Below, piece by piece: positions 1-64,000 of a stretch of 64,000 nucleotides of DNA. This stretch comes from Halocatena salina (GTDB lineage: Archaea > Halobacteriota > Halobacteria > Halobacteriales > Haloarculaceae), in assembly GCF_023115355.1 (NCBI RefSeq), contig NZ_CP096021.1:1-64000 (forward strand). The letters run 5' to 3'. Each line of letters starts with the position of its first letter. Positions within the stretch are counted from its first letter, which is position 1. The notes beneath the pieces were generated by a model. That model was given only the letters and a program-made list of their open reading frames with translations, did not search any database and was not told where the DNA came from. The position numbers and the translations under genes were made by a program.

Positions 1-60
1 CGATTTCAGATTGCGTAATCAGTATCCGACTACAGCAATCGATCACCAAAAGCATTTAGT
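1..60. promoter_or_regulatory. Upstream region of parA with centromere-like words
   Basis: The stretch before parA carries the words ATTTCAGATT and GTAATCAGTAT. Both recur in the repeat-rich region downstream of the partition pair (1370-1760). In ParA-type cassettes such sequences often serve as operator or centromere, so autoregulation is plausible. This is inference from shared words only, and the window edge cuts the region. Confidence 0.35.
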
Positions 61-86
61 AGATTCGATTGCCGATTACATACGTC

Positions 87-923
87 ATGCCTGCAAAACG
101 AGTGGCCGTCGACATAGGCAAAGGCGGCGTTGGGAAGACGACAACGATCGCCCACATTGCCGCACAGGCCGAGAACGCTATCGCGATCGATCTCTCAGCA
201 AAGCAAAACGATCTTGCAACTCATTTCGGTGTCGACGTGTCAGACCCCGATGTGCCGCTCTCAGCAGTCTTTAGCGATAAATGGGACATCATCACAGACA
301 GTATCGATAACGTCGTTGAACGCATGATCTACGAGACGAACGAAGGCGTCGACATTATCCCGTCGGACCCTGGTCTGTCCGGAGCGGATAACAATCTCGG
401 GTCAGTCCCTGTCGAAGAACGGTACCTGAAGATGGATGGTTTTGTGGACAAGTACCTAGCCGAACAGTACGACGTCGTGCTGTTCGATCTCGCCGGAAAA
501 GAAGATAATATCACGCTTAATGGTGTCGTCGCAGCAACCAATCTCATTTCCCCTGCCTGTCCTGGGCAGTTCGAAGAAAACCAACTGAAACAAGAGGTCT
601 TGGACACCGACGAATTCAGAAACGATTACGGAAAGGTGCTTGACAAGCATTCAATTCCACATCCCCAACTCCGTATGGTCGTTCCTACAATGATCGACCA
701 GCGAGAAAACGAGTCACAACGATTCCTCGATTATCTCAACGAGACGTTTGATGGACTCGTGACTGAACCAGTCGTAAACTCGGCCAACGTCGGAACGGCT
801 CAAAAAATCGGCTGCACGCTTTACGCAATGGACGACGACGAGCTATACAAGACGGGAAAACGGGCCAAGGAGGCGTATCGAAATATTTCGAACGAACTTC
901 TCTCTACAATTGAATCACGATGA
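87..923 (+). CDS. parA: ParA/Soj/MinD-type partition ATPase
   Basis: A 278-aa P-loop ATPase of the ParA/MinD family, expected to segregate the replicon by an ATP-dependent gradient on the nucleoid. The deviant Walker A KGGVGKTTT lies at residues 12-20 with the signature lysine preceding the glycines. A Walker B-like segment (DVVLFDLAGKED) sits near residue 140. A TTG six codons upstream could extend the protein, but the ATG at 87 puts the P-loop at the usual distance from the N terminus. The stop overlaps the next start by 4 bases (ATGA), giving translational coupling to the acidic partner at 920-1360. Flanking repeats support a partition role. Family call is firm; function on this replicon is inferred. 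Confidence 0.85.
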   Translation: MPAKRVAVDIGKGGVGKTTTIAHIAAQAENAIAIDLSAKQNDLATHFGVDVSDPDVPLSAVFSDKWDIITDSIDNVVERMIYETNEGVDIIPSDPGLSGADNNLGSVPVEERYLKMDGFVDKYLAEQYDVVLFDLAGKEDNITLNGVVAATNLISPACPGQFEENQLKQEVLDTDEFRNDYGKVLDKHSIPHPQLRMVVPTMIDQRENESQRFLDYLNETFDGLVTEPVVNSANVGTAQKIGCTLYAMDDDELYKTGKRAKEAYRNISNELLSTIESR

Positions 924-1360
924 CTGACGATGATGAAATAGAAGCAATCCTAGAGGAAGCAAAAGAGAATAAGCGGCACACATCCCAACCGGAGAATGAA
1001 GAAGAAAATCAGGATGATTCTCCGGAGGGAAGCCAAAACGAGATTCAGGGTCCAGATCGGACGACAGCGATCAAAGATGCATTGCTCGCCATCGAACGTG
1101 GCGACCGACGCACGAATGTGACCATCCGTGACGAACAAATCAGAGCGTTTTTGGACGGAATCGAATCATCAGGGGACCTAGAAACAGCAGTTACTCGACT
1201 CGCCAACCGGCTCGACGACGATCCAGAAGAGAATCCGACACGAAGTGACATCGGTCGGCTTGCAATCCGCGTTGGGTTGCACGAGTGTCTTCCCGAAATG
1301 CTCGAAGACGCCCGTACCGCCCACAAAGAAGCCCTCCTTGAACAAGCAGACGAATTCTGA
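920..1360 (+). CDS. Small acidic partner of ParA (putative centromere-binding protein)
   Basis: A 146-aa protein whose ATG overlaps the parA stop. Residues 1-45 are very acidic and low in complexity (DDDEIEAILEEA, then a Glu/Asn/Gln-rich stretch). The rest is predicted helical and ends in a charged helix. No ParB nuclease motif or classical HTH is obvious. Position and coupling argue that it is the adaptor of a type Ib-like partition system, which binds the centromere and contacts ParA. Such partners diverge too fast to be recognised by sequence. The role is inferred from context only. Confidence 0.6.
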   Translation: MTDDDEIEAILEEAKENKRHTSQPENEEENQDDSPEGSQNEIQGPDRTTAIKDALLAIERGDRRTNVTIRDEQIRAFLDGIESSGDLETAVTRLANRLDDDPEENPTRSDIGRLAIRVGLHECLPEMLEDARTAHKEALLEQADEF

Positions 1361-1369
1361 ACTCGCTCT

Positions 1370-1760
1370 CTGTCTTTAAAAGCCAACTTCAAAATAAGAT
1401 TACGAAAATCGCTTTCGAATATCGACTCCAAAATCAGAATTCGATTACTGATTTCGAAATCGGTCATCACATACCAGTATTGTACTGGTGGAAGACCATC
1501 TACTACAGGTGATTTCGAATCAGAAACCATATTCCGATGGTGTAATCAGTAGGCGAATTTCGATTTCGGAATCTACAATCGAATTTCGACATCGAAATTC
1601 GCCTACGTATGTAGAAGATGCGACTGAGAACAGTATACGATACCTAATTTCGGAAGCAAAATCCATATTCTGGTGGCATAGGCTATATTCGGATTTCAAT
1701 TATGGAATCAGTAATCGAATACTGATTCCGAATGCAGAACACAGATACGCTATCATGATC
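1370..1760. repeat. Repeat-rich AT region after parA: putative centromere
   Basis: About 390 bases with no convincing gene, dense in variants of TTCGAAATC / GATTTCGAA and AATCAGTA. A perfect 16-bp inverted repeat (GTAGGCGAATTTCGAT at 1549-1564, its complement at 1591-1606) encloses further copies of the same words. A second perfect inverted repeat (GGAATCAGTA 1704-1713 and TACTGATTCC 1720-1729, 6-base loop) follows. The position right after a ParA pair is typical of parS/parC centromeres; an iteron-type origin is the alternative. Confidence 0.55.
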
Positions 1761-1834
1761 ACTGTATGATGCATCGACAGACGATTATTAGACGCACTAT
1801 CTACAGGACTGATTCTCTGGGCTGTGTCGGCCGT

Positions 1835-1864
1835 CTTCCAAACGAACCCTAGTCGGGTTGAAAC
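1835..1864 (+). repeat. Single CRISPR-repeat-like element (type I-B, haloarchaeal)
   Basis: A 30-base stretch closely resembles the haloarchaeal CRISPR repeat family. It has the core AACGAACCCTAGTCGGGTT, with AACCC/GGGTT able to form the small hairpin, and ends in GTTGAAAC, the kind of 8-base tail that Cas6 leaves as the crRNA 5' handle. I count about 24 matches of 29 to the Haloferax-type repeat as I recall it. No second copy is visible at spacer distance and there is no cas gene in the window. It may be an array relic or a stand-alone crRNA-like gene. The whole interval 1770-2027 has no supported ORF. Confidence 0.5.
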
Positions 1865-2027
1865 AAGAGCTGGATAGCTACTCGACGTTCCATTTCACGT
1901 TCTTCCGTAACATTAATACTCGATACATTAATCCAAGCAGGCAGTCCTCTCTCATCACCGACGTGGAGAGTGAGTGTGACTCTGTTTTCACGGATAATAT
2001 CTAAATCGAAGGTCAGTAGAAGACAAC

Positions 2028-3600
2028 CTACAACCGATCTTGGTGAATCTGATCACCCGTGGCGTCTGTGACAGTGAATGCAGACCCATCAATGGAAACC
2101 TCCGGGCGGGCTTGCAGCGGAATATCCGTCTGGGGGTCTGGTGTTGCAAGCACACCAGTAGTCAGCCATGTCTCGCCAGGACGGAGTTTACCAGTCAGAG
2201 TCGGAACGATCGTACGCTGATAGGCGAGATTGACATTCGAGTCCTGAAGGGCCATCGAACTGTTCCGCATTCCAGATAGATCTTCAAGGACGCTGATTCC
2301 AGCAGGGTACCGGGCAATGGCAGTCGCGTCGTCGGTCAGGTGCTCGTACGTAGAAGAGACGTTGGCTCCAGACCGGTCAAGAGCAAACCCACCTTCAGCA
2401 CTGTGTAGTTCGTGAGTTGTCTCCACCCGGTGTACACGAACATGCCAGGGAAGCACCGGAACGAGCCATGTATCTACACAGACGTCGTCAAATGGCTTCC
2501 ATCGGGAGTACACAGCGTCGTCAGTAACTGACTGGTCCGCTATATCCTCACGCATTCGGAAGTGCCGTCCATCCCTACAGAGTACCAACATACTGTCGTG
2601 GCCAGCCCCGAGTAACCCGGGTTGTCTGCTTGCGACACTGACCCCGAATGCTGTGGAGTAGGCGAGTTTATTGTATTTCTCTTGATCAGTACTGAATCCT
2701 TCCACAATGTTACATTGTCCAGCGACCAGACTGTAATGATGCTGCATGGATTCGTCTCGGCAGATAATCGTATTCGGAACACTCTGGACGCTGGTTGTGG
2801 GAAGGTCCGGAAGTGGTTGCCCGTCGGCCTGCCAGAAGGGGTGGTCGGAGGAAAGGGCCAGTGGCAGAGCGGCCTTCAGGGCCCAGTACGGGCTACTGGG
2901 AGAGTTGTAGATTTCGGCCATCTTGAGGTTCGGATACTGATAGCCAATGGAGAGCACGCCGCCGTCGGTGAAGATCGGTTGCGTGAGCCACCAGCGGATG
3001 TTCCGCGCCCAGAGACCCTTGATAACACCCCAAGAAAGATCTTCGGGCCGCGTATTCGAGAATGCAAGTGTTCCCCAGAAAGATGCCTGAGCGAAGCGAT
3101 AGGTGAGACTACGCCCGTACGGAAGTGTGCGCCCAGTTTCGTCGAACCAATGGATGTATTCGCTGGCGAAGGTGCGAGCACGCTCTCGGAATGTGACCGT
3201 GTATTCTGCTCTTCATTGAGAACTTCGGCATACACCAGCCCGTCTACGTGTATCTCCCAAGCGATGTAATGGTCCCTGGGTCCGAGAGAGTCATCCGTTC
3301 CGTCACTGTACCAACCATCAGTCAGATAGTATGTATCGAGACGATCTAGATCTGCCCGTGCTTGCTCCCAGTCGTGATCGGCCCCAACGTATCGAAGTCC
3401 GAAGTTCGTCAGGACGCGAAAGAACAACCAGTTGCAATCGTGAAGCTCTGCCTTGTTGATCTGGGTGAGCCACGATGCGACGAGGGCGAGAGCAGTTTCG
3501 ATCGCTGCCATCTCAACGTGTTTTTGGGAGTAGTCATCCGCGTCCCCCCAGTACTCATCGTGTTCAGGGGTACAGCCGTTGAAAATCGTTGCGTGTCTTG
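2028..3600 (-). pseudogene. DUF2264 family protein, truncated and frameshifted
   Basis: Two overlapping minus-strand reading frames reconstruct one protein of the DUF2264 family (function unknown). The N-terminal piece carries HDEYWGDADDY, NWLFFRVLTNFGLR and DGWYSDG...DHYIAWEIHVDGLVYAEVL. The C-terminal piece contains YGRSLTYRFAQASFWG and an all-beta tail. Homology crosses from one frame to the other at about 3190, around CATTCCGAG; restoring one base gives RSHFRERARTF. The family N terminus (roughly 100 residues ahead of the YWG motif) is also missing: upstream of about 3600 the sequence no longer looks coding. A dead gene on both counts. The interval 3700-4047 shows no gene. Confidence 0.75.
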
Positions 3601-4047
3601 AGTGAGTTACCGACAGCGGGAGATTGCATAGTATCACCACGGAGCAACTACAAATTATCTCTTTGATAGTAATGATTGAAACCTCGATCATAACAATCAC
3701 GAACCCAAACGAGAAGACGGCTCCAAGCCGCGATGATCTGATCGAAGTTCTCGTATCCAGCCAACGAGGACCATGGCCAGCGGCTCCTCACTAGACATCA
3801 TATACGATCAAGTCACGATCGACATTCTCTTAGAGCAAGTTGCTCGGAAGTCGAAACCCCTCGTTGTGAACGGTAAGTGCTGACCTATTCGTTCAGTGTT
3901 TCCTCCGAACGTCTGGGGTTCGAACCGTTCAGAAAGCGTAGTGGTGCTCTATATCCGGTAGTGTAGGTTGTATAGACACCAACCGTCACTTCGGATCCCT
4001 GTAGTTTCGACCCGTGACTAGTAGGGGAGTTCACCCCCGAGAACGCA

Positions 4048-4371
4048 TCACTTGGTAGTGTCAGCCACCACGAGGACGTTCACCTGTCCCGCGAACACAT
4101 CGTCAGGGCCAGGGTGCCCCTCCTTCCAGGCAAAATCAGCGGTCGCTCTGACTGTGGCTGATTGGTGCTTCGTGTCATCGATCGACGTATCGGCCATCAC
4201 TTTGTTGATAGTATATGTATCCCCTCCGTCGTAGTGGAGATCGAACCCCGCGATCGAGCTGAAAACAGCATCATGTTCGATGTAGCCATCGAATTCGACC
4301 TGTCTGGTGTCTTCATACTTCTCTTTTTTCGAATTGATGTCGAATTTTACTTCTTTTACCTCTAAGGTCAT
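4048..4371 (-). CDS. Hypothetical protein, probably all-beta
   Basis: A 107-aa acidic protein with alternating hydrophobic/polar strands (TLEVKEVKFDIN, ATVRATADFAW, GQVNVLVVADTTK), no signal peptide and no cysteines. The ATG at 4371 is preferred over an upstream TTG: a TATA-like TTTATACTC (4401-4410 in complement) lies about 30 bases ahead, which fits leaderless transcription. I do not recognise the family; H-type-lectin-like or phage-tail-like beta folds are possible but not supported. It stands alone between a pseudogene and about 400 bases (4384-4768) in which I see no gene. Confidence 0.5.
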   Translation of the reverse strand: MTLEVKEVKFDINSKKEKYEDTRQVEFDGYIEHDAVFSSIAGFDLHYDGGDTYTINKVMADTSIDDTKHQSATVRATADFAWKEGHPGPDDVFAGQVNVLVVADTTK

Positions 4372-4768
4372 AGTGTAATGCAAGTACAGATTAGATGTAT
4401 GAGTATAAAATAATTTTGGTAACTACTAGATTGTATATTATTGCAAGATATATAAAGATAATATTCATATAATTCTAAATGTATAGAAATACGACATCGA
4501 GTGACAAACACTATCGAGCCACTCCTTGGACGCGAGAGTGTACCCTACTTGTCGGATTCTCCCGATATGCAAACCGACGGCTAGTTGTGAAAATTAGGAA
4601 TCCCCCCGCGCTCCGTACCGATCAGGGTGCGTCCCCCTACGTGTGTACAGAAGAAATCCTTCTACTCATCCTGTGCAAAGGACCGATTCCATGGTACACC
4701 ACTCAGTCCGATCACGACCGTTCTACTCTGTTAGTAGAGGAGCGTCTACTGACGGACCAAGATGAGTC

Positions 4769-5188
4769 CTAGAGTTGCGTCGCAGTCGCAGATGCGATTT
4801 CGATGTCGACCAGCGATTCCGGTGGGGTATCGGTGAGCGCTTGCCGCAGGTAGTCGGGCCATGTTTCCTCATCAGGACCAAGATACTTCGGAAATATCTC
4901 CCGTGCCGCTTCGTTGACATGCGTAGCCTCATCAGACACTGTGGCCGTACCTAACAGGGTCGCCATCCACTCTGCATTGCCATCAGTGTGTTTCTCGATT
5001 GAAACAGCGACCCGCGGATTCTGCTGAATATTTGTGAGTTTCTTTCCGGTGGTGAGGACGGAGAGTACGCCATCGTCGTAGGCATACCAGACCGGAGCAA
5101 CGTGTGGCCGACCGTTAACTGCGGTTGCAAGGTGGGCCATGAGCTTTGCATCCTCGATTAGTTCTTCAACAGCAGCTGGAACTCCCAT
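4769..5188 (-). CDS. Pyridoxamine 5'-phosphate oxidase-family flavoprotein
   Basis: A 139-aa protein of the split-barrel PPOX class, which binds FMN or F420. The N-terminal half shows the fold's hallmarks: MAHLATAVNGRPHVAPVWYAYDDGVL, then LTTGKKLTNIQQNPRVAVSIE, matching the conserved GxPHxxPVW and KxxNIxxxPxVxxxV patterns. The length is normal for the single-domain F420/FMN group. Substrate cannot be told: haloarchaea have many paralogues, some probably F420-dependent reductases. It is monocistronic, separated from 5307-5680 by about 120 bases. Confidence 0.8.
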   Translation of the reverse strand: MGVPAAVEELIEDAKLMAHLATAVNGRPHVAPVWYAYDDGVLSVLTTGKKLTNIQQNPRVAVSIEKHTDGNAEWMATLLGTATVSDEATHVNEAAREIFPKYLGPDEETWPDYLRQALTDTPPESLVDIEIASATATQL

Positions 5189-5306
5189 ACACCGACTTCA
5201 GTCGCTACCAGTAAAGCTTGATGGGAGGGGACGACTGACCGCTCCGTACCGATTACGACCGCGTTCTCCTCCATACGGACTGATTAGTACACAGGCATCG
5301 AAACTT

Positions 5307-5456
5307 CTATCGCTCGTGTGTGTCCTGTCGGACAGTGTATTCCGCGTCTTCGCGGCTCATCTCTTCTCGTTGCTCATGTTCTGCTTGTAGGAGGACGTAG
5401 AGGACGACTGGAATAATCAATATGACTAGAACAATGACGACGGCTTTACCTGCCAT
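5307..5456 (-). CDS. 49-aa single-pass membrane peptide coupled to zinc-ribbon gene
   Basis: A short gene of 49 codons plus stop. It begins MAGKAVVIVLVILIIPVV and has one strongly hydrophobic helix (about residues 5-23) followed by a charged tail rich in Glu/Arg (EHEQREEMSREDAEY). Its ATG overlaps the stop of the upstream zinc-ribbon gene by one base (TAATG), so the two are probably translated as a coupled pair. The N-out/C-in helix plus acidic tail suits a small membrane tether or regulator. No family is recognised. The coupling is the main reason to call it real. Confidence 0.6.
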   Translation of the reverse strand: MAGKAVVIVLVILIIPVVLYVLLQAEHEQREEMSREDAEYTVRQDTHER

Positions 5457-5680
5457 TACCCAAGAAAGATATCAACAATGTCGCTTGTCCCCGAAGAGGG
5501 GTCACGATATAGTTCGGAATACCCGCAGTTTGTACATGAGACCACCTTGAAACTGTTTGTTTGAATATCAAATAGCTTGCTCAATCCGCCTCCAGTCGTT
5601 GAGATCGTCCCAACCTCTGCTTCTGTGTGACTACATTTGGGGCATCCACGGTCAGAACCTGTATGAGGGACCATACTCAA
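5456..5680 (-). CDS. Zinc-ribbon protein (DUF2082/zinc_ribbon-type)
   Basis: A 74-aa protein with two zinc knuckles, GCPKC at about residue 12 and CTNCGY at about residue 52. The loop GLSKLFDIQTNSFKVVSC is typical of the small zinc-ribbon family annotated as nucleic-acid-binding (PF09855-like). DNA or RNA binding is the family guess, not proven. A second ATG two codons downstream is possible. It is first of a two-gene unit with the 49-aa membrane peptide, which suggests a membrane-linked role. Confidence 0.75.
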   Translation of the reverse strand: MSMVPHTGSDRGCPKCSHTEAEVGTISTTGGGLSKLFDIQTNSFKVVSCTNCGYSELYRDPSSGTSDIVDIFLG

Positions 5681-5803
5681 TGTTTTAGAACAAGCAATAT
5701 TAATAGTTCTGAATAGACATCTTATACCCCGTCGTTTATTATTTTCTTTCTAACATATATAAACCTGAGAATTGTGAGACTCATACCACTCATTTCTGGG
5801 ATG

Positions 5804-6271
5804 CTACCGACCGATCCCAACAATTCCCCCGAGTCCACCTGTATCGCGAACAGCCGCCCCAACCCCTCCGGCAATGGTGCTTGGAATAGCGGTGAGAAGG
5901 CAGTACATGGCGGTCAAAAGGAAATACACACCAATACCAATGAGACCGATCCTACTCCAGAGGTCACCCCCGAACAGGCTTGATATCACCACAGTGATCA
6001 CAATGGTACTGATACCGATACAGAGGCCGCCAATCGTGCCCGCAAGGAGGCCGTGCCAGCCGCCGGTCTTGACACCGCCGGTGGAGAAATAGCCAGCGAC
6101 GAATCCCCCGACGAGTCCGGCGACGATGGGCCAGTGCATGGAAGCGAAATGGAAGAGGAAGTAGAACCCATCAATGTTGAGTGCTGTTCCACCGAAAAAG
6201 AGGATCTTCACGATAGTGTCGATACCCAATCCAACGAGGGCGCCGATACCGACGGTTCGCCACCGTGTCAT
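5804..6271 (-). CDS. Polytopic membrane protein (DUF5518-like)
   Basis: About 155 residues starting MTRWRTVGIG. Four glycine-rich hydrophobic segments (near residues 6-30, 36-60, 70-98 and 108-135) include GLVGGFVAGYFSTGGVKTGGWHGLLAGTIGG. The pattern of four helices with GG/VAGY motifs resembles the haloarchaeal DUF5518 family of unknown function. The longer frame to 6325 adds 18 polar residues that do not fit the family; a GGAG lies upstream of the internal ATG. Monocistronic. In 6326-6720 I see no supported gene. Confidence 0.65.
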   Translation of the reverse strand: MTRWRTVGIGALVGLGIDTIVKILFFGGTALNIDGFYFLFHFASMHWPIVAGLVGGFVAGYFSTGGVKTGGWHGLLAGTIGGLCIGISTIVITVVISSLFGGDLWSRIGLIGIGVYFLLTAMYCLLTAIPSTIAGGVGAAVRDTGGLGGIVGIGR

Positions 6272-6721
6272 TTCTTCTATTACTATCTCCGATAGCAAAT
6301 ATGTATCGGCCCTGTCAGTGGACACGGATGATGGTGCTCAGCCGATGTCTGGCTCGTATCCGGTGCCGCTAGTCATAAGCATAGCCACGACTGAAGGCGA
6401 CAATGTCCCAATCCTCGCGTTCTCGTCTGGGAGTGAGAGCTCATCGAATACTCATCGATCAGCAGCTCTAGGTCGTTCGGGTCGGTCGATGGAGAATGCT
6501 CTCGATGGACGCGCGTACCTGCGATGTTAGATGAAGATTTGATATTTAGAAGATACAGGTTGGATCTACCGATAAAACAAAATGATCGATCTGATCGCCA
6601 CACAACACCAGTTTGATGCTGATCAACCGGCGCTTGCCACGACAGAGTTGTATTTTTATGTATCGAGCTTGTAATAGAAAGATACATATATCATTAGGTA
6701 AAAAACAACATTGACTATAAG

Positions 6722-6910
6722 ATGGCTGAAAACAATCAACTCAAGATCAAGCGTCGAAGACTACTGAAAACGAGCGCTATCATCGGTATTGGAAGCTTTA
6801 TTCCGAGAAAGACGGATAAATCGATCGACACAGAGGCATCTCCGAGTTGTTGTGAAACACCTAGCAATGATAATGGAATCCTCGTTGCCTCAATGGAGAT
6901 CCCAGCCTAG
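6722..6910 (+). CDS. Short Tat-signal peptide, candidate secreted peptide or microhalocin
   Basis: A 62-aa ORF with a twin-arginine-like signal, KRRRLLKTSAIIGIGSF, at residues 10-26. A 35-residue tail follows containing adjacent cysteines (SPSCCETP). A TATA-like ACATATATC (6683-6691) lies about 30 bases ahead, fitting a nearly leaderless transcript. Haloarchaeal microhalocins are Tat-exported short peptides, so a secreted peptide is the natural reading, but I recognise no family. Its stop interlocks with the stop of the convergent DUF3784-like gene, and the radical SAM pair lies 420 bases on. A truncated secreted protein is the alternative. Confidence 0.5.
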   Translation: MAENNQLKIKRRRLLKTSAIIGIGSFIPRKTDKSIDTEASPSCCETPSNDNGILVASMEIPA

Positions 6911-7206
6911 TGGGTGTATTGACCCGAGTGACGAGACATCCATACAACACTACCAAATAATATAATTACATATATTATCCATATTTGTTCAAACCCATAA
7001 TAATCAAAAACACCTACGCAAAAAGTGAGAGCCGCAATTGCATAAAGATTTCTTCCAATAAAATTTGCGAGTCCCACATCATCGCTAACTTCACTAGAAT
7101 CGTATCCAGCAATAAGATTCATCATTCCTTTATTCTTTATCAAATATCCCAAGACAGCTATAAACACACCACTTGCCGATACGATTGCTAATCGTTCGAT
7201 GGTCAT
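6907..7206 (-). CDS. DUF3784-like small membrane protein
   Basis: A 99-aa protein with three predicted membrane helices (about residues 8-24, 54-70 and 74-92). Between the first two lies MMNLIAGYDSSEVSDDVGLANFIGRN, matching the DUF3784 pattern (a LIAGYN-like motif, then a conserved loop and GR-N). The function of that family is unknown; members are often beside peptide-bacteriocin or export genes. Here the 3' ends of this gene and the Tat-peptide gene overlap by 3 bases, making an immunity or export role worth considering. AT-rich relative to the flanks, like the adjacent genes. Confidence 0.65.
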   Translation of the reverse strand: MTIERLAIVSASGVFIAVLGYLIKNKGMMNLIAGYDSSEVSDDVGLANFIGRNLYAIAALTFCVGVFDYYGFEQIWIIYVIILFGSVVWMSRHSGQYTH

Positions 7207-7332
7207 GTTATAATGTCATCGTTATCTAACTTATATCTTTCTATGGTTTTCCAGAGATCACCTACTATGGTATAGTGAAAAAGATAAGTATAAGATACAT
7301 TAAAATAGATTTAAATGATATAACAAGAACGT

Positions 7333-7872
7333 ATGGATATGATGAATGCAGTCAAAGCTGCACAACAAATAGACCACAGTGCTAGTGCTGCGTACGATTC
7401 GAAGTTATCCGTAGACCACTCCCCAGAAGATGTAATGCTGGCAAATACTGCTGTTCACATGGATGGTGTACTTACTCCTAAATTGATCGATGAGATGGAT
7501 CTCGACCATGTCGATGATTCCGATATTCAAGTTCTTAAAGAAGAAGTTCGTCATGGTTTGCTTACCAAAGAAAATCTTCCCTACTTGGATGAAGATCAGC
7601 TTGCGAAATTACAGGAAGCTTCTCAGCAGCACTCCCTAACTGAAAACCAGATGAAGACTCTACTTTACGTAGATTCACGAATTCGGCAAGTGCAGAATGA
7701 AACGAATACCGACCTTGTGGATACCATAAACGATGACTATCCAGGTCCAGCAGCCTGTTCTGTCGCTGCCGCTTGCGTTGCTGTCGTCGCAGTAGCAGTA
7801 TATAATACTGCTGGCGCAGCCGTCAATGTTGTTGCTGCAGTAGCCGTTGAAACTTATGTTGGTGTTACATAG
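7333..7872 (+). CDS. Putative RiPP precursor with Val/Ala-alternating C-terminal core
   Basis: A 179-aa protein in two parts. Residues 1-135 are a soluble, acidic, helical leader with heptad-like repeats (LTPKLIDEMDLDHVDD, LTKENLPYLDEDQLAKLQ, LTENQMKTLL). After DDYPGPAAC the last ~45 residues are almost purely small and hydrophobic: two cysteines (CSVAAAC), then VAVVAVAVYNTAGAA, VNVVAAVAV and a terminal ETYVGVT. The tail lacks flanking charges and is not a normal TM helix. The radical SAM gene starts 18 bases after the stop behind a strong ribosome binding site. Leader plus modified core is the simplest reading, with proteusin or epipeptide as chemical models. A membrane-inserting toxin is the alternative. 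Confidence 0.6.
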   Translation: MDMMNAVKAAQQIDHSASAAYDSKLSVDHSPEDVMLANTAVHMDGVLTPKLIDEMDLDHVDDSDIQVLKEEVRHGLLTKENLPYLDEDQLAKLQEASQQHSLTENQMKTLLYVDSRIRQVQNETNTDLVDTINDDYPGPAACSVAAACVAVVAVAVYNTAGAAVNVVAAVAVETYVGVT

Positions 7873-7877
7873 ATATA

Positions 7878-7885
7878 GAGGTGAT
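7878..7885 (+). promoter_or_regulatory. Strong Shine-Dalgarno of the radical SAM gene
   Basis: GAGGTGAT is an 8-base match to the anti-SD of archaeal 16S rRNA, spaced 5 bases from the ATG at 7891. Most genes here look leaderless, so this marks 7891 as an internal gene of a transcript that begins ahead of the precursor gene. Confidence 0.8.
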
Positions 7886-7890
7886 TAAAT

Positions 7891-8940
7891 ATGGAAGTGA
7901 CAACACTCTCGATGTTCTTAGACTACAAGTGTAACTTCGCCTGTGATCACTGCAGTGTAGGGAGCAGTCCACAGACAGAATACGAACTCCAAGATCAATA
8001 TATTAATAAAGTATTAGATCAAACTGAAGATTTAAACAGTCTGCAGCTTGTTGTCTTTACTGGCGGTGAGGTTACGCTTCGGGAAGAAAAGCTACTTAAT
8101 GCGATCTCTGCGGCCAGTGAGCGTGGTTATCGGACTCGAATTGTGACAAACGCATGGTGGGCAAAAGATAAGCAGAGCGCAACGGAAATGATTAACAAAC
8201 TCGTTGATGCTGGCCTTAACGAGATTAACACGAGCTATGATGACTTCCATACGGAGTATATGTCACCTGAGAATATTGCCACAATGGTGGAAGCATCTCT
8301 TGATAGCGAGATTGAACAAACATCGATCGCAATGATTATCGGTGATACCGATCCAAAGTACGACGCCGAGGCGATGATCAAGATTCTCGAAGAGCGGCTT
8401 GGAACTCACCCCAATGAATTCTCTGATCGATTGACTATCCTTGAAGACACAGTCTCACCACTAGGTCGCGGAGCACAACTTGACGTAGCTAGTCTCACTC
8501 CCCGGAACGCTATTGATTCTGGCTGTACCGATACGATATCCACCATCTCGCTTCATCCTGATGGGTCGATCAAGGCGTGCTGTGGTCATGCTCAGTGGTA
8601 TGTCCCAGATCTCACTCTTGGCAACATCGAAGAAGAATCTCTTATGAGTATCGTTGAGCGGAGTCAACAAAACGTACTTTACTGGCTGATTCACAACGTT
8701 GGCCCAAAGCAACTGCTAGAACGGCTCAACGTTGATGGTAACTACAGTGGTATCTGTCATGCCTGTCATGATCTTCTCGGAAACCATCGTGAAGAGCTTC
8801 TTGAATATATTGAAGCGAATAAGGAGGAAATCGTTCAGGAGGATATCTTCCTCAGTGACAATATTGAACGCGATGCCCAACAACTCGTGGAACACAGAGA
8901 GGCTGTTCTCGATCGGATTGAATATATGATCAACGCATAG
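7891..8940 (+). CDS. Radical SAM enzyme, probable RiPP-modifying maturase
   Basis: A 349-aa radical SAM protein. The [4Fe-4S]-SAM motif CNFACDHC (C14, C18, C21) is followed by the FTGGE motif near residue 57 that contacts the SAM amino group. The C-terminal half has further cysteines: a CC pair in SIKACCGHAQW near residue 230, and CHACHD near residue 289. These could bind an auxiliary cluster in a SPASM- or twitch-like way. Such enzymes install thioethers, C-C crosslinks or D-residues in peptides. The gene is coupled to the 7333-7872 precursor by an 18-base gap. Its reaction is unknown; epimerisation would suit a core with so few cysteines, a thioether would use the CSVAAAC pair. No dedicated peptidase or ABC exporter follows. 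Confidence 0.85.
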   Translation: MEVTTLSMFLDYKCNFACDHCSVGSSPQTEYELQDQYINKVLDQTEDLNSLQLVVFTGGEVTLREEKLLNAISAASERGYRTRIVTNAWWAKDKQSATEMINKLVDAGLNEINTSYDDFHTEYMSPENIATMVEASLDSEIEQTSIAMIIGDTDPKYDAEAMIKILEERLGTHPNEFSDRLTILEDTVSPLGRGAQLDVASLTPRNAIDSGCTDTISTISLHPDGSIKACCGHAQWYVPDLTLGNIEEESLMSIVERSQQNVLYWLIHNVGPKQLLERLNVDGNYSGICHACHDLLGNHREELLEYIEANKEEIVQEDIFLSDNIERDAQQLVEHREAVLDRIEYMINA

Positions 8941-9067
8941 GACAGCGGTTCACAGTCTTCAGATATTCCCTCCAACTGTCCTTGCATATATTACTCAGAC
9001 AACTGCTCTGCCCACATATAGAATAAAATAATAAATACCACTGTATTCATTATTTATCTATCCATCT

Positions 9068-12000
9068 ATGGATCCAATCACAACAGGTATCTTGACTAAT
9101 TTGCTCGCGTCGGGATTGTTGTACGGTCACTCAACCGCCCAGCAGAAGTGGCGGGGGATGATACGAGAGTCAGAATTCCATACGGAGCTGGACGACCTTG
9201 AGACGGAATTCTATCGCAGCCTTCGCGATGCCATTGCGGAGTGTGAGATCGAGCGAGAGACGAACGAACTCACTGACATCGTTGCTGATTGGGATGGAGT
9301 CGTCGAACGACTTGAAGCGGAGTACAGTGAGGGGGCACTTGACAACACTGACCATCTTCTCTTCAAGAATGAAGCAGACGGAATCGATCAGCTTGCTCAT
9401 TCGATCGCCGACGTTCAGGGTTTCGAGTTGGAGAAGACGCCGCAACTTCAACAGGCACTCACCGAGGCGGTGGCTGAGGCATACGATAGAGCCTGTCAGC
9501 GGTTCAGTGACCGGGTAGCCGGCACTGAGATTGCAGAGGTGTTCAAGCTCGAAACAGGGATGGAGCTCCAATCGGCTGTCAATGAGCTCGATGCTCGGCT
9601 CACGGCGATTCAACGCGATCTCCGCCACGATACAGCTGCCCTGCGGGATGCAGGCTTCATCCGTCTCGATGCGCTGTATTTCGAGCGCCACGATCCCATC
9701 ACTCCTGAAGTCGCCTGGCGGACAGGGTTTGATTTCGCGGAGATAGCAGCCGACTATCCCCTGCCTCGCGAGCGCCCAGCCACAACCACCGACGACCGCC
9801 GAGTGATCGCGCAAGAAGTGTACGAGCGCCTCGTTGGCGGTGAGGATCTGGTGGTGAAGGGTGAGGGAGGTACAGGCAAGAGTACGGTGTGCAAGCGGGT
9901 GGCCTACCGATGGTATGCGGCCACTGACCATGGGACGGTCCTCTATCGCGAGAGTGCCCGGACTACGGCGTTCGAGACACCAGGGACCCTCATTGAGGCG
10001 ATTCGGGCCGCCGAAGAGGACCTGCTGGTAGTGGTCGAAGATGTCCCGAGTGGGGAAGCCACTGCGATCTTCGAAGTCCTCGCCGAATGCGAGGGAATGT
10101 CGGATGTGACCTTTCTGTTCGATGCGAGAGCTGGCGCGTGGGAGGACGCAACTGATGTGGGCGGCCACGCCAGCCTCGAACACCAGCGCCAGCAGCTGGG
10201 GATCGTCGAAATGCCAGCGCTTGACGAATGCGAGTGTGAGCGCGCAATCGTCCACTATGAAACATTAACAGGCGAAGAAAGTGGTCGGACGAGTGCGCAG
10301 CTCTACGAAGAGGTCCGAAGCGCCGAACTCGGTGGGCCACTCGTGCTGGCCTATCAGCTGACTGGCCCAGCGGTTGGGGCAGACCACCCAGTTTCGGCGT
10401 TGCATGCTGATGTCCACCGGGCCTACACAGCCGTCGAGGAGTGGGCAGATGACCCGGAGTTCTCACAACTCGTCGCGACGATGGTTAACGTCCTCAATGC
10501 AGCAGGGCTCCCCGTTAACGCTGCATTTGTACATGCGGTAGCCAATGAATCAGCAGAACACTCACTGGTTGAGCGGACGCTAGGCTTTCTGGAGGGCACC
10601 ATGCTCGAACAGAGCGACGATGGCCTTCGGATGCCCCATCAACTGTGGTCAGCACTGTATCTTCAGCATATGCTCGATGTGGCTGGGGCGCGGCTGGCTC
10701 GGCACCGCTTCGAACAGTGTGTTGGGTCGCTCTTTCGACTCTTCGATGACGAGGAGGCTCGGTCGACTGTCCAGCATTGGATCCATCCTCTGCCCGAATC
10801 GTTTGTGGCCATCACTGAGACCCCCGAGGAGACGGCAGGCCGGTTCGTTCGCCATCTCGCCGATATCGGAACGATCCGGCCGAAACTGGGAGCGATATAT
10901 GGCACGCCTAAGATGTGGTCTGTCACGCTTCCGGCCCCCTGTCCAATCGCTGCTCACAGTCAGTGGTGGATCATCCGAGGTCGAACGCACATTGAGAGAG
11001 GAGCCTTCGATGTGGCCGAGGCGGCGTTCGAGCAGGCCAATCGACTACTTGATACCGAGGAACGTGACAAGACCGAACGCCTGCAACAGCACGCTAGAGT
11101 ACATTCCAATCTCGGTCTTGTTGCCTGGAAACAAGGCGAATTTGATACAGCAGAGTCGTACTTCGAGGAGTCGATAGCGCTCAAGCGTAAGCTCGGTGAT
11201 CGGCACGGCGAAGCGAAAAGCCTCAACAATCTCGGACTCGTCGCTCGAAAGCGTGGGGAGATGGAGGCTGCAGAGTCATACTATAAGGAGTCGCTGGCAC
11301 TCAAGCGTGAACTCGGTGATCGACACGGTGAAGCGAAAAGTCTCAACAATCTCGGACTCGTCGCTCGGAAGCGAGGTAAGTCGGAAGTGGCAGAAACGTA
11401 CTATAGGGAATCGCTAGCGCTCAAGCGTGAACTCGGTGATCGACACGGTGAAGCAAAAAGTCTCAACAATCTTGGACTCGTCGCTCGGAAGCGAGGTAAG
11501 TCAGAGGTGGCAGAAACGTACTATAGGGAATCGCTAGCACTCAAGCGCGAGCTCGGTGATCGGCACGGCGAAGCGAAAAGTCTCAACAATCTCGGAGTCG
11601 TCGCCCGAAAGCATGGTGAATTGGAGGCTGCAGAGTCATACTATAGGGAATCGCTGGCACTCAAGCGTGAACTCGGCGATCGACACGGTGAAGCGAAAAG
11701 TCTCAACAATCTCGGAGTCGTCGCCCGAAAGCGTGGCGAGTTGGAGGCTGCAGAGTCGTACTTCAAGAAGTCGCTAGCGCTCAAGCGTGAGCTCGGTGAT
11801 CGGCACGGCGAAGCGTACAGTCTCAACAATCTCGGAGTCGTCGCTCGAAGACGTGGTGAATTGGAGGCTGCAGAGACGTACTTCGAGGAGTCGCTGGCAC
11901 TCAGGCGTGAACTCGGTGATCGGCACGGCGAAGCGTACAGTCTCAACAATCTCGGAGTCGTCGCCCGAAAGCGTGGTGAGTTGGAGGCTGCAGAGTCGTA

Positions 12001-12340
12001 TCTGAAAAAATCACTAGTACTCTGTCGGGAAATTGATGATCGGTACGAGGAAGCGGAGTGCCTCACTAACCTCGGCGATGTGGCCGATGATCGTAACGAT
12101 CTCAAGCGTGCTGAGGAATACTACGCAGGATCGCTGAGCATCCTTCGCGAACACGAGGTCATTGGTGATGCGCTCAATAGATTTGCCGACCTGATCGAGA
12201 TCCGTGCTGAACGCGGGACCGACGACCAAGTGATCAAGTGGTGCGAGGAAGCGATCGACTTCGCCGAGCAAGCCGGCCAAGACACTGAGCGCGAGCAATT
12301 CCAAGACTGGTTGAGGGAACTCACCTCACCGGACGAGTGA
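9068..12340 (+). CDS. STAND-type NTPase with TPR sensor repeats (putative defence protein)
   Basis: A 1090-aa protein in three blocks. Residues 1-215 begin with a short hydrophobic helix (ITTGILTNLLASGLLYG) followed by a helical region. Residues 235-560 are a P-loop NTPase with Walker A GEGGTGKST at 265-273 and a Walker B-like LLVVVEDVPSG near 321. From about 678 to 1035 run nine 40-residue tetratricopeptide repeats of the NLGLVARKRGELEAAESYY type. Effector/N-domain, NTPase switch and superhelical sensor is the architecture of STAND signalling ATPases. Many prokaryotic members are anti-phage (Avs/NLR-like), others regulatory. The NTPase could be NACHT or NB-ARC; I cannot decide. Monocistronic; 12341-12746 beyond it holds no gene. 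Confidence 0.75.
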   Translation: MDPITTGILTNLLASGLLYGHSTAQQKWRGMIRESEFHTELDDLETEFYRSLRDAIAECEIERETNELTDIVADWDGVVERLEAEYSEGALDNTDHLLFKNEADGIDQLAHSIADVQGFELEKTPQLQQALTEAVAEAYDRACQRFSDRVAGTEIAEVFKLETGMELQSAVNELDARLTAIQRDLRHDTAALRDAGFIRLDALYFERHDPITPEVAWRTGFDFAEIAADYPLPRERPATTTDDRRVIAQEVYERLVGGEDLVVKGEGGTGKSTVCKRVAYRWYAATDHGTVLYRESARTTAFETPGTLIEAIRAAEEDLLVVVEDVPSGEATAIFEVLAECEGMSDVTFLFDARAGAWEDATDVGGHASLEHQRQQLGIVEMPALDECECERAIVHYETLTGEESGRTSAQLYEEVRSAELGGPLVLAYQLTGPAVGADHPVSALHADVHRAYTAVEEWADDPEFSQLVATMVNVLNAAGLPVNAAFVHAVANESAEHSLVERTLGFLEGTMLEQSDDGLRMPHQLWSALYLQHMLDVAGARLARHRFEQCVGSLFRLFDDEEARSTVQHWIHPLPESFVAITETPEETAGRFVRHLADIGTIRPKLGAIYGTPKMWSVTLPAPCPIAAHSQWWIIRGRTHIERGAFDVAEAAFEQANRLLDTEERDKTERLQQHARVHSNLGLVAWKQGEFDTAESYFEESIALKRKLGDRHGEAKSLNNLGLVARKRGEMEAAESYYKESLALKRELGDRHGEAKSLNNLGLVARKRGKSEVAETYYRESLALKRELGDRHGEAKSLNNLGLVARKRGKSEVAETYYRESLALKRELGDRHGEAKSLNNLGVVARKHGELEAAESYYRESLALKRELGDRHGEAKSLNNLGVVARKRGELEAAESYFKKSLALKRELGDRHGEAYSLNNLGVVARRRGELEAAETYFEESLALRRELGDRHGEAYSLNNLGVVARKRGELEAAESYLKKSLVLCREIDDRYEEAECLTNLGDVADDRNDLKRAEEYYAGSLSILREHEVIGDALNRFADLIEIRAERGTDDQVIKWCEEAIDFAEQAGQDTEREQFQDWLRELTSPDE
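11100..12050 (+). repeat. 120-bp tandem repeat encoding the TPRs
   Basis: The phrase CTCAACAATCT recurs exactly every 120 bases (11222, 11342, 11462, 11582, 11702, 11822, 11942). Units differ at few positions, many of them synonymous, so DNA identity is far higher than needed to keep a TPR. This indicates recent duplication or gene conversion. The two units beginning near 11342 and 11462 are almost identical. The last units (after about 12000) diverge to a capping helix. Confidence 0.9.
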
Positions 12341-12522
12341 CACACCCATCCACGTAATTGCGACGAACAACGAAGCGTTGCGACGGTTCAACTGTGTGGG
12401 CTCATTGCTCGACACTCGTGGAACGTTCCGGTAGGCAAGATACTCATCGAGTGTGGTAGCATGATCTGTTAGGATGAAGATCATGGTAGTAACTATCCGT
12501 GTGACGAGGAGGGATGTGTCGA

Positions 12523-12660
12523 TCCTTTAAGTGGCTCTGGCAATAGGGTGGAGATATAGACGAGATTCAGCGCACGTTCTCCGTCACACGTCCTGTTCGA
12601 ACTAGCTGATTTGCTGCTGAGGAGCTACAGGGAGAGATAAGAGATCTTGTGCTATCCAGA
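12523..12660. repeat. Dispersed repeat, copy A
   Basis: The stretch CTTTAAGTGGCTCTGGC...GGTGGAGATATAGACGA...GTCCTGTTCGAACTAGCTGA...GAGGAG...GCTATCCAG has a diverged second copy at 34745-34866 with the same order of blocks. No ORF or terminal repeat is evident. It is probably a remnant of a former mobile element, possibly an IS end; the source is not identified. Confidence 0.6.
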
Positions 12661-12746
12661 CGGATCGACCCACCCGATACGTGTACTCCGAACAGTAAGA
12701 CACGGACGAGCCAATGTACAGGTTCACGTGTACAGGTGAGACTGCT

Positions 12747-13682
12747 TCATTTTTTGTGTTCCCCGCGAAGGAATCGGACGAATGCGCGAAGGTCGTCCGG
12801 TAGATTCTGTACAGTGTAGTATCCAATCATAATTAACCAAAGGACAATACCAGTATACAGCGGAAGATAATTTCCAACCCACGTCGCGACGGCGATGACC
12901 AACACAAACAAAGCGATAGCACCGTACTGTATCAACTGTTTGGCAAGCCACTGTCGATGGCCCTTAAATCCCTGATCCGTGATGAGAAGGGGGTTCTCGT
13001 TAGTTCCACGGAGTATAAACCCCCCCTCCTCGGCGTATCCCTCTCCGTAGACAGCGACAGTTGTCCCTTCAAGTAGTGGTTTCGCTTCGAGCAGAAATCG
13101 AGCGAGATTTCTACTGTCATGACACTCTACGTGTGCTTTGAATCGACCTAGCGAGCGGTGATAGCAGTGGTCTCTGAGAAAGACGTGCCACGAATCCCAG
13201 AGATCCACCGAGAACCGATCATCACTGACGGTTCGTCCGATGGATATCTCCGTGAGTGGGGTGGCATCATACGTCTCATGGAGCCACGTCGGATCGATAC
13301 GAACGGACCGTCCGTCGGTGATTATACCAAAAGAGCCCCATTCGACGCCTGACTCGAACGTGTGCCATTCCTGATGCTCCCAGCCCCAGTTTTCGACTGT
13401 AATGTTGCTGTTAGTGTTGTCCGGAAAACGAGCACGCCAGACGTACATCCCGACCGGTGGATCATTCCCTTCGACCGCCGGCTCCCCGGTTGAAGCCGCT
13501 TTGTCGACGACCAGTTCACCTTCGATAGCGATCGGTTCTCCGTCGACGATGTGGGGGGTCTCATCTGGCTCCATCGACCACAATAATCGAAGTACGTGGA
13601 CGGCAGTCGTGACACGATACCCATAGCAGATTGAGACGAACAAAGAGATACCAGATACAACGAGGACCCAATCGGCGACCAT
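12747..13682 (-). CDS. Membrane protein with GIDE-like domain
   Basis: A 311-aa protein starting MVADWVLVVSG. An N-terminal membrane helix comes first. A soluble beta-rich domain of about 210 residues follows (MYVWRARFP, WEHQEWHTFESGVEWGSFGIITDGRSVRIDP, GTTVAVYGEGY). Two C-terminal helices come last (near residues 250-270 and 275-295). Topology and motifs resemble haloarchaeal proteins annotated with the GIDE/'E3 ligase' membrane domain (PF12483-like). Those lack a RING and have no known ubiquitin role in archaea. The frame stays open 34 codons further upstream, but MVADW directly precedes the first helix. Function unknown. Confidence 0.6.
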   Translation of the reverse strand: MVADWVLVVSGISLFVSICYGYRVTTAVHVLRLLWSMEPDETPHIVDGEPIAIEGELVVDKAASTGEPAVEGNDPPVGMYVWRARFPDNTNSNITVENWGWEHQEWHTFESGVEWGSFGIITDGRSVRIDPTWLHETYDATPLTEISIGRTVSDDRFSVDLWDSWHVFLRDHCYHRSLGRFKAHVECHDSRNLARFLLEAKPLLEGTTVAVYGEGYAEEGGFILRGTNENPLLITDQGFKGHRQWLAKQLIQYGAIALFVLVIAVATWVGNYLPLYTGIVLWLIMIGYYTVQNLPDDLRAFVRFLRGEHKK

Positions 13683-14059
13683 TCTATTTGATAATAGCTG
13701 TCGACACATATGTATGCGTAACGAATACATACGTTGCTGACCAGCCTCAACAGCCAACGAGCCATATCCACTGCCGCACTGCAACTTGAGAAGATCGGCA
13801 GTATCGTCTCGCCACCATCAAACCCCCCTTGCGGCACTCATCAAGGAGAACAGCACCGAATTAATGAACATCACCGTGTTGTGAACACTGCCCGACAGTT
13901 CCTTCGGGATAAGGGTTTTACACACGACCAAATCAATCTAATCTATATTAATTTACACTTTTTCACCAACACAACATCATACTTTTACTACCCGAATCCT
14001 CGACGTCTGATCTTTCTTCAATCCATACCCTTATATGTATTCATAAGTGAAGAGATGGG

Positions 14060-14275
14060 AGCTTCACATGAAACAGTGGTGTGTGACCAGAATCAATCGA
14101 ACAGTTTGACGGGGCACTTGGAGAGAAAACCTCGTCAGTTACAAATACTGGGTTCTCGCAGCTAGGGGACACACCACTGTTACAAGTGAAACTGTTCAGG
14201 ACACACCACCGTTGCAAGTGAAGCTACGCTGTTCACCTCGCTATCAATAGCTTCACTTGCAACGGTGGTGTGAGG
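14060..14275. repeat. Origin recognition-like repeats, family 1, left cluster
   Basis: Four copies of a repeat with consensus CACTTGCAACRGTGGTGTG. They lie at 14063-14085 (forward, diverged), 14168-14192 (reverse), 14200-14224 (reverse) and 14250-14274 (forward). All lie immediately beyond the 3' end of the orc gene at 14281-15507, in a gene-free region (13785-14280). Their arrangement and length match Orc1/Cdc6 origin recognition boxes (ORBs). Three matching copies lie at the other end of the same gene. Confidence 0.8.
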
Positions 14276-14280
14276 AGTCA

Positions 14281-15507
14281 TCAGGAAACATTATTCTTGA
14301 CAGCGAGTCTCTGTATTCGATGAATTGCTTCATCCACTCGAAGGACATCAGCCATGGCGTCGATGGCACTGGTGAACGGCACATCTAGCTCATAGCTGTA
14401 ATAGTTTCCCCGTGATCCGCTCCGATTTTCAGATGCTGAGAGGATTCCCAGCATACGTAGTTCGGAGAGATGGTTGTGCATCGATCGCTGCGCAAGCGAG
14501 TCAGTTCCTGCCCGTTCACAGAGGTCCGTGTAGTCGTCATACAGCTCACGGGACCGGCATGGTGTTTCGTCTTTTGCAGCCTTCGAGATGACCGCCAACA
14601 ACGCAAGGCGACCATGGGTTGTGAGTTCTCGCATTCCTTCCTCAATGCGTTCTTGTTCTAACTTCGTCCGCGCCCGTTCGACATGGGGTTCTTCGATCTG
14701 GTCGGCGTCGTTGTTCTCAGCGATCTCTCCCGCTAGGCGTAGGAGATCCAGCGCCTGTCGAGCACTTCCACTATCCCTCGCAGCGAGTGCCGAACAATAT
14801 TTCAACACTCCTTGACCAACGGCTCCCTCAGCGATAGCAATGTCAGCACGTGTTTGCAGAATACTTTCCAATTCAGTTGCGTCATAGGGTGAAAACTGGA
14901 GTTCCCGCTCACACAGGGTGTCCTGTGCCCGCGGATCTAACTGTTCTCGGAATTTGAAGTCATTGCTAATACCGATCATGCCGACCTTCGTTTGATCAAG
15001 ATAGTCATTTGCTCGCGCTCGTGGGAGCTCATAGAGCAGATCATCACGGCTTCCGATCGAGTCGATTTCGTCAAGGACAATGAGGATAGTTCCGCCAAGA
15101 GTCTCAAGTTCGCGGTAGAGCTTCTTGAAAACGGTTTGTTGTGGATACCCAGTAGAACTGATCTCCCCGCCTGTCGGCCGCAGTTTATTGACAAGCTCAA
15201 CGGCAACCTGATAGGAGGAATTGAGCGATTTACAGTTGAGCGAGATGACGGACAGATCAACGTCGTCGTATTCTTTGACATCCCTCTGAAGGAGGGTGAG
15301 AAGATATTCCGTGACGGCAGTTTTCCCGACCCCAGGGTGACCGTAGATGAAGATATTGTTTGGTTCCCATCCGTCAACGACGGGTTGAAGAGCGGTCATG
15401 TATTCTTCAATCTCGGCATCTCGTTCTTCGATCTGTTCAGGATGATAAGCTTCACCAAGAACATCTTTGTTTCGGAAGATATTTTGCTTCCGTGTAAAGC
15501 GGGGCAT
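14281..15507 (-). CDS. orc1: Orc1/Cdc6 family replication initiator (first)
   Basis: A 408-aa AAA+ initiator. Walker A GHPGVGKT is at residues 56-63, Walker B LIVLDEID at 142-149, and a sensor-1 region includes GISNDFKFRE. The C-terminal third is a winged helix (residues 310-400, SRELYDDYTDLCERAG...SELRMLGILS). It would bind ORB-like repeats, open the origin and recruit MCM. The ATG at 15507 is set by a TATA box TTTTATAA (15531-15538 in complement) about 27 bases ahead, implying a leaderless mRNA. Repeats of one family flank both ends, so this gene and its origin probably form a self-contained replicator. Confidence 0.92.
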   Translation of the reverse strand: MPRFTRKQNIFRNKDVLGEAYHPEQIEERDAEIEEYMTALQPVVDGWEPNNIFIYGHPGVGKTAVTEYLLTLLQRDVKEYDDVDLSVISLNCKSLNSSYQVAVELVNKLRPTGGEISSTGYPQQTVFKKLYRELETLGGTILIVLDEIDSIGSRDDLLYELPRARANDYLDQTKVGMIGISNDFKFREQLDPRAQDTLCERELQFSPYDATELESILQTRADIAIAEGAVGQGVLKYCSALAARDSGSARQALDLLRLAGEIAENNDADQIEEPHVERARTKLEQERIEEGMRELTTHGRLALLAVISKAAKDETPCRSRELYDDYTDLCERAGTDSLAQRSMHNHLSELRMLGILSASENRSGSRGNYYSYELDVPFTSAIDAMADVLRVDEAIHRIQRLAVKNNVS

Positions 15508-15530
15508 GCTTCAGTCATCATATCCATGCC

Positions 15531-15538
15531 TTATAAAA
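15531..15538 (-). promoter_or_regulatory. TATA box of the first orc gene
   Basis: TTTTATAA on the minus strand, 24-31 bases ahead of the ATG at 15507. This is the archaeal spacing for a leaderless transcript. It lies between the gene and the origin repeat at 15572-15597, so initiator binding there could repress the gene. Confidence 0.6.
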
Positions 15539-15549
15539 CCGCCCATACA

Positions 15550-15736
15550 TCTGTTTCAAGTGAATCGACAGTCACACACCACTGTTGCAAGTGAAGCAGC
15601 ATCTAGGGGGCACTGGATAGAGCATATAAATATATTAGAAACAACCGCGGGAAGTGTCAATTCTTTAGTTGAAATAGTGGTGTGTTGCTCCACTAGCCTA
15701 CTACACTAGCGTTCACTTGCAACAGTGGTGTGTGAC
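15550..15736. repeat. Origin recognition-like repeats, family 1, right cluster
   Basis: Copies at 15572-15597 (reverse), 15666-15686 (forward, diverged) and 15711-15736 (forward) share the consensus with the left cluster. A half copy, TTTCAAGTGAA, lies at 15554-15564. Between the inward-facing copies (15600-15710) is AT-rich sequence with no ORF, a good candidate for the duplex-unwinding element. With the left cluster this makes seven copies bracketing the orc gene. Confidence 0.8.
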
Positions 15737-16154
15737 TGTGGTGGACCTTTAAGCAGCACCTCTGTTTGTATACATTTACATGATAATTTTATCGTTCAAA
15801 CGACTATTGTCGGGTAACTATTGACAAGTACGTGGGTACGTTAGATCGGATCCATTTACGTCGGTTGAGATACTTAGCAACTGTCCTGTTCGTGGACGAA
15901 CTGAGCTGTTTATTTGATAGTTCCTCAATGTCGCTGAGTCCTTTCTTCCCCAATCGTCGATATCGTCTTCATAGTAGACCGCACGAAAGGACAGCCAACC
16001 GTCGTCTACCCGTACTTCTCCTGGCGTGGAAGCGGCCTTTTCAAAAGTTGCTGCCACCCAAGGATCGATTGGTAGCTGAAATTGACTTGAAAGGATTTGT
16101 CGTACGTAGCCACCGGTGGTAGGGGATGAGGGAAAGGAAAAGCGAAGAAGAGGA

Positions 16155-16183
16155 GGGAGGGGGAGGGGGGATCGGAGTGTAAA
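16155..16183 (-). repeat. Origin recognition-like repeat, family 2, copy 1
   Basis: Read on the minus strand: TTTACACTCCGATCCCCCC followed by a C/T-rich run. It is the same element as at 16504, 16587, 17937 and 17981, in reverse orientation. The surrounding interval 15737-16500 has no convincing gene; it includes an AT-rich stretch (16310-16380) that could be an unwinding element. Confidence 0.7.
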
Positions 16184-16503
16184 TGAAAGAGAGGGGTGAA
16201 TGAGAAAACCGCCACTCGGAAGAGAACATAAAAGAGGCCAAAATAGAGATTTTAGAGGATAGAGACGAAGGAGTAATTCGTCCGTTAAATACGTTTTTAG
16301 CCTGTCTTCTCCACTACTACGCTTCTTACTTACTTAACGTTAATAGAAAACATTATAATAACACGAATATCTCTACGTGACGTCCAGTGGAACCACCGCA
16401 ACTGTTCTTTCAACAGATCTCTAGCGTAAGCGTAGTCTCACCCGATATTATGGTATCTACCCATCGCTGACGTGGAAGTAGGTGGGGGGTACAGCTGTGA
16501 AAC

Positions 16504-16530
16504 ATTACACTCTGATCCCCCCTCCCCCCC
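16504..16530 (+). repeat. Origin recognition-like repeat, family 2, copy 2
   Basis: ATTACACTCTGATCCCCCC plus a C-rich tail, in direct orientation about 170 bases ahead of the second orc gene. It matches the family consensus TTACACTCCGATCCCCC with one change. Confidence 0.75.
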
Positions 16531-16586
16531 GGTAAACATAATCTTTTTATCTGTAATCTTATCTCTATATAATAATATGTCTGCAG

Positions 16587-16609
16587 TTACACTCGGTTCC
16601 CCCCTCCCG
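16587..16609 (+). repeat. Origin recognition-like repeat, family 2, copy 3
   Basis: TTACACTCGGTTCCCCCC and a CTCCC tail, 30 bases ahead of the TATA box of the second orc gene. Initiator bound here could block its own transcription. It is more diverged in the centre (CGGTT for CCGAT). Confidence 0.7.
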
Positions 16610-16640
16610 TCACTCTCTTCACTCTCTTCACTCCCATGGA

Positions 16641-16647
16641 TTTATAT
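16641..16647 (+). promoter_or_regulatory. TATA box of the second orc gene; decides its start
   Basis: TTTATAT centred near 16644 places transcription start at about 16671-16675, on the ATG at 16675. The ATG at 16636, which would give a longer protein, overlaps the TATA box and is therefore unlikely to be used. Confidence 0.7.
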
Positions 16648-16674
16648 GGATACGGTGTATGGAGTGGCTTACTC

Positions 16675-17928
16675 ATGGAATCCTTCGGTGGCGAACAGGG
16701 AATTTATGAAAATGTCGATATCCTCGATCCGGAACCGGATACATACAAACCGACTGAACTTCCGGAGCGGGAAGACGAACTTTCAAGGATTCACTCGGCA
16801 TTGCGACCTATTACCCTTGGTGGATCGCCGAGGAATATCCTCGTGTATGGACCAACTGGACAGGGGAAGACTGTCGGGGTGAATCTTAAAACAGAGCAAC
16901 TCCTGCAGTGGGCGGCAGGCGAGGATGACATCACTCTCACAGTGTTGCGCGTCAGTTGTAAGGGAGCCGGTAAGTCATGGAATGTGCTCGCTGATCTCGT
17001 TAAAAAGGTGCGTGAAGTTCGGTACAATAAGACCGTTGAGAAGCCACGTGGTCCGACCAAAGTCGAACTATTTGAGATGCTCTCGAAGGACCTTCAGGCA
17101 ATTGGGGGCATGGTGATTATAGTTCTCGACGAGATCGATGGCATTCAAGAAGACAGCTACGTTCTCTATGAACTCCCCCGAGCCTCGATCGAGAAAGTCT
17201 CAATCGGGGTGATCGGCATTACGAACGATTACCAGTTCCACGAGAATCTCGATGCTGATATTAGATCCTCACTCGGAAGTCGAGAGGTTGTGTTCAGTCC
17301 CTATGACGCGAATCAACTTCGAGATATTCTTGCTCGACGAGCTGCCCATGCTCTCCGAGATACGTATTTCGAAGACGGTATCAAGGATTCGCAGCATCTT
17401 CAGAGTGAAGTCCTCTCCGGAGATGTCATTCCCCTCTGTGCTGCCCTTGCTGGGCAAGATACGGGTGACGCCCGGCAAGCTATTCATCTCCTGTCGACGG
17501 CGTGCGATCTCGCACTGGACGATGGGCGTGAGGCTGTTGAGGAGGTCCACGTACGGAACGCTCGTGAAGAGATTCAGGAGGAGACGATCGGCAAAGGGAT
17601 CCGTGGTGAAACCACGCAACGGAAGATCGCGTTGCTAACGGTTCTTGAAGCAGATCTGGCTGGAGAGACCCCCGAAGGAACAACACAACTCTACCGTCGG
17701 TACAAGCGATTAACGAAGCTAGTTGGAACAGATACGTACCAACAAGGGACGTTTCGCGAGAAGCTGAATGATTTAGTGCATGGAAACATTCTCGAAGGTG
17801 ACCGTCATGGACGTGGCCGAGGACGTGGAATGACGAATCTGTATAGTCTCGCTGTTGATCCGACCCTCGTGATCGATAAGGTTGGTGAGGATGCTCGACT
17901 GAGCGAGATCACTGAACAACTCGAATAG
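16675..17928 (+). CDS. orc2: Orc1/Cdc6 family replication initiator (second)
   Basis: A 417-aa AAA+ initiator starting MESFGGEQGIYENVDIL. Walker A GPTGQGKT is at residues 59-66, Walker B IIVLDEID at 148-155, and sensor 1 is in GITNDYQFHENLD. A C-terminal winged helix (residues 320-400) has a basic GRGRGRG insertion. It is only distantly similar to the first orc product. Its flanks carry an unrelated repeat family (three copies upstream, two downstream), so it probably recognises a different origin. The start is fixed by the TATA box at 16641. Having two dissimilar initiators with private repeats so close suggests a second replicator acquired by fusion or integration. Confidence 0.9.
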   Translation: MESFGGEQGIYENVDILDPEPDTYKPTELPEREDELSRIHSALRPITLGGSPRNILVYGPTGQGKTVGVNLKTEQLLQWAAGEDDITLTVLRVSCKGAGKSWNVLADLVKKVREVRYNKTVEKPRGPTKVELFEMLSKDLQAIGGMVIIVLDEIDGIQEDSYVLYELPRASIEKVSIGVIGITNDYQFHENLDADIRSSLGSREVVFSPYDANQLRDILARRAAHALRDTYFEDGIKDSQHLQSEVLSGDVIPLCAALAGQDTGDARQAIHLLSTACDLALDDGREAVEEVHVRNAREEIQEETIGKGIRGETTQRKIALLTVLEADLAGETPEGTTQLYRRYKRLTKLVGTDTYQQGTFREKLNDLVHGNILEGDRHGRGRGRGMTNLYSLAVDPTLVIDKVGEDARLSEITEQLE

Positions 17929-17936
17929 GACGGCTA

Positions 17937-17960
17937 CTTACACTCCGATACCCCCTCCCT
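17937..17960 (+). repeat. Origin recognition-like repeat, family 2, copy 4
   Basis: TTACACTCCGATACCCCC followed by TCCCT, starting 9 bases after the stop of the second orc gene. Same orientation as copies 2, 3 and 5. Confidence 0.75.
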
Positions 17961-17980
17961 ACAAACCATATTTGTCAGAT

Positions 17981-18008
17981 GTTACACTCCGATACCCCTC
18001 CCTCTCCC
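17981..18008 (+). repeat. Origin recognition-like repeat, family 2, copy 5
   Basis: TTACACTCCGATACCCCTCC plus a CTCTCCC tail, 20 bases after copy 4. From here to 18660 I find no gene I can support. Confidence 0.75.
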
Positions 18009-18662
18009 AGAAGTAGCGTAAGCTCGTTCCTGTACTCGGTGACCAGCCAGCAAAGCATGAATCCTTCGTACGTGACTGAGCACAATGCGGTGCTTGAATG
18101 AGTGTGACCCACTATTGTTCGTTCGATCTACTTACGATCTGGCCGATGGTTTCCGCTTCCCATTGCTGTCCATACCTCGTTTTGGCAGTGTTTGCATCAC
18201 TACCTCCCTATCGGGTAGTGCATACGCCCTGGGTTGCAAGTGAACAATCGGGCGACGAGACAAGGATCATACTCTCTACAACGGAGTTGAGAGTAGAGTT
18301 TCCTCTTAGCATCGTCCAAGCTGTCGAGGCTCAGCTCGCATTCAGTCTGCTTACATGTCGTATATCATTTATGAATCGCCAAATCACCGAGGTCCTTGTC
18401 GTGGTTCTCTTTAATGAGAAAGTGTACAGCAGTCGTGATGACTTCCCGCGTCGCATCACCGAACCGGTTTCCGCTACGTCCGAAAGGGCACTGACTCACC
18501 GGGAATCGAATCGAGATCAAGCTACTCAGCAAGCTCAGGATACCGAGCAAGGCCACGGTAACTCTGTTTAGTGCTCTCCCGATACAGGAAGTGTTTGAGT
18601 ATCATCCCCGTTTCGATATACGGGATCAACTGCTAGACGTCAGCTACGCTGCATCACACTAT

Positions 18663-19994
18663 TCATGGGAACTGATCGAACAGATCTCTATCGGGCCACG
18701 TGGAGACGTTCCTCAGTGTCTCGAGCAACATCTCCTGAGCTTGAACGGTGAACGTCTGAAGCTGGCGGCCCGGGGCTCGTCTGTTGAACAGCGCCGCAAT
18801 CGTGAGATCGTTGTTCCCGGAGTGCGACAGAAACCCGTAGCTTCCTGGGAGTGATCCGTCATGCCACAGGGTGGGTGCCGTGTCACCGTTCGGTATCACC
18901 CCCCACCCCATTCCATAGAACTGCTGAGCGCCGTCCCAGTTCGGGACGTTCGGCCGGGCAGTCATCTGATCCAGTGTCTCGGCGGTAAGGAGGTTCCGGG
19001 GCCCCAGTCGACGATCGACGCCGCGTACGAACCGCAGTAGATCGATCGCTGATCCGACCCATCCGCCATTAGCGTCGTGCGCCGGGAGATGGCCTGCACC
19101 GTACGGACGCGGTACCTGTCCCTCTCCGGGGAACGGCGATTCTATTGTTTCGTGACCGTAGTAGCGCACCTCGTCCTCAAGGCGGTCGTCCAACCGGGTT
19201 GCACCGATCTCCATCCGGGAGATCCCGAGGGGACTGAGAATATTCTCACGGACGTGGGACTCGTAGGCCGTGTCGGTTACTGCCTCGATGACTCGGCCGA
19301 GAGTACAGTAGCCGATATTCGCATACTTGTAGCTCGTTCCGGGATCGTATCCGAGTCGCTGATCGGTCAGAAATCGAACCGTTGTGTCGGCACTGGCAGG
19401 CGGCTCGACGCCTTCGGTCTCGGCAACCTGGATCGGTGCGAACATCGGGTCGAACCCGATCTCGGCGTTATCCCAGCCTGCGGTATGCCGAAGGTGTTGT
19501 CGAACCGTCGTCTCAGTCAGTCGGTGATCTGTGGGTCCATCATCCGGCAGGAACTGGTCAAGGATCTCGAACACCGAGTCATCGAGGGCCAACTGCCCGC
19601 GTTCGATGAGATCGAGGGTTACAACTGCTGTAACTGGTTTCGAAATGCTTCCAATCCTGAACAGTGAGTCCGGCTGGACAGGCGCCCCGCATTGTTTGTC
19701 GGCGAGCCCATATCCGCGGGTGAACACGAGTTGGCCCTCCTTTGCGACGGCAACCGACGCACCTGGAATGTTCCACTGTCGGAGGAACGCTGGGACTGCG
19801 TCTTCGAAGGCTTCGACGCCCGCTGGCGGTGGGCCTGTCGTCGATATTTCAGCCGTCGTCGTGGATGTGGCCGTTTCAGGAGTGGTGGTCTTGGGGGAGG
19901 TCGTACTGGCGGAACTGCTGGCTGAGCAGCCGACAAATCCAACTGCGGATGCACCAAGAGTAGCAAGGACCTTGCGTCTTGACGGTCGTATCAC
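18663..19994 (-). CDS. Serine beta-lactamase-family hydrolase, Tat lipoprotein
   Basis: A 443-aa secreted serine hydrolase of the class C beta-lactamase/esterase family (PF00144 type). The N terminus has a twin-arginine-like RPSRRKVLATLG and a lipobox ending at C23, then a Ser/Thr-rich linker (residues 24-55) typical of haloarchaeal surface lipoproteins. Catalytic motifs are S116-I-S-K119 and Y224-A-N226, with a WHDGSLPG segment near residue 385 in place of the KTG box. The substrate may be a peptide or ester rather than a lactam. It is monocistronic. The downstream side (18010-18660) has only non-coding or decayed sequence. Confidence 0.88.
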   Translation of the reverse strand: MIRPSRRKVLATLGASAVGFVGCSASSSASTTSPKTTTPETATSTTTAEISTTGPPPAGVEAFEDAVPAFLRQWNIPGASVAVAKEGQLVFTRGYGLADKQCGAPVQPDSLFRIGSISKPVTAVVTLDLIERGQLALDDSVFEILDQFLPDDGPTDHRLTETTVRQHLRHTAGWDNAEIGFDPMFAPIQVAETEGVEPPASADTTVRFLTDQRLGYDPGTSYKYANIGYCTLGRVIEAVTDTAYESHVRENILSPLGISRMEIGATRLDDRLEDEVRYYGHETIESPFPGEGQVPRPYGAGHLPAHDANGGWVGSAIDLLRFVRGVDRRLGPRNLLTAETLDQMTARPNVPNWDGAQQFYGMGWGVIPNGDTAPTLWHDGSLPGSYGFLSHSGNNDLTIAALFNRRAPGRQLQTFTVQAQEMLLETLRNVSTWPDRDLFDQFP

Positions 19995-20229
19995 GGCTTG
20001 TTGTAGGTTCAGTATTCACTTGGTAATTTTGGAATGGTATTTTCATACAAACTTATACCACTTGCTACGATTTCACGGCCTCGCATTCATGCTCCCATGG
20101 TAATTTCGCTCTCAGTGAATTTCACGTACTGTTTTAATATTAGAATTAGTAGGGTTGTCGATAGTATACCATCAGGGCGACAACAGAAATGTCAATCCAT
20201 TATATTTTTTGTTATTTAATATTTGCAAT

Positions 20230-20580
20230 CTAATCATTTATTATATAAATACCAGTGAACTTAGCGATCACGATAACGTCGTGGTTGCCCGTCACTTCAT
20301 AGACAAACCATCGGTTCGTGTCGTGAAGAGTATCGGCGACGGTGGTGATGTCGCTCCCTTCGACTGTGAGTTGGGCGATTGCTGTCACGTCGTACTAGGG
20401 TACGTCGTAATCGACTTTCGGGGTGTAGCCCCTGATCACACTCTGTTCGTCAAGGTCGATCGGATGATTTGAAACGGTCGTGACCGAAACGACGAGTTCC
20501 TCCGCGAGGGTTCGAAGCCTTGCTCGACCGTCGTCGAGAAGTGCGTTCACCAATTTCTCGTCCAAGTTTTCATACATCAT
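20230..20580 (-). pseudogene. lrp: Lrp/AsnC-type regulator, interrupted by an in-frame TAG and truncated
   Basis: The first 61 codons give an Lrp-type winged helix ([26 protein letters not shown]...VSVTTVSNH...[11 protein letters not shown]). An in-frame TAG follows. The same frame continues with a recognisable RAM-domain start (YDVTAIAQLTVEG, RWFVYEVTGNHDVIVIAKF) before degenerating and stopping at 20230. The normal RAM C terminus, about 40 residues, is lost. The gene is divergent from glnA, the usual haloarchaeal place for an Lrp that controls glutamine synthetase. The 61-aa product could still be made and might bind DNA, but would lack the effector domain. Confidence 0.7.
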
Positions 20581-20707
20581 TACACTCCTCCACTCGACCG
20601 ACGCATTGTAACTTTACGAATATCCAATTTTCTTCTCAAAATGTCGAATTTACATGAACCAGTACGGCTTTAACCGTGAAGATAATCAGGTAGAACGTCG
20701 AGAAACA

Positions 20708-22078
20708 ATGAGAACTGAAAGTATTGCTGCCGATGGTGGTATCGATGCCGAAGCACAGAGTGTTCTCGATGCAATCGAAGAGAACGACGTGGATTTTCTC
20801 CGTATCCAGTTCACGGACATCCTCGGGACAGTGAAGAACGTCTCCATCCCAGCGAGCCAGGCTGAGAAAGCGTTTACCGAAGGGATCTATTTCGACGGCT
20901 CATCCATCGAAGGATTCGTCCGGATCCAGGAGAGCGACATGCGGCTCAAGCCAGATCCGAACACCTTCGCGATATTGCCGTGGAAGACCCGCGAGGACGG
21001 CACTGTGAGCGCCCGGTTGATTGCCGACGTGATGGATGCGTCCGGGAGCAACTTCGCCGGTGACCCCCGTCACGTACTCAAGCGCGCGCTGAAGAAGGCA
21101 GGGAACATGGGCTATACGCTCAACGCCGGGCCGGAGCCGGAGTTTTTCCTCTTCGAAGAGGAAGACGGTCGGGCAACGACGATCACTCATGACGCTGGTG
21201 GGTATTTCGATCTCGCACCGAAAGACCTCGCAAGTGACGTGCGCCGGGATATCATCTACGGGCTCGAGCAGATGGGGTTCGAGGTCGAGGCAAGCCATCA
21301 CGAGGTTGCAGAGGGCCAACACGAAATCGACTTCAAATACGATGACGGACTCACCACGGCGGATAACATCGCTACGTTCCGGGCGGTCGTGCGTGCGATC
21401 GCCGCCGAGCACGAGTTACATTCGACGTTCATGCCAAAACCTATCGCGGGCATCAACGGTAGCGGGATGCATACACACCTCTCGCTGTTCACCGAGGATG
21501 GGGAGAACGCCTTCCACGATGCGGACGACGAGTTCAACCTTTCCGAAACAGCAGACCAGTTCCTCGCCGGGATTCTGGAGCACGCACCCGCTATCACCGC
21601 GGTCTGTAATCCCACGGTGAATTCCTACAAACGGCTCGTGTCCGGCTATGAGGCTCCCGTGTACGTCGCGTGGAGTGACGTGAACCGGTCTGCACTCATC
21701 CGCAAACCCGCCGCGCGCACCCCAGCCGCCTCGCGGATCGAACTTCGCTCACCGGATCCCTCGTGTAATCCGTATCTCGCGCTCGCGGTCATGCTTCAGG
21801 CCGGGATTGACGGGATCGAACGCGGTCTCACTGCCCCAGACCCGGTCCGGGAGAATATCTACGAGTTTGACGAGACTGCTCGCGAGGAGTACGGCATCGA
21901 CACCCTGCCAGCCAATCTCGGTGAAGCGATCGATGTTCTCGAAACTGACGAGGTCATCCTTGACGCACTCGGTGACCACATCGCAGAGAAGTTCATCGAA
22001 GCCAAACGCGCCGAGTTCGACGACTACCGCGCGGCGGTCTCGGAGTGGGAACTCGACCAATATCTCGAAACCTTCTAA
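20708..22078 (+). CDS. glnA: Glutamine synthetase, type I
   Basis: A 456-aa GSI enzyme making glutamine from glutamate, ammonia and ATP. Signature blocks are in order: [10 protein letters not shown] early, [11 protein letters not shown] near residue 140, the ATP-site [13 protein letters not shown] near 255, [18 protein letters not shown] near 305, and [29 protein letters not shown] near 338-366. The ATG at 20708 gives the usual haloarchaeal length; an ATG 18 codons earlier would add a non-conserved tail. Just upstream and divergent is a broken lrp gene. The nitrate/nitrite reductase genes that would supply its ammonium lie 0.8-7 kb downstream. The interval 22079-22780 shows no gene. Confidence 0.95.
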
Positions 22079-22915
22079 CCCCATCTAATATATGGGATTT
22101 AATAGACTTGAGGGGGATCAGTACCTCACAAGACGTCCTCAGGCAACCGATACCGACGCCTATTCTGTACCGGAGCGGTCGGACTGCTAACCGGCTCTGT
22201 GTAGTACTGATACTGTATAACTGTAGACCGGCGGAAGATACCGAGTTCGACCGAACGGTTAGGAAGTATTGGTGCACGATCGAAAGTAAAGCGACACCTC
22301 TCAAAGCTCAATCTACACTGATATTCAAGGTCCTCCGGTTTCTCGATAGAATATGGCCGACAGAAGCACGTTCTCACTTTGCGAATGGAGGAAGAGACAT
22401 CGGGAGTACTAGTTAGCGTATTGGGATTACAGTAGTATAGTCGTAAAGGCCATCTATAGACTTATTATTGATCGCTATTCCTAAAGGAACTACAACGAGT
22501 TCATTATTGATAAATTAATTTTGAAAAGGTAGTAGATATTCTATTTCTACCTTAATTCGTGTACAAGTCCTACTACTGAGACTACGACTACACACTGAAT
22601 GGATACAGAATGAAGATGGCACATTCACTCGCATCCATCAACTACGGCTGTATGCCTGATTCTCATGAATCGGTAACGGTATTCGTGGCATTGACTCGCT
22701 AGATATCTGCCAGAAAAAGAGATGTCGGAGCCCGCCGGTAACCGCTGAATGAGGAATGGACAGATGCGATCTAAGCAACCATAGAAATGTATTTTATAAA
22801 GAGATATCATTTTATAATTCTCATTCTTACGTATAGATATGGGAATAGTGTTTGGATATACTCGAAAAATGCTTATAAGCAAACAAATGGGCGCTCAAAT
22901 TGCGCGTGGTATCGT

Positions 22916-24958
22916 GTGAGTGAGTGGGTTCCGACGACGTGTATGCGGTGTGCTGTCGGCTGTGGTCATATGCACCAGGGAGCTGACATCGGCTACGGCA
23001 TCGATATCGTCCGGGGGGATCCTGCCCACCCGGTCAATCAAGGGTTAGCGTGTGCACGAGGCATCCGAGAGAGCAAGAATCCCAACGGTGAGTGGCTCAC
23101 TCGTCCCTTAGTCCGCAGCGACGGTAAGTTGCAGCAGACAACCTGGGACGTGGCGCTTGCCCGCACAGTTGCGGGGTTGCGCGAGGCCCAGAGCCAGGGC
23201 CCAGATAGCGTTGCCGTCCTTGGCAGCGGCCAGCAGACCAATGAAGCCGCCTACATGCTCGGAAAGGTTGCCCGTGGTGGCTTTGGGACCCGCAATTACG
23301 ACGCGAACACCACGCTCTGTATGGCCAGCGCGGTGACAGCATACTACCAAGCCTTCGGCAGTGATGCTCCGCCTTGTACCTATGCCGATATCGATACGGC
23401 TGAAGGACACGTTATCTGGGGAGCAAATCCCGCGGTCGCTCACCCGGTGCTGTTCCGCTGGATTCGACAGGCCGCTAGCGAGAACGGTGAACTCGTCGTT
23501 GTGGATCCGGTGCGCTCTGAAACGGCAGAGAACGCTGAACATCATGTCGCGCCCGCACCCGGTAAAGATCTCGCGTTGGCACGAGCAGTACTAGCTCACA
23601 TCGTTGAGACTGATCGTGTCGACACGGCATTCGTCGAGGCAGCGACCGACGGGTTCGATGCTCTTCTCTCTGCGCTTCCTGATGCGAAGACGGCCGCTAG
23701 CGACGCCGGAGTTACGATGGCTGACGTGGACCTCCTCGCCACTACACTTGATCACCGGACACTCATCTACTGGGGGATGGGCATCAACCAGCACGTTCAA
23801 GGAACTGAGACGTCGCGGGCACTCATCGACCTGACGATGGCGACAGGGAACCTCCGGCCCGGTAGCGGGCCATTCTCGCTGACAGGACAAGCTAACTCGA
23901 TGGGGACTCGAATATGCTCCTCGAAGGGAACCTGGCCCGGCCAGCGAGCGTTTGAAGCCCCGTATCACCGGCGGATTATCGCCGACTGCTGGGGAATTCC
24001 AGTCGATCGTCTCCCCGACGACTCCGGACCGGGCCCTGTCGGTATTCTCGAGACGAACCCTGACGCCATCTGGACGGTCGCGACAAATCCCGTCGCCGGA
24101 ATGCCTGACACCGACGCCGCCCGTACAGCGCTTGAAGACGCGTTCGTCGTCGCGCAGGACGCGTTCCACACGGAGACGACCGCTGTCGCCGACGTAGTTC
24201 TCCCAGCGGCAACGTGGGGTGAGTCCGAGGGCACGACGACGAACATGGAGCGGACAATCTCACGGGTGCGGGCGGCTACCGACCTTCCAACTGGTGTGCG
24301 CACGGACCTTGACCTTATTGCGACGATCGGGACTCGGCTGTTTCCCGAGTTCATTAAGGATCCCTCACCGGACCCGTCGGCAGTCTTCGACGAGTTCACC
24401 GCGCTGACTGAGGGAACTGTCGCTGACTGCTCAGGGATCACCTACGAGCGTCTGGAGGAGGAGCATGCCGTCCGCTGGCCTGCTCCTGACGAAGAGAGTA
24501 CCGGTGGCTACCGCTACTACGACGACGCGTCGTGGTCGTTCCCGACCGCCTCTGGCAACGCCCAATTCTCGATCGGTCAACAGGAACCACTTCCAGAACC
24601 AACTAACGACGAGTACTCGCTGGTACTGACGACGGCCCGTGAGGCTGACGGGTACAATACTGGTGTCCGTTCTCGCGGCGGTACGAGTAGCGAACTGGTC
24701 GCCCGTATCCACCCGGACACCGTCACACTCGACAACGACCGGGCCATCGTTGCCTCCCGGCGCGGATCGGTGACAGTCCGTGTCGATCGTGACGAGAGCA
24801 TTCCCCGAGGAATGGTTTGGCTCCCTATCCACCACCCGGCCACCAATCGACTGACGCTCTCCGATCGAGACCCCCAATCCAACGAACCGCACTTCAAACA
24901 GTGTGCTGTCCGGCTGGCCGCACCAGAGGCAGAGGTATCGCCGGTGACAGCTGACTGA
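22916..24958 (+). CDS. nasA: Assimilatory nitrate reductase, molybdopterin subunit
   Basis: A 680-aa molybdopterin oxidoreductase of the NasA group, reducing nitrate to nitrite in the cytoplasm with ferredoxin as probable donor. The N-terminal [4Fe-4S] motif is C9-x2-C12-x3-C16-x29-C46 (TTCMRCAVGCGHM ... GLACARG). Mo-bisMGD domains follow, including YWGMGINQHVQGTE and ATWGESEGTTTNMERT. The ORF is open 43 codons upstream, but those residues are hydrophobic, AT-rich and unlike the family. GTG at 22916 puts the cluster motif at its normal place, and a TATA-like TTATAA lies at 22873-22878. No Tat signal, consistent with assimilation. It is followed by the transporter and nitrite reductase on the same strand. 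Confidence 0.9.
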   Translation: MSEWVPTTCMRCAVGCGHMHQGADIGYGIDIVRGDPAHPVNQGLACARGIRESKNPNGEWLTRPLVRSDGKLQQTTWDVALARTVAGLREAQSQGPDSVAVLGSGQQTNEAAYMLGKVARGGFGTRNYDANTTLCMASAVTAYYQAFGSDAPPCTYADIDTAEGHVIWGANPAVAHPVLFRWIRQAASENGELVVVDPVRSETAENAEHHVAPAPGKDLALARAVLAHIVETDRVDTAFVEAATDGFDALLSALPDAKTAASDAGVTMADVDLLATTLDHRTLIYWGMGINQHVQGTETSRALIDLTMATGNLRPGSGPFSLTGQANSMGTRICSSKGTWPGQRAFEAPYHRRIIADCWGIPVDRLPDDSGPGPVGILETNPDAIWTVATNPVAGMPDTDAARTALEDAFVVAQDAFHTETTAVADVVLPAATWGESEGTTTNMERTISRVRAATDLPTGVRTDLDLIATIGTRLFPEFIKDPSPDPSAVFDEFTALTEGTVADCSGITYERLEEEHAVRWPAPDEESTGGYRYYDDASWSFPTASGNAQFSIGQQEPLPEPTNDEYSLVLTTAREADGYNTGVRSRGGTSSELVARIHPDTVTLDNDRAIVASRRGSVTVRVDRDESIPRGMVWLPIHHPATNRLTLSDRDPQSNEPHFKQCAVRLAAPEAEVSPVTAD

Positions 24959-25324
24959 CGACATCGACCACTCTTTTACATGACGTGAACGCTGAGACTC
25001 TGATGTGCGGTACGCATGTCCTCTTACAAGCTACTATCACACTAGCGTCACATTACACACGGAGTGTTCAAATGCATCCAGTTATCACTTCGCTAGCTGG
25101 ACGGTCGATAATCGTGCAGAGATGACCCACGATTTGAAGATGGTCGTATATTCAGTTAGTATGGGCATCTAGTCTATTTTGTCAACAAGTATCGTTATTA
25201 TGTGCCCGTACAACCGTATTACTATGGTAAAGTTATGGGAAATCTATATTAATACAGGATCAATAGACGAACGGTCGATACATACCGATTATGTGATTGA
25301 TATGGATGAAATGGAGACGATCTC

Positions 25325-26653
25325 ATGAGTCTGGTTAAGATGACCAAACACCGGACGTTAGTGCTGGCAACCGTCGGATTCAACTTCTCGTTTCTCATCT
25401 GGTTCTCGTTTGCCCCGTTTACCGGTCCGATTGCTGATGCGTTCGGACTGTCGCTGGCGGACATCGGCATTCTTTCGAGTGCGGCCATCTGGTTGGCCCC
25501 GCTTGGACGTGTTCTGACCGGGTGGCTCTCGGACAAATTTGGCGCGCCCACGGTGTTCGCCATCGTGCTGGCCTACGTCGGGCTGTTCTCGATGGCGAGC
25601 GCGTTCGCCCAGTCGTACACTGTCTTTTTCGTTGAACGGCTTATCGTGGCGACGGCCGGTATCACCTTCGTTATCGGGATTCAGCACGTCTCCGAGTGGT
25701 TCGAAGAAGAACAGCTGGGGACTGTTGAAGGAATCTACGCCGGTATCGGGAACGCCGGAGCCGCTGCGGGGGCGCTCATCCTGCCGCGTGTCTTCCCGGC
25801 GAGCTGGAGCGGGCCGTTGTTCCAGACCAACTGGCGGGCCGCTTTCTTCTATACCGGTGTCATCTCCACCATCCTCGCCGTCGCGTATTATGCGTTCGGC
25901 GAGGCCGCAAAGAGCGAGGAGAAGCGTCAGGCGACGAAAGAGAGTGCGAGCTTTGGGGGCTGGGTCTACACTGCCACACGATACGGGACCGTCGTCCTCG
26001 CGCTGGCCTATGTGATGAGTTTCGGGCTGGAGCTGTCGATGAACGGGTGGCTGGCTACCTACTACCGCGAGGGATTTAACACCAACAATCTCGTGCTGGC
26101 GAGCACCTTCGCGGCGATGTTCTCCATCGCAGCGGGACTGCTTCGTCCCCTTGGAGGCTACGTCAGCGACCATCTCGCTCGTGAGCAGAGAAATATCCTC
26201 CCGGTCTTCACCGGCCGCTATCGCGAGCAGTGGACGTTCGTCTCGCTGTGTTTTATCGTCCTAATGATGGTTGGGATGACGCTAGCAGGTCTCTCCGGTA
26301 ATGTATTGCTCGCGGTAGGTGCTGGCTTTCTCGTCGGCATGGGGTGCGCTATGGCCGAGGGGTCCATCTTTGCGCAGGTACCGGCACTGTTCCCCAATAG
26401 CTCTGGTGCTGTCGCGGGCGTCGTTGGTGGCGTTGGGTCTGTCGGTGGTATCATCTATCCGCTGGTGTATTCGGCATCGATCCTTCCGAACTTACACGTG
26501 GGCTACTCCATCGTTGCTGTTTCGATGATACCCATCGTGTTGCTGACAGCGTGGGTGTTCCAGCCGACGGTCGCACGCGTCGCGACCGAAGCTGGCTTTG
26601 TCGGCGAAGGCGAGCAGCCAAAGACGGAACCAGTATCTAGCAGGAACGACTGA
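25325..26653 (+). CDS. MFS nitrate/nitrite transporter (NarK/NasB type)
   Basis: A 442-aa major facilitator with 12 predicted helices. Family marks are [25 protein letters not shown] in helix 1, the MFS loop [13 protein letters not shown], and a nitrate-signature-like [23 protein letters not shown] in helix 5. A second glycine-rich helix ([21 protein letters not shown]) is also typical of NarK. It probably imports nitrate for NasA. It lies 366 bases after nasA, and that gap holds no ORF, so it may have its own promoter. Direction (uptake versus nitrite export) cannot be read from sequence; context favours uptake. Confidence 0.88.
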
Positions 26654-27121
26654 CAGAGGCCCGGCGATTATCCTCAAGAGCGAGTGTTAGCCAGCGAGCA
26701 CGACCCGGTAACGCAGAACTGAACAGCGGCGCAGTACCTACAGCAACGGATGGCGGCGACTGTTAGTAACGGTCTCTAGGGTAATGTCATTGTATATCAC
26801 GGTGTTCCATTGGATCCAAACCATCATCCAACTTTGCTGTATCAACTCTTGATCATCGCTATCCTTGATCCAGTGCTAACACGGGATAGGAAACATCGAC
26901 ATCCCTGCACAGCGTTACGCAGTCCAGACGTGGGCAACAGAACATCTTCCCAGCGAATTGATGTCAACCGATCCCGTCTCGTCTTGTGGTTTATTTGATT
27001 GACTTCGGCTCGATTAAACACATAATACGCCTACTAGCCGGTATTATTTTGGACAGACGTGTGGCCTACCACCAGTATTGTTTATTCATTCAATGGGTAG
27101 CGTTATGATCATACAAACAGA

Positions 27122-27133
27122 GGATATAAACGT
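27122..27133 (+). promoter_or_regulatory. Possible TATA box ahead of nitrite reductase gene
   Basis: GGATATAAACG in a 550-base intergenic stretch (26654-27204) that otherwise contains nothing I can name. It lies about 75 bases before the ATG, so it implies a leadered transcript and separate control of the nitrite reductase gene. Weak evidence. Confidence 0.3.
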
Positions 27134-27204
27134 AGAATAGGTGGTGTTCAATCATATATGACTAAGATAAGACTACGATCGTCCGTATCTACGGTGATCT
27201 AACC

Positions 27205-28971
27205 ATGGTACACAAGAAAGAGGACATCAAAGACGAGCTGTACGGTGACGCTGTCCGGGAGAAACTCGAGGAGTTTGCTGAGCGAGGGTGGACGTCTATT
27301 CCCGAAGACGAACGTGAAGAGTGGTTTTCCCGGTTCAAGTTCTGGGGCGTGTTTCACCACCGCGGTGGCCAGGAATCATATTTCATGCTGCGATTGACCA
27401 ACTGCGGAGGGATACTGGAGCCGGGGCAACTACAAGCCATTGGTGAGGTTGCTCGCGACTACGGGCAAGGTCCAGCTGCAAACCCTGAATTCGGCAATGG
27501 ATGGATCGACCTCACGACCCGGCAGTCGATCCAGCTGCACTGGATCAAGTTAGAAGACATCCCCGAGATATGGGACAAGTTGGAGGCAGTTGGTGTATCT
27601 TCCCGATCAGCGGGGGGAGACACGATGCGAAATATCTCCGGTTGTCCGGTCGCGGGGAAGGCTGACGAGTACATCGAATCTCGTCCCCTTCTCGACGCCA
27701 TTCAAGAATCCATCCGCAACGATGACGAGCTCTGTAATATGCCTCGGAAGTTCAACATCTCCGTAACCGGCTGTCGGGAGGGATGTGCTCAAGACAGCAT
27801 CAACGATATCGGTCTCGAACCCGCCCACAAATTCATTGGTGACGATGATACGAAAGGATTTAACGTCCGTGTTGGCGGCGGACTCGGTGGTCGTAACCCC
27901 CGTAAAGCACGCTCACTGGATCTGTTCATTCGGCCAGAACACGCTGTCGAGACAGTTCGAGCCTTCGTTGAGCTGTATCACGAGGAGGGAGACCGGCAAA
28001 ACCGCTCGAAAAACCGAGCCCGCTTTTTCGTTGATGAGTGGGGCCCCGAGAAGATTCGCGACGCACTGGATGAGCGACTGGACTTCGATTTCGAGGCTGC
28101 AGGCACGGACTTCCGTGGCGAATACACGTACAATGCAGGTAGGTCCAGCGAACAGAGCGCTCACGATCACGTTGGCGTCTACGATCAGACGGATGGAAAC
28201 AACTACGTTGGCCTCTCAGTCCCAGTCGGACGACTTCCGGCCAAGGGCGCAATCGAACTTGCCGGCCTCGCTGACGAATACGGCTCCGGCGAGATACGGC
28301 TGACTCGGCGGCAGAATCCGCTTATCATGGACGTTCCCGATGGGAAGCTGGACGCCCTGCTTGACGAGCCTCTCCTAGAAACGTATTCCCCGACACCGAA
28401 TCCATTCACTCAGGGCGCGATGGCCTGCACCGGAACGGAGTTTTGCTCATTGGCGCTCACCGAAACCAAGGCGCGGATGGCTCGGCTGTTGCGGTGGCTT
28501 GGTGAGAACGTTGAGGTACCGGAGGATGTCGACCGCATCAAGCTCCACTTCTCGGGCTGTACGGCTGACTGTGGGCAGGCGATGACCGCCGACATCGGAC
28601 TTCAGGGGATGCGTGCCCGAAAGGACGGTCAGATGGTAGAGGCGATGGATGTCGGGGTCGGCGGTGGTATCGGTAAGGATCCCAGCTTTATCGAGTGGGT
28701 CCGGCAACGCGTGCCCGCTGACGAGGTGCCAGGGATGCTCCGAAATCTCATCGAGGCGTTTGCAGCGCTCCGCACTGAAGGGCAGCCATTCCGCGAGTGG
28801 ATCGACGCGACTGGGCACGAGACTATCGTCGAATTGGCCAAACCGGAGGAAGTAGAAGGATACGAGGATCCATGCCTGACCGATGGTAAGCAGTCGTGGT
28901 ACCCGTTCGCCGATGGTGAAAGTCCCGCACCGACCGACGCCGACGGCCAGCCGATCTCGGCGGATGACTGA
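27205..28971 (+). CDS. nasD: Ferredoxin-dependent assimilatory nitrite reductase
   Basis: A 588-aa siroheme/[4Fe-4S] nitrite reductase converting nitrite to ammonium with six electrons from ferredoxin. Two pseudosymmetric NirSir halves are visible. The first contains GGDTMRNISGCPVAG and FNISVTGCREGCAQDSINDIG. The second holds the cluster cysteines C408, C414 (ACTGTEFCSLA) and C452, C456 (FSGCTADCGQ). Sulfite reductase is the alternative member of the superfamily, but the location after nitrate reductase and transporter genes supports nitrite. The N terminus (KFWGVFHHRGGQESYFMLR) is like haloarchaeal NasD. Start ATG at 27205 has no close competitor. Ammonium produced would feed glnA nearby. 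Confidence 0.9.
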   Translation: MVHKKEDIKDELYGDAVREKLEEFAERGWTSIPEDEREEWFSRFKFWGVFHHRGGQESYFMLRLTNCGGILEPGQLQAIGEVARDYGQGPAANPEFGNGWIDLTTRQSIQLHWIKLEDIPEIWDKLEAVGVSSRSAGGDTMRNISGCPVAGKADEYIESRPLLDAIQESIRNDDELCNMPRKFNISVTGCREGCAQDSINDIGLEPAHKFIGDDDTKGFNVRVGGGLGGRNPRKARSLDLFIRPEHAVETVRAFVELYHEEGDRQNRSKNRARFFVDEWGPEKIRDALDERLDFDFEAAGTDFRGEYTYNAGRSSEQSAHDHVGVYDQTDGNNYVGLSVPVGRLPAKGAIELAGLADEYGSGEIRLTRRQNPLIMDVPDGKLDALLDEPLLETYSPTPNPFTQGAMACTGTEFCSLALTETKARMARLLRWLGENVEVPEDVDRIKLHFSGCTADCGQAMTADIGLQGMRARKDGQMVEAMDVGVGGGIGKDPSFIEWVRQRVPADEVPGMLRNLIEAFAALRTEGQPFREWIDATGHETIVELAKPEEVEGYEDPCLTDGKQSWYPFADGESPAPTDADGQPISADD

Positions 28972-29362
28972 TCACAATCAGTGGGATCGCGATCGAACTC
29001 CCTATCAGCTGGGTGGAATGGATACCGACTCTCGAAATTGTCAGTCACTGGGATACAGTGGTTGAGTGTCTCGACGCCACGGCTGCTCAGAACGGTACCG
29101 CTCGGCAAAAATCGGGATTCTAAATCTTCGCTACCTGTCGGATACAACAAAGTGAACGCTGCGTTAGCTTTGAGAAATCATCCGTCCAATTCGATTTCTT
29201 CGGCTGTTGTCGACATGCATTAAATAGCTCACCGAAGCGAGTGACTGGGTGTCGCGGAGTTCACGGTACCCGACAGTGAATGCCTTCTTCGTGGGATTAC
29301 ACTTCCCGAAGGTGACCTATCTATCCATCTATCAGGATGTTATATCTGATCACCCCGTCGGG

Positions 29363-29378
29363 TTTTGGCTAGCCAAAA
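29363..29378. promoter_or_regulatory. Perfect 16-bp palindrome, candidate metal-regulator operator
   Basis: TTTTGGCTAGCCAAAA is a perfect palindrome about 40 bases ahead of the start of the solute-binding protein gene. TTAGGCTAGCCTAA-like palindromes are typical DtxR/IdeR/SirR sites, and this is a close variant. The rest of 28972-29362 has no gene. Confidence 0.5.
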
Positions 29379-29399
29379 AACCGAAACGGCTATGTTGTT

Positions 29400-29413
29400 T
29401 TAGGCAGACCTAA
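29400..29413. promoter_or_regulatory. DtxR/SirR-like box overlapping the start region
   Basis: TTAGGCAGACCTAA (arms TTAGG/CCTAA, 4-base centre) ends 5 bases before the ATG at 29419. Binding here would block initiation directly. TTAGG...CCTAA is the half-site pattern of iron- or manganese-dependent DtxR-family repressors. Confidence 0.55.
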
Positions 29414-29418
29414 TCCTC

Positions 29419-30606
29419 ATGGAACACGAGGTCGCGGCACGCAAGGCACCGACACGGCGAGAGACGATCAAAGGCGGTGGCGCGCTCATCAGCGGAGGCC
29501 TACTCGCCGGGTGTGCTAGCGAGAGCGATCCTAGTGGTGGAACGAACGGCTCAAACAGTTCCGGTGGTGCAAACACGATGGCCAGCGATAGCGGGAACCC
29601 GTACTCGGTCACGATGGCACCGATGGGTGACGTCGAATTCGAGAACGTCCCAAAGGGATGGGTCGCGAACAACGGGAGCTGGGCGGACATGGGGATCGCG
29701 CTCGGACAGGATCCACCGAAGGGTCTCTGGCGACCCAACCGGTATCATACCCATATTTATGACGATATTTCGGGAGTCGATGTGGATTGGCGAGATCTCG
29801 ATGAGTTGTGGGGAGAATCACTCAGCAAGGAACTGTTCTATGGGATCGGGGCCGATGTTCACGTGTTCGATCCAGAATTCGTCTTGAGTCGATCGAAGTG
29901 GGAACAGGCTGACATCGATGAAATTCGCGAGAATGTCGGGCCGATTTTCGGGAATAGCATTTACTCTCGCGCATTCCAGTGGCACGATCATCAGTATTAC
30001 TCCCTCTATGAGGCGTTCGAGAAACTCGCACAGGTCTTCGGACAGGAGCAACGGTATCGTGCGTTCAAACGACTGCACGATGAGTTTATCGGCCGGGTGC
30101 AAGATCGACTTCCACCGAAATCTGAACGCCCATCCGTTGCAATACTCCTCGCCACCTCGAATGAGCCTGAGAAGTTCTATCCGTACCCGATTAACAAGGG
30201 AACGTCGTACAAACAATGGCGCGATCTCGGCGTCACGAGTGCTCTCAGGGAAGCTGGAATCAAGGATTATTACGTGTCCGGCGGGACGATCGACTACGAG
30301 ACGATCCTCGAAATCGATCCGGATGTACTCCTCATGTGGGACGGTCGCGGTCGGTTCGAGCGCATGTCTCTCCAAAAATTCCAGAATACCCTAGTTTCGT
30401 TCATGAAGGGTCACGAGGTGGCGAGCCAGTTGACCGCTGTCAAAAACGATGATGTGTACCGTGGTGCCGGAATATATCAAGGACCGATCATCAATCTCGC
30501 GTGGACCGAACGCGGTGCATGGCAGTTGTATCCCGACGAATTCGACCGCGATGAACAGTTGTTCGACCGAAAACGTGTCGCGGATATTATCAACGGGAAT
30601 GTCTAA
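29419..30606 (+). CDS. Iron/siderophore ABC transporter solute-binding lipoprotein
   Basis: A 395-aa extracytoplasmic binding protein of the FecB/FhuD type. Tat motif TRRETIKGGG is followed by lipobox LLAGC (C32) and a Gly/Ser-rich linker. The body includes GIGADVHVFDPEFV and DYETILEIDPDVLLMWDGRG, the latter typical of periplasmic_BP_2 domains (PF01497-like). It would capture a ferric siderophore or haem and hand it to a BtuCD-like permease. No permease or ATPase lies nearby, so it must work with components encoded elsewhere. Two DtxR-like palindromes in the promoter support iron control. Confidence 0.82.
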   Translation: MEHEVAARKAPTRRETIKGGGALISGGLLAGCASESDPSGGTNGSNSSGGANTMASDSGNPYSVTMAPMGDVEFENVPKGWVANNGSWADMGIALGQDPPKGLWRPNRYHTHIYDDISGVDVDWRDLDELWGESLSKELFYGIGADVHVFDPEFVLSRSKWEQADIDEIRENVGPIFGNSIYSRAFQWHDHQYYSLYEAFEKLAQVFGQEQRYRAFKRLHDEFIGRVQDRLPPKSERPSVAILLATSNEPEKFYPYPINKGTSYKQWRDLGVTSALREAGIKDYYVSGGTIDYETILEIDPDVLLMWDGRGRFERMSLQKFQNTLVSFMKGHEVASQLTAVKNDDVYRGAGIYQGPIINLAWTERGAWQLYPDEFDRDEQLFDRKRVADIINGNV

Positions 30607-30608
30607 TC

Positions 30609-30985
30609 ATGACCGACAGTGAAACGATTCGACAGCGGCTCCAACACGGAACTTGTATCAGGAGAGGCAGCGCACTCATCGACACCGGAATAGATGAACA
30701 GTTCGTCAGACAGATCGGCGACATCGGCACGATTCGGCTGAGGCTTGGATGGTTGGATGGCACGCCCGAACATCGATCAGGGCCTTGGAGGCTGCACAGA
30801 CGGTTTTCGAGCACACTGACCGACAGATAGAGATACAAGGGAACGAGATCGCTCGATCCGACCGGCAACTGCCTGTCGATGACGATATCTCCCTTGGTGA
30901 GGTACCCAGCAGACCGGCGACGGGCAGCGTGACGTACCCTCGTGTCGTGCAGTCCGTCCGGAGCCATTGGTTTTGCCGGGAATAA
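30609..30985 (+). pseudogene. Possible decayed second gene of the iron operon
   Basis: An ATG lies 2 bases after the stop of the binding-protein gene and opens 73 plausible codons (MTDSETIRQRLQHGT...). It soon turns into Arg/Pro-rich, unlikely sequence. The +1 frame from 30749 then reads acidic and haloarchaeal-like (LEAAQTVFEHTDRQIEIQGNEIARSDRQLPV) to a stop at 30985. This fits one gene of about 120 codons with a frameshift near 30740-30780. The family is not recognised, so it may instead be non-coding. Confidence 0.3.
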
Positions 30986-31051
30986 CGACTGTACCGCACT
31001 GAAGTTATTTACCCTGTGTCTACGTCACTGATGGCCTTTCCCAGTAGCGAT

Positions 31052-31414
31052 TCACGAGACTACGTTTAACACCAATGTGACCACGGCCAGCAGAAGGTAC
31101 ACGTGCTGCCCACTGAATGAGTAATCGCCAGCGAGCAGGTGAACGATGGAGGCACCAACAAAGTACACAACGAGGCCGACTGCAGCGGCCGTTCCGATCG
31201 CTGGCACTGGCGCGCCGATGCCGATCAGTAGTCCGAGTGCGCCTGCCGCTTTCAGGGTACCCAGCATGGGCAGCCACGATTTCTTCACGTTTACCTCGTC
31301 CATGGATTCGAGAATGGCCTCTGGGGGGCGAAAGAAGGCTGCCGCCGAGATGCCAACGGCAATGATAGTTAGAATATTGACGTATGTGGTGGCTGTGGAT
31401 ATACTGAGTGACAT
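31052..31414 (-). CDS. DoxX-like membrane protein
   Basis: A 120-aa four-helix membrane protein of the DoxX/DoxD family (DoxX_2-like), starting MSLSISTATTYVNILTIIAVG. Conserved family features are LPMLGTLKAAGALGLLIGIGAPVP in the second helix pair and HLLAGDYSF before the last helix. DoxX homologues act in thiol/sulfur redox or membrane oxidative-stress complexes; the exact role is unknown. The longer frame to 31552 overlaps the upstream gene and is rejected. It follows the AhpD-like gene by 4 bases, so the two are one operon, probably for detoxification. Confidence 0.8.
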   Translation of the reverse strand: MSLSISTATTYVNILTIIAVGISAAAFFRPPEAILESMDEVNVKKSWLPMLGTLKAAGALGLLIGIGAPVPAIGTAAAVGLVVYFVGASIVHLLAGDYSFSGQHVYLLLAVVTLVLNVVS

Positions 31415-31418
31415 GATT

Positions 31419-32015
31419 TTATTCTCGTACGTTTTGCACGGGAGTTCGTTCATCATGTTCCATCTGTGTCTCCGACTTAGCGATCGCGCACAGACCGTCA
31501 GATTCGATTTCGAGCGGAATATTAACGAGATTAGTGTAGTTTTGGAACGCATTCAGCCACGTGATTTCGACGATCTCCCGATCGTTGAAATGATTGTGGA
31601 GTTCTTCGAACGTGGCGTCGGAGACGTTCTTGTGGCGCGTGACTTCCTCTACATACGCCAGCGCCGCGCATTCCCGATCAGAGAAGAGGGGGTTCGTCTC
31701 ATACTCCGCGAGCGCGTTGAATTTCTCCATCCTGAAGTTCTCGCGGATTGCCTCCGACTGCACGAGGTCCACACAAAAGCCACACCCGTTGATCTCCGAG
31801 GTAAGCATTCCCACCATGAGCTTGAGTTCAGACTCAAGCTGAATCCTCTTGTGGAATTTCTGGAGCTCGCGGTTGAGTCTTAGAGATCCCGGCATACGTG
31901 CGGTCACGACTTTCACCGGGGTCGTTACTGTGCCGAACTTCCGCCGCATCATCCAATAGCTGAACCGCATTTTGAGACTATCGGGCGTCTCGATCGGCTC
32001 TAGTCTCGCACCCAT
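31419..32015 (-). CDS. Carboxymuconolactone decarboxylase/AhpD-like protein
   Basis: A 198-aa helical protein of the CMD/AhpD superfamily. The redox pair C78-x-x-C81 lies in EINGCGFCVDLVQSEAIRE, the family's active-site helix, followed by FSDRECAALAYVEEVTRH. Members act as alkylhydroperoxidases or as decarboxylases. The CxxC supports a peroxidase or thiol-redox role. First gene of a two-gene unit with DoxX, about 110 bases downstream of the HTH_10 regulator gene transcribed the same way. Confidence 0.85.
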   Translation of the reverse strand: MGARLEPIETPDSLKMRFSYWMMRRKFGTVTTPVKVVTARMPGSLRLNRELQKFHKRIQLESELKLMVGMLTSEINGCGFCVDLVQSEAIRENFRMEKFNALAEYETNPLFSDRECAALAYVEEVTRHKNVSDATFEELHNHFNDREIVEITWLNAFQNYTNLVNIPLEIESDGLCAIAKSETQMEHDERTPVQNVRE

Positions 32016-32128
32016 AGATCTACGTACGGAAGCGTGGGAGATGGATGTTCACTGCAACATGTTCCACCCAGCAGTTAATCACAGAAGTCCCGAGCGAACA
32101 ACCCAGTGTTCCCTACACAACCGTCGAT

Positions 32129-32752
32129 CTACTCGATCGGCTCTGCGAAGAACTTCTTGATAACCTTCCCTTCGGCATTGTGGAGAACCCTGCTCGCCGT
32201 CGATTTGCCAACATCAAGTACGGCCGCAAGATCGGTCAGCGAACACTTGCGGGGGCTGTCGTAGTAGCCGTGCTGGAGGGCCTCGATCATGAATCGCCGT
32301 TGGCGGTCGGTCAACAGATCCATCGGATCTGTCGTTTGTGTGACTAAGACGACTTCATACGTGAACCTAGCGTTCTCGAACTCGTTTTTGAGTTGTGACA
32401 GCCGCTCGTGTGAGGTCGTCAGGTCAAACGTTATCCATCCATCTCGAAGGGTGAGCGGAAATTGCACGAGGGTTCCGGAGGCCAAGACTGCGCGAAGTGG
32501 TGGTGGAATGGACGGCATCTCATACTGGATCAGAACGGACTGTTCGTCGGTATGGAGCACTTCATAGGTAATCGGAGCCTCATCGAAATCCCGAAGGACA
32601 GCCTGATGATTCTCAGTTGGTGTCTCAAACGCGACGAAGAGTCCATCATCCATGGGAAAGGCAGCGAGTATCCGGAATACCTCGTCAGGATGGTCGGTTG
32701 AAAACTCGAACGCGCCCTCCGGGAGTTTGAACTTCAATCGGGTGTGGGGCAT
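32129..32752 (-). CDS. HTH_10 (Bat-type) transcriptional regulator
   Basis: A 207-aa regulator of the haloarchaeal Bat/HTH_10 family. An N-terminal sensing half (residues 1-140, beta-rich) precedes the diagnostic C-terminal DNA-binding domain (residues 145-205): MDLLTDRQRRFMIEALQHGYYDSPRKCSLTDLAAVLDVGKSTASRVLHNAE. The spacing of LT-RQ, GYY--PR and the recognition helix is standard. There is no GAF or PAS domain, so the ligand is bound by the N-terminal half itself. It lies upstream of the AhpD-DoxX pair in the same orientation and likely controls it. Confidence 0.9.
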   Translation of the reverse strand: MPHTRLKFKLPEGAFEFSTDHPDEVFRILAAFPMDDGLFVAFETPTENHQAVLRDFDEAPITYEVLHTDEQSVLIQYEMPSIPPPLRAVLASGTLVQFPLTLRDGWITFDLTTSHERLSQLKNEFENARFTYEVVLVTQTTDPMDLLTDRQRRFMIEALQHGYYDSPRKCSLTDLAAVLDVGKSTASRVLHNAEGKVIKKFFAEPIE

Positions 32753-32908
32753 CTACCTCCCCGTTCGATTCCCGGCCACTTCTATTTGACACAAACATGC
32801 TCTTCCTAATGCCAATGAGTACTGTCTAGCTGAGCCAGTTTGAGGAACGAGCAGATCGTTGAGTATCTTGTTTAGAGATGCTCGCAGACCTGCTCAACGA
32901 AAGCGACT

Positions 32909-33334
32909 TCACGAACGGATGGAGGTTACAACACGTCGTGTACCAGCTCCAACGGTGGCTACACTAACACCAATTCCGAAGGCAAATATGACGAGTATGG
33001 GTATGAAACTAAGCCCAGCGGGCTCATAACTAGGAACAAGATTAAAATAAAGCCAGATGCCAAGTGAGAGTTCCAGTCCGAGCACGGCCATAACTGGCAT
33101 CAGTGCACTCACGATGAGACCATCATTGAGATAGGCACTGACTAGTGCCAACGTGCCTGCTATGATCGGAACAGAAGGCACGATCACCAAAAACGTAAAC
33201 GGGAGACCTTCATACACTGGAAAGCTTGTGTACACTACGAAACTAGCGAAGAAAATCACTGCAGCAAGGATGAGATACTGTCGTGTGCGGTGCCTGTCCC
33301 GACCGAAGAGGATGGAAGAGTTCACATAACTCAT
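32909..33334 (-). CDS. Hypothetical four-helix membrane protein
   Basis: A 141-aa protein with helices near residues 20-38, 43-66, 73-95 and 108-130. A basic N terminus (GRDRHRTRQY) lies before helix 1 and a basic tail (GTRRVVTSIRS) at the end, giving both termini inside. No family is recognised. A short AT-rich promoter region precedes it; 33335-33618 contains nothing I can support. Confidence 0.6.
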   Translation of the reverse strand: MSYVNSSILFGRDRHRTRQYLILAAVIFFASFVVYTSFPVYEGLPFTFLVIVPSVPIIAGTLALVSAYLNDGLIVSALMPVMAVLGLELSLGIWLYFNLVPSYEPAGLSFIPILVIFAFGIGVSVATVGAGTRRVVTSIRS

Positions 33335-33618
33335 GATAGACTTATTTGTATTTCATCTATAAATAATTTGGTATCGTCCGTCCAGAAGGAATTCCCTTTC
33401 CACGGTTTGGCGATCTGAGCACTTACTCAGACGATCGATTTCACACTGATGTACTGACAGACGATGTATCTGCTCCGCTCACAGCAACGCTGACAGCGCT
33501 TCGTCCTAGCACGTGCTGGACTCCTCAGAGAATACACTCCCTGTGAGCGTGCTATCGCTTGGAGGTAAGGAAGAGATCGTTATTGACGTATTATACGATA
33601 AACAATGTTTTAACCCGT

Positions 33619-34626
33619 CTACGTCCCGTGTTCGCGTTCGAGGGACTTGAGACGATCGATGCGCTCATCAGTCGCCGGGTGGGTGGCCCGTGTCGGGCGG
33701 AAGTATCGTTCGTTCAGCCGACGACAGACACGCCGGACCGGGAGCCGAAAGCTCCAGAAGATAGGCCAGCCGTCCTGGTAGGTGAGTTTCGGCCATGGCG
33801 TCCCCCGCTCGTCGGGAATGATCGACAACGAAGCGAGCGCCGCTTCACGAGCATCCCGGTCTGGTGCTGAGGGAACGTCACCGTCAAGCGTCTTGAGGGC
33901 GCTTGCCAGCGCCGCAGGATCACCAACCAACGCACTCGCGCCACGATCGGCGGCGAGTTCTCGCGAGCGAGACAGCGCGGCGACCAACAGGCGGCCGATT
34001 CCCCAGAAGGCATACGAGGCGAGCGCAACCGCGACCAAGGCGATGTGGACCCCGCCGCTGTGCTGGAGCGTCCGTCCGAGGGTCCGTGCACTCGCCAGGG
34101 GGAGTTCAGCGAGCGTCATCACGGTCGCATCGCGGTTTTTGATGTGTGCGAGTTCGTGAGCGAGGACAGCCTCCAACTCGTCGGCGTCAAGTACGTCGAG
34201 TAACCCCGTCGAGACGACGAGCTTGGTATCGTCGGTCGAGAGGCCAGTCGTCATCGCCAATGGGCGCTTGCGGTCGGTAACATGAACCGACGGCACCGGG
34301 AGATCGGCGGCCTGTGCGAGTCGCGTAACCGTCGCGTGGAGGTCGGGATACGTCTCTGGGCCAACGGCCGCAGCGTCGAACGTCTCTACGGCGTCCTTGT
34401 CCAGTGCCCGCCACAAAATGACGACGCTGGCGAGGAGTGTCGCCATGCCACCGAGAGCGAGCCAGAGTTCGAAGGAGCCTCCGAGGCCGAACAGTCCGCT
34501 GAGCCACTCCAACCCCCACGCCAGCACGGCAGCGACACCAGTGGCGAACGCGATAGTGAGTGCTGCGAGTGCGAACAGGGTTAGTGCCATCCGTCGACGA
34601 AGATGTCGATCAAGGGACCAGTCCAT
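33619..34626 (-). CDS. htpX: HtpX-like M48 zinc metalloprotease
   Basis: A 335-aa membrane protease. Two N-terminal helices (about residues 14-40 and 55-75) precede the catalytic domain with zinc motif H157-E-L-A-H161. A downstream RELAADRGASALVGDPAALASALKTL supplies the third ligand (E in ELAADR), standard for family M48B. It degrades misfolded membrane proteins. The start MDWSLDRHLRRRM at 34626 resembles haloarchaeal HtpX, so the 12 extra residues up to 34662 are probably not translated. Monocistronic. Confidence 0.92.
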   Translation of the reverse strand: MDWSLDRHLRRRMALTLFALAALTIAFATGVAAVLAWGLEWLSGLFGLGGSFELWLALGGMATLLASVVILWRALDKDAVETFDAAAVGPETYPDLHATVTRLAQAADLPVPSVHVTDRKRPLAMTTGLSTDDTKLVVSTGLLDVLDADELEAVLAHELAHIKNRDATVMTLAELPLASARTLGRTLQHSGGVHIALVAVALASYAFWGIGRLLVAALSRSRELAADRGASALVGDPAALASALKTLDGDVPSAPDRDAREAALASLSIIPDERGTPWPKLTYQDGWPIFWSFRLPVRRVCRRLNERYFRPTRATHPATDERIDRLKSLEREHGT

Positions 34627-34744
34627 ACTTTGCTTTCGTAACAGTACAATATAAAGATTCACATCATCCTCGTAGACGAGGGCATCGGGGTCGTACGGGC
34701 TCTGATATCAACGACGGTGGACCGAACATCGTGATAGCGCCACT

Positions 34745-34866
34745 GGCTCTTTAAGTAGTTCTGGCGATAAGGTGAAGATATAGACGGATTCCGTGGCTTT
34801 CTCAGTGACGTGTTCTGTTCGAGTTAGCTGAGTGACTGCTAGTGAGGAGACGATGCGCTATCCAGC
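34745..34866. repeat. Dispersed repeat, copy B
   Basis: TCTTTAAGTAGTTCTGGCG...GGTGAAGATATAGACGGATTC...GTTCTGTTCGAGTTAGCTGA...GTGAGGAG...GCTATCCAG, the diverged partner of 12523-12660. It sits in a gene-free stretch (34680-35150). Confidence 0.6.
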
Positions 34867-35183
34867 CGGGGTGTCTCATCCAGCTCCATCCATTTCGAAG
34901 AGTGTTGCCTCAACTGGCCTATCGAGACGGGTCCGATCGTCCGTGGAACTCGTCGTTGCCCCTCGAATATGGGCGCCCCAGAGCAGACACAAGATCGACG
35001 CTCTATGACGGATCCCTCTCAGTCGAGGGCTCTCTGCTGGCGTGTCCATCGGGACCGAGTGCTCACACTGCTCGTGTCCGTTGAGAGATCTACCACCCAC
35101 CAGTTTTCGTGAGAAAACAGGCCGTACAGACTGTCTCTCCGTGCAATTAAGGGGGTAGTGGGTCTGGCAGACGATCCCGACCG

Positions 35184-35423
35184 TTATCCTTCTCCTCCCA
35201 ATTCTGCGAGTGTAAGAAGAAGGCCTGGAATAAGCAGTAAAATGAGACCCCCAACGATCAGGACGAGAGGGAGCACGAGGAGCCCCATGTCCGTTCCCAA
35301 CCAGAGTCCGAACCCACCAAGGATAGCGAGAAGGCCGATAAGACGGAGGAGCCAGACGAAAACACCTTCGAGTTCCGAATCTTCGACCGTGTCCATGACA
35401 TCGAGGATATCGTCCATTGACAT
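35184..35423 (-). CDS. Small two-helix membrane protein
   Basis: A 79-aa protein with an acidic amphipathic N terminus (MDDILDVMDTVEDSELEG) and two hydrophobic helices (about residues 22-43 and 47-71) joined by a short GTDMG turn. It is compositionally a normal haloarchaeal membrane protein. No family name can be given. It is isolated, with no operon partners. Confidence 0.6.
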   Translation of the reverse strand: MSMDDILDVMDTVEDSELEGVFVWLLRLIGLLAILGGFGLWLGTDMGLLVLPLVLIVGGLILLLIPGLLLTLAELGGEG

Positions 35424-35639
35424 GTATTCTTCATGGCTGTAGCCTCATATATCCCAGCGCCTGCGCTGTCGCCAACAACTGTACCTATACCGTAACGACT
35501 GGTGTATCAACGGAGCGTCTACCGGCGTGTCTCATTTTATCCCGTTCTCTCGTTGGGACGGTAACCGGTGATCTGTGAGGCCGTTCGACGTGCTGGGAGA
35601 GTAGTCGCTCGATGATGCTTGTGGTTCAGTCACGACCGT

Positions 35640-35948
35640 CCAACCGAAGGGCAACTGCCCGGTTCGACGCACAGCCCCCGATCCGTCAGCGAGATCGTTG
35701 ACGATCTCAACGTTCCAGAGCGCACCGCCTACGTCCACACTAGAAGACGCTGCTTGAAGCTTCGGTCCCTCGGAGCAGGGACGTCACGTCCGAGGCATGT
35801 GAACCCGTCGGTCGCGTCTATGCTCGACGAGTTGATCACTAGGCTGGATCTTCTCAGAGTAGAATCTACAGCGGAATTGATTCTGGTATCCCTGGACTTG
35901 ATAACACGATATTTTGTTGAATCATTGAACAGATCCGTCGAACAATGA
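35640..35948 (+). pseudogene. Remnant of an HTH regulator
   Basis: The segment SVSEIVDDLNVPERTAYVHTRRR reads like the start of a haloarchaeal helix-turn-helix domain (repressor helix SEIVDDLNV, recognition helix PERTAYVH). It then loses the expected wing (...LVERxGEGTY...) and becomes unrelated. No proper start codon or RBS is seen. Treated as a fragment; the stretch 35424-36048 otherwise has no gene. Confidence 0.3.
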
Positions 35949-36048
35949 AGATGGTTGGAAAGCGGCTAACGGCATCGGACGTAATCTGTACATCCTGATG
36001 GATGAACTATTCGGCCACACGTGGCGTCAGTCGCTTGTCGTCAGCCGA

Positions 36049-37587
36049 TCAGTTCGAGGTCGTATTGTTTTGGATGATTTGAACGGATTCGTTGTCATGG
36101 ATAGTCATGGTTCCGATGACCGTCCCATTTGGTGCAACACGCTTTACGATCATCGATGGAGAAGCGGTTGACTCAGAGGTGTTCTGTCCTCTCGTTTGGT
36201 TAGTTGGGACATCGGTGTTTTCGAGGAAGTTCGTCACTGCAGCAGTTGATTCGACCTCCTGTACGTCACTCGTTTGGGCATTGACGAACGCAATGTAGGA
36301 GAGTCCGCTGTTATCAGTCGGGACGACCCGCACCTGCCAGTAGAGTTGTTCGTCGATGACGACGGGGAGAGGTTCAGATGGCGTAAATCGGTCCCAGTCC
36401 GTCGTTCGGGCGGCTTGGCGGACATAATCGGTCGCCTTCCGTGGTCCAAACATCGATCCGTTCGGCGTATATCGATGATACTGGCCCGTGCGGGCATCGA
36501 CGAGCCAAATCTCGGTGAGTCCTTGGGCATCGCCGTAGGGTTCAGCAGCCACTGCGTAGGTCGGTCCGTCGGTCGTTGACATGAGGAACGGCTGATCATT
36601 TCCATCCCCAGGGACAGGAGCGAGTTCGATCTCCTCATCATGAGAGGTGTAGGTGTTGAGGATGCCGTTGCGGTACTTTGTCGCGGTGACCCGTTCGCGA
36701 GTTAGCTCGAACGGATAGAGTTTTTGATCTTTCAGTGCTGGATGGTTACGGGCCTCCTCAGGCGAGAGATCAGTCGTCTCACCTGTCTCATCGACGAGCA
36801 TCACGCCACCCCATTTGGGTGTCGTGTGCGGTAGGGGTGTCCAGTGGAACTGGGGTTTCGTATAAGGGACAGCGATGTATTGGTTGTCCTCGTGAAGGAC
36901 CATGAACGGATCTGCATAATCAGCGAGGTATTGCTCGTGTTTGAGGAGTTGCCATCGATAATTGTTGTAAAAAGCCGTCCCGATGCCTTTCTTGAGATCT
37001 CCCGTGGTCGTCGATACTGCTGCGTTCTGGCTGCTCATATCGATCATGACCGTCCCGTGTTGCTGTCTCGTCAGCTGATTCCAGGTCCCATCCGGTGAAA
37101 GTGCATACGACCAGTGGGGTGTCCCGTTGTGGATGGTAATGTCTCCATCAGAGGTCTGGTATTTGGGAAAGTCCAGCGTGTTCGAAGCATAGCGATCGGC
37201 GACACTTTCGGGAAGGATACGGGGCTGGGTTGGATCCGTGTTGTGGAGTTGATCGATCGATTGGCTGTCGGCCATCGTCGCTTGCCCGAGGGTATTGGCG
37301 GCGAACGTGCCGGAAACGGTGGACAAAGCGAAGAGGCCAATGATACAGATGACAGTTATCGATGATGTCGACCCGCTTCCGACCTTGGCTCTGATGGTCA
37401 CTCCGAACCCGAGACAGAGGGGGATCCCGATCCAGAGGAGGGGCGTTGTATACACCCAGTACACGATCCCATGGAGCCAGGGACGGATGAACCAGATACC
37501 TCCACTAAGGAGCAACACAAACCCCATGCCAATGAACAGTGCTATGCTAGATGCACTGCCTGAACCATCAGTTTGATCGGAAGACAT
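36049..37587 (-). CDS. Large membrane-anchored hypothetical protein
   Basis: A 512-aa protein with three hydrophobic helices in the first 105 residues (about 14-35, 38-62 and 75-95). An external domain of about 400 residues follows, rich in Asp, Thr and Asn. It has repeated beta-type segments: HWSYALSPDGTWNQL, QYIAVPYTKPQFHW, WGGVMLVDETGETTDLSPEEA, TEIWLVDARTGQYHRY, and a final YIAFVNAQTSDVQEVES. The recurring 'value-of/DARTG' pattern suggests PepSY- or beta-propeller-like repeats. No catalytic motif is seen. I do not recognise a function; a surface or cell-envelope role is likely from topology. Confidence 0.7.
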   Translation of the reverse strand: MSSDQTDGSGSASSIALFIGMGFVLLLSGGIWFIRPWLHGIVYWVYTTPLLWIGIPLCLGFGVTIRAKVGSGSTSSITVICIIGLFALSTVSGTFAANTLGQATMADSQSIDQLHNTDPTQPRILPESVADRYASNTLDFPKYQTSDGDITIHNGTPHWSYALSPDGTWNQLTRQQHGTVMIDMSSQNAAVSTTTGDLKKGIGTAFYNNYRWQLLKHEQYLADYADPFMVLHEDNQYIAVPYTKPQFHWTPLPHTTPKWGGVMLVDETGETTDLSPEEARNHPALKDQKLYPFELTRERVTATKYRNGILNTYTSHDEEIELAPVPGDGNDQPFLMSTTDGPTYAVAAEPYGDAQGLTEIWLVDARTGQYHRYTPNGSMFGPRKATDYVRQAARTTDWDRFTPSEPLPVVIDEQLYWQVRVVPTDNSGLSYIAFVNAQTSDVQEVESTAAVTNFLENTDVPTNQTRGQNTSESTASPSMIVKRVAPNGTVIGTMTIHDNESVQIIQNNTTSN

Positions 37588-37886
37588 CTAGGAACACCTC
37601 CTCATAGTATGTGATTGGACGACCTGTCTTTCGGTAACCGAACGAACGAATATTGTTTCCATAGTTCCGCACGTATGTGAATACCAAATGAATCGAGCGC
37701 TACATCCGTTTCGATTGATGCGTCACTCGGCTTCTCTACTAGTTCCGACGAAGACTGCTCACTCAACAAGTGAGTGCAAACGTCAAACATCACTACCGTT
37801 TTCGACAGTAATGTGTTCACTAACAGCTGTTCGATCGAACGATGATGAACCTAGCATTGCTAACAAATTATGAATTTTGTGGTGTG

Positions 37887-38876
37887 CTATTCGTGTCCGA
37901 GGACGGCTATCGGCTCGTACGGTTCTTCGAGGTATTCGACATCGCTGTCGGAGAGATCAATCTCGATAGCTTCGACCGCTTCCTCCAAGTGCTCGACGCT
38001 CGATGTTCCATAAATGGGCGCGGTCACACCGTCTTTGTGGAGCAGCCATGCCAGGCTGATCTGGCTCATCGTGGCATCCATTTCGTCGGCAATCTCTCGA
38101 ACGCGCTCGTTGATCTCCCTGCTTTGTGGGGAGCCGTACCGATCTGAGGTCATCTCACGCATTTTATCGCTCTCTTCGTGTGGGCGGGCGAGGTAGCCAC
38201 CAGCGAGCGGACTCCACGGAATGACGCCAACGTTCTCTTGCTTGCAGTACGGCAACATCTCGCGCTCTTCCTCGCGGTAGACGAGATTATAGTGGTTTTG
38301 CATTGTCACAAAGCGGCCGAGATTCATCTGACAGCTCGTGTGGAGCGCCGTTGCAAACTGGTATGTCCACATCGAACTCGCACCGAGGTAGCGGACCTGA
38401 TTGCGACGAACAGCATCGTCGAGGACCCCCATTGTCGTCTCGATCGGCGTATCGTCATCCCAGCGGTGGATCTGGTAGAGATCGATGGTGTCCATGCCGA
38501 GCCGATTCAGGCTGTTCTCCAACTCCTGCTCGATAGTCTTTCGGGAGAGTCCTCCCGAATTCGGGTCATTCTCGCGCATCTGGCCCCAGACCTTCGTAGC
38601 GACCACCTGCTCGTCACGGTCGTATTCAGCGAGTGCCTCGCCAAGGATGCGTTCAGAGTCGCCGTAGGAGTAGATGTTTGCCGTATCGAAGAAGTTGATC
38701 CCGAGCTCGATCGCGCGATCGATGACTTTCGTCGATTGCTCTTTCCCGACAGTCCAATCGAACATGTCACCTCTCCCCGGACCACCAAAACTCATACAGC
38801 CGAGACATATCTTGCTTACCGTCATCCCAGTGTTACCGAGTGTTGTGTATTCCACTTGAAAAGAAAGGTCGACCAA
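37887..38876 (-). CDS. Aldo/keto reductase
   Basis: A 329-aa TIM-barrel NAD(P)H-dependent oxidoreductase. Family motifs are EYTTLGNTGMTVSKICLGCMSFG at the N terminus, INFFDTANIYSYGDSERILGEAL (catalytic Asp and Tyr), VATKVWGQM (catalytic Lys), DTIDLYQIHRWD (His), and a C-terminal cofactor-binding region. It resembles the YajO/YccK-type AKR group. The substrate is not predictable. Monocistronic. In 37588-37886 no gene is seen. Confidence 0.92.
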   Translation of the reverse strand: MVDLSFQVEYTTLGNTGMTVSKICLGCMSFGGPGRGDMFDWTVGKEQSTKVIDRAIELGINFFDTANIYSYGDSERILGEALAEYDRDEQVVATKVWGQMRENDPNSGGLSRKTIEQELENSLNRLGMDTIDLYQIHRWDDDTPIETTMGVLDDAVRRNQVRYLGASSMWTYQFATALHTSCQMNLGRFVTMQNHYNLVYREEEREMLPYCKQENVGVIPWSPLAGGYLARPHEESDKMREMTSDRYGSPQSREINERVREIADEMDATMSQISLAWLLHKDGVTAPIYGTSSVEHLEEAVEAIEIDLSDSDVEYLEEPYEPIAVLGHE

Positions 38877-39166
38877 CGTAATAACTCCTTTCCTGACTTA
38901 TACTCACGGACGTGGGTCCGTAAAGACATCTGGCATTTTGACGATGTTGAGCGCAGCAAGCGCAGTATCACTAGTTTCTCCCAATTTCACAGAATAAAGA
39001 GGCAGTGGGAGGGAGTAAGAGAGACATTGTAAATGAGAGAAGCGACAGCAGCTCCAGAGAAAAAAGGGGATGATACCATCCTCTAGTTCGAATGCGCTCT
39101 TCGAAGCCCGCTAGAAGTTCAATGGCAGCGCTTTCCATCGCCCTGAGCGCAGTCGCCACCCGATCG

Positions 39167-39250
39167 TCGCTAGTTCGACGTCGACATTGAGCGCGAGGCG
39201 GGCATCGTCCGCGAGAGTACGTGAGAGGGGCTGAGAGCTGCTGTCGAGCG
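39167..39250. repeat. Dispersed repeat shared with 42850-42934
   Basis: About 83 bases (TCGACATTGAGCGCGAGG...CGAGAGTACGTGAGAGG) almost identical to part of the recombinase remnant at 42848-43190. On the minus strand it reads LSRTLADDARLALNVDVE. Surrounding 38960-39430 contains no intact gene. Confidence 0.6.
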
Positions 39251-39433
39251 TCTGTATGACCCGGCACGTACGTTCACCATTACAGATACGATTCCGGAAC
39301 CAATCGATTCGGTACAGTAAGTGGGCGGAGGCCAGTGGGCTACACCGTGGTTCGGCGGGCTAGGGGGAGTGATGTGGGTATACTCTTTTGTATCGCCCGA
39401 AAACGCTGTTGTCTCTTTAGCTCGGGCTAGCCG

Positions 39434-39937
39434 TCAGTCTTCGGCAGTGAGGCCGAAGTATCCAGCGAGTGTCCCAAAGCCAATGGCCCCAAGGAGTGAT
39501 CCCAGCCGCAGTCCGAACGCCTGCAAGGATGGCTTCGGTGTGAATCGATGAAGCTTCGTTTCATAGTAGTGCCCGTCTTTGTGGACGTAAACGGTTGTTG
39601 CGTCGCCCTTTGATCTAGTAGGAATGAGCGTGGCCCACGGCTCGGGCGCTTCGTCCAAGGGAACGGTTGGGCCGTTCTCTATCAGGATACCGTTCCAGGT
39701 GGCGTTGTAGCCACTCTCGAACAAGCGCTGGGCAGGTACCGAGAGGTTCTGGTAATGCACTGTTGGTACGTCTCCGACCTGTTTTTTCTCCGTCTCAATA
39801 GCGGACTGGTTAACAGGTTCCTGATGGACACCCATCTCTATGTGAGCGTCGTAGTTCGGGACCGGAGAGACGAGCGGGGCCCCAAACAGTGGGACAGCGA
39901 TGAGTACCGCAATAACGGCGCGGTGGCGACGGTTCAT
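39434..39937 (-). CDS. Membrane-anchored hypothetical protein of ABC operon
   Basis: A 167-aa protein with an N-terminal signal-anchor helix (residues 6-25, AVIAVLIAVPLFGAPLV), an external domain of about 100 residues, and a C-terminal helix (LGSLLGAIGFGTLAGYFGL). Its start overlaps the stop of the ABC permease by 4 bases, so it is the third gene of a coupled ATPase-permease-accessory unit. This three-gene set recurs in haloarchaea. The external domain could sense or bind the substrate. No family name. Confidence 0.7.
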   Translation of the reverse strand: MNRRHRAVIAVLIAVPLFGAPLVSPVPNYDAHIEMGVHQEPVNQSAIETEKKQVGDVPTVHYQNLSVPAQRLFESGYNATWNGILIENGPTVPLDEAPEPWATLIPTRSKGDATTVYVHKDGHYYETKLHRFTPKPSLQAFGLRLGSLLGAIGFGTLAGYFGLTAED

Positions 39938-40713
39938 GCCAGATCACCTCGCTGGAACCGGAGATATGCCACCCCGAGTGGCACAAGGAGCCAGCCAGCC
40001 AGAATCACGCCCCCAAACCATCCCTTCAGATAGAACGGGATCGTGTCAAGCGCAGTCGCGTCGATGTGAACGAACGCGAATTTCGGATTGAACCGCGTGA
40101 TGAGATAGTACCAGGGTGGAAGGGTTTGAGACGTGAACAGGAACGTTTTGATCACCGCGAGCACCGAATCCCAGACGAACGCAAACAGGAATGCAAGCCA
40201 CACTGCGCCCCACGTCGCCATGGTCGTAGAGCGAACCGCCGCTGAAAACGCGATCGCGACCGCAACGAAGACCACCCCGAGCACCAGTATTTTGCCGCCG
40301 AGGCGCGCATAGGCCATGACCGACGGCGACGTCTCAACCAGCACGGCGTAGTGGGCACCGACAACGGCGAACGCGATGCCCACTGTTACCGCGACGACGG
40401 CTGCTCGACCGAGTAGTTTGCCGATGACGACATCGCGGCGCGTGTGGGGCTGTGCGAGCAGGAACTGCAAACTGCCTGACTCGCGCTCACCCACGATCAC
40501 ATTGTACCCTAGGAGCGTTCCCACGACCGCGACGACGCTGGCTACGGCCCGGTACAGGTCAGCCACCACAGCGGGCTCGGCTGGAGTGACCATCGCAAAT
40601 TTGTAATACGTATAGAAGGCCAGAAACGCCGTGAACAGGCTCGTCACGAGCAACAGCAGCCGTGATCTGATGGCGTCTTGGAACTCTTTTTTCGCGACTA
40701 GTAGCGTACTCAT
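39934..40713 (-). CDS. ABC-2 type transporter permease
   Basis: A 259-aa permease with six hydrophobic helices. The N terminus LVAKKEFQDAIRSRLLLL is the cytoplasmic elbow helix typical of ABC-2/NosY-like permeases, followed by the intracellular loop VGERESGSLQFLLAQPHTRRDVVIGKLLGR. It exports a drug, lipid or peptide, or acts as a copper/nitrous-oxide-type exporter; substrate unknown. Overlaps the ATPase stop and the accessory start by 4 bases each. Confidence 0.88.
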   Translation of the reverse strand: MSTLLVAKKEFQDAIRSRLLLLVTSLFTAFLAFYTYYKFAMVTPAEPAVVADLYRAVASVVAVVGTLLGYNVIVGERESGSLQFLLAQPHTRRDVVIGKLLGRAAVVAVTVGIAFAVVGAHYAVLVETSPSVMAYARLGGKILVLGVVFVAVAIAFSAAVRSTTMATWGAVWLAFLFAFVWDSVLAVIKTFLFTSQTLPPWYYLITRFNPKFAFVHIDATALDTIPFYLKGWFGGVILAGWLLVPLGVAYLRFQRGDLA

Positions 40714-41663
40714 TGGATAGCTTCCTCGCTAGACCGATCGTGGGTGGTCGTCGATGGGGTACCGTCCTCGGTGTAGGCTATGAAGAGGTCTTCGAGTGAG
40801 GTTTTCGTCAGGTCGAAATCCTGAACCGATGCACCGGCTGCTTCGAGTTCGTTCAGGACGGTCGTTTTCGCTGCATCCACACAGTGTACCGTCACGGTCG
40901 TGCCGGTGGCACTAGCTGTCGAGACAGCATCCAGTGCACGGAGAGCCGGAAGTGCTGACTCACGCACCTGATCAACTTCGACGGTGAGAGTCGTCTCGGC
41001 TTCGACGGTCTCGCGTAAGCCGGCAATAGTGTCCTTAGCGATAAGTGCTCCATCCTGAAGGATGCCTACGCGGTCACAGACGGCCTCGACTTGTCCGAGG
41101 ATGTGACTCGAAAAGAAGATTGTCGCGCCCCGGTCGGCTTCGTCCCGGACGATTTCGCGCATCGTGTGGACGCCCTCTGGATCGAGTCCCGACGACGGCT
41201 CGTCGAGAATCAACAGGTCGGGCTGACCGACGAGGGCGGTCCCCAACATGAGCCGTTGGGCCATTCCTTTCGAGTACCTACCAGCCCTTCGGTCGACCGC
41301 GTCCTGGATGCCGACGCGCTCGGCAATCGCCTCCGGATCGTCGTTCGCTCCAGTCGAGTCGATGACGAACTGGAGGTGCTGGCGACCAGTCAGGCGATCG
41401 TACACATCGAATCCCTCGGGCAGGACGCCTGTGCGCTGACAGATAGCCTGTGATTCGGTTTGGGCGTCGTAGCCGAACACAGATATCTGTCCTTCGGTGG
41501 GTCGGATATAATCGAGCAAACAATTAATGACAGTCGATTTGCCCGCGCCGTTCGGACCGAGAAAGCCGAACACGGTGCCGTCCTCAACGACGAGATCGAG
41601 ATCGTCGACGGCAGTCACACCGCCGTACTGCTTCGTCACTCCTTTCAGTTCGATTGCAGTCAT
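40710..41663 (-). CDS. ABC transporter ATP-binding protein
   Basis: A 317-aa ATPase of the drug/ABC-2 type. Walker A GPNGAGKST is at 36-44, the signature YSKGMAQRL replaces the canonical LSGGQ (usual for this subfamily), Walker B is LLILDEPSSGLDP, and the H-loop is in FFSSHILGQVE. The C-terminal ~90 residues form an accessory domain. First gene of the three-gene operon. Its upstream region faces a divergent gene across an operator-like palindrome array (41806-41889). Confidence 0.92.
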   Translation of the reverse strand: MTAIELKGVTKQYGGVTAVDDLDLVVEDGTVFGFLGPNGAGKSTVINCLLDYIRPTEGQISVFGYDAQTESQAICQRTGVLPEGFDVYDRLTGRQHLQFVIDSTGANDDPEAIAERVGIQDAVDRRAGRYSKGMAQRLMLGTALVGQPDLLILDEPSSGLDPEGVHTMREIVRDEADRGATIFFSSHILGQVEAVCDRVGILQDGALIAKDTIAGLRETVEAETTLTVEVDQVRESALPALRALDAVSTASATGTTVTVHCVDAAKTTVLNELEAAGASVQDFDLTKTSLEDLFIAYTEDGTPSTTTHDRSSEEAIQ

Positions 41664-41805
41664 CCAACCGGTTGTGCCGATGGCACTGTATTAAAGGGAT
41701 AAGACTGTTTCCACCATATATCGTCAATATACTGCCGTACACCACCGATTTGGCCTAATCTGCGTAGTGGGATTGGCAGTATAGCGTTGCAGACCGCTGA
41801 GTTCC

Positions 41806-41889
41806 GGTATACGGGCTTGTGGATCGAGAGATACGCATCGGTATAGCGCGGTATACTGCGGATGTAGAGTGGTATACCACAGTATACCG
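41806..41889. promoter_or_regulatory. GGTATAC palindrome array in a divergent promoter
   Basis: Copies of GGTATA/TATACC occur near 41806, 41839, 41849-41858 (CGGTATACTG), 41870-41879 (TGGTATACCA, perfect palindrome) and 41880-41889 (CAGTATACCG). The second and last are exact inverted copies of each other with the palindrome between. The array lies between divergent genes starting at 41663 (minus) and 41942 (plus), so one regulator could control both. A TATA-like GTATATATCC follows at 41911-41920. Confidence 0.5.
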
Positions 41890-41941
41890 TCTTCCGACGA
41901 GTAGACAGAGGTATATATCCTATCATGAATAGAATTGCTGT

Positions 41942-42670
41942 ATGGATGAGAGATCGGCCTCGCTGCTCACAAAAACACAGCGACAACGGCTTCAAAATGA
42001 GTTCGAGAATGTTGACACCGACGCGAAACAGCGTGATCAACGGCTGATTCGACAACGAATTCAGGCAGGGGTGTTCGATTTCCGACTGCTCGCCAGCTAT
42101 CCCGACAGGCAATACGACTTGGCATTTAATGACGTCACTGAAGAGGAGTTGCGGTTGGCGTTGGCAGACACCTACTTGGCTGTCGAACGGCTTCGTGTGT
42201 TGCAGCAGTATGATCGGGACCAACTGCTACGGGAGGCACGGAACCGTGCTGAGACAGTCTCCGCACAAACAGATGATGTGCGGTCCCTCGACCGACTCGC
42301 TCTGCAGACGGAGTCCGAAATACGCCAGCAAACTGAGGAACGACTCGGCGTGAGTCGCTGGGTGCGACGGGCGAGAACCGGCATCATCCTTGGCGGCTGC
42401 GGGCTGTTCGTTTCTGCCGTATCATATACTCTTCTCGGTGGGTTCGTCGGAAGACTCTCAGCAGTTCCCGGGCTTATGTTTGGTGGAGGCGCAGTGGTGG
42501 CTGGATTGCTCGTTGGTCTCAGCGCGATGATGATTGTTGGTCACGAGTTGCTCGCGATTCTCACTGCTGGCAAGGCGCTTGTAAACCAAATCCGGGCGTG
42601 GTGGCAGACGATCCAGCAGCGGGTGCGAACGGTTCGGATCTGGCTTGTGAACGACGATCGGTCGGCGTGA
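41942..42670 (+). CDS. Coiled-coil plus two-helix membrane protein
   Basis: A 242-aa protein. Residues 1-140 are highly charged and helical (LLTKTQRQRLQNEFENVDTDAKQRDQRLIRQRIQAGVFDF, later ERLRVLQQYDRDQLLREARN), with a likely coiled coil. Two membrane helices (about residues 150-172 and 180-205) and a basic tail follow. Similar charged-plus-membrane proteins are common in haloarchaeal genomes without known function. The start is 22 bases after a TATA-like GTATATATCC, nearly leaderless, inside the palindrome-controlled divergent promoter. Confidence 0.6.
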   Translation: MDERSASLLTKTQRQRLQNEFENVDTDAKQRDQRLIRQRIQAGVFDFRLLASYPDRQYDLAFNDVTEEELRLALADTYLAVERLRVLQQYDRDQLLREARNRAETVSAQTDDVRSLDRLALQTESEIRQQTEERLGVSRWVRRARTGIILGGCGLFVSAVSYTLLGGFVGRLSAVPGLMFGGGAVVAGLLVGLSAMMIVGHELLAILTAGKALVNQIRAWWQTIQQRVRTVRIWLVNDDRSA

Positions 42671-42847
42671 GAAGCGTTGGGGATCCATTGAGGAGCGACG
42701 GCAGCCTGCACGGACGACACGGCTTCCCTGCCACTCGATAAATCGAAAAATCGCATCGACACTTCGGCTCGCAGTAGGGCCGGAGCTACCGCTATAGTTG
42801 CTCGTATTATCAGACATCATAATGGACTGTCATCATCTCTCTGGAAG

Positions 42848-43190
42848 ATCGCTAGTTTCGACGTCGACATCGAGCGCGAGGCGGGCATCGTCCGCGAGAG
42901 TACGTGAGAGGTTCCGAGAGTTGATGCCAGCAGTCCAGACAACGCTGTACAGACATCGATGAACTCGGCGGCGACCGTCGTTCGGCGAGCCAACCGAGAG
43001 AGTTCTCGCTCATACATGTAATCGTACTGCCGTCTTTCACGGCTGCAAGCAACGCTTGGCAGTCTTCCCGATCCCATCGGAGCCTGAGCCGAACTCAGAG
43101 TAGACATCGAGATCGTCCACACCTGCGTCTTCGAGGCGTTCCCGACAGTCATACCACTGGTGAGAGACGGATCTTAGAGCGCGTCCGCTT
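42848..43190 (-). pseudogene. Remnant of a serine recombinase/resolvase
   Basis: Pieces of a serine recombinase appear in different minus-strand frames. CRERLEDAGVDDLDVYSEFGSGSDG resembles the RDELxxxxxxxGxxxDVYxDxGSG segment, LLAAVKDG follows, and MYERELSRLARRT resembles the HELSRLARS motif. No single frame is open across them and the N-terminal catalytic serine region is absent. A copy of its distal part occurs at 39167-39250. It is the relic of a mobile element or phage/plasmid resolution system. Confidence 0.45.
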
Positions 43191-43295
43191 GTCTTCCCAT
43201 ACTAGTTCAGTCACAGTGAGCTCATCGGACGAAGTGGACATGCCGTACACTGTGGATCGGTAATCGTATTGAGAACAGTGATGTAAACTGTATTA

Positions 43296-43511
43296 TCAAT
43301 CTGGTATTCCCGCGAAGTAAAAGACAAGCGCGACCCCAGTCGCACTCCCTGCAGCGGTCAGTGCTGCGTTGAGGAAGGTGTTTCTCGGGAGCACGAGGCC
43401 GATGAGAACGCCAGCGCTGAATGCAATGACCCACGCCAAAAGCGCGTACTGAAGCGATGAGAGTTTCCGAACCCAGTTATCAATTCTGTTGTAGATTGGT
43501 TTGATCTGCAT
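43296..43511 (-). CDS. Small two-helix membrane protein beside the halocin-like gene
   Basis: A 71-aa protein with two helices (about residues 21-42 and 48-67) ending ALVFYFAGIPD, and a basic N-terminal amphipathic region (MQIKPIYNRIDNWVRKL). It lies 168 bases downstream of the halocin C8-like gene on the same strand. Halocin C8 clusters contain small membrane proteins suspected of export or immunity, so a link is likely but not shown. No ORF is seen in 43191-43295 or 43512-43679. Confidence 0.6.
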   Translation of the reverse strand: MQIKPIYNRIDNWVRKLSSLQYALLAWVIAFSAGVLIGLVLPRNTFLNAALTAAGSATGVALVFYFAGIPD

Positions 43512-43679
43512 AATGCCTAGTAACTGTTGTGAGGTTCACTCGAATATATAGTCGTGATATCTATCAGTTGTTTCTCCTGCCGCATTCGCTGGAAATGAAC
43601 CCGTTCGAAAACTTCTGGTGGCAGCAGAGAGATGATCGGCTTTTTATTACCCTATCGAATCTTCCTATCTGGATTAAGT

Positions 43680-44501
43680 TCACCAGAAACAATTATAACA
43701 CATACCGCATGACCCGATGCCAAGATTGGTGAAAAAGGCACACGCAATACAGCCACCTAATCCAACGCCGGTCATCGCTGCTGCACATGTCGAAACACAA
43801 AATCCTTTACTCACAACGGCTCCGGCACAGCTCGTACACGTATACACACAAGATCCCTCAGTTGATGCCACCGGTTCAACAGAGGCTGCTGAAAGGTCGC
43901 CACCAGTTGCATCAACATGGTATCGTTGGACATTGGCCGTGTCCTCGTTCACCGTTCCGGCAGCTACTTTGAATCCGCTACTGTTATGCGTATAAACCGC
44001 GGAGATGACGTCCTCTTCGACAGCGTGTTCTAACTGCTCTAGTTCGGTATCGGTTGCCATTCGAGCAATCGTAATCGACGATTCATCACTAACAAGAAAC
44101 GTGGTGCTTTCAGCTGGAATAGGTCTGAATTCGGCTGGAAGCTTCTGTCGGAGTTCCGGTGTCTGTGCGAGATTCAGTTCGAGTTTCGCTTCAACAGAAT
44201 TCCCGATTTCGGTATTGGTCAGTGTCCCGAGGTTAGTCTGGAACTCGGTGTGGGTGATCGTTCTTCCATCAAGTTCTCGTTGTTTCACGACAGCCTCCTC
44301 GACCGACAATGTGCCGACCACATCCTCAATTTGTTGGATATGTGTCTTATCGAGGATTTTCTCGATGTGAACATCGGATGGGTTCGGCTCCGCTGATACG
44401 CCTGCCGGAAGTCCAACCGCACCGACAACCCCTGCAGCACCGAGTTTCTTGAGCACGTTTCGTCTGTTTACAGTTCTATTATTATGTTCTGCACTCCTCA
44501 T
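43680..44501 (-). CDS. Halocin C8-like bacteriocin precursor
   Basis: A 273-aa preproprotein. The N-terminal Tat signal NRRNVLKKLGAAGVVGAVG is followed by a middle domain of about 170 residues. The C terminus is a 56-residue peptide from C218 with ten cysteines: CVYTC-TSC-GFC-STC-GGCIAC-GSC-GMCYNCFW. This matches the plan of halocin C8, in which one gene makes both immunity protein (N part) and a disulfide-rich peptide (C part). Cleavage probably falls before the STEGSC segment near residue 214. The spacing of cysteines differs from classical C8, so this is a variant. The 71-aa membrane protein follows. Confidence 0.8.
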   Translation of the reverse strand: MRSAEHNNRTVNRRNVLKKLGAAGVVGAVGLPAGVSAEPNPSDVHIEKILDKTHIQQIEDVVGTLSVEEAVVKQRELDGRTITHTEFQTNLGTLTNTEIGNSVEAKLELNLAQTPELRQKLPAEFRPIPAESTTFLVSDESSITIARMATDTELEQLEHAVEEDVISAVYTHNSSGFKVAAGTVNEDTANVQRYHVDATGGDLSAASVEPVASTEGSCVYTCTSCAGAVVSKGFCVSTCAAAMTGVGLGGCIACAFFTNLGIGSCGMCYNCFW

Positions 44502-44902
44502 ACATCAATATAAAAATTATTTTCTTATTAATGTATCGGTTTTAAATACATTATTATTGATGATTAATGGTCGGCTGCTGTAGCGGCTCTCGCGATCTAA
44601 CCTGCGGCAAGGAGTTGTCCCAGACGGTGTAATCGTCGATGAGACTGTCAAGCTCGACAATCTACCGCTTCAGCTTCTTTGAACTACCGCCTGAATTCAA
44701 CACCGCTAGTGATTCACTAGGATTCATCAATTCGTTATGGCTCAACAGTATCGGAGGTGAATATATTCACGCGAATTTCCACGGTGCATTCTCCCCTTTG
44801 CTCGCTCATGGTGCGATCAATCCACAGGCGAACCAGCGGCTCCCACGAACAGACGGAGAGCCACCAGTATGGAACGTTGATGCAAAGCGGAGCTGAACGC
44901 CG

Positions 44903-45091
44903 ATGAACGCTCCCTCGCTGAACGTTCTCATCGTACAAGTGACGATCTGGGAGGGACGGAGTTCGATCCACCCTGCCCGGTATGTCATCGAACGATTCAA
45001 CGAGAATGGCACCCTCATCGACGGCACGTACGAGGACTGGCTCGAGCAGTTCGTTCCGTCTGCTGTCGGTACTCCGGAGGCTGGCGTATGA
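44903..45091 (+). CDS. Small ORF upstream of the luciferase-domain gene
   Basis: A 62-aa ORF, MNAPSLNVLIVQVTIWEG...EDWLEQFVPSAVGTPEAGV, whose TGA overlaps the next ATG by 4 bases (ATGA at 45088), as in the following junction. The coupling suggests it is translated, though the start may be further upstream and the peptide may be the tail of a longer decayed protein. Upstream frames between 44640 and 44900 are inconsistent. No family is recognised. Confidence 0.4.
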   Translation: MNAPSLNVLIVQVTIWEGRSSIHPARYVIERFNENGTLIDGTYEDWLEQFVPSAVGTPEAGV

Positions 45092-45513
45092 ATCCGATCG
45101 AATCTACCGTCAGCGCGTGGTCCGGGGTGGAAGTCGACTCGCACGACCGTGGCGTCGGGCGCGAGTTTACCCTCGATGGACGGCAGATCAGCCACGTCCA
45201 CCATGGCAAACTCCTCGACATTCCATTCGACAAATGTGTCCGTGACGTCTTCATTGAGGAGAAACGAGCTGAAAAACATCACGTCACGCCCGATTTCTCC
45301 GATTCTTGGTGGATGTCCTATCGCACCCAATCGGACGAAGACGTTGGGGGAGTATTCTGGCTTCTCCGTGTCGCGTGTCTCTATCATGTGATCACGATGC
45401 AAAAACGTGAGGAACACTCTCCGGGAGACAGAGTCGATATCGATGCCGCACTCGCTGAGTCGGATATGAGCGACACGTTAGAAGACGTGTTCAACGAGGT
45501 GAGTGCCGCATGA
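45088..45513 (+). CDS. Luciferase-domain (DUF5519-like) protein
   Basis: A 141-aa protein resembling the small 'luciferase domain' family (PF17648-like). The pattern EVDSHDRGVGREFTLDGRQISHVHHGKLLDIPF...RAEKHHVTPDFSDSWWMSYR follows the family's GxxEFRxGxREIGHxHxxxLxDxPF and HHVLPDSGWVSY motifs. Such proteins are not known to make light; the function is unknown. It lies between and overlaps (ATGA) a 62-aa ORF and an MFS exporter gene, so all three are coupled. Confidence 0.65.
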   Translation: MNPIESTVSAWSGVEVDSHDRGVGREFTLDGRQISHVHHGKLLDIPFDKCVRDVFIEEKRAEKHHVTPDFSDSWWMSYRTQSDEDVGGVFWLLRVACLYHVITMQKREEHSPGDRVDIDAALAESDMSDTLEDVFNEVSAA

Positions 45514-46748
45514 GCGGCGAGATCACACTCTCACGCCCGAGACTTGCACAGGGAACGCTGCTGCTTGCAAGCATGCTCACCATCATGGCGGGTGCGACGA
45601 TCTCTCCGGCGCTGCCCGCAATTCAGAGAGCGTTTGTGAATGCGCCGAACGCGGGAGTCCTCGTCGGGCTCGTTCTCACAATGCACGGGTTGTTCATCGC
45701 AGTTGGTTCACCCGTCATTGGCGCGCTCGCTGACCGGTACGGCCGCCGACGGTTGCTGCTTGGCTCGACAGTCGTCTACGCGCTCGCGGGTGGTTCAGGA
45801 TTCGTGCTCGATTCACTGGTGGCAATTCTCGTCGGTCGAGCGGTGCTAGGGCTGGCCGTTGCGGGCGTGATGGTGACTGTGACTGCGCTGATTACCGACT
45901 ACTACGAGGAGAACCACCGGGATACGATCCTCGGGCGACAGGGTGCCTTCATGTCCATTGGCGGCGTCGTCCTGTTGCCGCTCGCAGGCGTGCTCGCAGA
46001 TATCGGCTGGCGGGTTCCGTTCCTCGTCTATACAGTGGCGCTGGTGCTCCTGCCGGCGATGGCGTTCGGATTGCCAGAGCCGAGCCGCCGTGAACCCACC
46101 GGGGACCGTCCAACGAGTATCAGCGACCTCCGCCAAACGCTCGCTCAGTTCCCGCTCGGAACGCTCGGTCTTATCGCTGCACTCGGGTTAGTCGGTCAGA
46201 TCATCTTCTACATGACTCCTGTCCAGATTCCGTTCTATCTCGAAACGCGGACTGGGGCAAGTGGCACGGTGATCGGTGCTGCGCTGGCGGCGTCGACAGG
46301 AGCCGGTGGAGTCGCCTCGCTGCTGTATGGCCGCGTCCGTCGATCCTTGAGTGTAATCGATATCGTTGCACTCACATTTGGATTCATGAGTATCGGGTAT
46401 GCCGTGATCGGCGTGAGTGGGACGGTTCCCGGTGTTGTCATTGGTCTGGCGGTCGCGGGTGCTGGCAGTGGGTTCCTCCTGACGAACCTCAACGCGTGGA
46501 TTGCAGCGGTCACGCCGGAGTCCGTTCGTGGACGGGCGCTCAGTGCCCTGACGAGTGCGTTTTTCCTCGGGCAGTTTCTCTCACCGCTCGTGACCCAGCC
46601 AGTAAGCGATACTCTGGGCCTTGGAACGACGTTTGTCGGAGTCGGGGTATTGTTGGCGGGCGGAGCGATCGCGTTCGCGCTCGCAAGCGTCTCTGTCACG
46701 CCCCTTCCAACTCAGAACCCGAACCCGCCACGCAGCAACAGTCGGTAA
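45510..46748 (+). CDS. MFS drug/metabolite exporter
   Basis: A 412-aa major facilitator with 12 predicted helices. Loop 2-3 carries the family motif GALADRYGRRRLLL, and helix 1 begins LLASMLTIMAGATISPALPAI, typical of DHA1-type drug:H+ antiporters. Start ATG overlaps the previous stop by 4 bases, so its expression depends on the luciferase-domain gene. Substrate unknown. The gene stops 50 bases before the left end of the IS element. Confidence 0.88.
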   Translation: MSGEITLSRPRLAQGTLLLASMLTIMAGATISPALPAIQRAFVNAPNAGVLVGLVLTMHGLFIAVGSPVIGALADRYGRRRLLLGSTVVYALAGGSGFVLDSLVAILVGRAVLGLAVAGVMVTVTALITDYYEENHRDTILGRQGAFMSIGGVVLLPLAGVLADIGWRVPFLVYTVALVLLPAMAFGLPEPSRREPTGDRPTSISDLRQTLAQFPLGTLGLIAALGLVGQIIFYMTPVQIPFYLETRTGASGTVIGAALAASTGAGGVASLLYGRVRRSLSVIDIVALTFGFMSIGYAVIGVSGTVPGVVIGLAVAGAGSGFLLTNLNAWIAAVTPESVRGRALSALTSAFFLGQFLSPLVTQPVSDTLGLGTTFVGVGVLLAGGAIAFALASVSVTPLPTQNPNPPRSNSR

Positions 46749-46797
46749 CTGACCAGCTCGACTTCTGATAGCACCATCGATCACAATCTGAGGTTTC

Positions 46798-48040
46798 TAC
46801 TCGGCTCTGCACGTTCATAAACTCCCCTCAGAATGGGAGAAGAGGTGGTCGATCTCCTCCATCAGTCCGTCGAGATCATGGTCTGTCTGGTCGCGCACCC
46901 ACGAAAACATGTTGTAGATCGTCTCTTTGAGGCCGTGTTAGAGCTGCGCTCGATTCGGGACCAAGGCGAAGGAGGCTGTAGGTCAGCATCTGACGGTGCC
47001 AGTGGCGACTGGCACCGTCAGAATCACGCACCTCGAAGCCTCCAAGGCCGAGATCCTGCTTTGAGTCCTCGAAGAACGTCTCGATTCGCCACCTGTACGA
47101 ATAGCTCCGAATGAGATGGCCAGAGGGAGCGTCGATCTTGTTCGTTGCGAGGTACTTGACCGGGTTGTCTTCGTCCTCGTCAGTGACTTTCTCGGCGATT
47201 ACCAGTCGTACCTCACCTAACTTCGAGATCGGTAGCGTCTTCGTCCAAATCTTGTACGTTTCTTCGTTGATCTCTCGCTCTACTTTGTCGATGCGCTGGA
47301 AGAGCGCATCGACGCGCATCTCCTCGTTATCGAAGGTCACCTGCCGGTTGCTCCGTAGTGTCCGATCCAATCCTTGCCGTAGGATTCGACGTGCTTGATC
47401 AGGTCCGAGTCGTGGGCGAACCACGAGTCGAAGAGGTAGGTGTACCTGCGGACACCTACCTCTTCTTCCAGTTCTGTGACGATCTCTCGGGAGAGATCGT
47501 ACTTCGTCTCCTCGTCGTCCAGGTCTTCGTCGTCAGCTTTCTCGTACTGGCGAAATGTGAGTGGATAGGAGGTTTTGTCGTCGGTGTAGAATGCGTAGAC
47601 GAGGTCCTGTCCCCAGACGGGTTCTCCTTCGGTGTGATCGTAGAACTCTCCAGCACCGGGAAGTTCCTCCCGGTTTGCTGGAACACCGAGTCGTCGATGA
47701 CGATGTAACCGTCCTGTGACCAGCGTGTCTCGCCGTGTTTTTGCAACTCCTCTAATCGTTCGTGGTTGAGTTGATCTTTGTCCCAGTCGTACTCAGTGAG
47801 GAACTTGTTGAATGCTCGGTCGCCTTGGGCCGGAAGGACTTCACGTGCGATCCCGGTCACGGTCTTGCTGCTGGCCGCAGCAAGACCTATCACGTACGTT
47901 TTGGCGTGATGAGTCTGGTGATACGACAGCGAGTCGAACTCGTCCAGTGGATCGGTGCAGGACAGGAAATCCGTAATCGGAAGCATCGGCCGTCATTGCC
48001 GTCTACATCGCGTTCCGACTTAAACGTGCAGAGCCGAGTA
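46798..48040. mobile_element. IS4-type insertion sequence (degraded) with 18-bp terminal inverted repeats
   Basis: Both ends carry TACTCGGCTCTGCACGTT (46798-46815, and its complement at 48023-48040) as perfect inverted repeats, enclosing a 1.2-kb transposase gene. Flanking sequences show no clear target duplication by eye, consistent with age or later rearrangement. The transposase is multiply frameshifted, so the element is immobile on its own but could be mobilised in trans. Confidence 0.85.
46815..47986 (-). pseudogene. IS4-family DDE transposase, at least three frameshifts
   Basis: Reconstructed over frames: the N terminus MLPITDFLSC...AFNKFLTEYDWD and the first catalytic Asp motif GYIVIDDSV are open from 47986. 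At about 47660, GGGAGGAAC has lost an A (expected QQTGKELPGAGE). The middle frame carries FDSWFAHDSDLIKHVESYGKDW. A second lost base at about 47362 changes IGPLRSN. A third frame carries the IS4 signature YSYRWRIETFFEDSK (Y-R-E-K). A final shift near 46950 precedes ...NMFSWVRDQTDHDLDGLMEEIDHLF at the C terminus. The stop at 46815 lies at the inner edge of the left inverted repeat. Dead gene. Confidence 0.8.
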
Positions 48041-48239
48041 CTCATACAAATTGCTGCGTGAACACTAGGCGAAAATAAAATCTTCTTTTGAGAACATGAC
48101 AAGATCGCTATACAGTGGACGATCCGACCGACCGATATAGCAATATCTGATGATGGCTAGGTAATATTGTTCATTCACTGTTTGGCGCGAAATTTGGGCC
48201 GTTGGGATAAATTTCGCGGGTGACTATGCATGACGAGAC

Positions 48240-48815
48240 CTACCCATCCGACTTCAAATTCTCTTGAAGCGGCACTTCATAGGTCAGCACAGCAAAGACA
48301 TCGCTATGCTGTTGTACATCGATCAGCTTTAGAGGTGATGATGTAATTTCGCGCGGGAAGAGCTGCGCACCCGAATCGAGCATGACGGGAGCAACGCTGA
48401 GGATAATCTCATCGAGCAGCCCCTGATCGTGGAACTGCCCGGCCAGATCGCCGCCGCCGACGAGCCAGACGTTCTTGTCACCTGCGGCTTCCGCCATTTC
48501 AGCGTGAACGGGTGCGACGTCTCCCTGCACGAAGCGAATATCTGCCCTCTTCACAACCGATAGTTCTCGGCTACTGAACACCCAGGTCGGTGTCTCATAC
48601 GGCCACTTTTCGGGCTCCTCCAGCAGATTTTCGTGTTCGATGATCCACTCGTAGGTCGTCGAGCCCATGGCTATAGCGCCGACCTGCTTGATGAATCGGG
48701 GGTAATCGTCCTCCATACTCTCGATCTCTCCGAACTGGAAGAGCCAGTCGAGTGAGTTATCCTCATCGGCGAGATACCCGTTGATGCTCGTTGCCGTGTA
48801 GTATTGGGTCTTCAT
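48240..48815 (-). CDS. Dihydrofolate reductase-fold protein (RibD C-terminal family)
   Basis: A 191-aa NADPH-binding protein starting MKTQYYTATSINGYLADED. Marks are LDWLFQFG early, the nucleotide-binding IAMGSTTYEWI near residue 50, VWLVGGGDLAGQFHDQGLLDEIILSVAPVMLDSGAQLFP at 115-153, and a final SDVFAVLTYEV. This matches the RibD_C/DHFR-like group whose substrates are mostly unknown; true folate reduction is not indicated. An upstream in-frame TTG (48833) would overlap the methyltransferase stop by 4 bases. The two genes are 14 bases apart and form an operon. Confidence 0.85.
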   Translation of the reverse strand: MKTQYYTATSINGYLADEDNSLDWLFQFGEIESMEDDYPRFIKQVGAIAMGSTTYEWIIEHENLLEEPEKWPYETPTWVFSSRELSVVKRADIRFVQGDVAPVHAEMAEAAGDKNVWLVGGGDLAGQFHDQGLLDEIILSVAPVMLDSGAQLFPREITSSPLKLIDVQQHSDVFAVLTYEVPLQENLKSDG

Positions 48816-48829
48816 ATTCCTAGTACAGT

Positions 48830-49264
48830 TCAACGATAAGACTCAAGCGAGATTTCCCGTAATGGATCTCCACCGTCTATGAACAACTGCCCATTCGGGG
48901 TCAACGCCTTTGCGATCCGTGGCAATGCACGCTCACCATCCAGCGCACCAACTCGTACAGCGAATGCGATGTCGTAACGTTGTTCGCCCGGCTCCAATTC
49001 GAGGTCTTCAGCTGAAACTTGACGCATACTCAAATGGCCAGATGCGATTTGGTCTTGTGACACATCTCTCGCCTTTCTTATCGCTTTAGGTGATAGATCA
49101 ATGGCGAGCACGTGTCCATCACCAATATGACTAACAACCGCACGCGCTGCTGCGCCCGATCCACAGCCAATTTCCAGCACGCGAAGTCCCAGACGTAATG
49201 GGAGCGATTCGACGATAGCTTCAAGTCGGGGTGAGAATTTGCTTTTCTTGTTCGTGTTTGGCAT
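48830..49264 (-). CDS. SAM-dependent methyltransferase (class I, short)
   Basis: A 144-aa Rossmann-type methyltransferase. SAM motif I is LRVLEIGCGSGAAARAV near residue 29, with motif II acidic DLSPKAIRKARD and motif III-like YDIAFAVRVGALD. It ends ALTPNGQLFIDGGDPL with only one further strand, making it shorter than typical (about 200 aa). It may be truncated at the C terminus or a minimal form. Pairs with the DHFR-fold gene 14 bases downstream. Substrate unknown. In 49265-49546 no gene is seen. Confidence 0.7.
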   Translation of the reverse strand: MPNTNKKSKFSPRLEAIVESLPLRLGLRVLEIGCGSGAAARAVVSHIGDGHVLAIDLSPKAIRKARDVSQDQIASGHLSMRQVSAEDLELEPGEQRYDIAFAVRVGALDGERALPRIAKALTPNGQLFIDGGDPLREISLESYR

Positions 49265-49546
49265 GATTTTCACCTGCTATAGTATTGATAAGCTGTAAAC
49301 AGTTTTATAACTGCGCCAAGTTCGGTGAAAGTGAATAGCGCCATTCTCGGTTACCTTTCCTCACTTACTAATCTCGGCAGTCTAAATTTCGGATGGAACT
49401 ATGCATGACAAATCAACCTAGCCGACCTCTGCTATACTGAGTTTGTAATTTCCTGCTCGTCACGTTCTCACCGGATTCTGTATCACCTATCGTTGTAGGT
49501 AGCAACAGTTTGTGGTTAGAACCAGTATCTCCAACGGAGGTGACTG

Positions 49547-50205
49547 ATGATGGAATACAAGGAGTGGACCGCGGCACAGGATTCGACGACCGTCTCAGTC
49601 GACGGCCACGATCTTGCGGTCGCGTACTACGACGAAGGATCGGGACACCCCGTCGTATTTCTCCATGGGATTTCGACAAACTCGTTTCTGTGGCGGGACG
49701 TGATCCCACCGATTGCAAAACATCGGCGGGTCATCGTTCCTGATATGCTCGGGTATGGATTTCGACGTTGAGTGTCGAAACAGCTTCATTTGTCGGTCAT
49801 GACCTCGGGGGAGGTGTTTTCCTACGGTACGCCACTCACAATCCGAATTCAGCCGAGCAACTGGTGTTGTCGAATTCCATCGCGTACGACTCGTGGCCGA
49901 TCCAGCTCATCACTGACCTCGGACTTCCAGAGATGGCTCGAGAAACCAGTGTCGAGGAACTACAGGGGACGCTCGACGACCTTTTCCGTGAGACGCTTTA
50001 TGAAGACACTCCCAACGAGGCGTTTCTGACAGGGATGAAGTCACCATAGGAATCAGAGGAAGGTGTTACGTCGATCGTCCGCAACGCCGCCGCAACCAAC
50101 ACGAATCATACGACGGAGATCGATCCCGAGGCGGTCACTGCGGAGACACTCCTGTTATGGGGCGCCGAGGACGAATTCCAGCCGATCGGGTGGGCCGAAC
50201 GCTGG
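49547..50205 (+). pseudogene. Alpha/beta hydrolase, frameshifted and cut at its 3' end
   Basis: The N-terminal frame gives VAYYDEGSGHPVVFLHGISTNSFLWRDVIPPI and VIVPDMLGYGF, then breaks at about 49770. A second frame resumes with FVGHDLGGGVFLRYAT (the nucleophile elbow here reads GHDLGG, with Asp, as in haloalkane-dehalogenase types) and PNEAFLTGMKSP. An in-frame TAG at 50047-50049 follows, then LLLWGAEDEFQPIGWAERW, after which homology stops at about 50205. There it abuts, tail to tail, a truncated flavoprotein gene of the opposite strand. Several lesions; not functional. Confidence 0.7.
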
Positions 50206-50816
50206 AGGATCGTTACGTCGACCCCCATCCGATGAAGGATCTGGCCCCATTCGAGAGAGATATAGCCACCACCGATGATGAGAACACTCTCGGGGAGCGC
50301 ACGACGCTCCAGGATCGTCTCGCTCGTCTCATAAGGGACCTCTTCAAAACCGTCAATCGGTGCGATCGATGGCGAACTCCCTGTCGCGATGAGAACGTTC
50401 CGGCCAGTGAGACACGTGCCCTCGGCTGCACCAGCAACGACTTCGAGGGTTGTCGCATCAACGAACTGCCCGTAGCCCTCGTAGACATCTGTCCCAAAAT
50501 GATCGGCCACATCGACGTAATTCTCCTGTCGGAGCTGATCCACAAGACGATCTTTCTCATCGAGGGCAGCGGCCCAATCAATCGTCGGCTCATCCTCACT
50601 GTACTGGACCGCATCGAACTCCGTTCGGGTCGGTTCGAACGCAGCGTGTCCGACTGCAAGGAGGTGTTTACTCGGGACACAGCCGACGTTGACACAGGTC
50701 CCACCGAGCGGCAGCCCGGTGTTCACGATCGCCGTCGAGAGGCCGCGCTGACTCGCCCCAGTCAGTGCAGCGAAGGCGGCTGCCCCGCCGCCCAGAATCA
50801 CGAGATCGTACTCCAT
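50198..50816 (-). pseudogene. Mercuric reductase/dihydrolipoamide dehydrogenase-like, C terminus lost
   Basis: The first ~205 residues of a FAD pyridine nucleotide-disulfide reductase. The FAD motif LVILGGGAAAFAALTGAS is followed by the redox pair C41-VNVG-C46 (CVNVGCVPSK), as in MerA/Lpd, and the NAD motif SVLIIGGGYISLEWGQIL. Homology ends within VTILQRS at about 50200, where the DNA switches to a decayed alpha/beta hydrolase. The frame merely continues to 50106 by chance. The normal 460-aa protein would need its interface domain, so it cannot be active. It is divergent from an ArsR-type regulator gene, suggesting a former mercury- or metal-resistance unit. Confidence 0.75.
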
Positions 50817-50925
50817 TGTAGCAGTTATTTCAATATCTGTTTTGATATTAGAACATATGTCCCTTCCGGCTCGTTAGAGATCCGAAAGAATAGCATGAAG
50901 GGACCAAAACTCCTTTACAAAATAC

Positions 50926-50941
50926 TACAATAGATGTTGTA
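50926..50941. promoter_or_regulatory. Possible ArsR operator
   Basis: TACAATAGATGTTGTA, with 5-bp palindromic arms TACAA/TTGTA and a 6-base centre, ends 6 bases before the ATG of the ArsR gene. TACAA/TTGTA half-sites are common in ArsR-family operators, so autoregulation is plausible. The rest of the gap (50817-50925) also holds an AATATC/GATATT inverted repeat near 50835. Confidence 0.4.
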
Positions 50942-50947
50942 ATAAGT

Positions 50948-51352
50948 ATGCGCCTCCTCCAATCAAATGAAGATGTCAACGACGCACGCGCAACCATCTT
51001 TCGTGCACTCGGTGATCCAAACCGTTTGCGTATCTTCCAGACGCTCGCTGAGGCAGACGAGCCGTTGAATGTGACCGCGATCTGTGATCGGACGGACCTC
51101 GAAGCGAATCTCGTTTCCCATCACCTCCAATGTTTGAAAAACTGCCAGCCCGTCGATTCCGAACGCGACGGTCGCCAGAAATTCTACGAAGTGAGCCGGT
51201 CTGAGGCCGTTGAGATGGTCGCACTCGCCGATGAGTGTATCCGGCAGAACATCGAAAGCATCCTCGGCTGTGATATCGTGACGCAGACCGACGACAGAGT
51301 CGAACAACGTTCGACAAGCAGCCGGATGCAGTCCGGCGACGATGACGACTAA
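50948..51352 (+). CDS. ArsR-family metalloregulator
   Basis: A 134-aa winged-helix repressor. The HTH contains DPNRLRIFQTLAEADEPLNVTAICDRTDLEANLVSHHLQCLKNCQPVDSERDGRQKFYEVS. Cysteines at the recognition helix (ICDR) and in HHLQCLKNC, plus distal CIRQ and CDIV, could form a soft-metal site. ArsR proteins release DNA on binding arsenite, Hg, Zn or similar ions. It is divergent from the truncated MerA-like gene, fitting a Hg sensor, though the metal is not shown. The acidic tail SGDDDD is typical of haloarchaea. It appears intact although its target gene is broken. Confidence 0.8.
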   Translation: MRLLQSNEDVNDARATIFRALGDPNRLRIFQTLAEADEPLNVTAICDRTDLEANLVSHHLQCLKNCQPVDSERDGRQKFYEVSRSEAVEMVALADECIRQNIESILGCDIVTQTDDRVEQRSTSSRMQSGDDDD

Positions 51353-51792
51353 CACTGACGAGCACGAACGGACATCGCTGTTAACTGCCGCCGGGGCTGG
51401 CGGCGCAGGTCGCCTGTTGTCTGGCACTCGAACGCCTCGGCGGTGCCGCAGTACTTGGTGGATTCACAGCCACGATCTGTGAACCCCGGCAGGCCAAGTT
51501 GGACACTCCACGCAATCAGCAGGAACGGGAGTGAGCCGAAGAATCCGACCGAAAACCACCCGGACGCGGCGATGATCATCCCGTGGAACCGACCCGGGGC
51601 TTCGGCGTCCTTGAATCGTCGATGGAGCAGCCAGCCAATTCCCAACGGAATGACTGCAGAGACCAGTAGTGCCGGAAGCGCATAGTACTCACCCCAGACG
51701 ATCGGCACGGCAATCGAGACCAGCATTAGTCCGCCAAGCGCCTCTAGGATGCGACCGATGTCTCGGCCGACTGTTGCAACGGATCCGTTCAT
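51349..51792 (-). pseudogene. trkH: TrkH potassium transporter, N-terminal fragment
   Basis: The first ~105 residues read as TrkH (TVGRDIGRILEALGGLMLVSIAVPIVWGEYYALPALLVSAVIPLGIGWLLHRRF...ASGWFSVGFFGSLPFLLIAW), covering the first helices. After LGLPGF near 51480 the sequence turns unrelated (CESTKYCGTAEAF...) and stops at 51349, overlapping the ArsR stop. A normal TrkH has more than 480 residues with four pore loops, so the fragment cannot transport. Its neighbour trkA is also damaged. Confidence 0.75.
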
Positions 51793-51852
51793 ACGCTCTC
51801 TGTGTTGTCAATTAAAGCTACCACGATTGTCACGAAATTCAACGTTATCATC

Positions 51853-52539
51853 TCATTCAACTCGATCTTCATAATGCCCAAAGATATCAGTAATTTCCGG
51901 GTCTGCACCGACACCAGAGTACACTGTCAGTAGATCACCTTTCTTGATGGTTGTATTACCGCGCGGAGTGATTGGATGATCGTGTCCGTCACGTTCGGTT
52001 GCAACAACGAGCATCTCATCAGTGATTAGTCCCGCCTGTGTGGCTTGTTGGAGCGTTTTCCCTACGATAGGTGCCTCTTCGGTGACTGTGATCTCGAAGA
52101 CCTCCGCGTCCTTACCAATACACATATAGTCTACAATCGCTGGCCGTGTCATGGCCCGAGACAGATACTCGGCGATCAGCTGTTGTGGGTTCTCTATCGT
52201 GTTGACACCGATCTGCTCGAAAAGCCCCATGTGCTCTGGGTTGTGGACGACCGAAAGAATCGCAGGAATCTCGAATTCCTTCGCAAGCAGGCACGTCATC
52301 ACGTTCGTTGCGTCCTGATCCGTTGTCGAGATGAGCGCATGGGCCTGTTCGGCATCGGCATCCTCTAACGTGTCTTTCGTTGTAGCGTCGACGTTCAACA
52401 TCGGACAGTAAACCGGTCAGCGGCCCGATTCGCGCGTTTTTTTGTCACGCTCAATGACGACGACCTCATTGCCTGACTGCGTCGCAATATCGATAAGCGG
52501 TGTTCCGATATCGCTTGCGCCGATAGTGATAATGTACAT
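51853..52539 (-). pseudogene. trkA: TrkA potassium-uptake regulator, with paired compensating frameshifts
   Basis: From ATG 52539 the frame gives MYIITIGASDIGTPLIDIATQSGNEVVVIERD (Rossmann NAD motif), then a 7-A run and a TGA. Shifting frame across about 20 codons restores KRANRAADRF. Shifting back gives LNVDATTKDTLEDADAEQAHALISTT and a good RCK_C domain (FEITVTEEAPIVGKTLQQATQAG...TTIKKGDLLTVYSG). So an extra base near 52440 and a lost base near 52405 cancel out. Only the tail from an internal ATG at 52401 (182 aa) is normally readable. It is either a decayed gene or a sequencing or slippage case. Confidence 0.7.
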
Positions 52540-52544
52540 AGTGA

Positions 52545-54821
52545 TCATACCTCCAGTCTCTGCATGAGCGCTTCACGAACTGACATAGGCGATTCCTCCG
52601 GACCGCGTGCCATTACAACAGTTTGAGGGACTTCTGCGCCGATTTTCTCAGGGAGCGACCCAAAGACAGCCTGTGAAATCGTCCCTGACCGTGTTGCACC
52701 GACACACACCGTGTCGTATTCCTGAACTGCCTCGATAATCGCCTGTTCAGTATCCGCAGCGACCGCCACCTTAGCATCGTACGACATGTATTCGATTTCA
52801 GCACGTTCGACTAACTCGGCAATCACTGCTTCACCACGCTCGGTGGGTGAGAGCCCCTCGTCACTCTCGGACTCTGATGACTGAACGTTGAGAAGCATCA
52901 ACGACGCTTCGTCGGATGCGGCAACGAACTCAGCAGCACGCCGGGCCGCAACCGGCGCGTGTGGCCCTTCACCAGCAAGCACCATAACGTCCCCTTCACC
53001 GCGTCCGCCTTCGGGCCCGAGTTTCACTAGCGTCGCGTCACACGGTGCACGCCCAATCACGGGATCGATCGTTGACCCGAGAACGTGTTCACGTCTACTC
53101 CGGGTACCTTGCCAACCAAGCAGGACGTGCTCTGCGTTTTCCTCTTCAATCACGTCCAAGATGACAGATCCAGCATCACGACCGACAATCGCGCGTGTCT
53201 GGAGGCCGATATCGAGGTCGGTGGCAATATCACGGGCGGATTCCAACAGTTCTTGCTGTCGTTCGACGCGCTCCTCTTCGAAGGTGAGATCCTGTGAGAG
53301 CGATGTCTGGCGGGGAACTTCGATGACGTTGACCGCGATTACCTCAGCGTGTTGGTCCTCGTGAGCGTATGCGCTGGCCGCAGCCATCCGGAGGAGATCC
53401 CGTTCAGTCTCCGGATTCGCAACCGGGACGACGACGCGATAGCGCCCTTCACCATCTGCCATCGCAGTGGGCTCGGGCGCGATTGCTTCACCGACGAGGC
53501 TAGTACTAGGTGCTCGATCACGGGCGAACCAAAAGTACCAGAGCACACCGAAGACAACGATACCGGTGCCGATGACCTGAACGAGGACGTTCATCTGCAC
53601 GAGAATCGCCAGACAGGCCGCGAATCCCACGATCGGCACGAGAGGATACAGACCCGTCGGGATTTTGAAAGATGGATCATATGCGTCTGGATTTGCTCGA
53701 CGCAACACGACAACAGCGACGTGAACGAGAGCGTACGTCACGAGATACATAAAGCTCGCCACCTCGGCGAGCGTCCCAACTCCAACGCCGACCGCGATCA
53801 GGACGAGAGTGATAATCCCCGTGACTGTGATCGCTCGATACGGCGTCCGGAACCGTTCATGGACCTCGTTGAGCCAGTTGACGAGGATCCGGTCACGACC
53901 CATCGCGAAGTTGACCCGAGCGGCCGAAAGGATGCTCGCGTTTGCACTCGATACCGTCGCAAGGACTGCACCGGCGATCATTACCAGTCCTCCGATCGCT
54001 CCCATGAATTCAGTAGCAACGTCGGCAACTGGAATCTGGGATGCTGAGAGGGCATCAATCGACAGCGTTCCCGTCGAGACGAACATCACGCCGACGTACA
54101 TCAGCGTCGGCGTCACCACAGCCGCAATCATCGCGAGCGGGAGATTCCGACTCGGATTTTTGATCTCCTCAGCACTGGTCGCAATAACCTCGAACCCGAT
54201 GAACGAGACGTAGACGGTCCCGATTGTCGCTGCAACCGCTGGCCACCCATTCGGGTTGAATTCTCCGAGAGCCGGCCCGCCGAAGATACCCAGAGCGAGA
54301 AACGCGAGAATAAGCCCGACGAGCGATAGGACAATGACGTTCTGGAGCGCGCCGGTTTCCTTGACTCCATAGTAGTTGACTGCCGTCAACACCGCAGCCA
54401 TTACGAGTGCGGCGGCGGTGATCCCGATCTGGCCCCAACCAGCAAGAAAGCTGATGTACTGGCCGAGTCCCGGAAGGAGATACTGACCGAAGCCGATCAT
54501 GTAGAACGCCGAGGCGAACGTCAGTCCGGCCCACATTCCCCAGCCGACGATACTGCCGAAGAACGGCCCGAGTGCTCGATTGACGTAGTAGTAACTACCG
54601 CCAGCCTTCGGCATTCCGGTTGCTAACTCCGAAAGGGAAAGCGCTGCTAACAACGAAACGAGACCCCCACCGAAAAACGAGATCATACTTGCGGGACCAG
54701 CTTGCTCGGCAGCGATGCTCGGTAGGACGAAAATCCCTGCTCCGATCATCGTTCCGAGACCGATCGTGTAAGCCTCAAGGAAGCCGAGATCGCGGGCAAG
54801 CTCTTGTTCGGTCTCACTCAT
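52545..54821 (-). CDS. APC amino acid/cation permease fused to two Usp domains
   Basis: A 758-aa protein. Residues 1-440 are an APC-superfamily transporter with 12 predicted helices (LGTMIGAGIFVLPSIAAEQAGPAS in helix 1, SSANASILSAARVNFAMGRD in a cytoplasmic loop). Residues 460-610 and 620-745 are two universal-stress domains, each with an ATP-loop-like segment (GEGRYRVVVPVANPETERDLLRMA...VLLGWQG; GEGDVMVLAGEGPHAPVAARRAAEF...VCVGATRSG). Such fusions are common in haloarchaea (Cat-type) and link substrate uptake to nucleotide sensing. The next gene on the strand, trkA, starts 5 bases after its stop, suggesting a K+/amino-acid osmoadaptation cluster. Confidence 0.9.
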   Translation of the reverse strand: MSETEQELARDLGFLEAYTIGLGTMIGAGIFVLPSIAAEQAGPASMISFFGGGLVSLLAALSLSELATGMPKAGGSYYYVNRALGPFFGSIVGWGMWAGLTFASAFYMIGFGQYLLPGLGQYISFLAGWGQIGITAAALVMAAVLTAVNYYGVKETGALQNVIVLSLVGLILAFLALGIFGGPALGEFNPNGWPAVAATIGTVYVSFIGFEVIATSAEEIKNPSRNLPLAMIAAVVTPTLMYVGVMFVSTGTLSIDALSASQIPVADVATEFMGAIGGLVMIAGAVLATVSSANASILSAARVNFAMGRDRILVNWLNEVHERFRTPYRAITVTGIITLVLIAVGVGVGTLAEVASFMYLVTYALVHVAVVVLRRANPDAYDPSFKIPTGLYPLVPIVGFAACLAILVQMNVLVQVIGTGIVVFGVLWYFWFARDRAPSTSLVGEAIAPEPTAMADGEGRYRVVVPVANPETERDLLRMAAASAYAHEDQHAEVIAVNVIEVPRQTSLSQDLTFEEERVERQQELLESARDIATDLDIGLQTRAIVGRDAGSVILDVIEEENAEHVLLGWQGTRSRREHVLGSTIDPVIGRAPCDATLVKLGPEGGRGEGDVMVLAGEGPHAPVAARRAAEFVAASDEASLMLLNVQSSESESDEGLSPTERGEAVIAELVERAEIEYMSYDAKVAVAADTEQAIIEAVQEYDTVCVGATRSGTISQAVFGSLPEKIGAEVPQTVVMARGPEESPMSVREALMQRLEV

Positions 54822-54883
54822 GCGATGCTATCGTTCCGTCATGTACATTGCTATGTGTATGCATACTCGAATCAACTCAACTA

Positions 54884-55303
54884 TCATTCGTTTTCGGCCT
54901 CTTCTGGGAGGGTGATAACCGGACGATCCACGTTCGTGATCAATTTCAGCGTCTTATCACCCGATATAAATTTGATGAAGCGATTCCCGCCTCGGGGATG
55001 GAACGCGATAGCGCTGGCATCTACGTCTACCGCGACTTCTATAATAGCAGCAACAACATCTCTTCGGTAGACAGTTGCTGTCTCTATCTCTGGAATGAAT
55101 CCACGGAACGCACCGAATGCATCCGAAGCCCGTTGTTCAGCCTGTTCGAGCGGGAGCTTATCTGGCACTCCTTCCCCCTTTTCGATTACATGAACGACGG
55201 TTATTTGACCGTACTCATAGCAATCCAGCACCTGTGCCGTTTCACGAGCATCCTCTTCGTTCGCAACCGGGACAACGAGATGTTTTGTAAGCAATCTAGA
55301 CAT
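54884..55303 (-). CDS. Universal stress protein (UspA family)
   Basis: A 139-aa Usp-fold protein, LTKHLVVPVANEEDARETAQVLDCYEYGQITVVHVIEK. The second half is VDVDASAIAFHPRGGNRFIKFISGDKTLKLITNVDRPVITLPEE, where the usual G-2x-G-9x-G nucleotide loop is altered (FHPRGGNRFIKFISGD). It may therefore not bind ATP canonically. It lies 4 bases after the zinc-ribbon gene stop and 62 bases before the APC-Usp gene: one operon. Confidence 0.82.
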   Translation of the reverse strand: MSRLLTKHLVVPVANEEDARETAQVLDCYEYGQITVVHVIEKGEGVPDKLPLEQAEQRASDAFGAFRGFIPEIETATVYRRDVVAAIIEVAVDVDASAIAFHPRGGNRFIKFISGDKTLKLITNVDRPVITLPEEAENE

Positions 55304-55306
55304 ATC

Positions 55307-55762
55307 TTACCCCTCCGTCTCAGACTGGCTGACATTCTCACTGCCACAATGTGGACAGACAGATGCGTTTTTATCAAGATGACATCCGCAAGAATTACAG
55401 CGAATTTGTTCCGAGTTATGGACGTCTCCGAGATACGCCCAGTGCAGTGATTCTGTTCCATCCAGCTGCGGTTCCCGACGGACGTGATACAGTGAAACGA
55501 TCTCTGTATTAGCACCAGGACCATCTGAGTCCGGCGGATGCTTTCGCACGAGCGCGTACGCGCCGTGGTTCTCGATCTGGAGGACGTCCCCAGCTGCGGT
55601 TGCTTCAATCTCCTCTTCGATCGGAGTACGAAGCGCCTCAATACGGCGCTCGACGTACGAAAGAATGGCTTTCAACTCAGGTAGCTGTAGCGAGTCGATA
55701 CGCTGAATCAACGCATCCGAAAGGGTATCCGGTGGCTCCGGCTCCTTATTCGAGTTACTCAT
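55307..55762 (-). CDS. C-terminal zinc-ribbon protein of the stress operon
   Basis: A 151-aa protein. The N-terminal ~70 residues form a helical segment (LQLPELKAILSYVERRIEALR). A beta region follows with ENHGAYALVRK and VSLYHVRREPQ, then a C-terminal zinc ribbon C-x2-C-x10-C-x2-C (IRCNSCGCHLDKNASVCPHCGSENV). It is found in haloarchaea beside Usp/APC genes, function unknown. First gene of the Usp-APC-trkA run. The ribbon suggests nucleic-acid or protein binding. Confidence 0.75.
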   Translation of the reverse strand: MSNSNKEPEPPDTLSDALIQRIDSLQLPELKAILSYVERRIEALRTPIEEEIEATAAGDVLQIENHGAYALVRKHPPDSDGPGANTEIVSLYHVRREPQLDGTESLHWAYLGDVHNSEQIRCNSCGCHLDKNASVCPHCGSENVSQSETEG

Positions 55763-56181
55763 ATCTCATTCTTCCTGCGAAAGGACCACGCTCATCCAGT
55801 TTCCGAAAAGAACCACGTGGGAACCGCCACACAGAGAGCTCAGTTGCGTCTAAGACGAGCGAACCAAATGGGCGGACGATAGTGTTCCCTGTACTGATCA
55901 GTTGAACTGCACTAGTTGACGAGGAAACGAGGGTGTACAGTGGGCCCATATACGAAGTTATACTATGGAACGGTAAAAATATACCGGATTCACAAACGAT
56001 ACCGAAATAAATAATAGAAATATTTTTTATTCGTTTATGCTGGTCGTCAAGGAGTCTACTGCTGGATTAGACGCAGTTCCAGGTAGTTTGAATGCGTTGG
56101 GTTTGGATAATAGACCAATTCCCAATCAGATGCCTAACGATAACTTAAAAGTCTTTGAGGAATCAATATGGAAGTATAAGT

Positions 56182-56925
56182 ATGTCCTTTCAAATCGATA
56201 CGGTCGATGAACAGATCTTATATTATCTCTCTCAAGAGGCCCGTCACACGTCTGCGCCCGATATCGCAGAGAAAGTCGACGTCTCAGCACCGACCGTTCG
56301 GAATCGAATCCGTCGACTCGAAGAAGCGGGTGTAATCCGAGGATATCATGTTGATATTAATTATCAGGAGGTAGACGGACGGCTCACGAACTACTACGTG
56401 TGCAGTACTGGCTCTCGTGACCGGGAAGAGATGGCCCAACGAGTCCTTGATATTTCGGGCGTGATAAACGTTCGAGAGATCATGTCCGGCAAAGGGGATC
56501 TCCGGATTACGGTCGTTGGGACGGACACCGACGATCTTACGCGAATCGCTCAGGGGATTACATCGCTTGGCATCGAAATCGACGACGAGGACCTGATTCA
56601 TCGGGAGTATTTCCGCCCCTACGCGCCATTTGGTCCCCGTGATGAAGAGTTGGCCTCACCAGTCACCGGTGTCGCTGGACTCGCTGGCGATGCTGATGTC
56701 GTTGAAGTGATTGTCAGAGAGGACGCGCCAATCGCGGGGAAAACGCTTCAGGAAGCAAACGAGAAAGGACTTGTTCCCTCCGACGTGCTTGTCGTCCGAA
56801 TTAATCGCGACGAAGGGACGATTACACCAACAGGAAAGACGCTGATCAAGGAGGATGATTTTGTTACCATCCACTCCCGATCTGGCGTTACTGAGGAGAC
56901 GCTCCGAGTGTTTACCGGAAGTTAA
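56182..56925 (+). CDS. Lrp/AsnC regulator fused to TrkA-C (RCK_C) domain
   Basis: A 247-aa regulator starting MSFQIDTVDEQILYYLSQEAR. The winged helix (residues 5-55, PDIAEKVDVSAPTVRNRIRRLEEAGVI) precedes a RAM-like middle (residues 60-155). The C-terminal RCK_C domain (residues 175-245, VVEVIVREDAPIAGKTLQEANEKGLVPSDVLVVRINRDEGTITPTGKTLIKEDDFVTIHSR) is normally found in TrkA/KtrA and binds small ligands such as c-di-AMP or nucleotides. It is divergent from the Usp/APC/Trk operon, which it probably controls in response to K+ status. ATG 56182 fits the HTH start; an earlier TTG-like start is unlikely. Confidence 0.85.
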   Translation: MSFQIDTVDEQILYYLSQEARHTSAPDIAEKVDVSAPTVRNRIRRLEEAGVIRGYHVDINYQEVDGRLTNYYVCSTGSRDREEMAQRVLDISGVINVREIMSGKGDLRITVVGTDTDDLTRIAQGITSLGIEIDDEDLIHREYFRPYAPFGPRDEELASPVTGVAGLAGDADVVEVIVREDAPIAGKTLQEANEKGLVPSDVLVVRINRDEGTITPTGKTLIKEDDFVTIHSRSGVTEETLRVFTGS

Positions 56926-57180
56926 ATTCTACCTGATTCCGTTGTCGAGTTGAATACCCTTGCTCATTGATCGGCACGTCCTATCCTAGTTTTCCAGCGC
57001 TAGTGGTAGGTGCCAACGCACATACGCGGTGGTGATTGATGTCGGCATAAAGTCAGCTCCTTTCGAACGGATTTAGGCTTATAAGTGATTGTTGATATTG
57101 GAACAAATGACTTAAAGTATAAACGCTCTCAGAATCCCCGATCGAAGGTCCACTACGATACCCGATAGTGCTGATATGCG

Positions 57181-57813
57181 TTACTCCTCCAAGAAGTCCC
57201 CGTATTGAACAGCCATTCCGAAGTCGCCAGCGTGGTCGATGGAGATCTGGTGAGCCTCTCTGGCCCCGTCGTCAGCCCAATCACGCTGAATTTCATAGAG
57301 GACTTGGGCCCAGGTGACCGGCGTCGCGCCCGCGTTCACCATCCGCTCAAGCGCATGTTCATGATCGGCGGCCGTCCGACCCCCACAGGCGTCGGCTACC
57401 ACATACACATCGTAACCTGCATCGAGCGCCGAGAGCGCGGCGAAGCAAACGCATACCTCCGTCCAGAGACCAGCCATGACTAACCTGTCACGTCCCGTCG
57501 CTTCGACGGCCTCGACGTACGCCTCATTCTCCCACGAGTTCATCGACGTGCGGTCGATCACCGTTTCGTCTGAGAGTACGTCGCGAATTTCCTCAAAAAG
57601 TGGCCCATTGTGTTCCCTGCCGATGGTCGAAAGCACGACCGGAATATCGTACACATCTGCCGTCTTTGCAAGACCACCGACGTTGTTTTGGAGTGCTCCT
57701 GTCTCGATCGTATTGACGCCAAGTACCATCTCTGGTTGGTGGTCGATGAATGTGATCGCGCAGTTCTCCCGTGTGAGTAACCGTTCGCTCGGCGTTGCTG
57801 TTGCGTTTGTCAT
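57181..57813 (-). CDS. Isochorismatase-like cysteine hydrolase
   Basis: A 210-aa alpha/beta cysteine hydrolase of the YcaC/isochorismatase superfamily. D24 lies in AITFIDHQPEMV, a middle lysine/aromatic region follows, and the catalytic cysteine C121 lies in LWTEVCVCFAALSAL. A non-catalytic C123 is also present. The sequence VVADACGGRTAADHEHALERMVNAGATPVTW is typical of the YcaC branch. Natural substrate unknown. The upstream extension to 57846 is doubtful. Monocistronic; 57814-58540 has nothing I can support. Confidence 0.88.
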   Translation of the reverse strand: MTNATATPSERLLTRENCAITFIDHQPEMVLGVNTIETGALQNNVGGLAKTADVYDIPVVLSTIGREHNGPLFEEIRDVLSDETVIDRTSMNSWENEAYVEAVEATGRDRLVMAGLWTEVCVCFAALSALDAGYDVYVVADACGGRTAADHEHALERMVNAGATPVTWAQVLYEIQRDWADDGAREAHQISIDHAGDFGMAVQYGDFLEE

Positions 57814-58543
57814 AGATGCCCTCCATCTCGCCACTGTCGTACTCACCGGTTGTCTAGTCTACCAATTCCGCTCGCACGATCCCCCGAGAGTACGGCATTA
57901 GCGGGTATTCACGGTTCTCTGGCATGGAATATAAACATTAGGCTACCGCAACTCCCCGACGCCCTTTGTCAGTATCCCGGGATATAATTATCCGAATGCC
58001 CGATGATCATCGAAGTCGACACCGAGTGCACGGCATGGACAGTTACCAACGGCCAGGAAATCCAGTGGCCGAGGCTGCTCGGCAGCCAACAAAATACAAG
58101 CGGAGACACCCTGAGCGCTACGGACCGTGGTCCAGATACCTCGGCCATGGCGTCGCGGTGAGTGTCGCTGACTGCCTGAGACCGTCGACATTGAGTTACA
58201 TATATGACAAGAGATGATAGTATGGCCACGACGTGATTGAAATCGTTCGCAAGCGGAGTCTTGTACATGCTGCTGGATTACTGTGAGTCAATGCAGACGC
58301 ATTACATCCATACGTCTGTAATTGGCAGCGCCTCCTTTACCTTTGCCACCACTTCGGTGGGATCATACTGTCCTACAATTTTCGGGGCGGCCTCTAGATT
58401 GCGTCTAGGATGAAGACACGTCCGGTTCCACAACCACTCCGACCAATTGATATCCTTCCTGCGCTAAACAGTAGCCGAATCAAACCCGTTTCGCTGGGTG
58501 CTATCTTTTCTTGTTCCGAGACGTACTGGTGAGCGGGATTTCG

Positions 58544-58790
58544 ATGAGCGAAGCGACCAGCGTACTATACGTGACAGTAGTGGGAAGCACCGGGAAAATC
58601 CTACACGACGACCGTGCCTCATCGGGATTCGTGTTTCACGTGGACGACGAGTCGCGGGGTGTGCTCGACACCGACGGCAGGATGGCAGTGCGACTCGGCG
58701 AAGCCGATATCGTCTGCAACGATCGACAGCGCACTGTTCTCGCACCTCCACGCCGATCATACGGGCGTCGAACCAACACGATGGAGGAAC
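58544..58790 (+). pseudogene. MBL-fold hydrolase, fragment with frameshift
   Basis: The first frame reads TSVLYVTVVGSTGKILHDDRASSGFVFHVDDESRGVLDTDGRMAVRLGEADI, the start of a metallo-beta-lactamase-fold protein. The zinc motif HLHADHTG is only found in another frame (58614-58790, ATIDSALFSHLHADHTG), implying an indel near 58700. Homology stops shortly after. Function lost. Confidence 0.6.
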
Positions 58791-58904
58791 AGACGCCTAC
58801 GAGTGGTTGTATCGACGGACGATTCCGTCAGTCGTTTCGATGTACGTTCCCGGAACCACCTCCGATGTACGTCGATACGATTTATACTAGTCGTCTTACG
58901 AACC

Positions 58905-59582
58905 TTACTCCGATCCATCTTTTGTGAGGCGATTGAGGAGATCGGTCACGACTCGAAGCTCGTCCTCGTTGACGGTATGACCCATGCCCTCGTAGATGCG
59001 TTCGGTTACGTCGCCCCCAAGATCTTTAAAAACATCTGTTGACTCGTGGACGCGCTCTTGTGGGACGTGTGGATCGTCATCACTACAGCCGAGAAAAACC
59101 GGCGTATCGGAAAGCGATCCCTCGTAGTCGCGCGACGTGTCCTCGGGACCGATCAATCCTCCCGAAAGAACGGCGACGCCACCATAGCGCTGAGTGTTGC
59201 GGGCAACGAACTCCGCGGTGAGACAGCCCCCCTGTGAAAACCCGAGTAGTAGCGTATGTTCGGGCCCGATGCCAGCATCCGCTATCTCGTCGAGGACGTC
59301 ATTGATGGCCTGTAGTCCTGAAGAGAGTCCCGGTTCGTTCTGCTCGATCGGCGCAAGGAACGAGTTCGGGTACCACGTGTTTCGGGCAGCCTGCGGCGCT
59401 AGATAGACCACGCTGTCCGTGAACCTCTCAGCGAACTGTAACATGCTCTGTGCTGTCGCTCCTCGGCCGTGGAGAAGGAGTACTGCCGCTTTGGCATCCT
59501 CTGGTGTGGCACCAGCCGTTGCAAGTGGCTGGTGCTGGTGTGGTCCATCCATCATTTCGTTTGCCTCTGTATCTGCTGTCAT
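58905..59582 (-). CDS. Carboxylesterase/phospholipase of alpha/beta-hydrolase type
   Basis: A 225-aa serine esterase of the phospholipase/carboxylesterase family (Abhydrolase_2-like). The oxyanion-side motif is LLLHGRGATAQSM (residues 35-47). Nucleophile S116 lies in GFSQGG, an Asp in FLGCSDDDPHVP near 172, and His in GMGHTV near 205. The length matches single-domain members. Its ATG overlaps the TGA of the upstream VOC gene by one base (TGATG), so the two are cotranslated and may act on the same substrate. Confidence 0.9.
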   Translation of the reverse strand: MTADTEANEMMDGPHQHQPLATAGATPEDAKAAVLLLHGRGATAQSMLQFAERFTDSVVYLAPQAARNTWYPNSFLAPIEQNEPGLSSGLQAINDVLDEIADAGIGPEHTLLLGFSQGGCLTAEFVARNTQRYGGVAVLSGGLIGPEDTSRDYEGSLSDTPVFLGCSDDDPHVPQERVHESTDVFKDLGGDVTERIYEGMGHTVNEDELRVVTDLLNRLTKDGSE

Positions 59583-60196
59583 CAGGAAGTGGGGAAGTCG
59601 TGACGTTCGACCGGCAGGCCGAGGTCTTCGATGGCTGCTTCGAGATGTTCTTCCTTGGCGTACTCCGCCCCCGCCTCGACGCGCTTTTGCTGGGCGAGCG
59701 CGAGCGCTTCGCCGCGCTGGTCGTCGGGAATCTCGAACTTATCGGCAGCGAGTTCGATGGTGAGTCCGTTATGGTCGTACGTGTATATCGACCGGAAGAT
59801 ACCACGATCGACCTCGCTGTATCGGTGATCGTGCGCTTCGAGTGCCTCACTGATCTCAGCGAGGCGTTCGGGCTCGTACCGGAATGCGAGGTGATGAACC
59901 GCACCGACGCCCGGTCGCTGTGGGCCTTGATGTGACTGACGGTCTTCTTCAACGAAAAATGTGAGAATGCGGCCATCGCCTGTATCGAAGAACAGGTGGG
60001 TCACGTCGGGCGCGTCAAGGTTCGGCTGGCGCAGCACCAGCGGCATTCCGAGAACGTCCCGATAAAATTCGACTGTGTCCTCGATATTGCTTCCGATAAG
60101 AGTGATGTGGTCTACCCCGGCGAGCTGAGTCGCACTATCGGGATGCTCAGCTGTTACAGGCACTTCGTCATTGGTCGTCGATTGATCATCCGTCAT
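59582..60196 (-). CDS. Glyoxalase/VOC-family dioxygenase
   Basis: A 204-aa vicinal oxygen chelate protein. The first module starts QLAGVDHITLIGSNIEDTVEFYRDVLGMPLV, with metal ligand His in GVDHIT. The second begins VGAVHHLAFRYEPERLAEISEAL and includes YTYDHNGLTIELA (Glu ligand). This layout is shared by ring-cleavage dioxygenases and glyoxalase-like enzymes; the substrate is unknown. ATG 60196 removes 19 poorly conserved upstream residues. Coupled with the downstream esterase. Confidence 0.85.
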   Translation of the reverse strand: MTDDQSTTNDEVPVTAEHPDSATQLAGVDHITLIGSNIEDTVEFYRDVLGMPLVLRQPNLDAPDVTHLFFDTGDGRILTFFVEEDRQSHQGPQRPGVGAVHHLAFRYEPERLAEISEALEAHDHRYSEVDRGIFRSIYTYDHNGLTIELAADKFEIPDDQRGEALALAQQKRVEAGAEYAKEEHLEAAIEDLGLPVERHDFPTS

Positions 60197-60424
60197 AGTG
60201 GTACTCCGGTAGTAGATTCGTTTCCGAACCGCTAAAACGCTTGGAGACACCACAGTTATCAGGTAACACCGATGTTAGTACCAGACTGCACGCAAGAACG
60301 TGACGATCAACATGTCCTACCACGTGTCTCATGGTCGCTGCATTCGAGCAACTCGGCTCTGGCGACTAACCGTCCGCGACGATCTCTAGGACAGTGAGAA
60401 CAGTTTAACAAACAACAACGCTTG

Positions 60425-60785
60425 ACGAGGCTTGCCCCGAGGTCCAGCGGGCGATCAATATCTTTTATTACCATGCGGAGAAGGCTCGCGACTACGGGGC
60501 ACGCGGAAACCGGCGAGCAGCCGCGATATGCGGCTGTCCACTGTCGAAGAACCGTCCGGTGTGGCTGCGCCCATCACGCTGTGGAACTGCTCGATTGCGA
60601 TCCCCCCGTGGAAGATGGCTGCCACGCTCGCATCCGGGAACACCGTTGTGTTCAAACCTGCTGCGTCAGACCGAACATCGCCCGTAAATTCGTCATCTGT
60701 CTCGATGACGCTGGATTACTGAATGGCGTCGTCAACTACGTGACCGGCCCCAGTAGCGAAGTCGGTGACGAGGTCATGCGCCACG
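60425..60785 (+). pseudogene. Aldehyde dehydrogenase fragment, frameshifted
   Basis: Three frames each contribute a piece of an NAD(P)-dependent aldehyde dehydrogenase. RAINIFYYHAEKARDYGA comes first. Next, VAAPITLWNCSIAIPPWKMAATLASGNTVVFKPA matches the conserved PITPWNFPIAIPxWKxAPALAxGNTVVxKPA. Last comes GLLNGVVNYVTGPSSEVGDEV. The N terminus and everything after the cofactor-binding block are missing. The fragment runs directly into an unrelated flavoprotein remnant. Confidence 0.7.
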
Positions 60786-61836
60786 GCGATGGCGACATCG
60801 AAGCATTAGATGATCTCGTCTCAGTCACACCTACGGAGTTCATCAACGAACGTGACATCGATCCCCGTCTTGAACACGAGGTCACCACTACCGATCTTGA
60901 AGCCCGAACTGTTAGCGTCGTCGGTCCTGATGGCGAGCAGTTTGAGCAAGCATACGACTCCCTCCTGATCGCGACCGGCGCGCACGCGTCTCGTCCTGAT
61001 ATGCTGGGCACCGATATCGACGGCGTGTTTACGCTCCATAGTATAACTGCCGGCCGAGACATTCGTGAGTACGTCACTCGTGCTCGGAACGAGCACACGC
61101 CAAGATTTCACGACGGCTCCAACACGGCAGCACAGCAGTATCTCGACGCACAGCCACCAGAGACGGTTGCACTCGTCAGTGGCGGCTACATCGGTATCGA
61201 ACTTGGCCTGACCGGCGCGGTCGCTACTGACGAGTATGGACGAACGAGCGTCTCGAACGTCTTTGCCGCGGGTGACTGCGCCGAAGTGGATAGCGTCGTA
61301 AGCGAGGAACCGATCTATGCCCCGCTCGCACTAACTGCCAACCGGTACGGAAGGGCCATCGGACAAACGGTTGCGGGCAATCCGACGCCGGTCGGACCAG
61401 CCACAGGAACGGCCGCGGTCAAAGCGTTCGACCTCGAAGCAGCGACTACCGGGATCGTCGATCACGACGACGCGGAAGAATTGGGATTCGACCCGATCAC
61501 GAACACTATCGAGGTCGGTTCGCGCGGGCTACTATCACTGGCGGCTCGCCGATCACGATCAGCCTTACCGCCGATCGTGAGTCTGGTCAGTTGCTGGGAG
61601 CCAGCATGGTCGGAAAGGAAGGTGTCGCCCATCGCATTGATTCAATCGTGACAGCACTTCATGCAGGCATGACGACTACTGACGTCGAGTATCTCGATCT
61701 CGCGTATGCGCCGCCGTTCAGTCCGACATAGGATCCGGTTCTCGTGGCCGCAAAAGTACTGAATGGACGATCTGATAACGAACCTATCGTCGAACCCGAT
61801 ACGGATGACATATTCGATTCGGCCGTGAACGAGTGA
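60786..61836 (+). pseudogene. CoA-disulfide reductase-like flavoprotein, internally deleted and interrupted
   Basis: A pyridine nucleotide-disulfide oxidoreductase of the CoA-disulfide reductase/NADH oxidase type, in pieces. YDSLLIATGAHASRPDMLG is followed by a shortened middle (VALVSGGYIGIELGL then FAAGDCAE directly, so the second nucleotide-binding domain is mostly deleted). The C-terminal dimerisation domain shifts frame near 61540 and continues GQLLGASMVGKEGVAHRID and LDLAYAPPFSPT. A TAG stands where the family has Trp, followed by DPVLVAAKVLNG and a tail ending at 61836. No start codon of its own. Multiply dead. Confidence 0.7.
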
Positions 61837-61889
61837 GGTATACGCGTCGTACTCCAGGTGAACTGCGTGATGTAGGCGATTGGGTGCAA

Positions 61890-62090
61890 CTGATCGTCGG
61901 ATTGCGCGTTGAGCCGCAATGCGGAGTACCCCGCACAGAATGCGATGACGTCCGACGCGACGAACACGAGCCACGCGGCGGGACCAGCTTCGACGGCCAC
62001 GACCCTGAGCACCGCAAAAATCCCCCCACCGACCATTCCACCGATGGCCATCGCGAGTGCCTCCGTGAGCTCCTTCCGAGACTGGATCTC
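61890..62090 (-). pseudogene. APC amino acid permease, N-terminal fragment
   Basis: About 65 residues of an amino-acid permease: RKELTEALAMAIGGMVGGGIFAVLRVVAVEAGPAAWLVFVASDVIAFCAGYSALRLN. This covers helices 1 and 2, including the GGGIF motif of helix 1. A stop codon (TAA, 62091-62093 in complement) immediately precedes it, and downstream it dissolves into non-homologous sequence at about 61890. It converges on the flavoprotein remnant. Confidence 0.65.
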
Positions 62091-62107
62091 TTACAGTGAC
62101 TCATCGT

Positions 62108-63265
62108 TCAGCCTGCACGGAGTCTGTTTCGATGTTCGGATCGCACCGTTTCGTAGGCCGCAAGCCCAACGAACAGCGCTGTGAGAACTGCGAGAGCGGC
62201 GATAGCGGGAACCCGAACCGCTAGGGGGGTCAACACGAGGGCGGCGGCGGCCACAACGAGCCGCAGGACGCTGATGTTACCGTGGTCGCGGTATCGGAAG
62301 GCGTTGTGTCCGATCAGATAGACTGCACCGCCACCGAACAGAGCGACGGCAGCGATTATCCCGAGCGGCTCGCCGGTGTGTGCGAGGGTTTGCTCGATAC
62401 CGAGCGCGACGAAGATGATGCTCCCGACCATCAGGAGGTGGATATAGCTGTACGAATCACGCGCCATCTGTGTTTGTTCGTGGCCGCTGGCCGCAGCAAG
62501 GGTTTGTTCTGCGGCAAGTACGACGTAGTCGAAGTAGAGCCACCACAGTGCGATGACGAGTACAATCCCGAGGAGGGCAGCGAGGACGACACTGAAACCG
62601 AGTTCCAATCCCTCCGCCCCGACGCCGATCGCCACGAGCGATTCACCTAGCGCGATGATGAGAACGAGTCGGTGGCGTTCGACGAAGTGCTCAACATTGA
62701 CGTGAAATCCCTTGACGCCGCGTACGAACACGATACCGTAATCGAGTGCGAGTGCCACAATCCAGAGTACCCCTTCGAACAGCCCATCGAAGAATCCGGC
62801 GATGACAATCAGTGCTGGTCCGCCAAAGAATCCCGGCGCGGCTCGGAGGACTGCATTGCGCGTTTCGGGCGGAGTGGCAACTGCATAAAGAAGGACATGC
62901 AGGACCCGAACGACGAAGTAGGCGACGCCGAAGAGCACCCCATCATCGCCGAACGCGCCGGGCACAGAAAGCGCGACGATAAGCATGGCCACCATCGCGG
63001 TGAGGATCACAGAGCGCGCAGGTAACATCTCCTCGGCGGGCACAGCACCAGTGAGCCACGAGTAAGTGACCCACGCCCACCACAGCATCGCGAACAGCGC
63101 CGCACCGCGCGCCATACCGGTCCACGTGAGGTTCTCGACGAGGAACCCGGTAACCTGAGTGAACGCGAAGACGAATACCAGATCGAAAAACAGCTCTAAG
63201 GGAGTGACATCCTGTTCTTGTTCGACGCCGTCTTGTTCTGCAACGACCGATCCGTTCGTGCTCAT
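62108..63265 (-). CDS. ltrA: LtrA-family low-temperature-requirement membrane protein
   Basis: A 385-aa multi-helix membrane protein of the LtrA family, with about 10-11 helices. Family landmarks are TPLELFFDLVFVFAFTQVTGFLVEN near the N terminus, HFVERHRLVLIIALGESLVAIGVG near the middle, LWWLYFDY, and the last helix LFVGLAAYETVRSEHRN. Function is poorly known (cold growth in Listeria). A second, decayed copy of its C terminus lies just upstream (63475-63865), suggesting a former tandem duplication. The start could be either of two nearby ATGs (63277 or 63265). Confidence 0.88.
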   Translation of the reverse strand: MSTNGSVVAEQDGVEQEQDVTPLELFFDLVFVFAFTQVTGFLVENLTWTGMARGAALFAMLWWAWVTYSWLTGAVPAEEMLPARSVILTAMVAMLIVALSVPGAFGDDGVLFGVAYFVVRVLHVLLYAVATPPETRNAVLRAAPGFFGGPALIVIAGFFDGLFEGVLWIVALALDYGIVFVRGVKGFHVNVEHFVERHRLVLIIALGESLVAIGVGAEGLELGFSVVLAALLGIVLVIALWWLYFDYVVLAAEQTLAAASGHEQTQMARDSYSYIHLLMVGSIIFVALGIEQTLAHTGEPLGIIAAVALFGGGAVYLIGHNAFRYRDHGNISVLRLVVAAAALVLTPLAVRVPAIAALAVLTALFVGLAAYETVRSEHRNRLRAG

Positions 63266-63474
63266 CAGTGTCTTCATGGAGCAACAGCGACTTCAAAATT
63301 TACGCCTCCGGGGAAGTTCGCCGTCCACCATGAAGATGTCTGACCATCGTGAAGTGGATGGGCCTGTATGAATCGCGCGCTAGTACCGTCTGTTCGTGGT
63401 CACTCTCGCTGACGAGACCCTGCTCTGCTCGATGACTGTTTATCTCGTTGTCAGTCCAACAATCGAACGTCGAG

Positions 63475-63865
63475 TCATTCCCCGCGGATCAAGTGGCGCA
63501 ACTCGGAATATATCGTCTCGAAGATCGCGAGGCCGACGAACAGGACCACGAGCGCGGCAACGATCGCAGTAACGAGTCGAGGCGCGCTGACGCTGCCGAT
63601 ATCACGCAACTGTCAGGCTGTATCCCCGAATAGATAGAGCGCGCCGCCGCCACACGTTGTACATCCTTCGTCTGATGACACATATATGATGCTACCCGTA
63701 TGAGCGCGATCTCCATGCTCGTGTGGCACGTTCCGTACGACACCTGCGACGGTGACAGATTCCTGTTCCAGTTTCTCGATGTCCTCGGTTTCGTCCGCGT
63801 ACTTTCGCTTCGGGATCGAGTCCCATCTCGTCGTACGCAGTCTGTACCGTCCGGCGCTCATCCAT
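63475..63865 (-). pseudogene. Decayed gene with the C-terminal end of a second LtrA
   Basis: The minus-strand start MDERRTVQTAYDEMGLDPEAK shifts frame near 63795 into YADETEDIEKLEQESVTVAGVVRNVPHEHGDRAHTGSIIYVSSDE, a block I do not recognise. It then passes into GGGALYLFGDTA, a TGA, and QLRDIGSVSAPRLVTAIVAALVVLFVGLAIFETIYSELRHLIRGE. The last part mirrors the LtrA C terminus (GGGAVYLIGHNA...YRDHGNISVLRLV...LFVGLAAYETVRSEHRNRLR) with a short internal deletion. So a second ltrA was deleted and fused to the 5' part of another gene. In 63278-63474 nothing is seen. Confidence 0.6.
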
Positions 63866-64000
63866 ACCTATCTTAGTGATCAATTCCACTTTAATTCATA
63901 TAGAGAATATCTATATAATACACGACAGCGACACCGTGATGCTCGTCGGAGGCGTCTAGTATTTGCCGAAGATGTTCCTGAGGAGCCCCCGGTTCAATGG

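Follow-up and report, generated by a model that had tools for sequence, protein, structure and literature searches.

The gene that runs along the reverse strand from position 44,501 of the window, by which we mean the whole 64,000-nucleotide stretch of Halocatena salina DNA analysed here, probably codes for a precursor that is exported by the Tat pathway and acts in the manner of pro-halocin C8, with a microhalocin at its C-terminal end and a middle domain that masks it. Such a precursor would leave the cell folded, through the Tat pathway, and its last 57 to 62 residues or so would form a hydrophobic helical hairpin held by five nested disulfides. Proteolysis outside the cell would, as we infer, free this C-terminal peptide as a microhalocin, whose antimicrobial activity may be directed at the membranes of related haloarchaea, and the acidic middle domain, composed of a helix-loop-helix and a beta part, could bind or mask the peptide as a folding aid, as a means of self-immunity, or as both. 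Computed support for this reading comes from the conserved architecture of the protein, from the family to which it belongs, from the paired loss of cysteines that points to nested disulfides, and from neighbouring genes held in common with halocin C8.

Sequences are known for few archaeal peptide antibiotics, among which halocin C8 has been described best. The preliminary description of this locus had proposed a 273-residue product with a Tat signal, a long middle domain and a 56-residue C terminus containing ten cysteines, and the open reading frame, the match to the Tat-signal model TIGR01409 and the cysteine count all agree with it. The features are collected in Table 1. The gene is present in one copy in its own genome, where it sits on a 415-kb contig, and the AT-rich stretch upstream of it is, from its sequence, a possible promoter.

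Table 1. Features of the precursor locus, in window coordinates
Feature	Position	Strand	Basis
Halocin-C8-like Tat precursor, 273 aa (Tat signal, middle domain, ten-cysteine C-terminal domain)	43680..44501	-	Open reading frame; architecture common to about 50 relatives
Tat signal peptide, residues 1-37 (NRRNVLKKLG...GVSA)	44391..44501	-	TIGR01409 match; RR invariant in alignment A1 (24 members)
Acidic middle domain, residues 38-212: helix-loop-helix, then beta-rich domain	43866..44390	-	AlphaFold2; charge count; conserved residues
Predicted helix-loop-helix, residues 43-62	44316..44375	-	DSSP of AlphaFold2 models; best hhalign local match, non-significant
Ten-cysteine hydrophobic peptide domain, residues 216-273	43683..43856	-	Paired cysteine loss; four predicted helices; GRAVY about 1.0
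TATA-like AT-rich stretch GTATTTAAAA, 39-48 nt 5' of the ATG	44540..44549	-	Read from sequence
Small membrane protein, 71 aa, 3' of the precursor gene	43296..43511	-	Member of a widespread haloarchaeal family

The TIGR01409 match covers residues 11 to 33 and scores 22.1 bits against a cut-off of 16.7. Apart from this Tat signal, a search of the window protein against Pfam and NCBIfam returned nothing convincing, and the halocin C8 model TIGR04449 (halocin_C8_dom) gave no match at E values up to 1. The middle domain contains 31 aspartates and glutamates against 12 lysines and arginines, has G92, R147, T150 and E153 as its conserved residues, and is a candidate for the immunity or chaperone part of the precursor; the AlphaFold2 model has a pLDDT mostly between 87 and 96 over residues 41 to 180, with a mean of 79 for the whole model. 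The C-terminal 57 to 62 residues form a hydrophobic stretch with a GRAVY of about 1.0 and hardly any charge, which would correspond to a peptide of about 5.7 to 6.1 kDa if released near residue 216. The cysteines lie at positions 218, 222, 225, 235, 239, 251, 254, 265, 268 and 271, and the protein ends in Phe-Trp. With the 0.96% cysteine of the window's other long open reading frames as the base rate, the probability of at least ten cysteines in 56 residues is about 1.6e-10. Foldseek searches of the PDB with the AlphaFold2 models of the window protein and of a halocin C8 precursor gave no significant match, a profile search of PDB sequences gave weak matches alone, mostly to Tat signals, and neither PADLOC nor the plasmid collection that we searched yielded any match. 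A pattern scan of genome contigs for named relatives, with the window protein and with L079 as queries, produced no confirmed relative.

A whole-genome search of haloarchaeal genomes found a best relative with 33% identity over the full length, and about 50 relatives, at 19 to 33% identity to the window protein, keep the three-part architecture. Full-length members have a Tat signal, a middle domain with the pattern LPxxYRxIP...FxRxATxxE, which includes the conserved G, R, T and E, and a C-terminal cysteine domain. A profile built from 24 members was run against 392 species of the order and detects the family in 47. When these 24 members were compared with Pfam and NCBIfam, Tat-signal models and isolated weak matches were found and no other family, and none of the 24 matched TIGR04449 at a threshold of 0.1; no conserved cleavage motif was identified in the family. 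This widespread family appears to be undescribed, and for want of a Pfam or NCBIfam model it escapes routine annotation. Several copies are present in some genomes, as in G277, where four family genes lie within 18 kb (locus L069, G277:C17:298000-316000) and differing cysteine-loss classes stand side by side among the four. Other copies are apparently truncated or frame-broken (L006 in G054, L095, L109 and G283:C2:46712-47364), which suggests turnover; L006 adjoins a transposase.

The pairing of the cysteines can be read from the way in which they are lost. The fullest members of the family have twelve, with a typical spacing of 3-2-(6-11)-2-3-(11-12)-2-4-(6-9)-2-2, and the cysteines of each member were assigned to these twelve positions by a dynamic programme that uses spacing only and is blind to pairs, the spacings being taken from the same family. 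We took in 47 well-mapped domains and excluded nine members with a poor fit or extra cysteines. All twelve cysteines are present in 13 of the 47, and the clear loss classes are {2,11} in thirteen domains, {6,7} in six, {4,9}, to which the window protein belongs, in five, {1,12} and {2,5,8,11} in three each, and {2,4,5,8,9,11} in one. Of the 10,395 perfect matchings, a single one fits all six clear loss classes once the class {2,6,7,10} and the truncated L072 are set aside, namely the fully nested one in which cysteine i pairs with 13-i (1-12, 2-11, 3-10, 4-9, 5-8 and 6-7). The pair 3-10 is deduced by elimination, since it is never lost. The class that was set aside (two domains) fits the nested scheme only if C10 is re-read as C11, two positions that the mapping cannot separate there; L072 is a protein whose genome match carries a stop flag, and it lacks {11,12}. 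The chance of the four two-cysteine loss classes all being nested is 2e-5. On a tree built without the cysteine domain, parsimony counts 4 changes for the pair 2/11, 4 for 6/7, 3 for 4/9, 1 for 1/12 and 1 for 5/8, to be read with the proviso that many nodes of this tree are weak and that its well-supported branches, taken alone, hold fewer independent pairs than a test would require.

Applied to the window protein, the nested scheme predicts the disulfides 218-271, 222-268, 225-265, 235-254 and 239-251. In the AlphaFold2 model, four helical segments (217-230, 236-242, 248-257 and 262-272) bear these cysteines on them or at their ends, and such a placement is, as far as the model goes, what a hairpin would need. 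The preliminary description had itself named a metal- or cluster-binding domain as the finding that would overturn it, and CxxC motifs together with a Tat signal would suit a domain of this kind in an exported redox protein, given that Tat signals often serve cofactor proteins. The paired loss argues against that outcome, as the cysteines disappear as nested pairs and not as quartets; furthermore, the domain is hydrophobic and predicted to be helical, and no Fe-S, zinc or redox family was matched besides the Tat-signal models. We therefore consider a metal or cluster site extremely improbable, and the peptide is most likely, judging from its sequence and that of its relatives, a helical hairpin laddered by disulfides.

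The resemblance to halocin C8 holds at one level and fails at another. The C8 precursor, ProC8, is exported through Tat, and its maturation yields HalI together with a peptide of 76 residues (review, PMC11509114). The C8 precursor family (TIGR04449, comprising ProC8 of Natrinema and its relatives) and the window protein have in common a Tat signal, a long middle domain and, at the C terminus, a hydrophobic domain that carries ten cysteines, so the C8-type architecture first proposed for this gene stands, and it is kept in the approximately 50 relatives; membership of the C8 family proper does not stand, there being no TIGR04449 match and hhalign probabilities of about 1% or less. These probabilities are 0.25% for the middle domains of the two families (42 against 46 sequences) and 1.1% for the cysteine domains, neither indicating significant homology. 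The spacing of the cysteines, suspected from the start to differ from that of classical C8, was compared and does differ, being 3-2-9-3-11-2-10-2-2 in the window protein, within the twelve-cysteine ground plan, and close to 2-7-3-7-13-7-8-8-5 in the commonest form of halocin C8. Of the 392 genomes, 58 have true C8-type genes; the window's own genome has none.

Loss of cysteines by the nested rule is also seen, for the most part, in the C8-type domains, 68 of which were examined. The losses there are {3,8}, {1,10} and {4,7}, the last confined to one subfamily in which the alignment is less certain, and they leave 3 of 945 matchings, the fully nested one among them. Among the exceptions, L168 is without a single cysteine and L178 is irregular. 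Eight-cysteine C8 members that lack {3,8} or {1,10} together are L161, L165, L171, L177, L180, L158, L170 and L179, and from these members part of the disulfide map of halocin C8 can be drawn. The AlphaFold2 model of one halocin C8 precursor (mean pLDDT 68) has, compared with that of the window protein, the same predicted order of elements at both ends: first a strand, a helix-loop-helix and beta strands, and at the C terminus four helices.

It is thus conceivable that the window protein is a true halocin C8 homologue that has diverged beyond sequence recognition and kept its fold, a reading that differs from ours in ancestry alone and not in mechanism. The common layout, in which both models predict a helix-loop-helix, beta strands and a C terminus of four helices, and the nested losses in both families speak for it, as does the best hhalign local match, which is not significant and falls on the helix-loop-helix in register. 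Considering the low hhalign probabilities for both domains and the differences in the spacing and number of the cysteines, we regard common ancestry as a tentative possibility, with the balance against it. We favour masking or immunity as the role of the middle domain because its predicted helix-loop-helix occupies the same place as the one predicted at the start of the halocin C8 middle domain. Taken as a whole, the gene most likely encodes a halocin C8-like precursor that acts like C8 and lies, by the tests made, outside the C8 sequence family.

A 71-residue membrane protein encoded on the same strand, 168 bp downstream, had been suggested as the partner of the precursor. Its position and orientation are as described, and two membrane spans can be recognised by eye, of which the hydropathy scan scored one alone at its threshold, but the idea of a specific partner found no support. 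Relatives of this small protein occur in 81 of 392 genomes, a paralogue with 83% identity lies on the same contig (G000:C3:138433-138645), and orthologues with 54 to 79% identity are found in four further genomes of the genus. None of these five copies has a family gene next to it; in one genome (G001), a Tat protein with a weak profile match alone lies about 2.5 kb from the orthologue. Because it is widespread and elsewhere does not stand beside family genes, the 71-residue protein is probably no dedicated partner. More generally, small membrane open reading frames are enriched immediately downstream of genes of the precursor family (14 of 53, as against 21 of 302; Fisher P 1e-4), in a count in which the window's own 71-residue frame goes uncounted at the cut-offs used. 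These small frames look dissimilar to one another, and we rejected them as a general immunity gene and kept the enrichment as a hint.

Two kinds of neighbouring gene connect the precursor family with halocin C8. A membrane protein with a CxxC motif (L069:9175-10176, reverse strand) is found near family genes in L069, L073, L081, L105 and L110, with six distances below 1.4 kb where about 0.17 would be expected (Poisson probability about 3e-8, with the distances counted as six), the expectation being a rough estimate that assumes three copies per genome. The same protein adjoins true C8 genes in L023, L182 and L014. Its family, which has an NRCEPC motif and is without any Pfam or NCBIfam match, is common in the order, being present in 214 of 243 haloarchaeal genomes; it could have a thiol or an immunity function. 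The second neighbour, a multi-span ABC-type permease of about 580 residues (L101:4604-6346, forward strand) with no Pfam match, stands beside two closely related family members and several C8 genes (L101, L084, L008, L009, L015, L020, L026 and L014) and is a candidate exporter or immunity transporter. Furthermore, a C8 gene and a precursor-family gene lie 8 to 9 kb apart in G162 and in G129. This proximity and the neighbour genes link the two families independently of any sequence similarity between them.

Many family members are without any recognised type of neighbour, and in the window, neither the CxxC membrane protein nor the permease was found near the precursor gene. An HtpX-type protease near four members was rejected as a linked gene; its proximity probably reflects chromosomal synteny, since another neighbour recurs at three of the four loci. 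We likewise set aside the window's ABC transporter (39934-41663), as such ATPases lie near a few members yet are abundant. A direct repeat of 63 bp, with 97% identity between its copies at 39167-39228 and 42849-42911, flanks the ABC transporter genes and resembles an insertion remnant, and two adjoining open reading frames on the reverse strand near the precursor gene (46876-47986) resemble a broken transposase.

In our opinion, the chances are about even that, alongside halocin C8, the precursor family forms a second large superfamily of microhalocins, both built on one scaffold, a hydrophobic helical hairpin with a fully nested disulfide ladder of up to six rungs, each gained or lost as a unit, and that halocin C8 has the same connectivity. 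With 47 against 58 of 392 species, and thresholds that differ, the family comes close to the halocin C8 domain in its spread, and the analysis of paired losses provides a specific disulfide map for it and a partial one for halocin C8.

Two known systems help to place the predicted peptide. HFX_0892 (HmHapP) of Haloferax mediterranei is, as predicted for our candidate, a secreted haloarchaeal precursor, and it becomes antagonistic after cleavage by a protease (PMC12893001). Its active part is N-terminal and alpha-helical, and the word "cysteine" is absent from the main text of that paper (PMC12893001). An N-terminal effector freed by an extracellular protease therefore has a precedent, and the predicted helix-loop-helix opens the mature window protein. 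Nevertheless, the cysteine domain is conserved throughout the family, in which it is structured and hydrophobic, and we consider it very unlikely that the active part is the N-terminal one.

The plant alpha-hairpinins (CX3C...CX3C, with pairs C1-C4 and C2-C3) are antiparallel helical hairpins with nested disulfides, as predicted for our peptide, and many are antimicrobial, but others are trypsin inhibitors (PMC10136942). The same nested principle could accordingly serve a secreted cysteine-rich protein with no antimicrobial role, in which the hairpin would be a protease inhibitor, an adhesin, a signalling peptide or a stability module of a cell-surface protein. We find such a function unlikely, given that the high divergence of the family, its patchy spread (47 of 392 species), its multi-copy clusters and the neighbours shared with C8 are better suited to a weapon. 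For the microhalocin that we propose, the alpha-hairpinins offer an analogy only, as they are plant proteins with other precursors and have two rungs, against the five or six of the haloarchaeal ladder.
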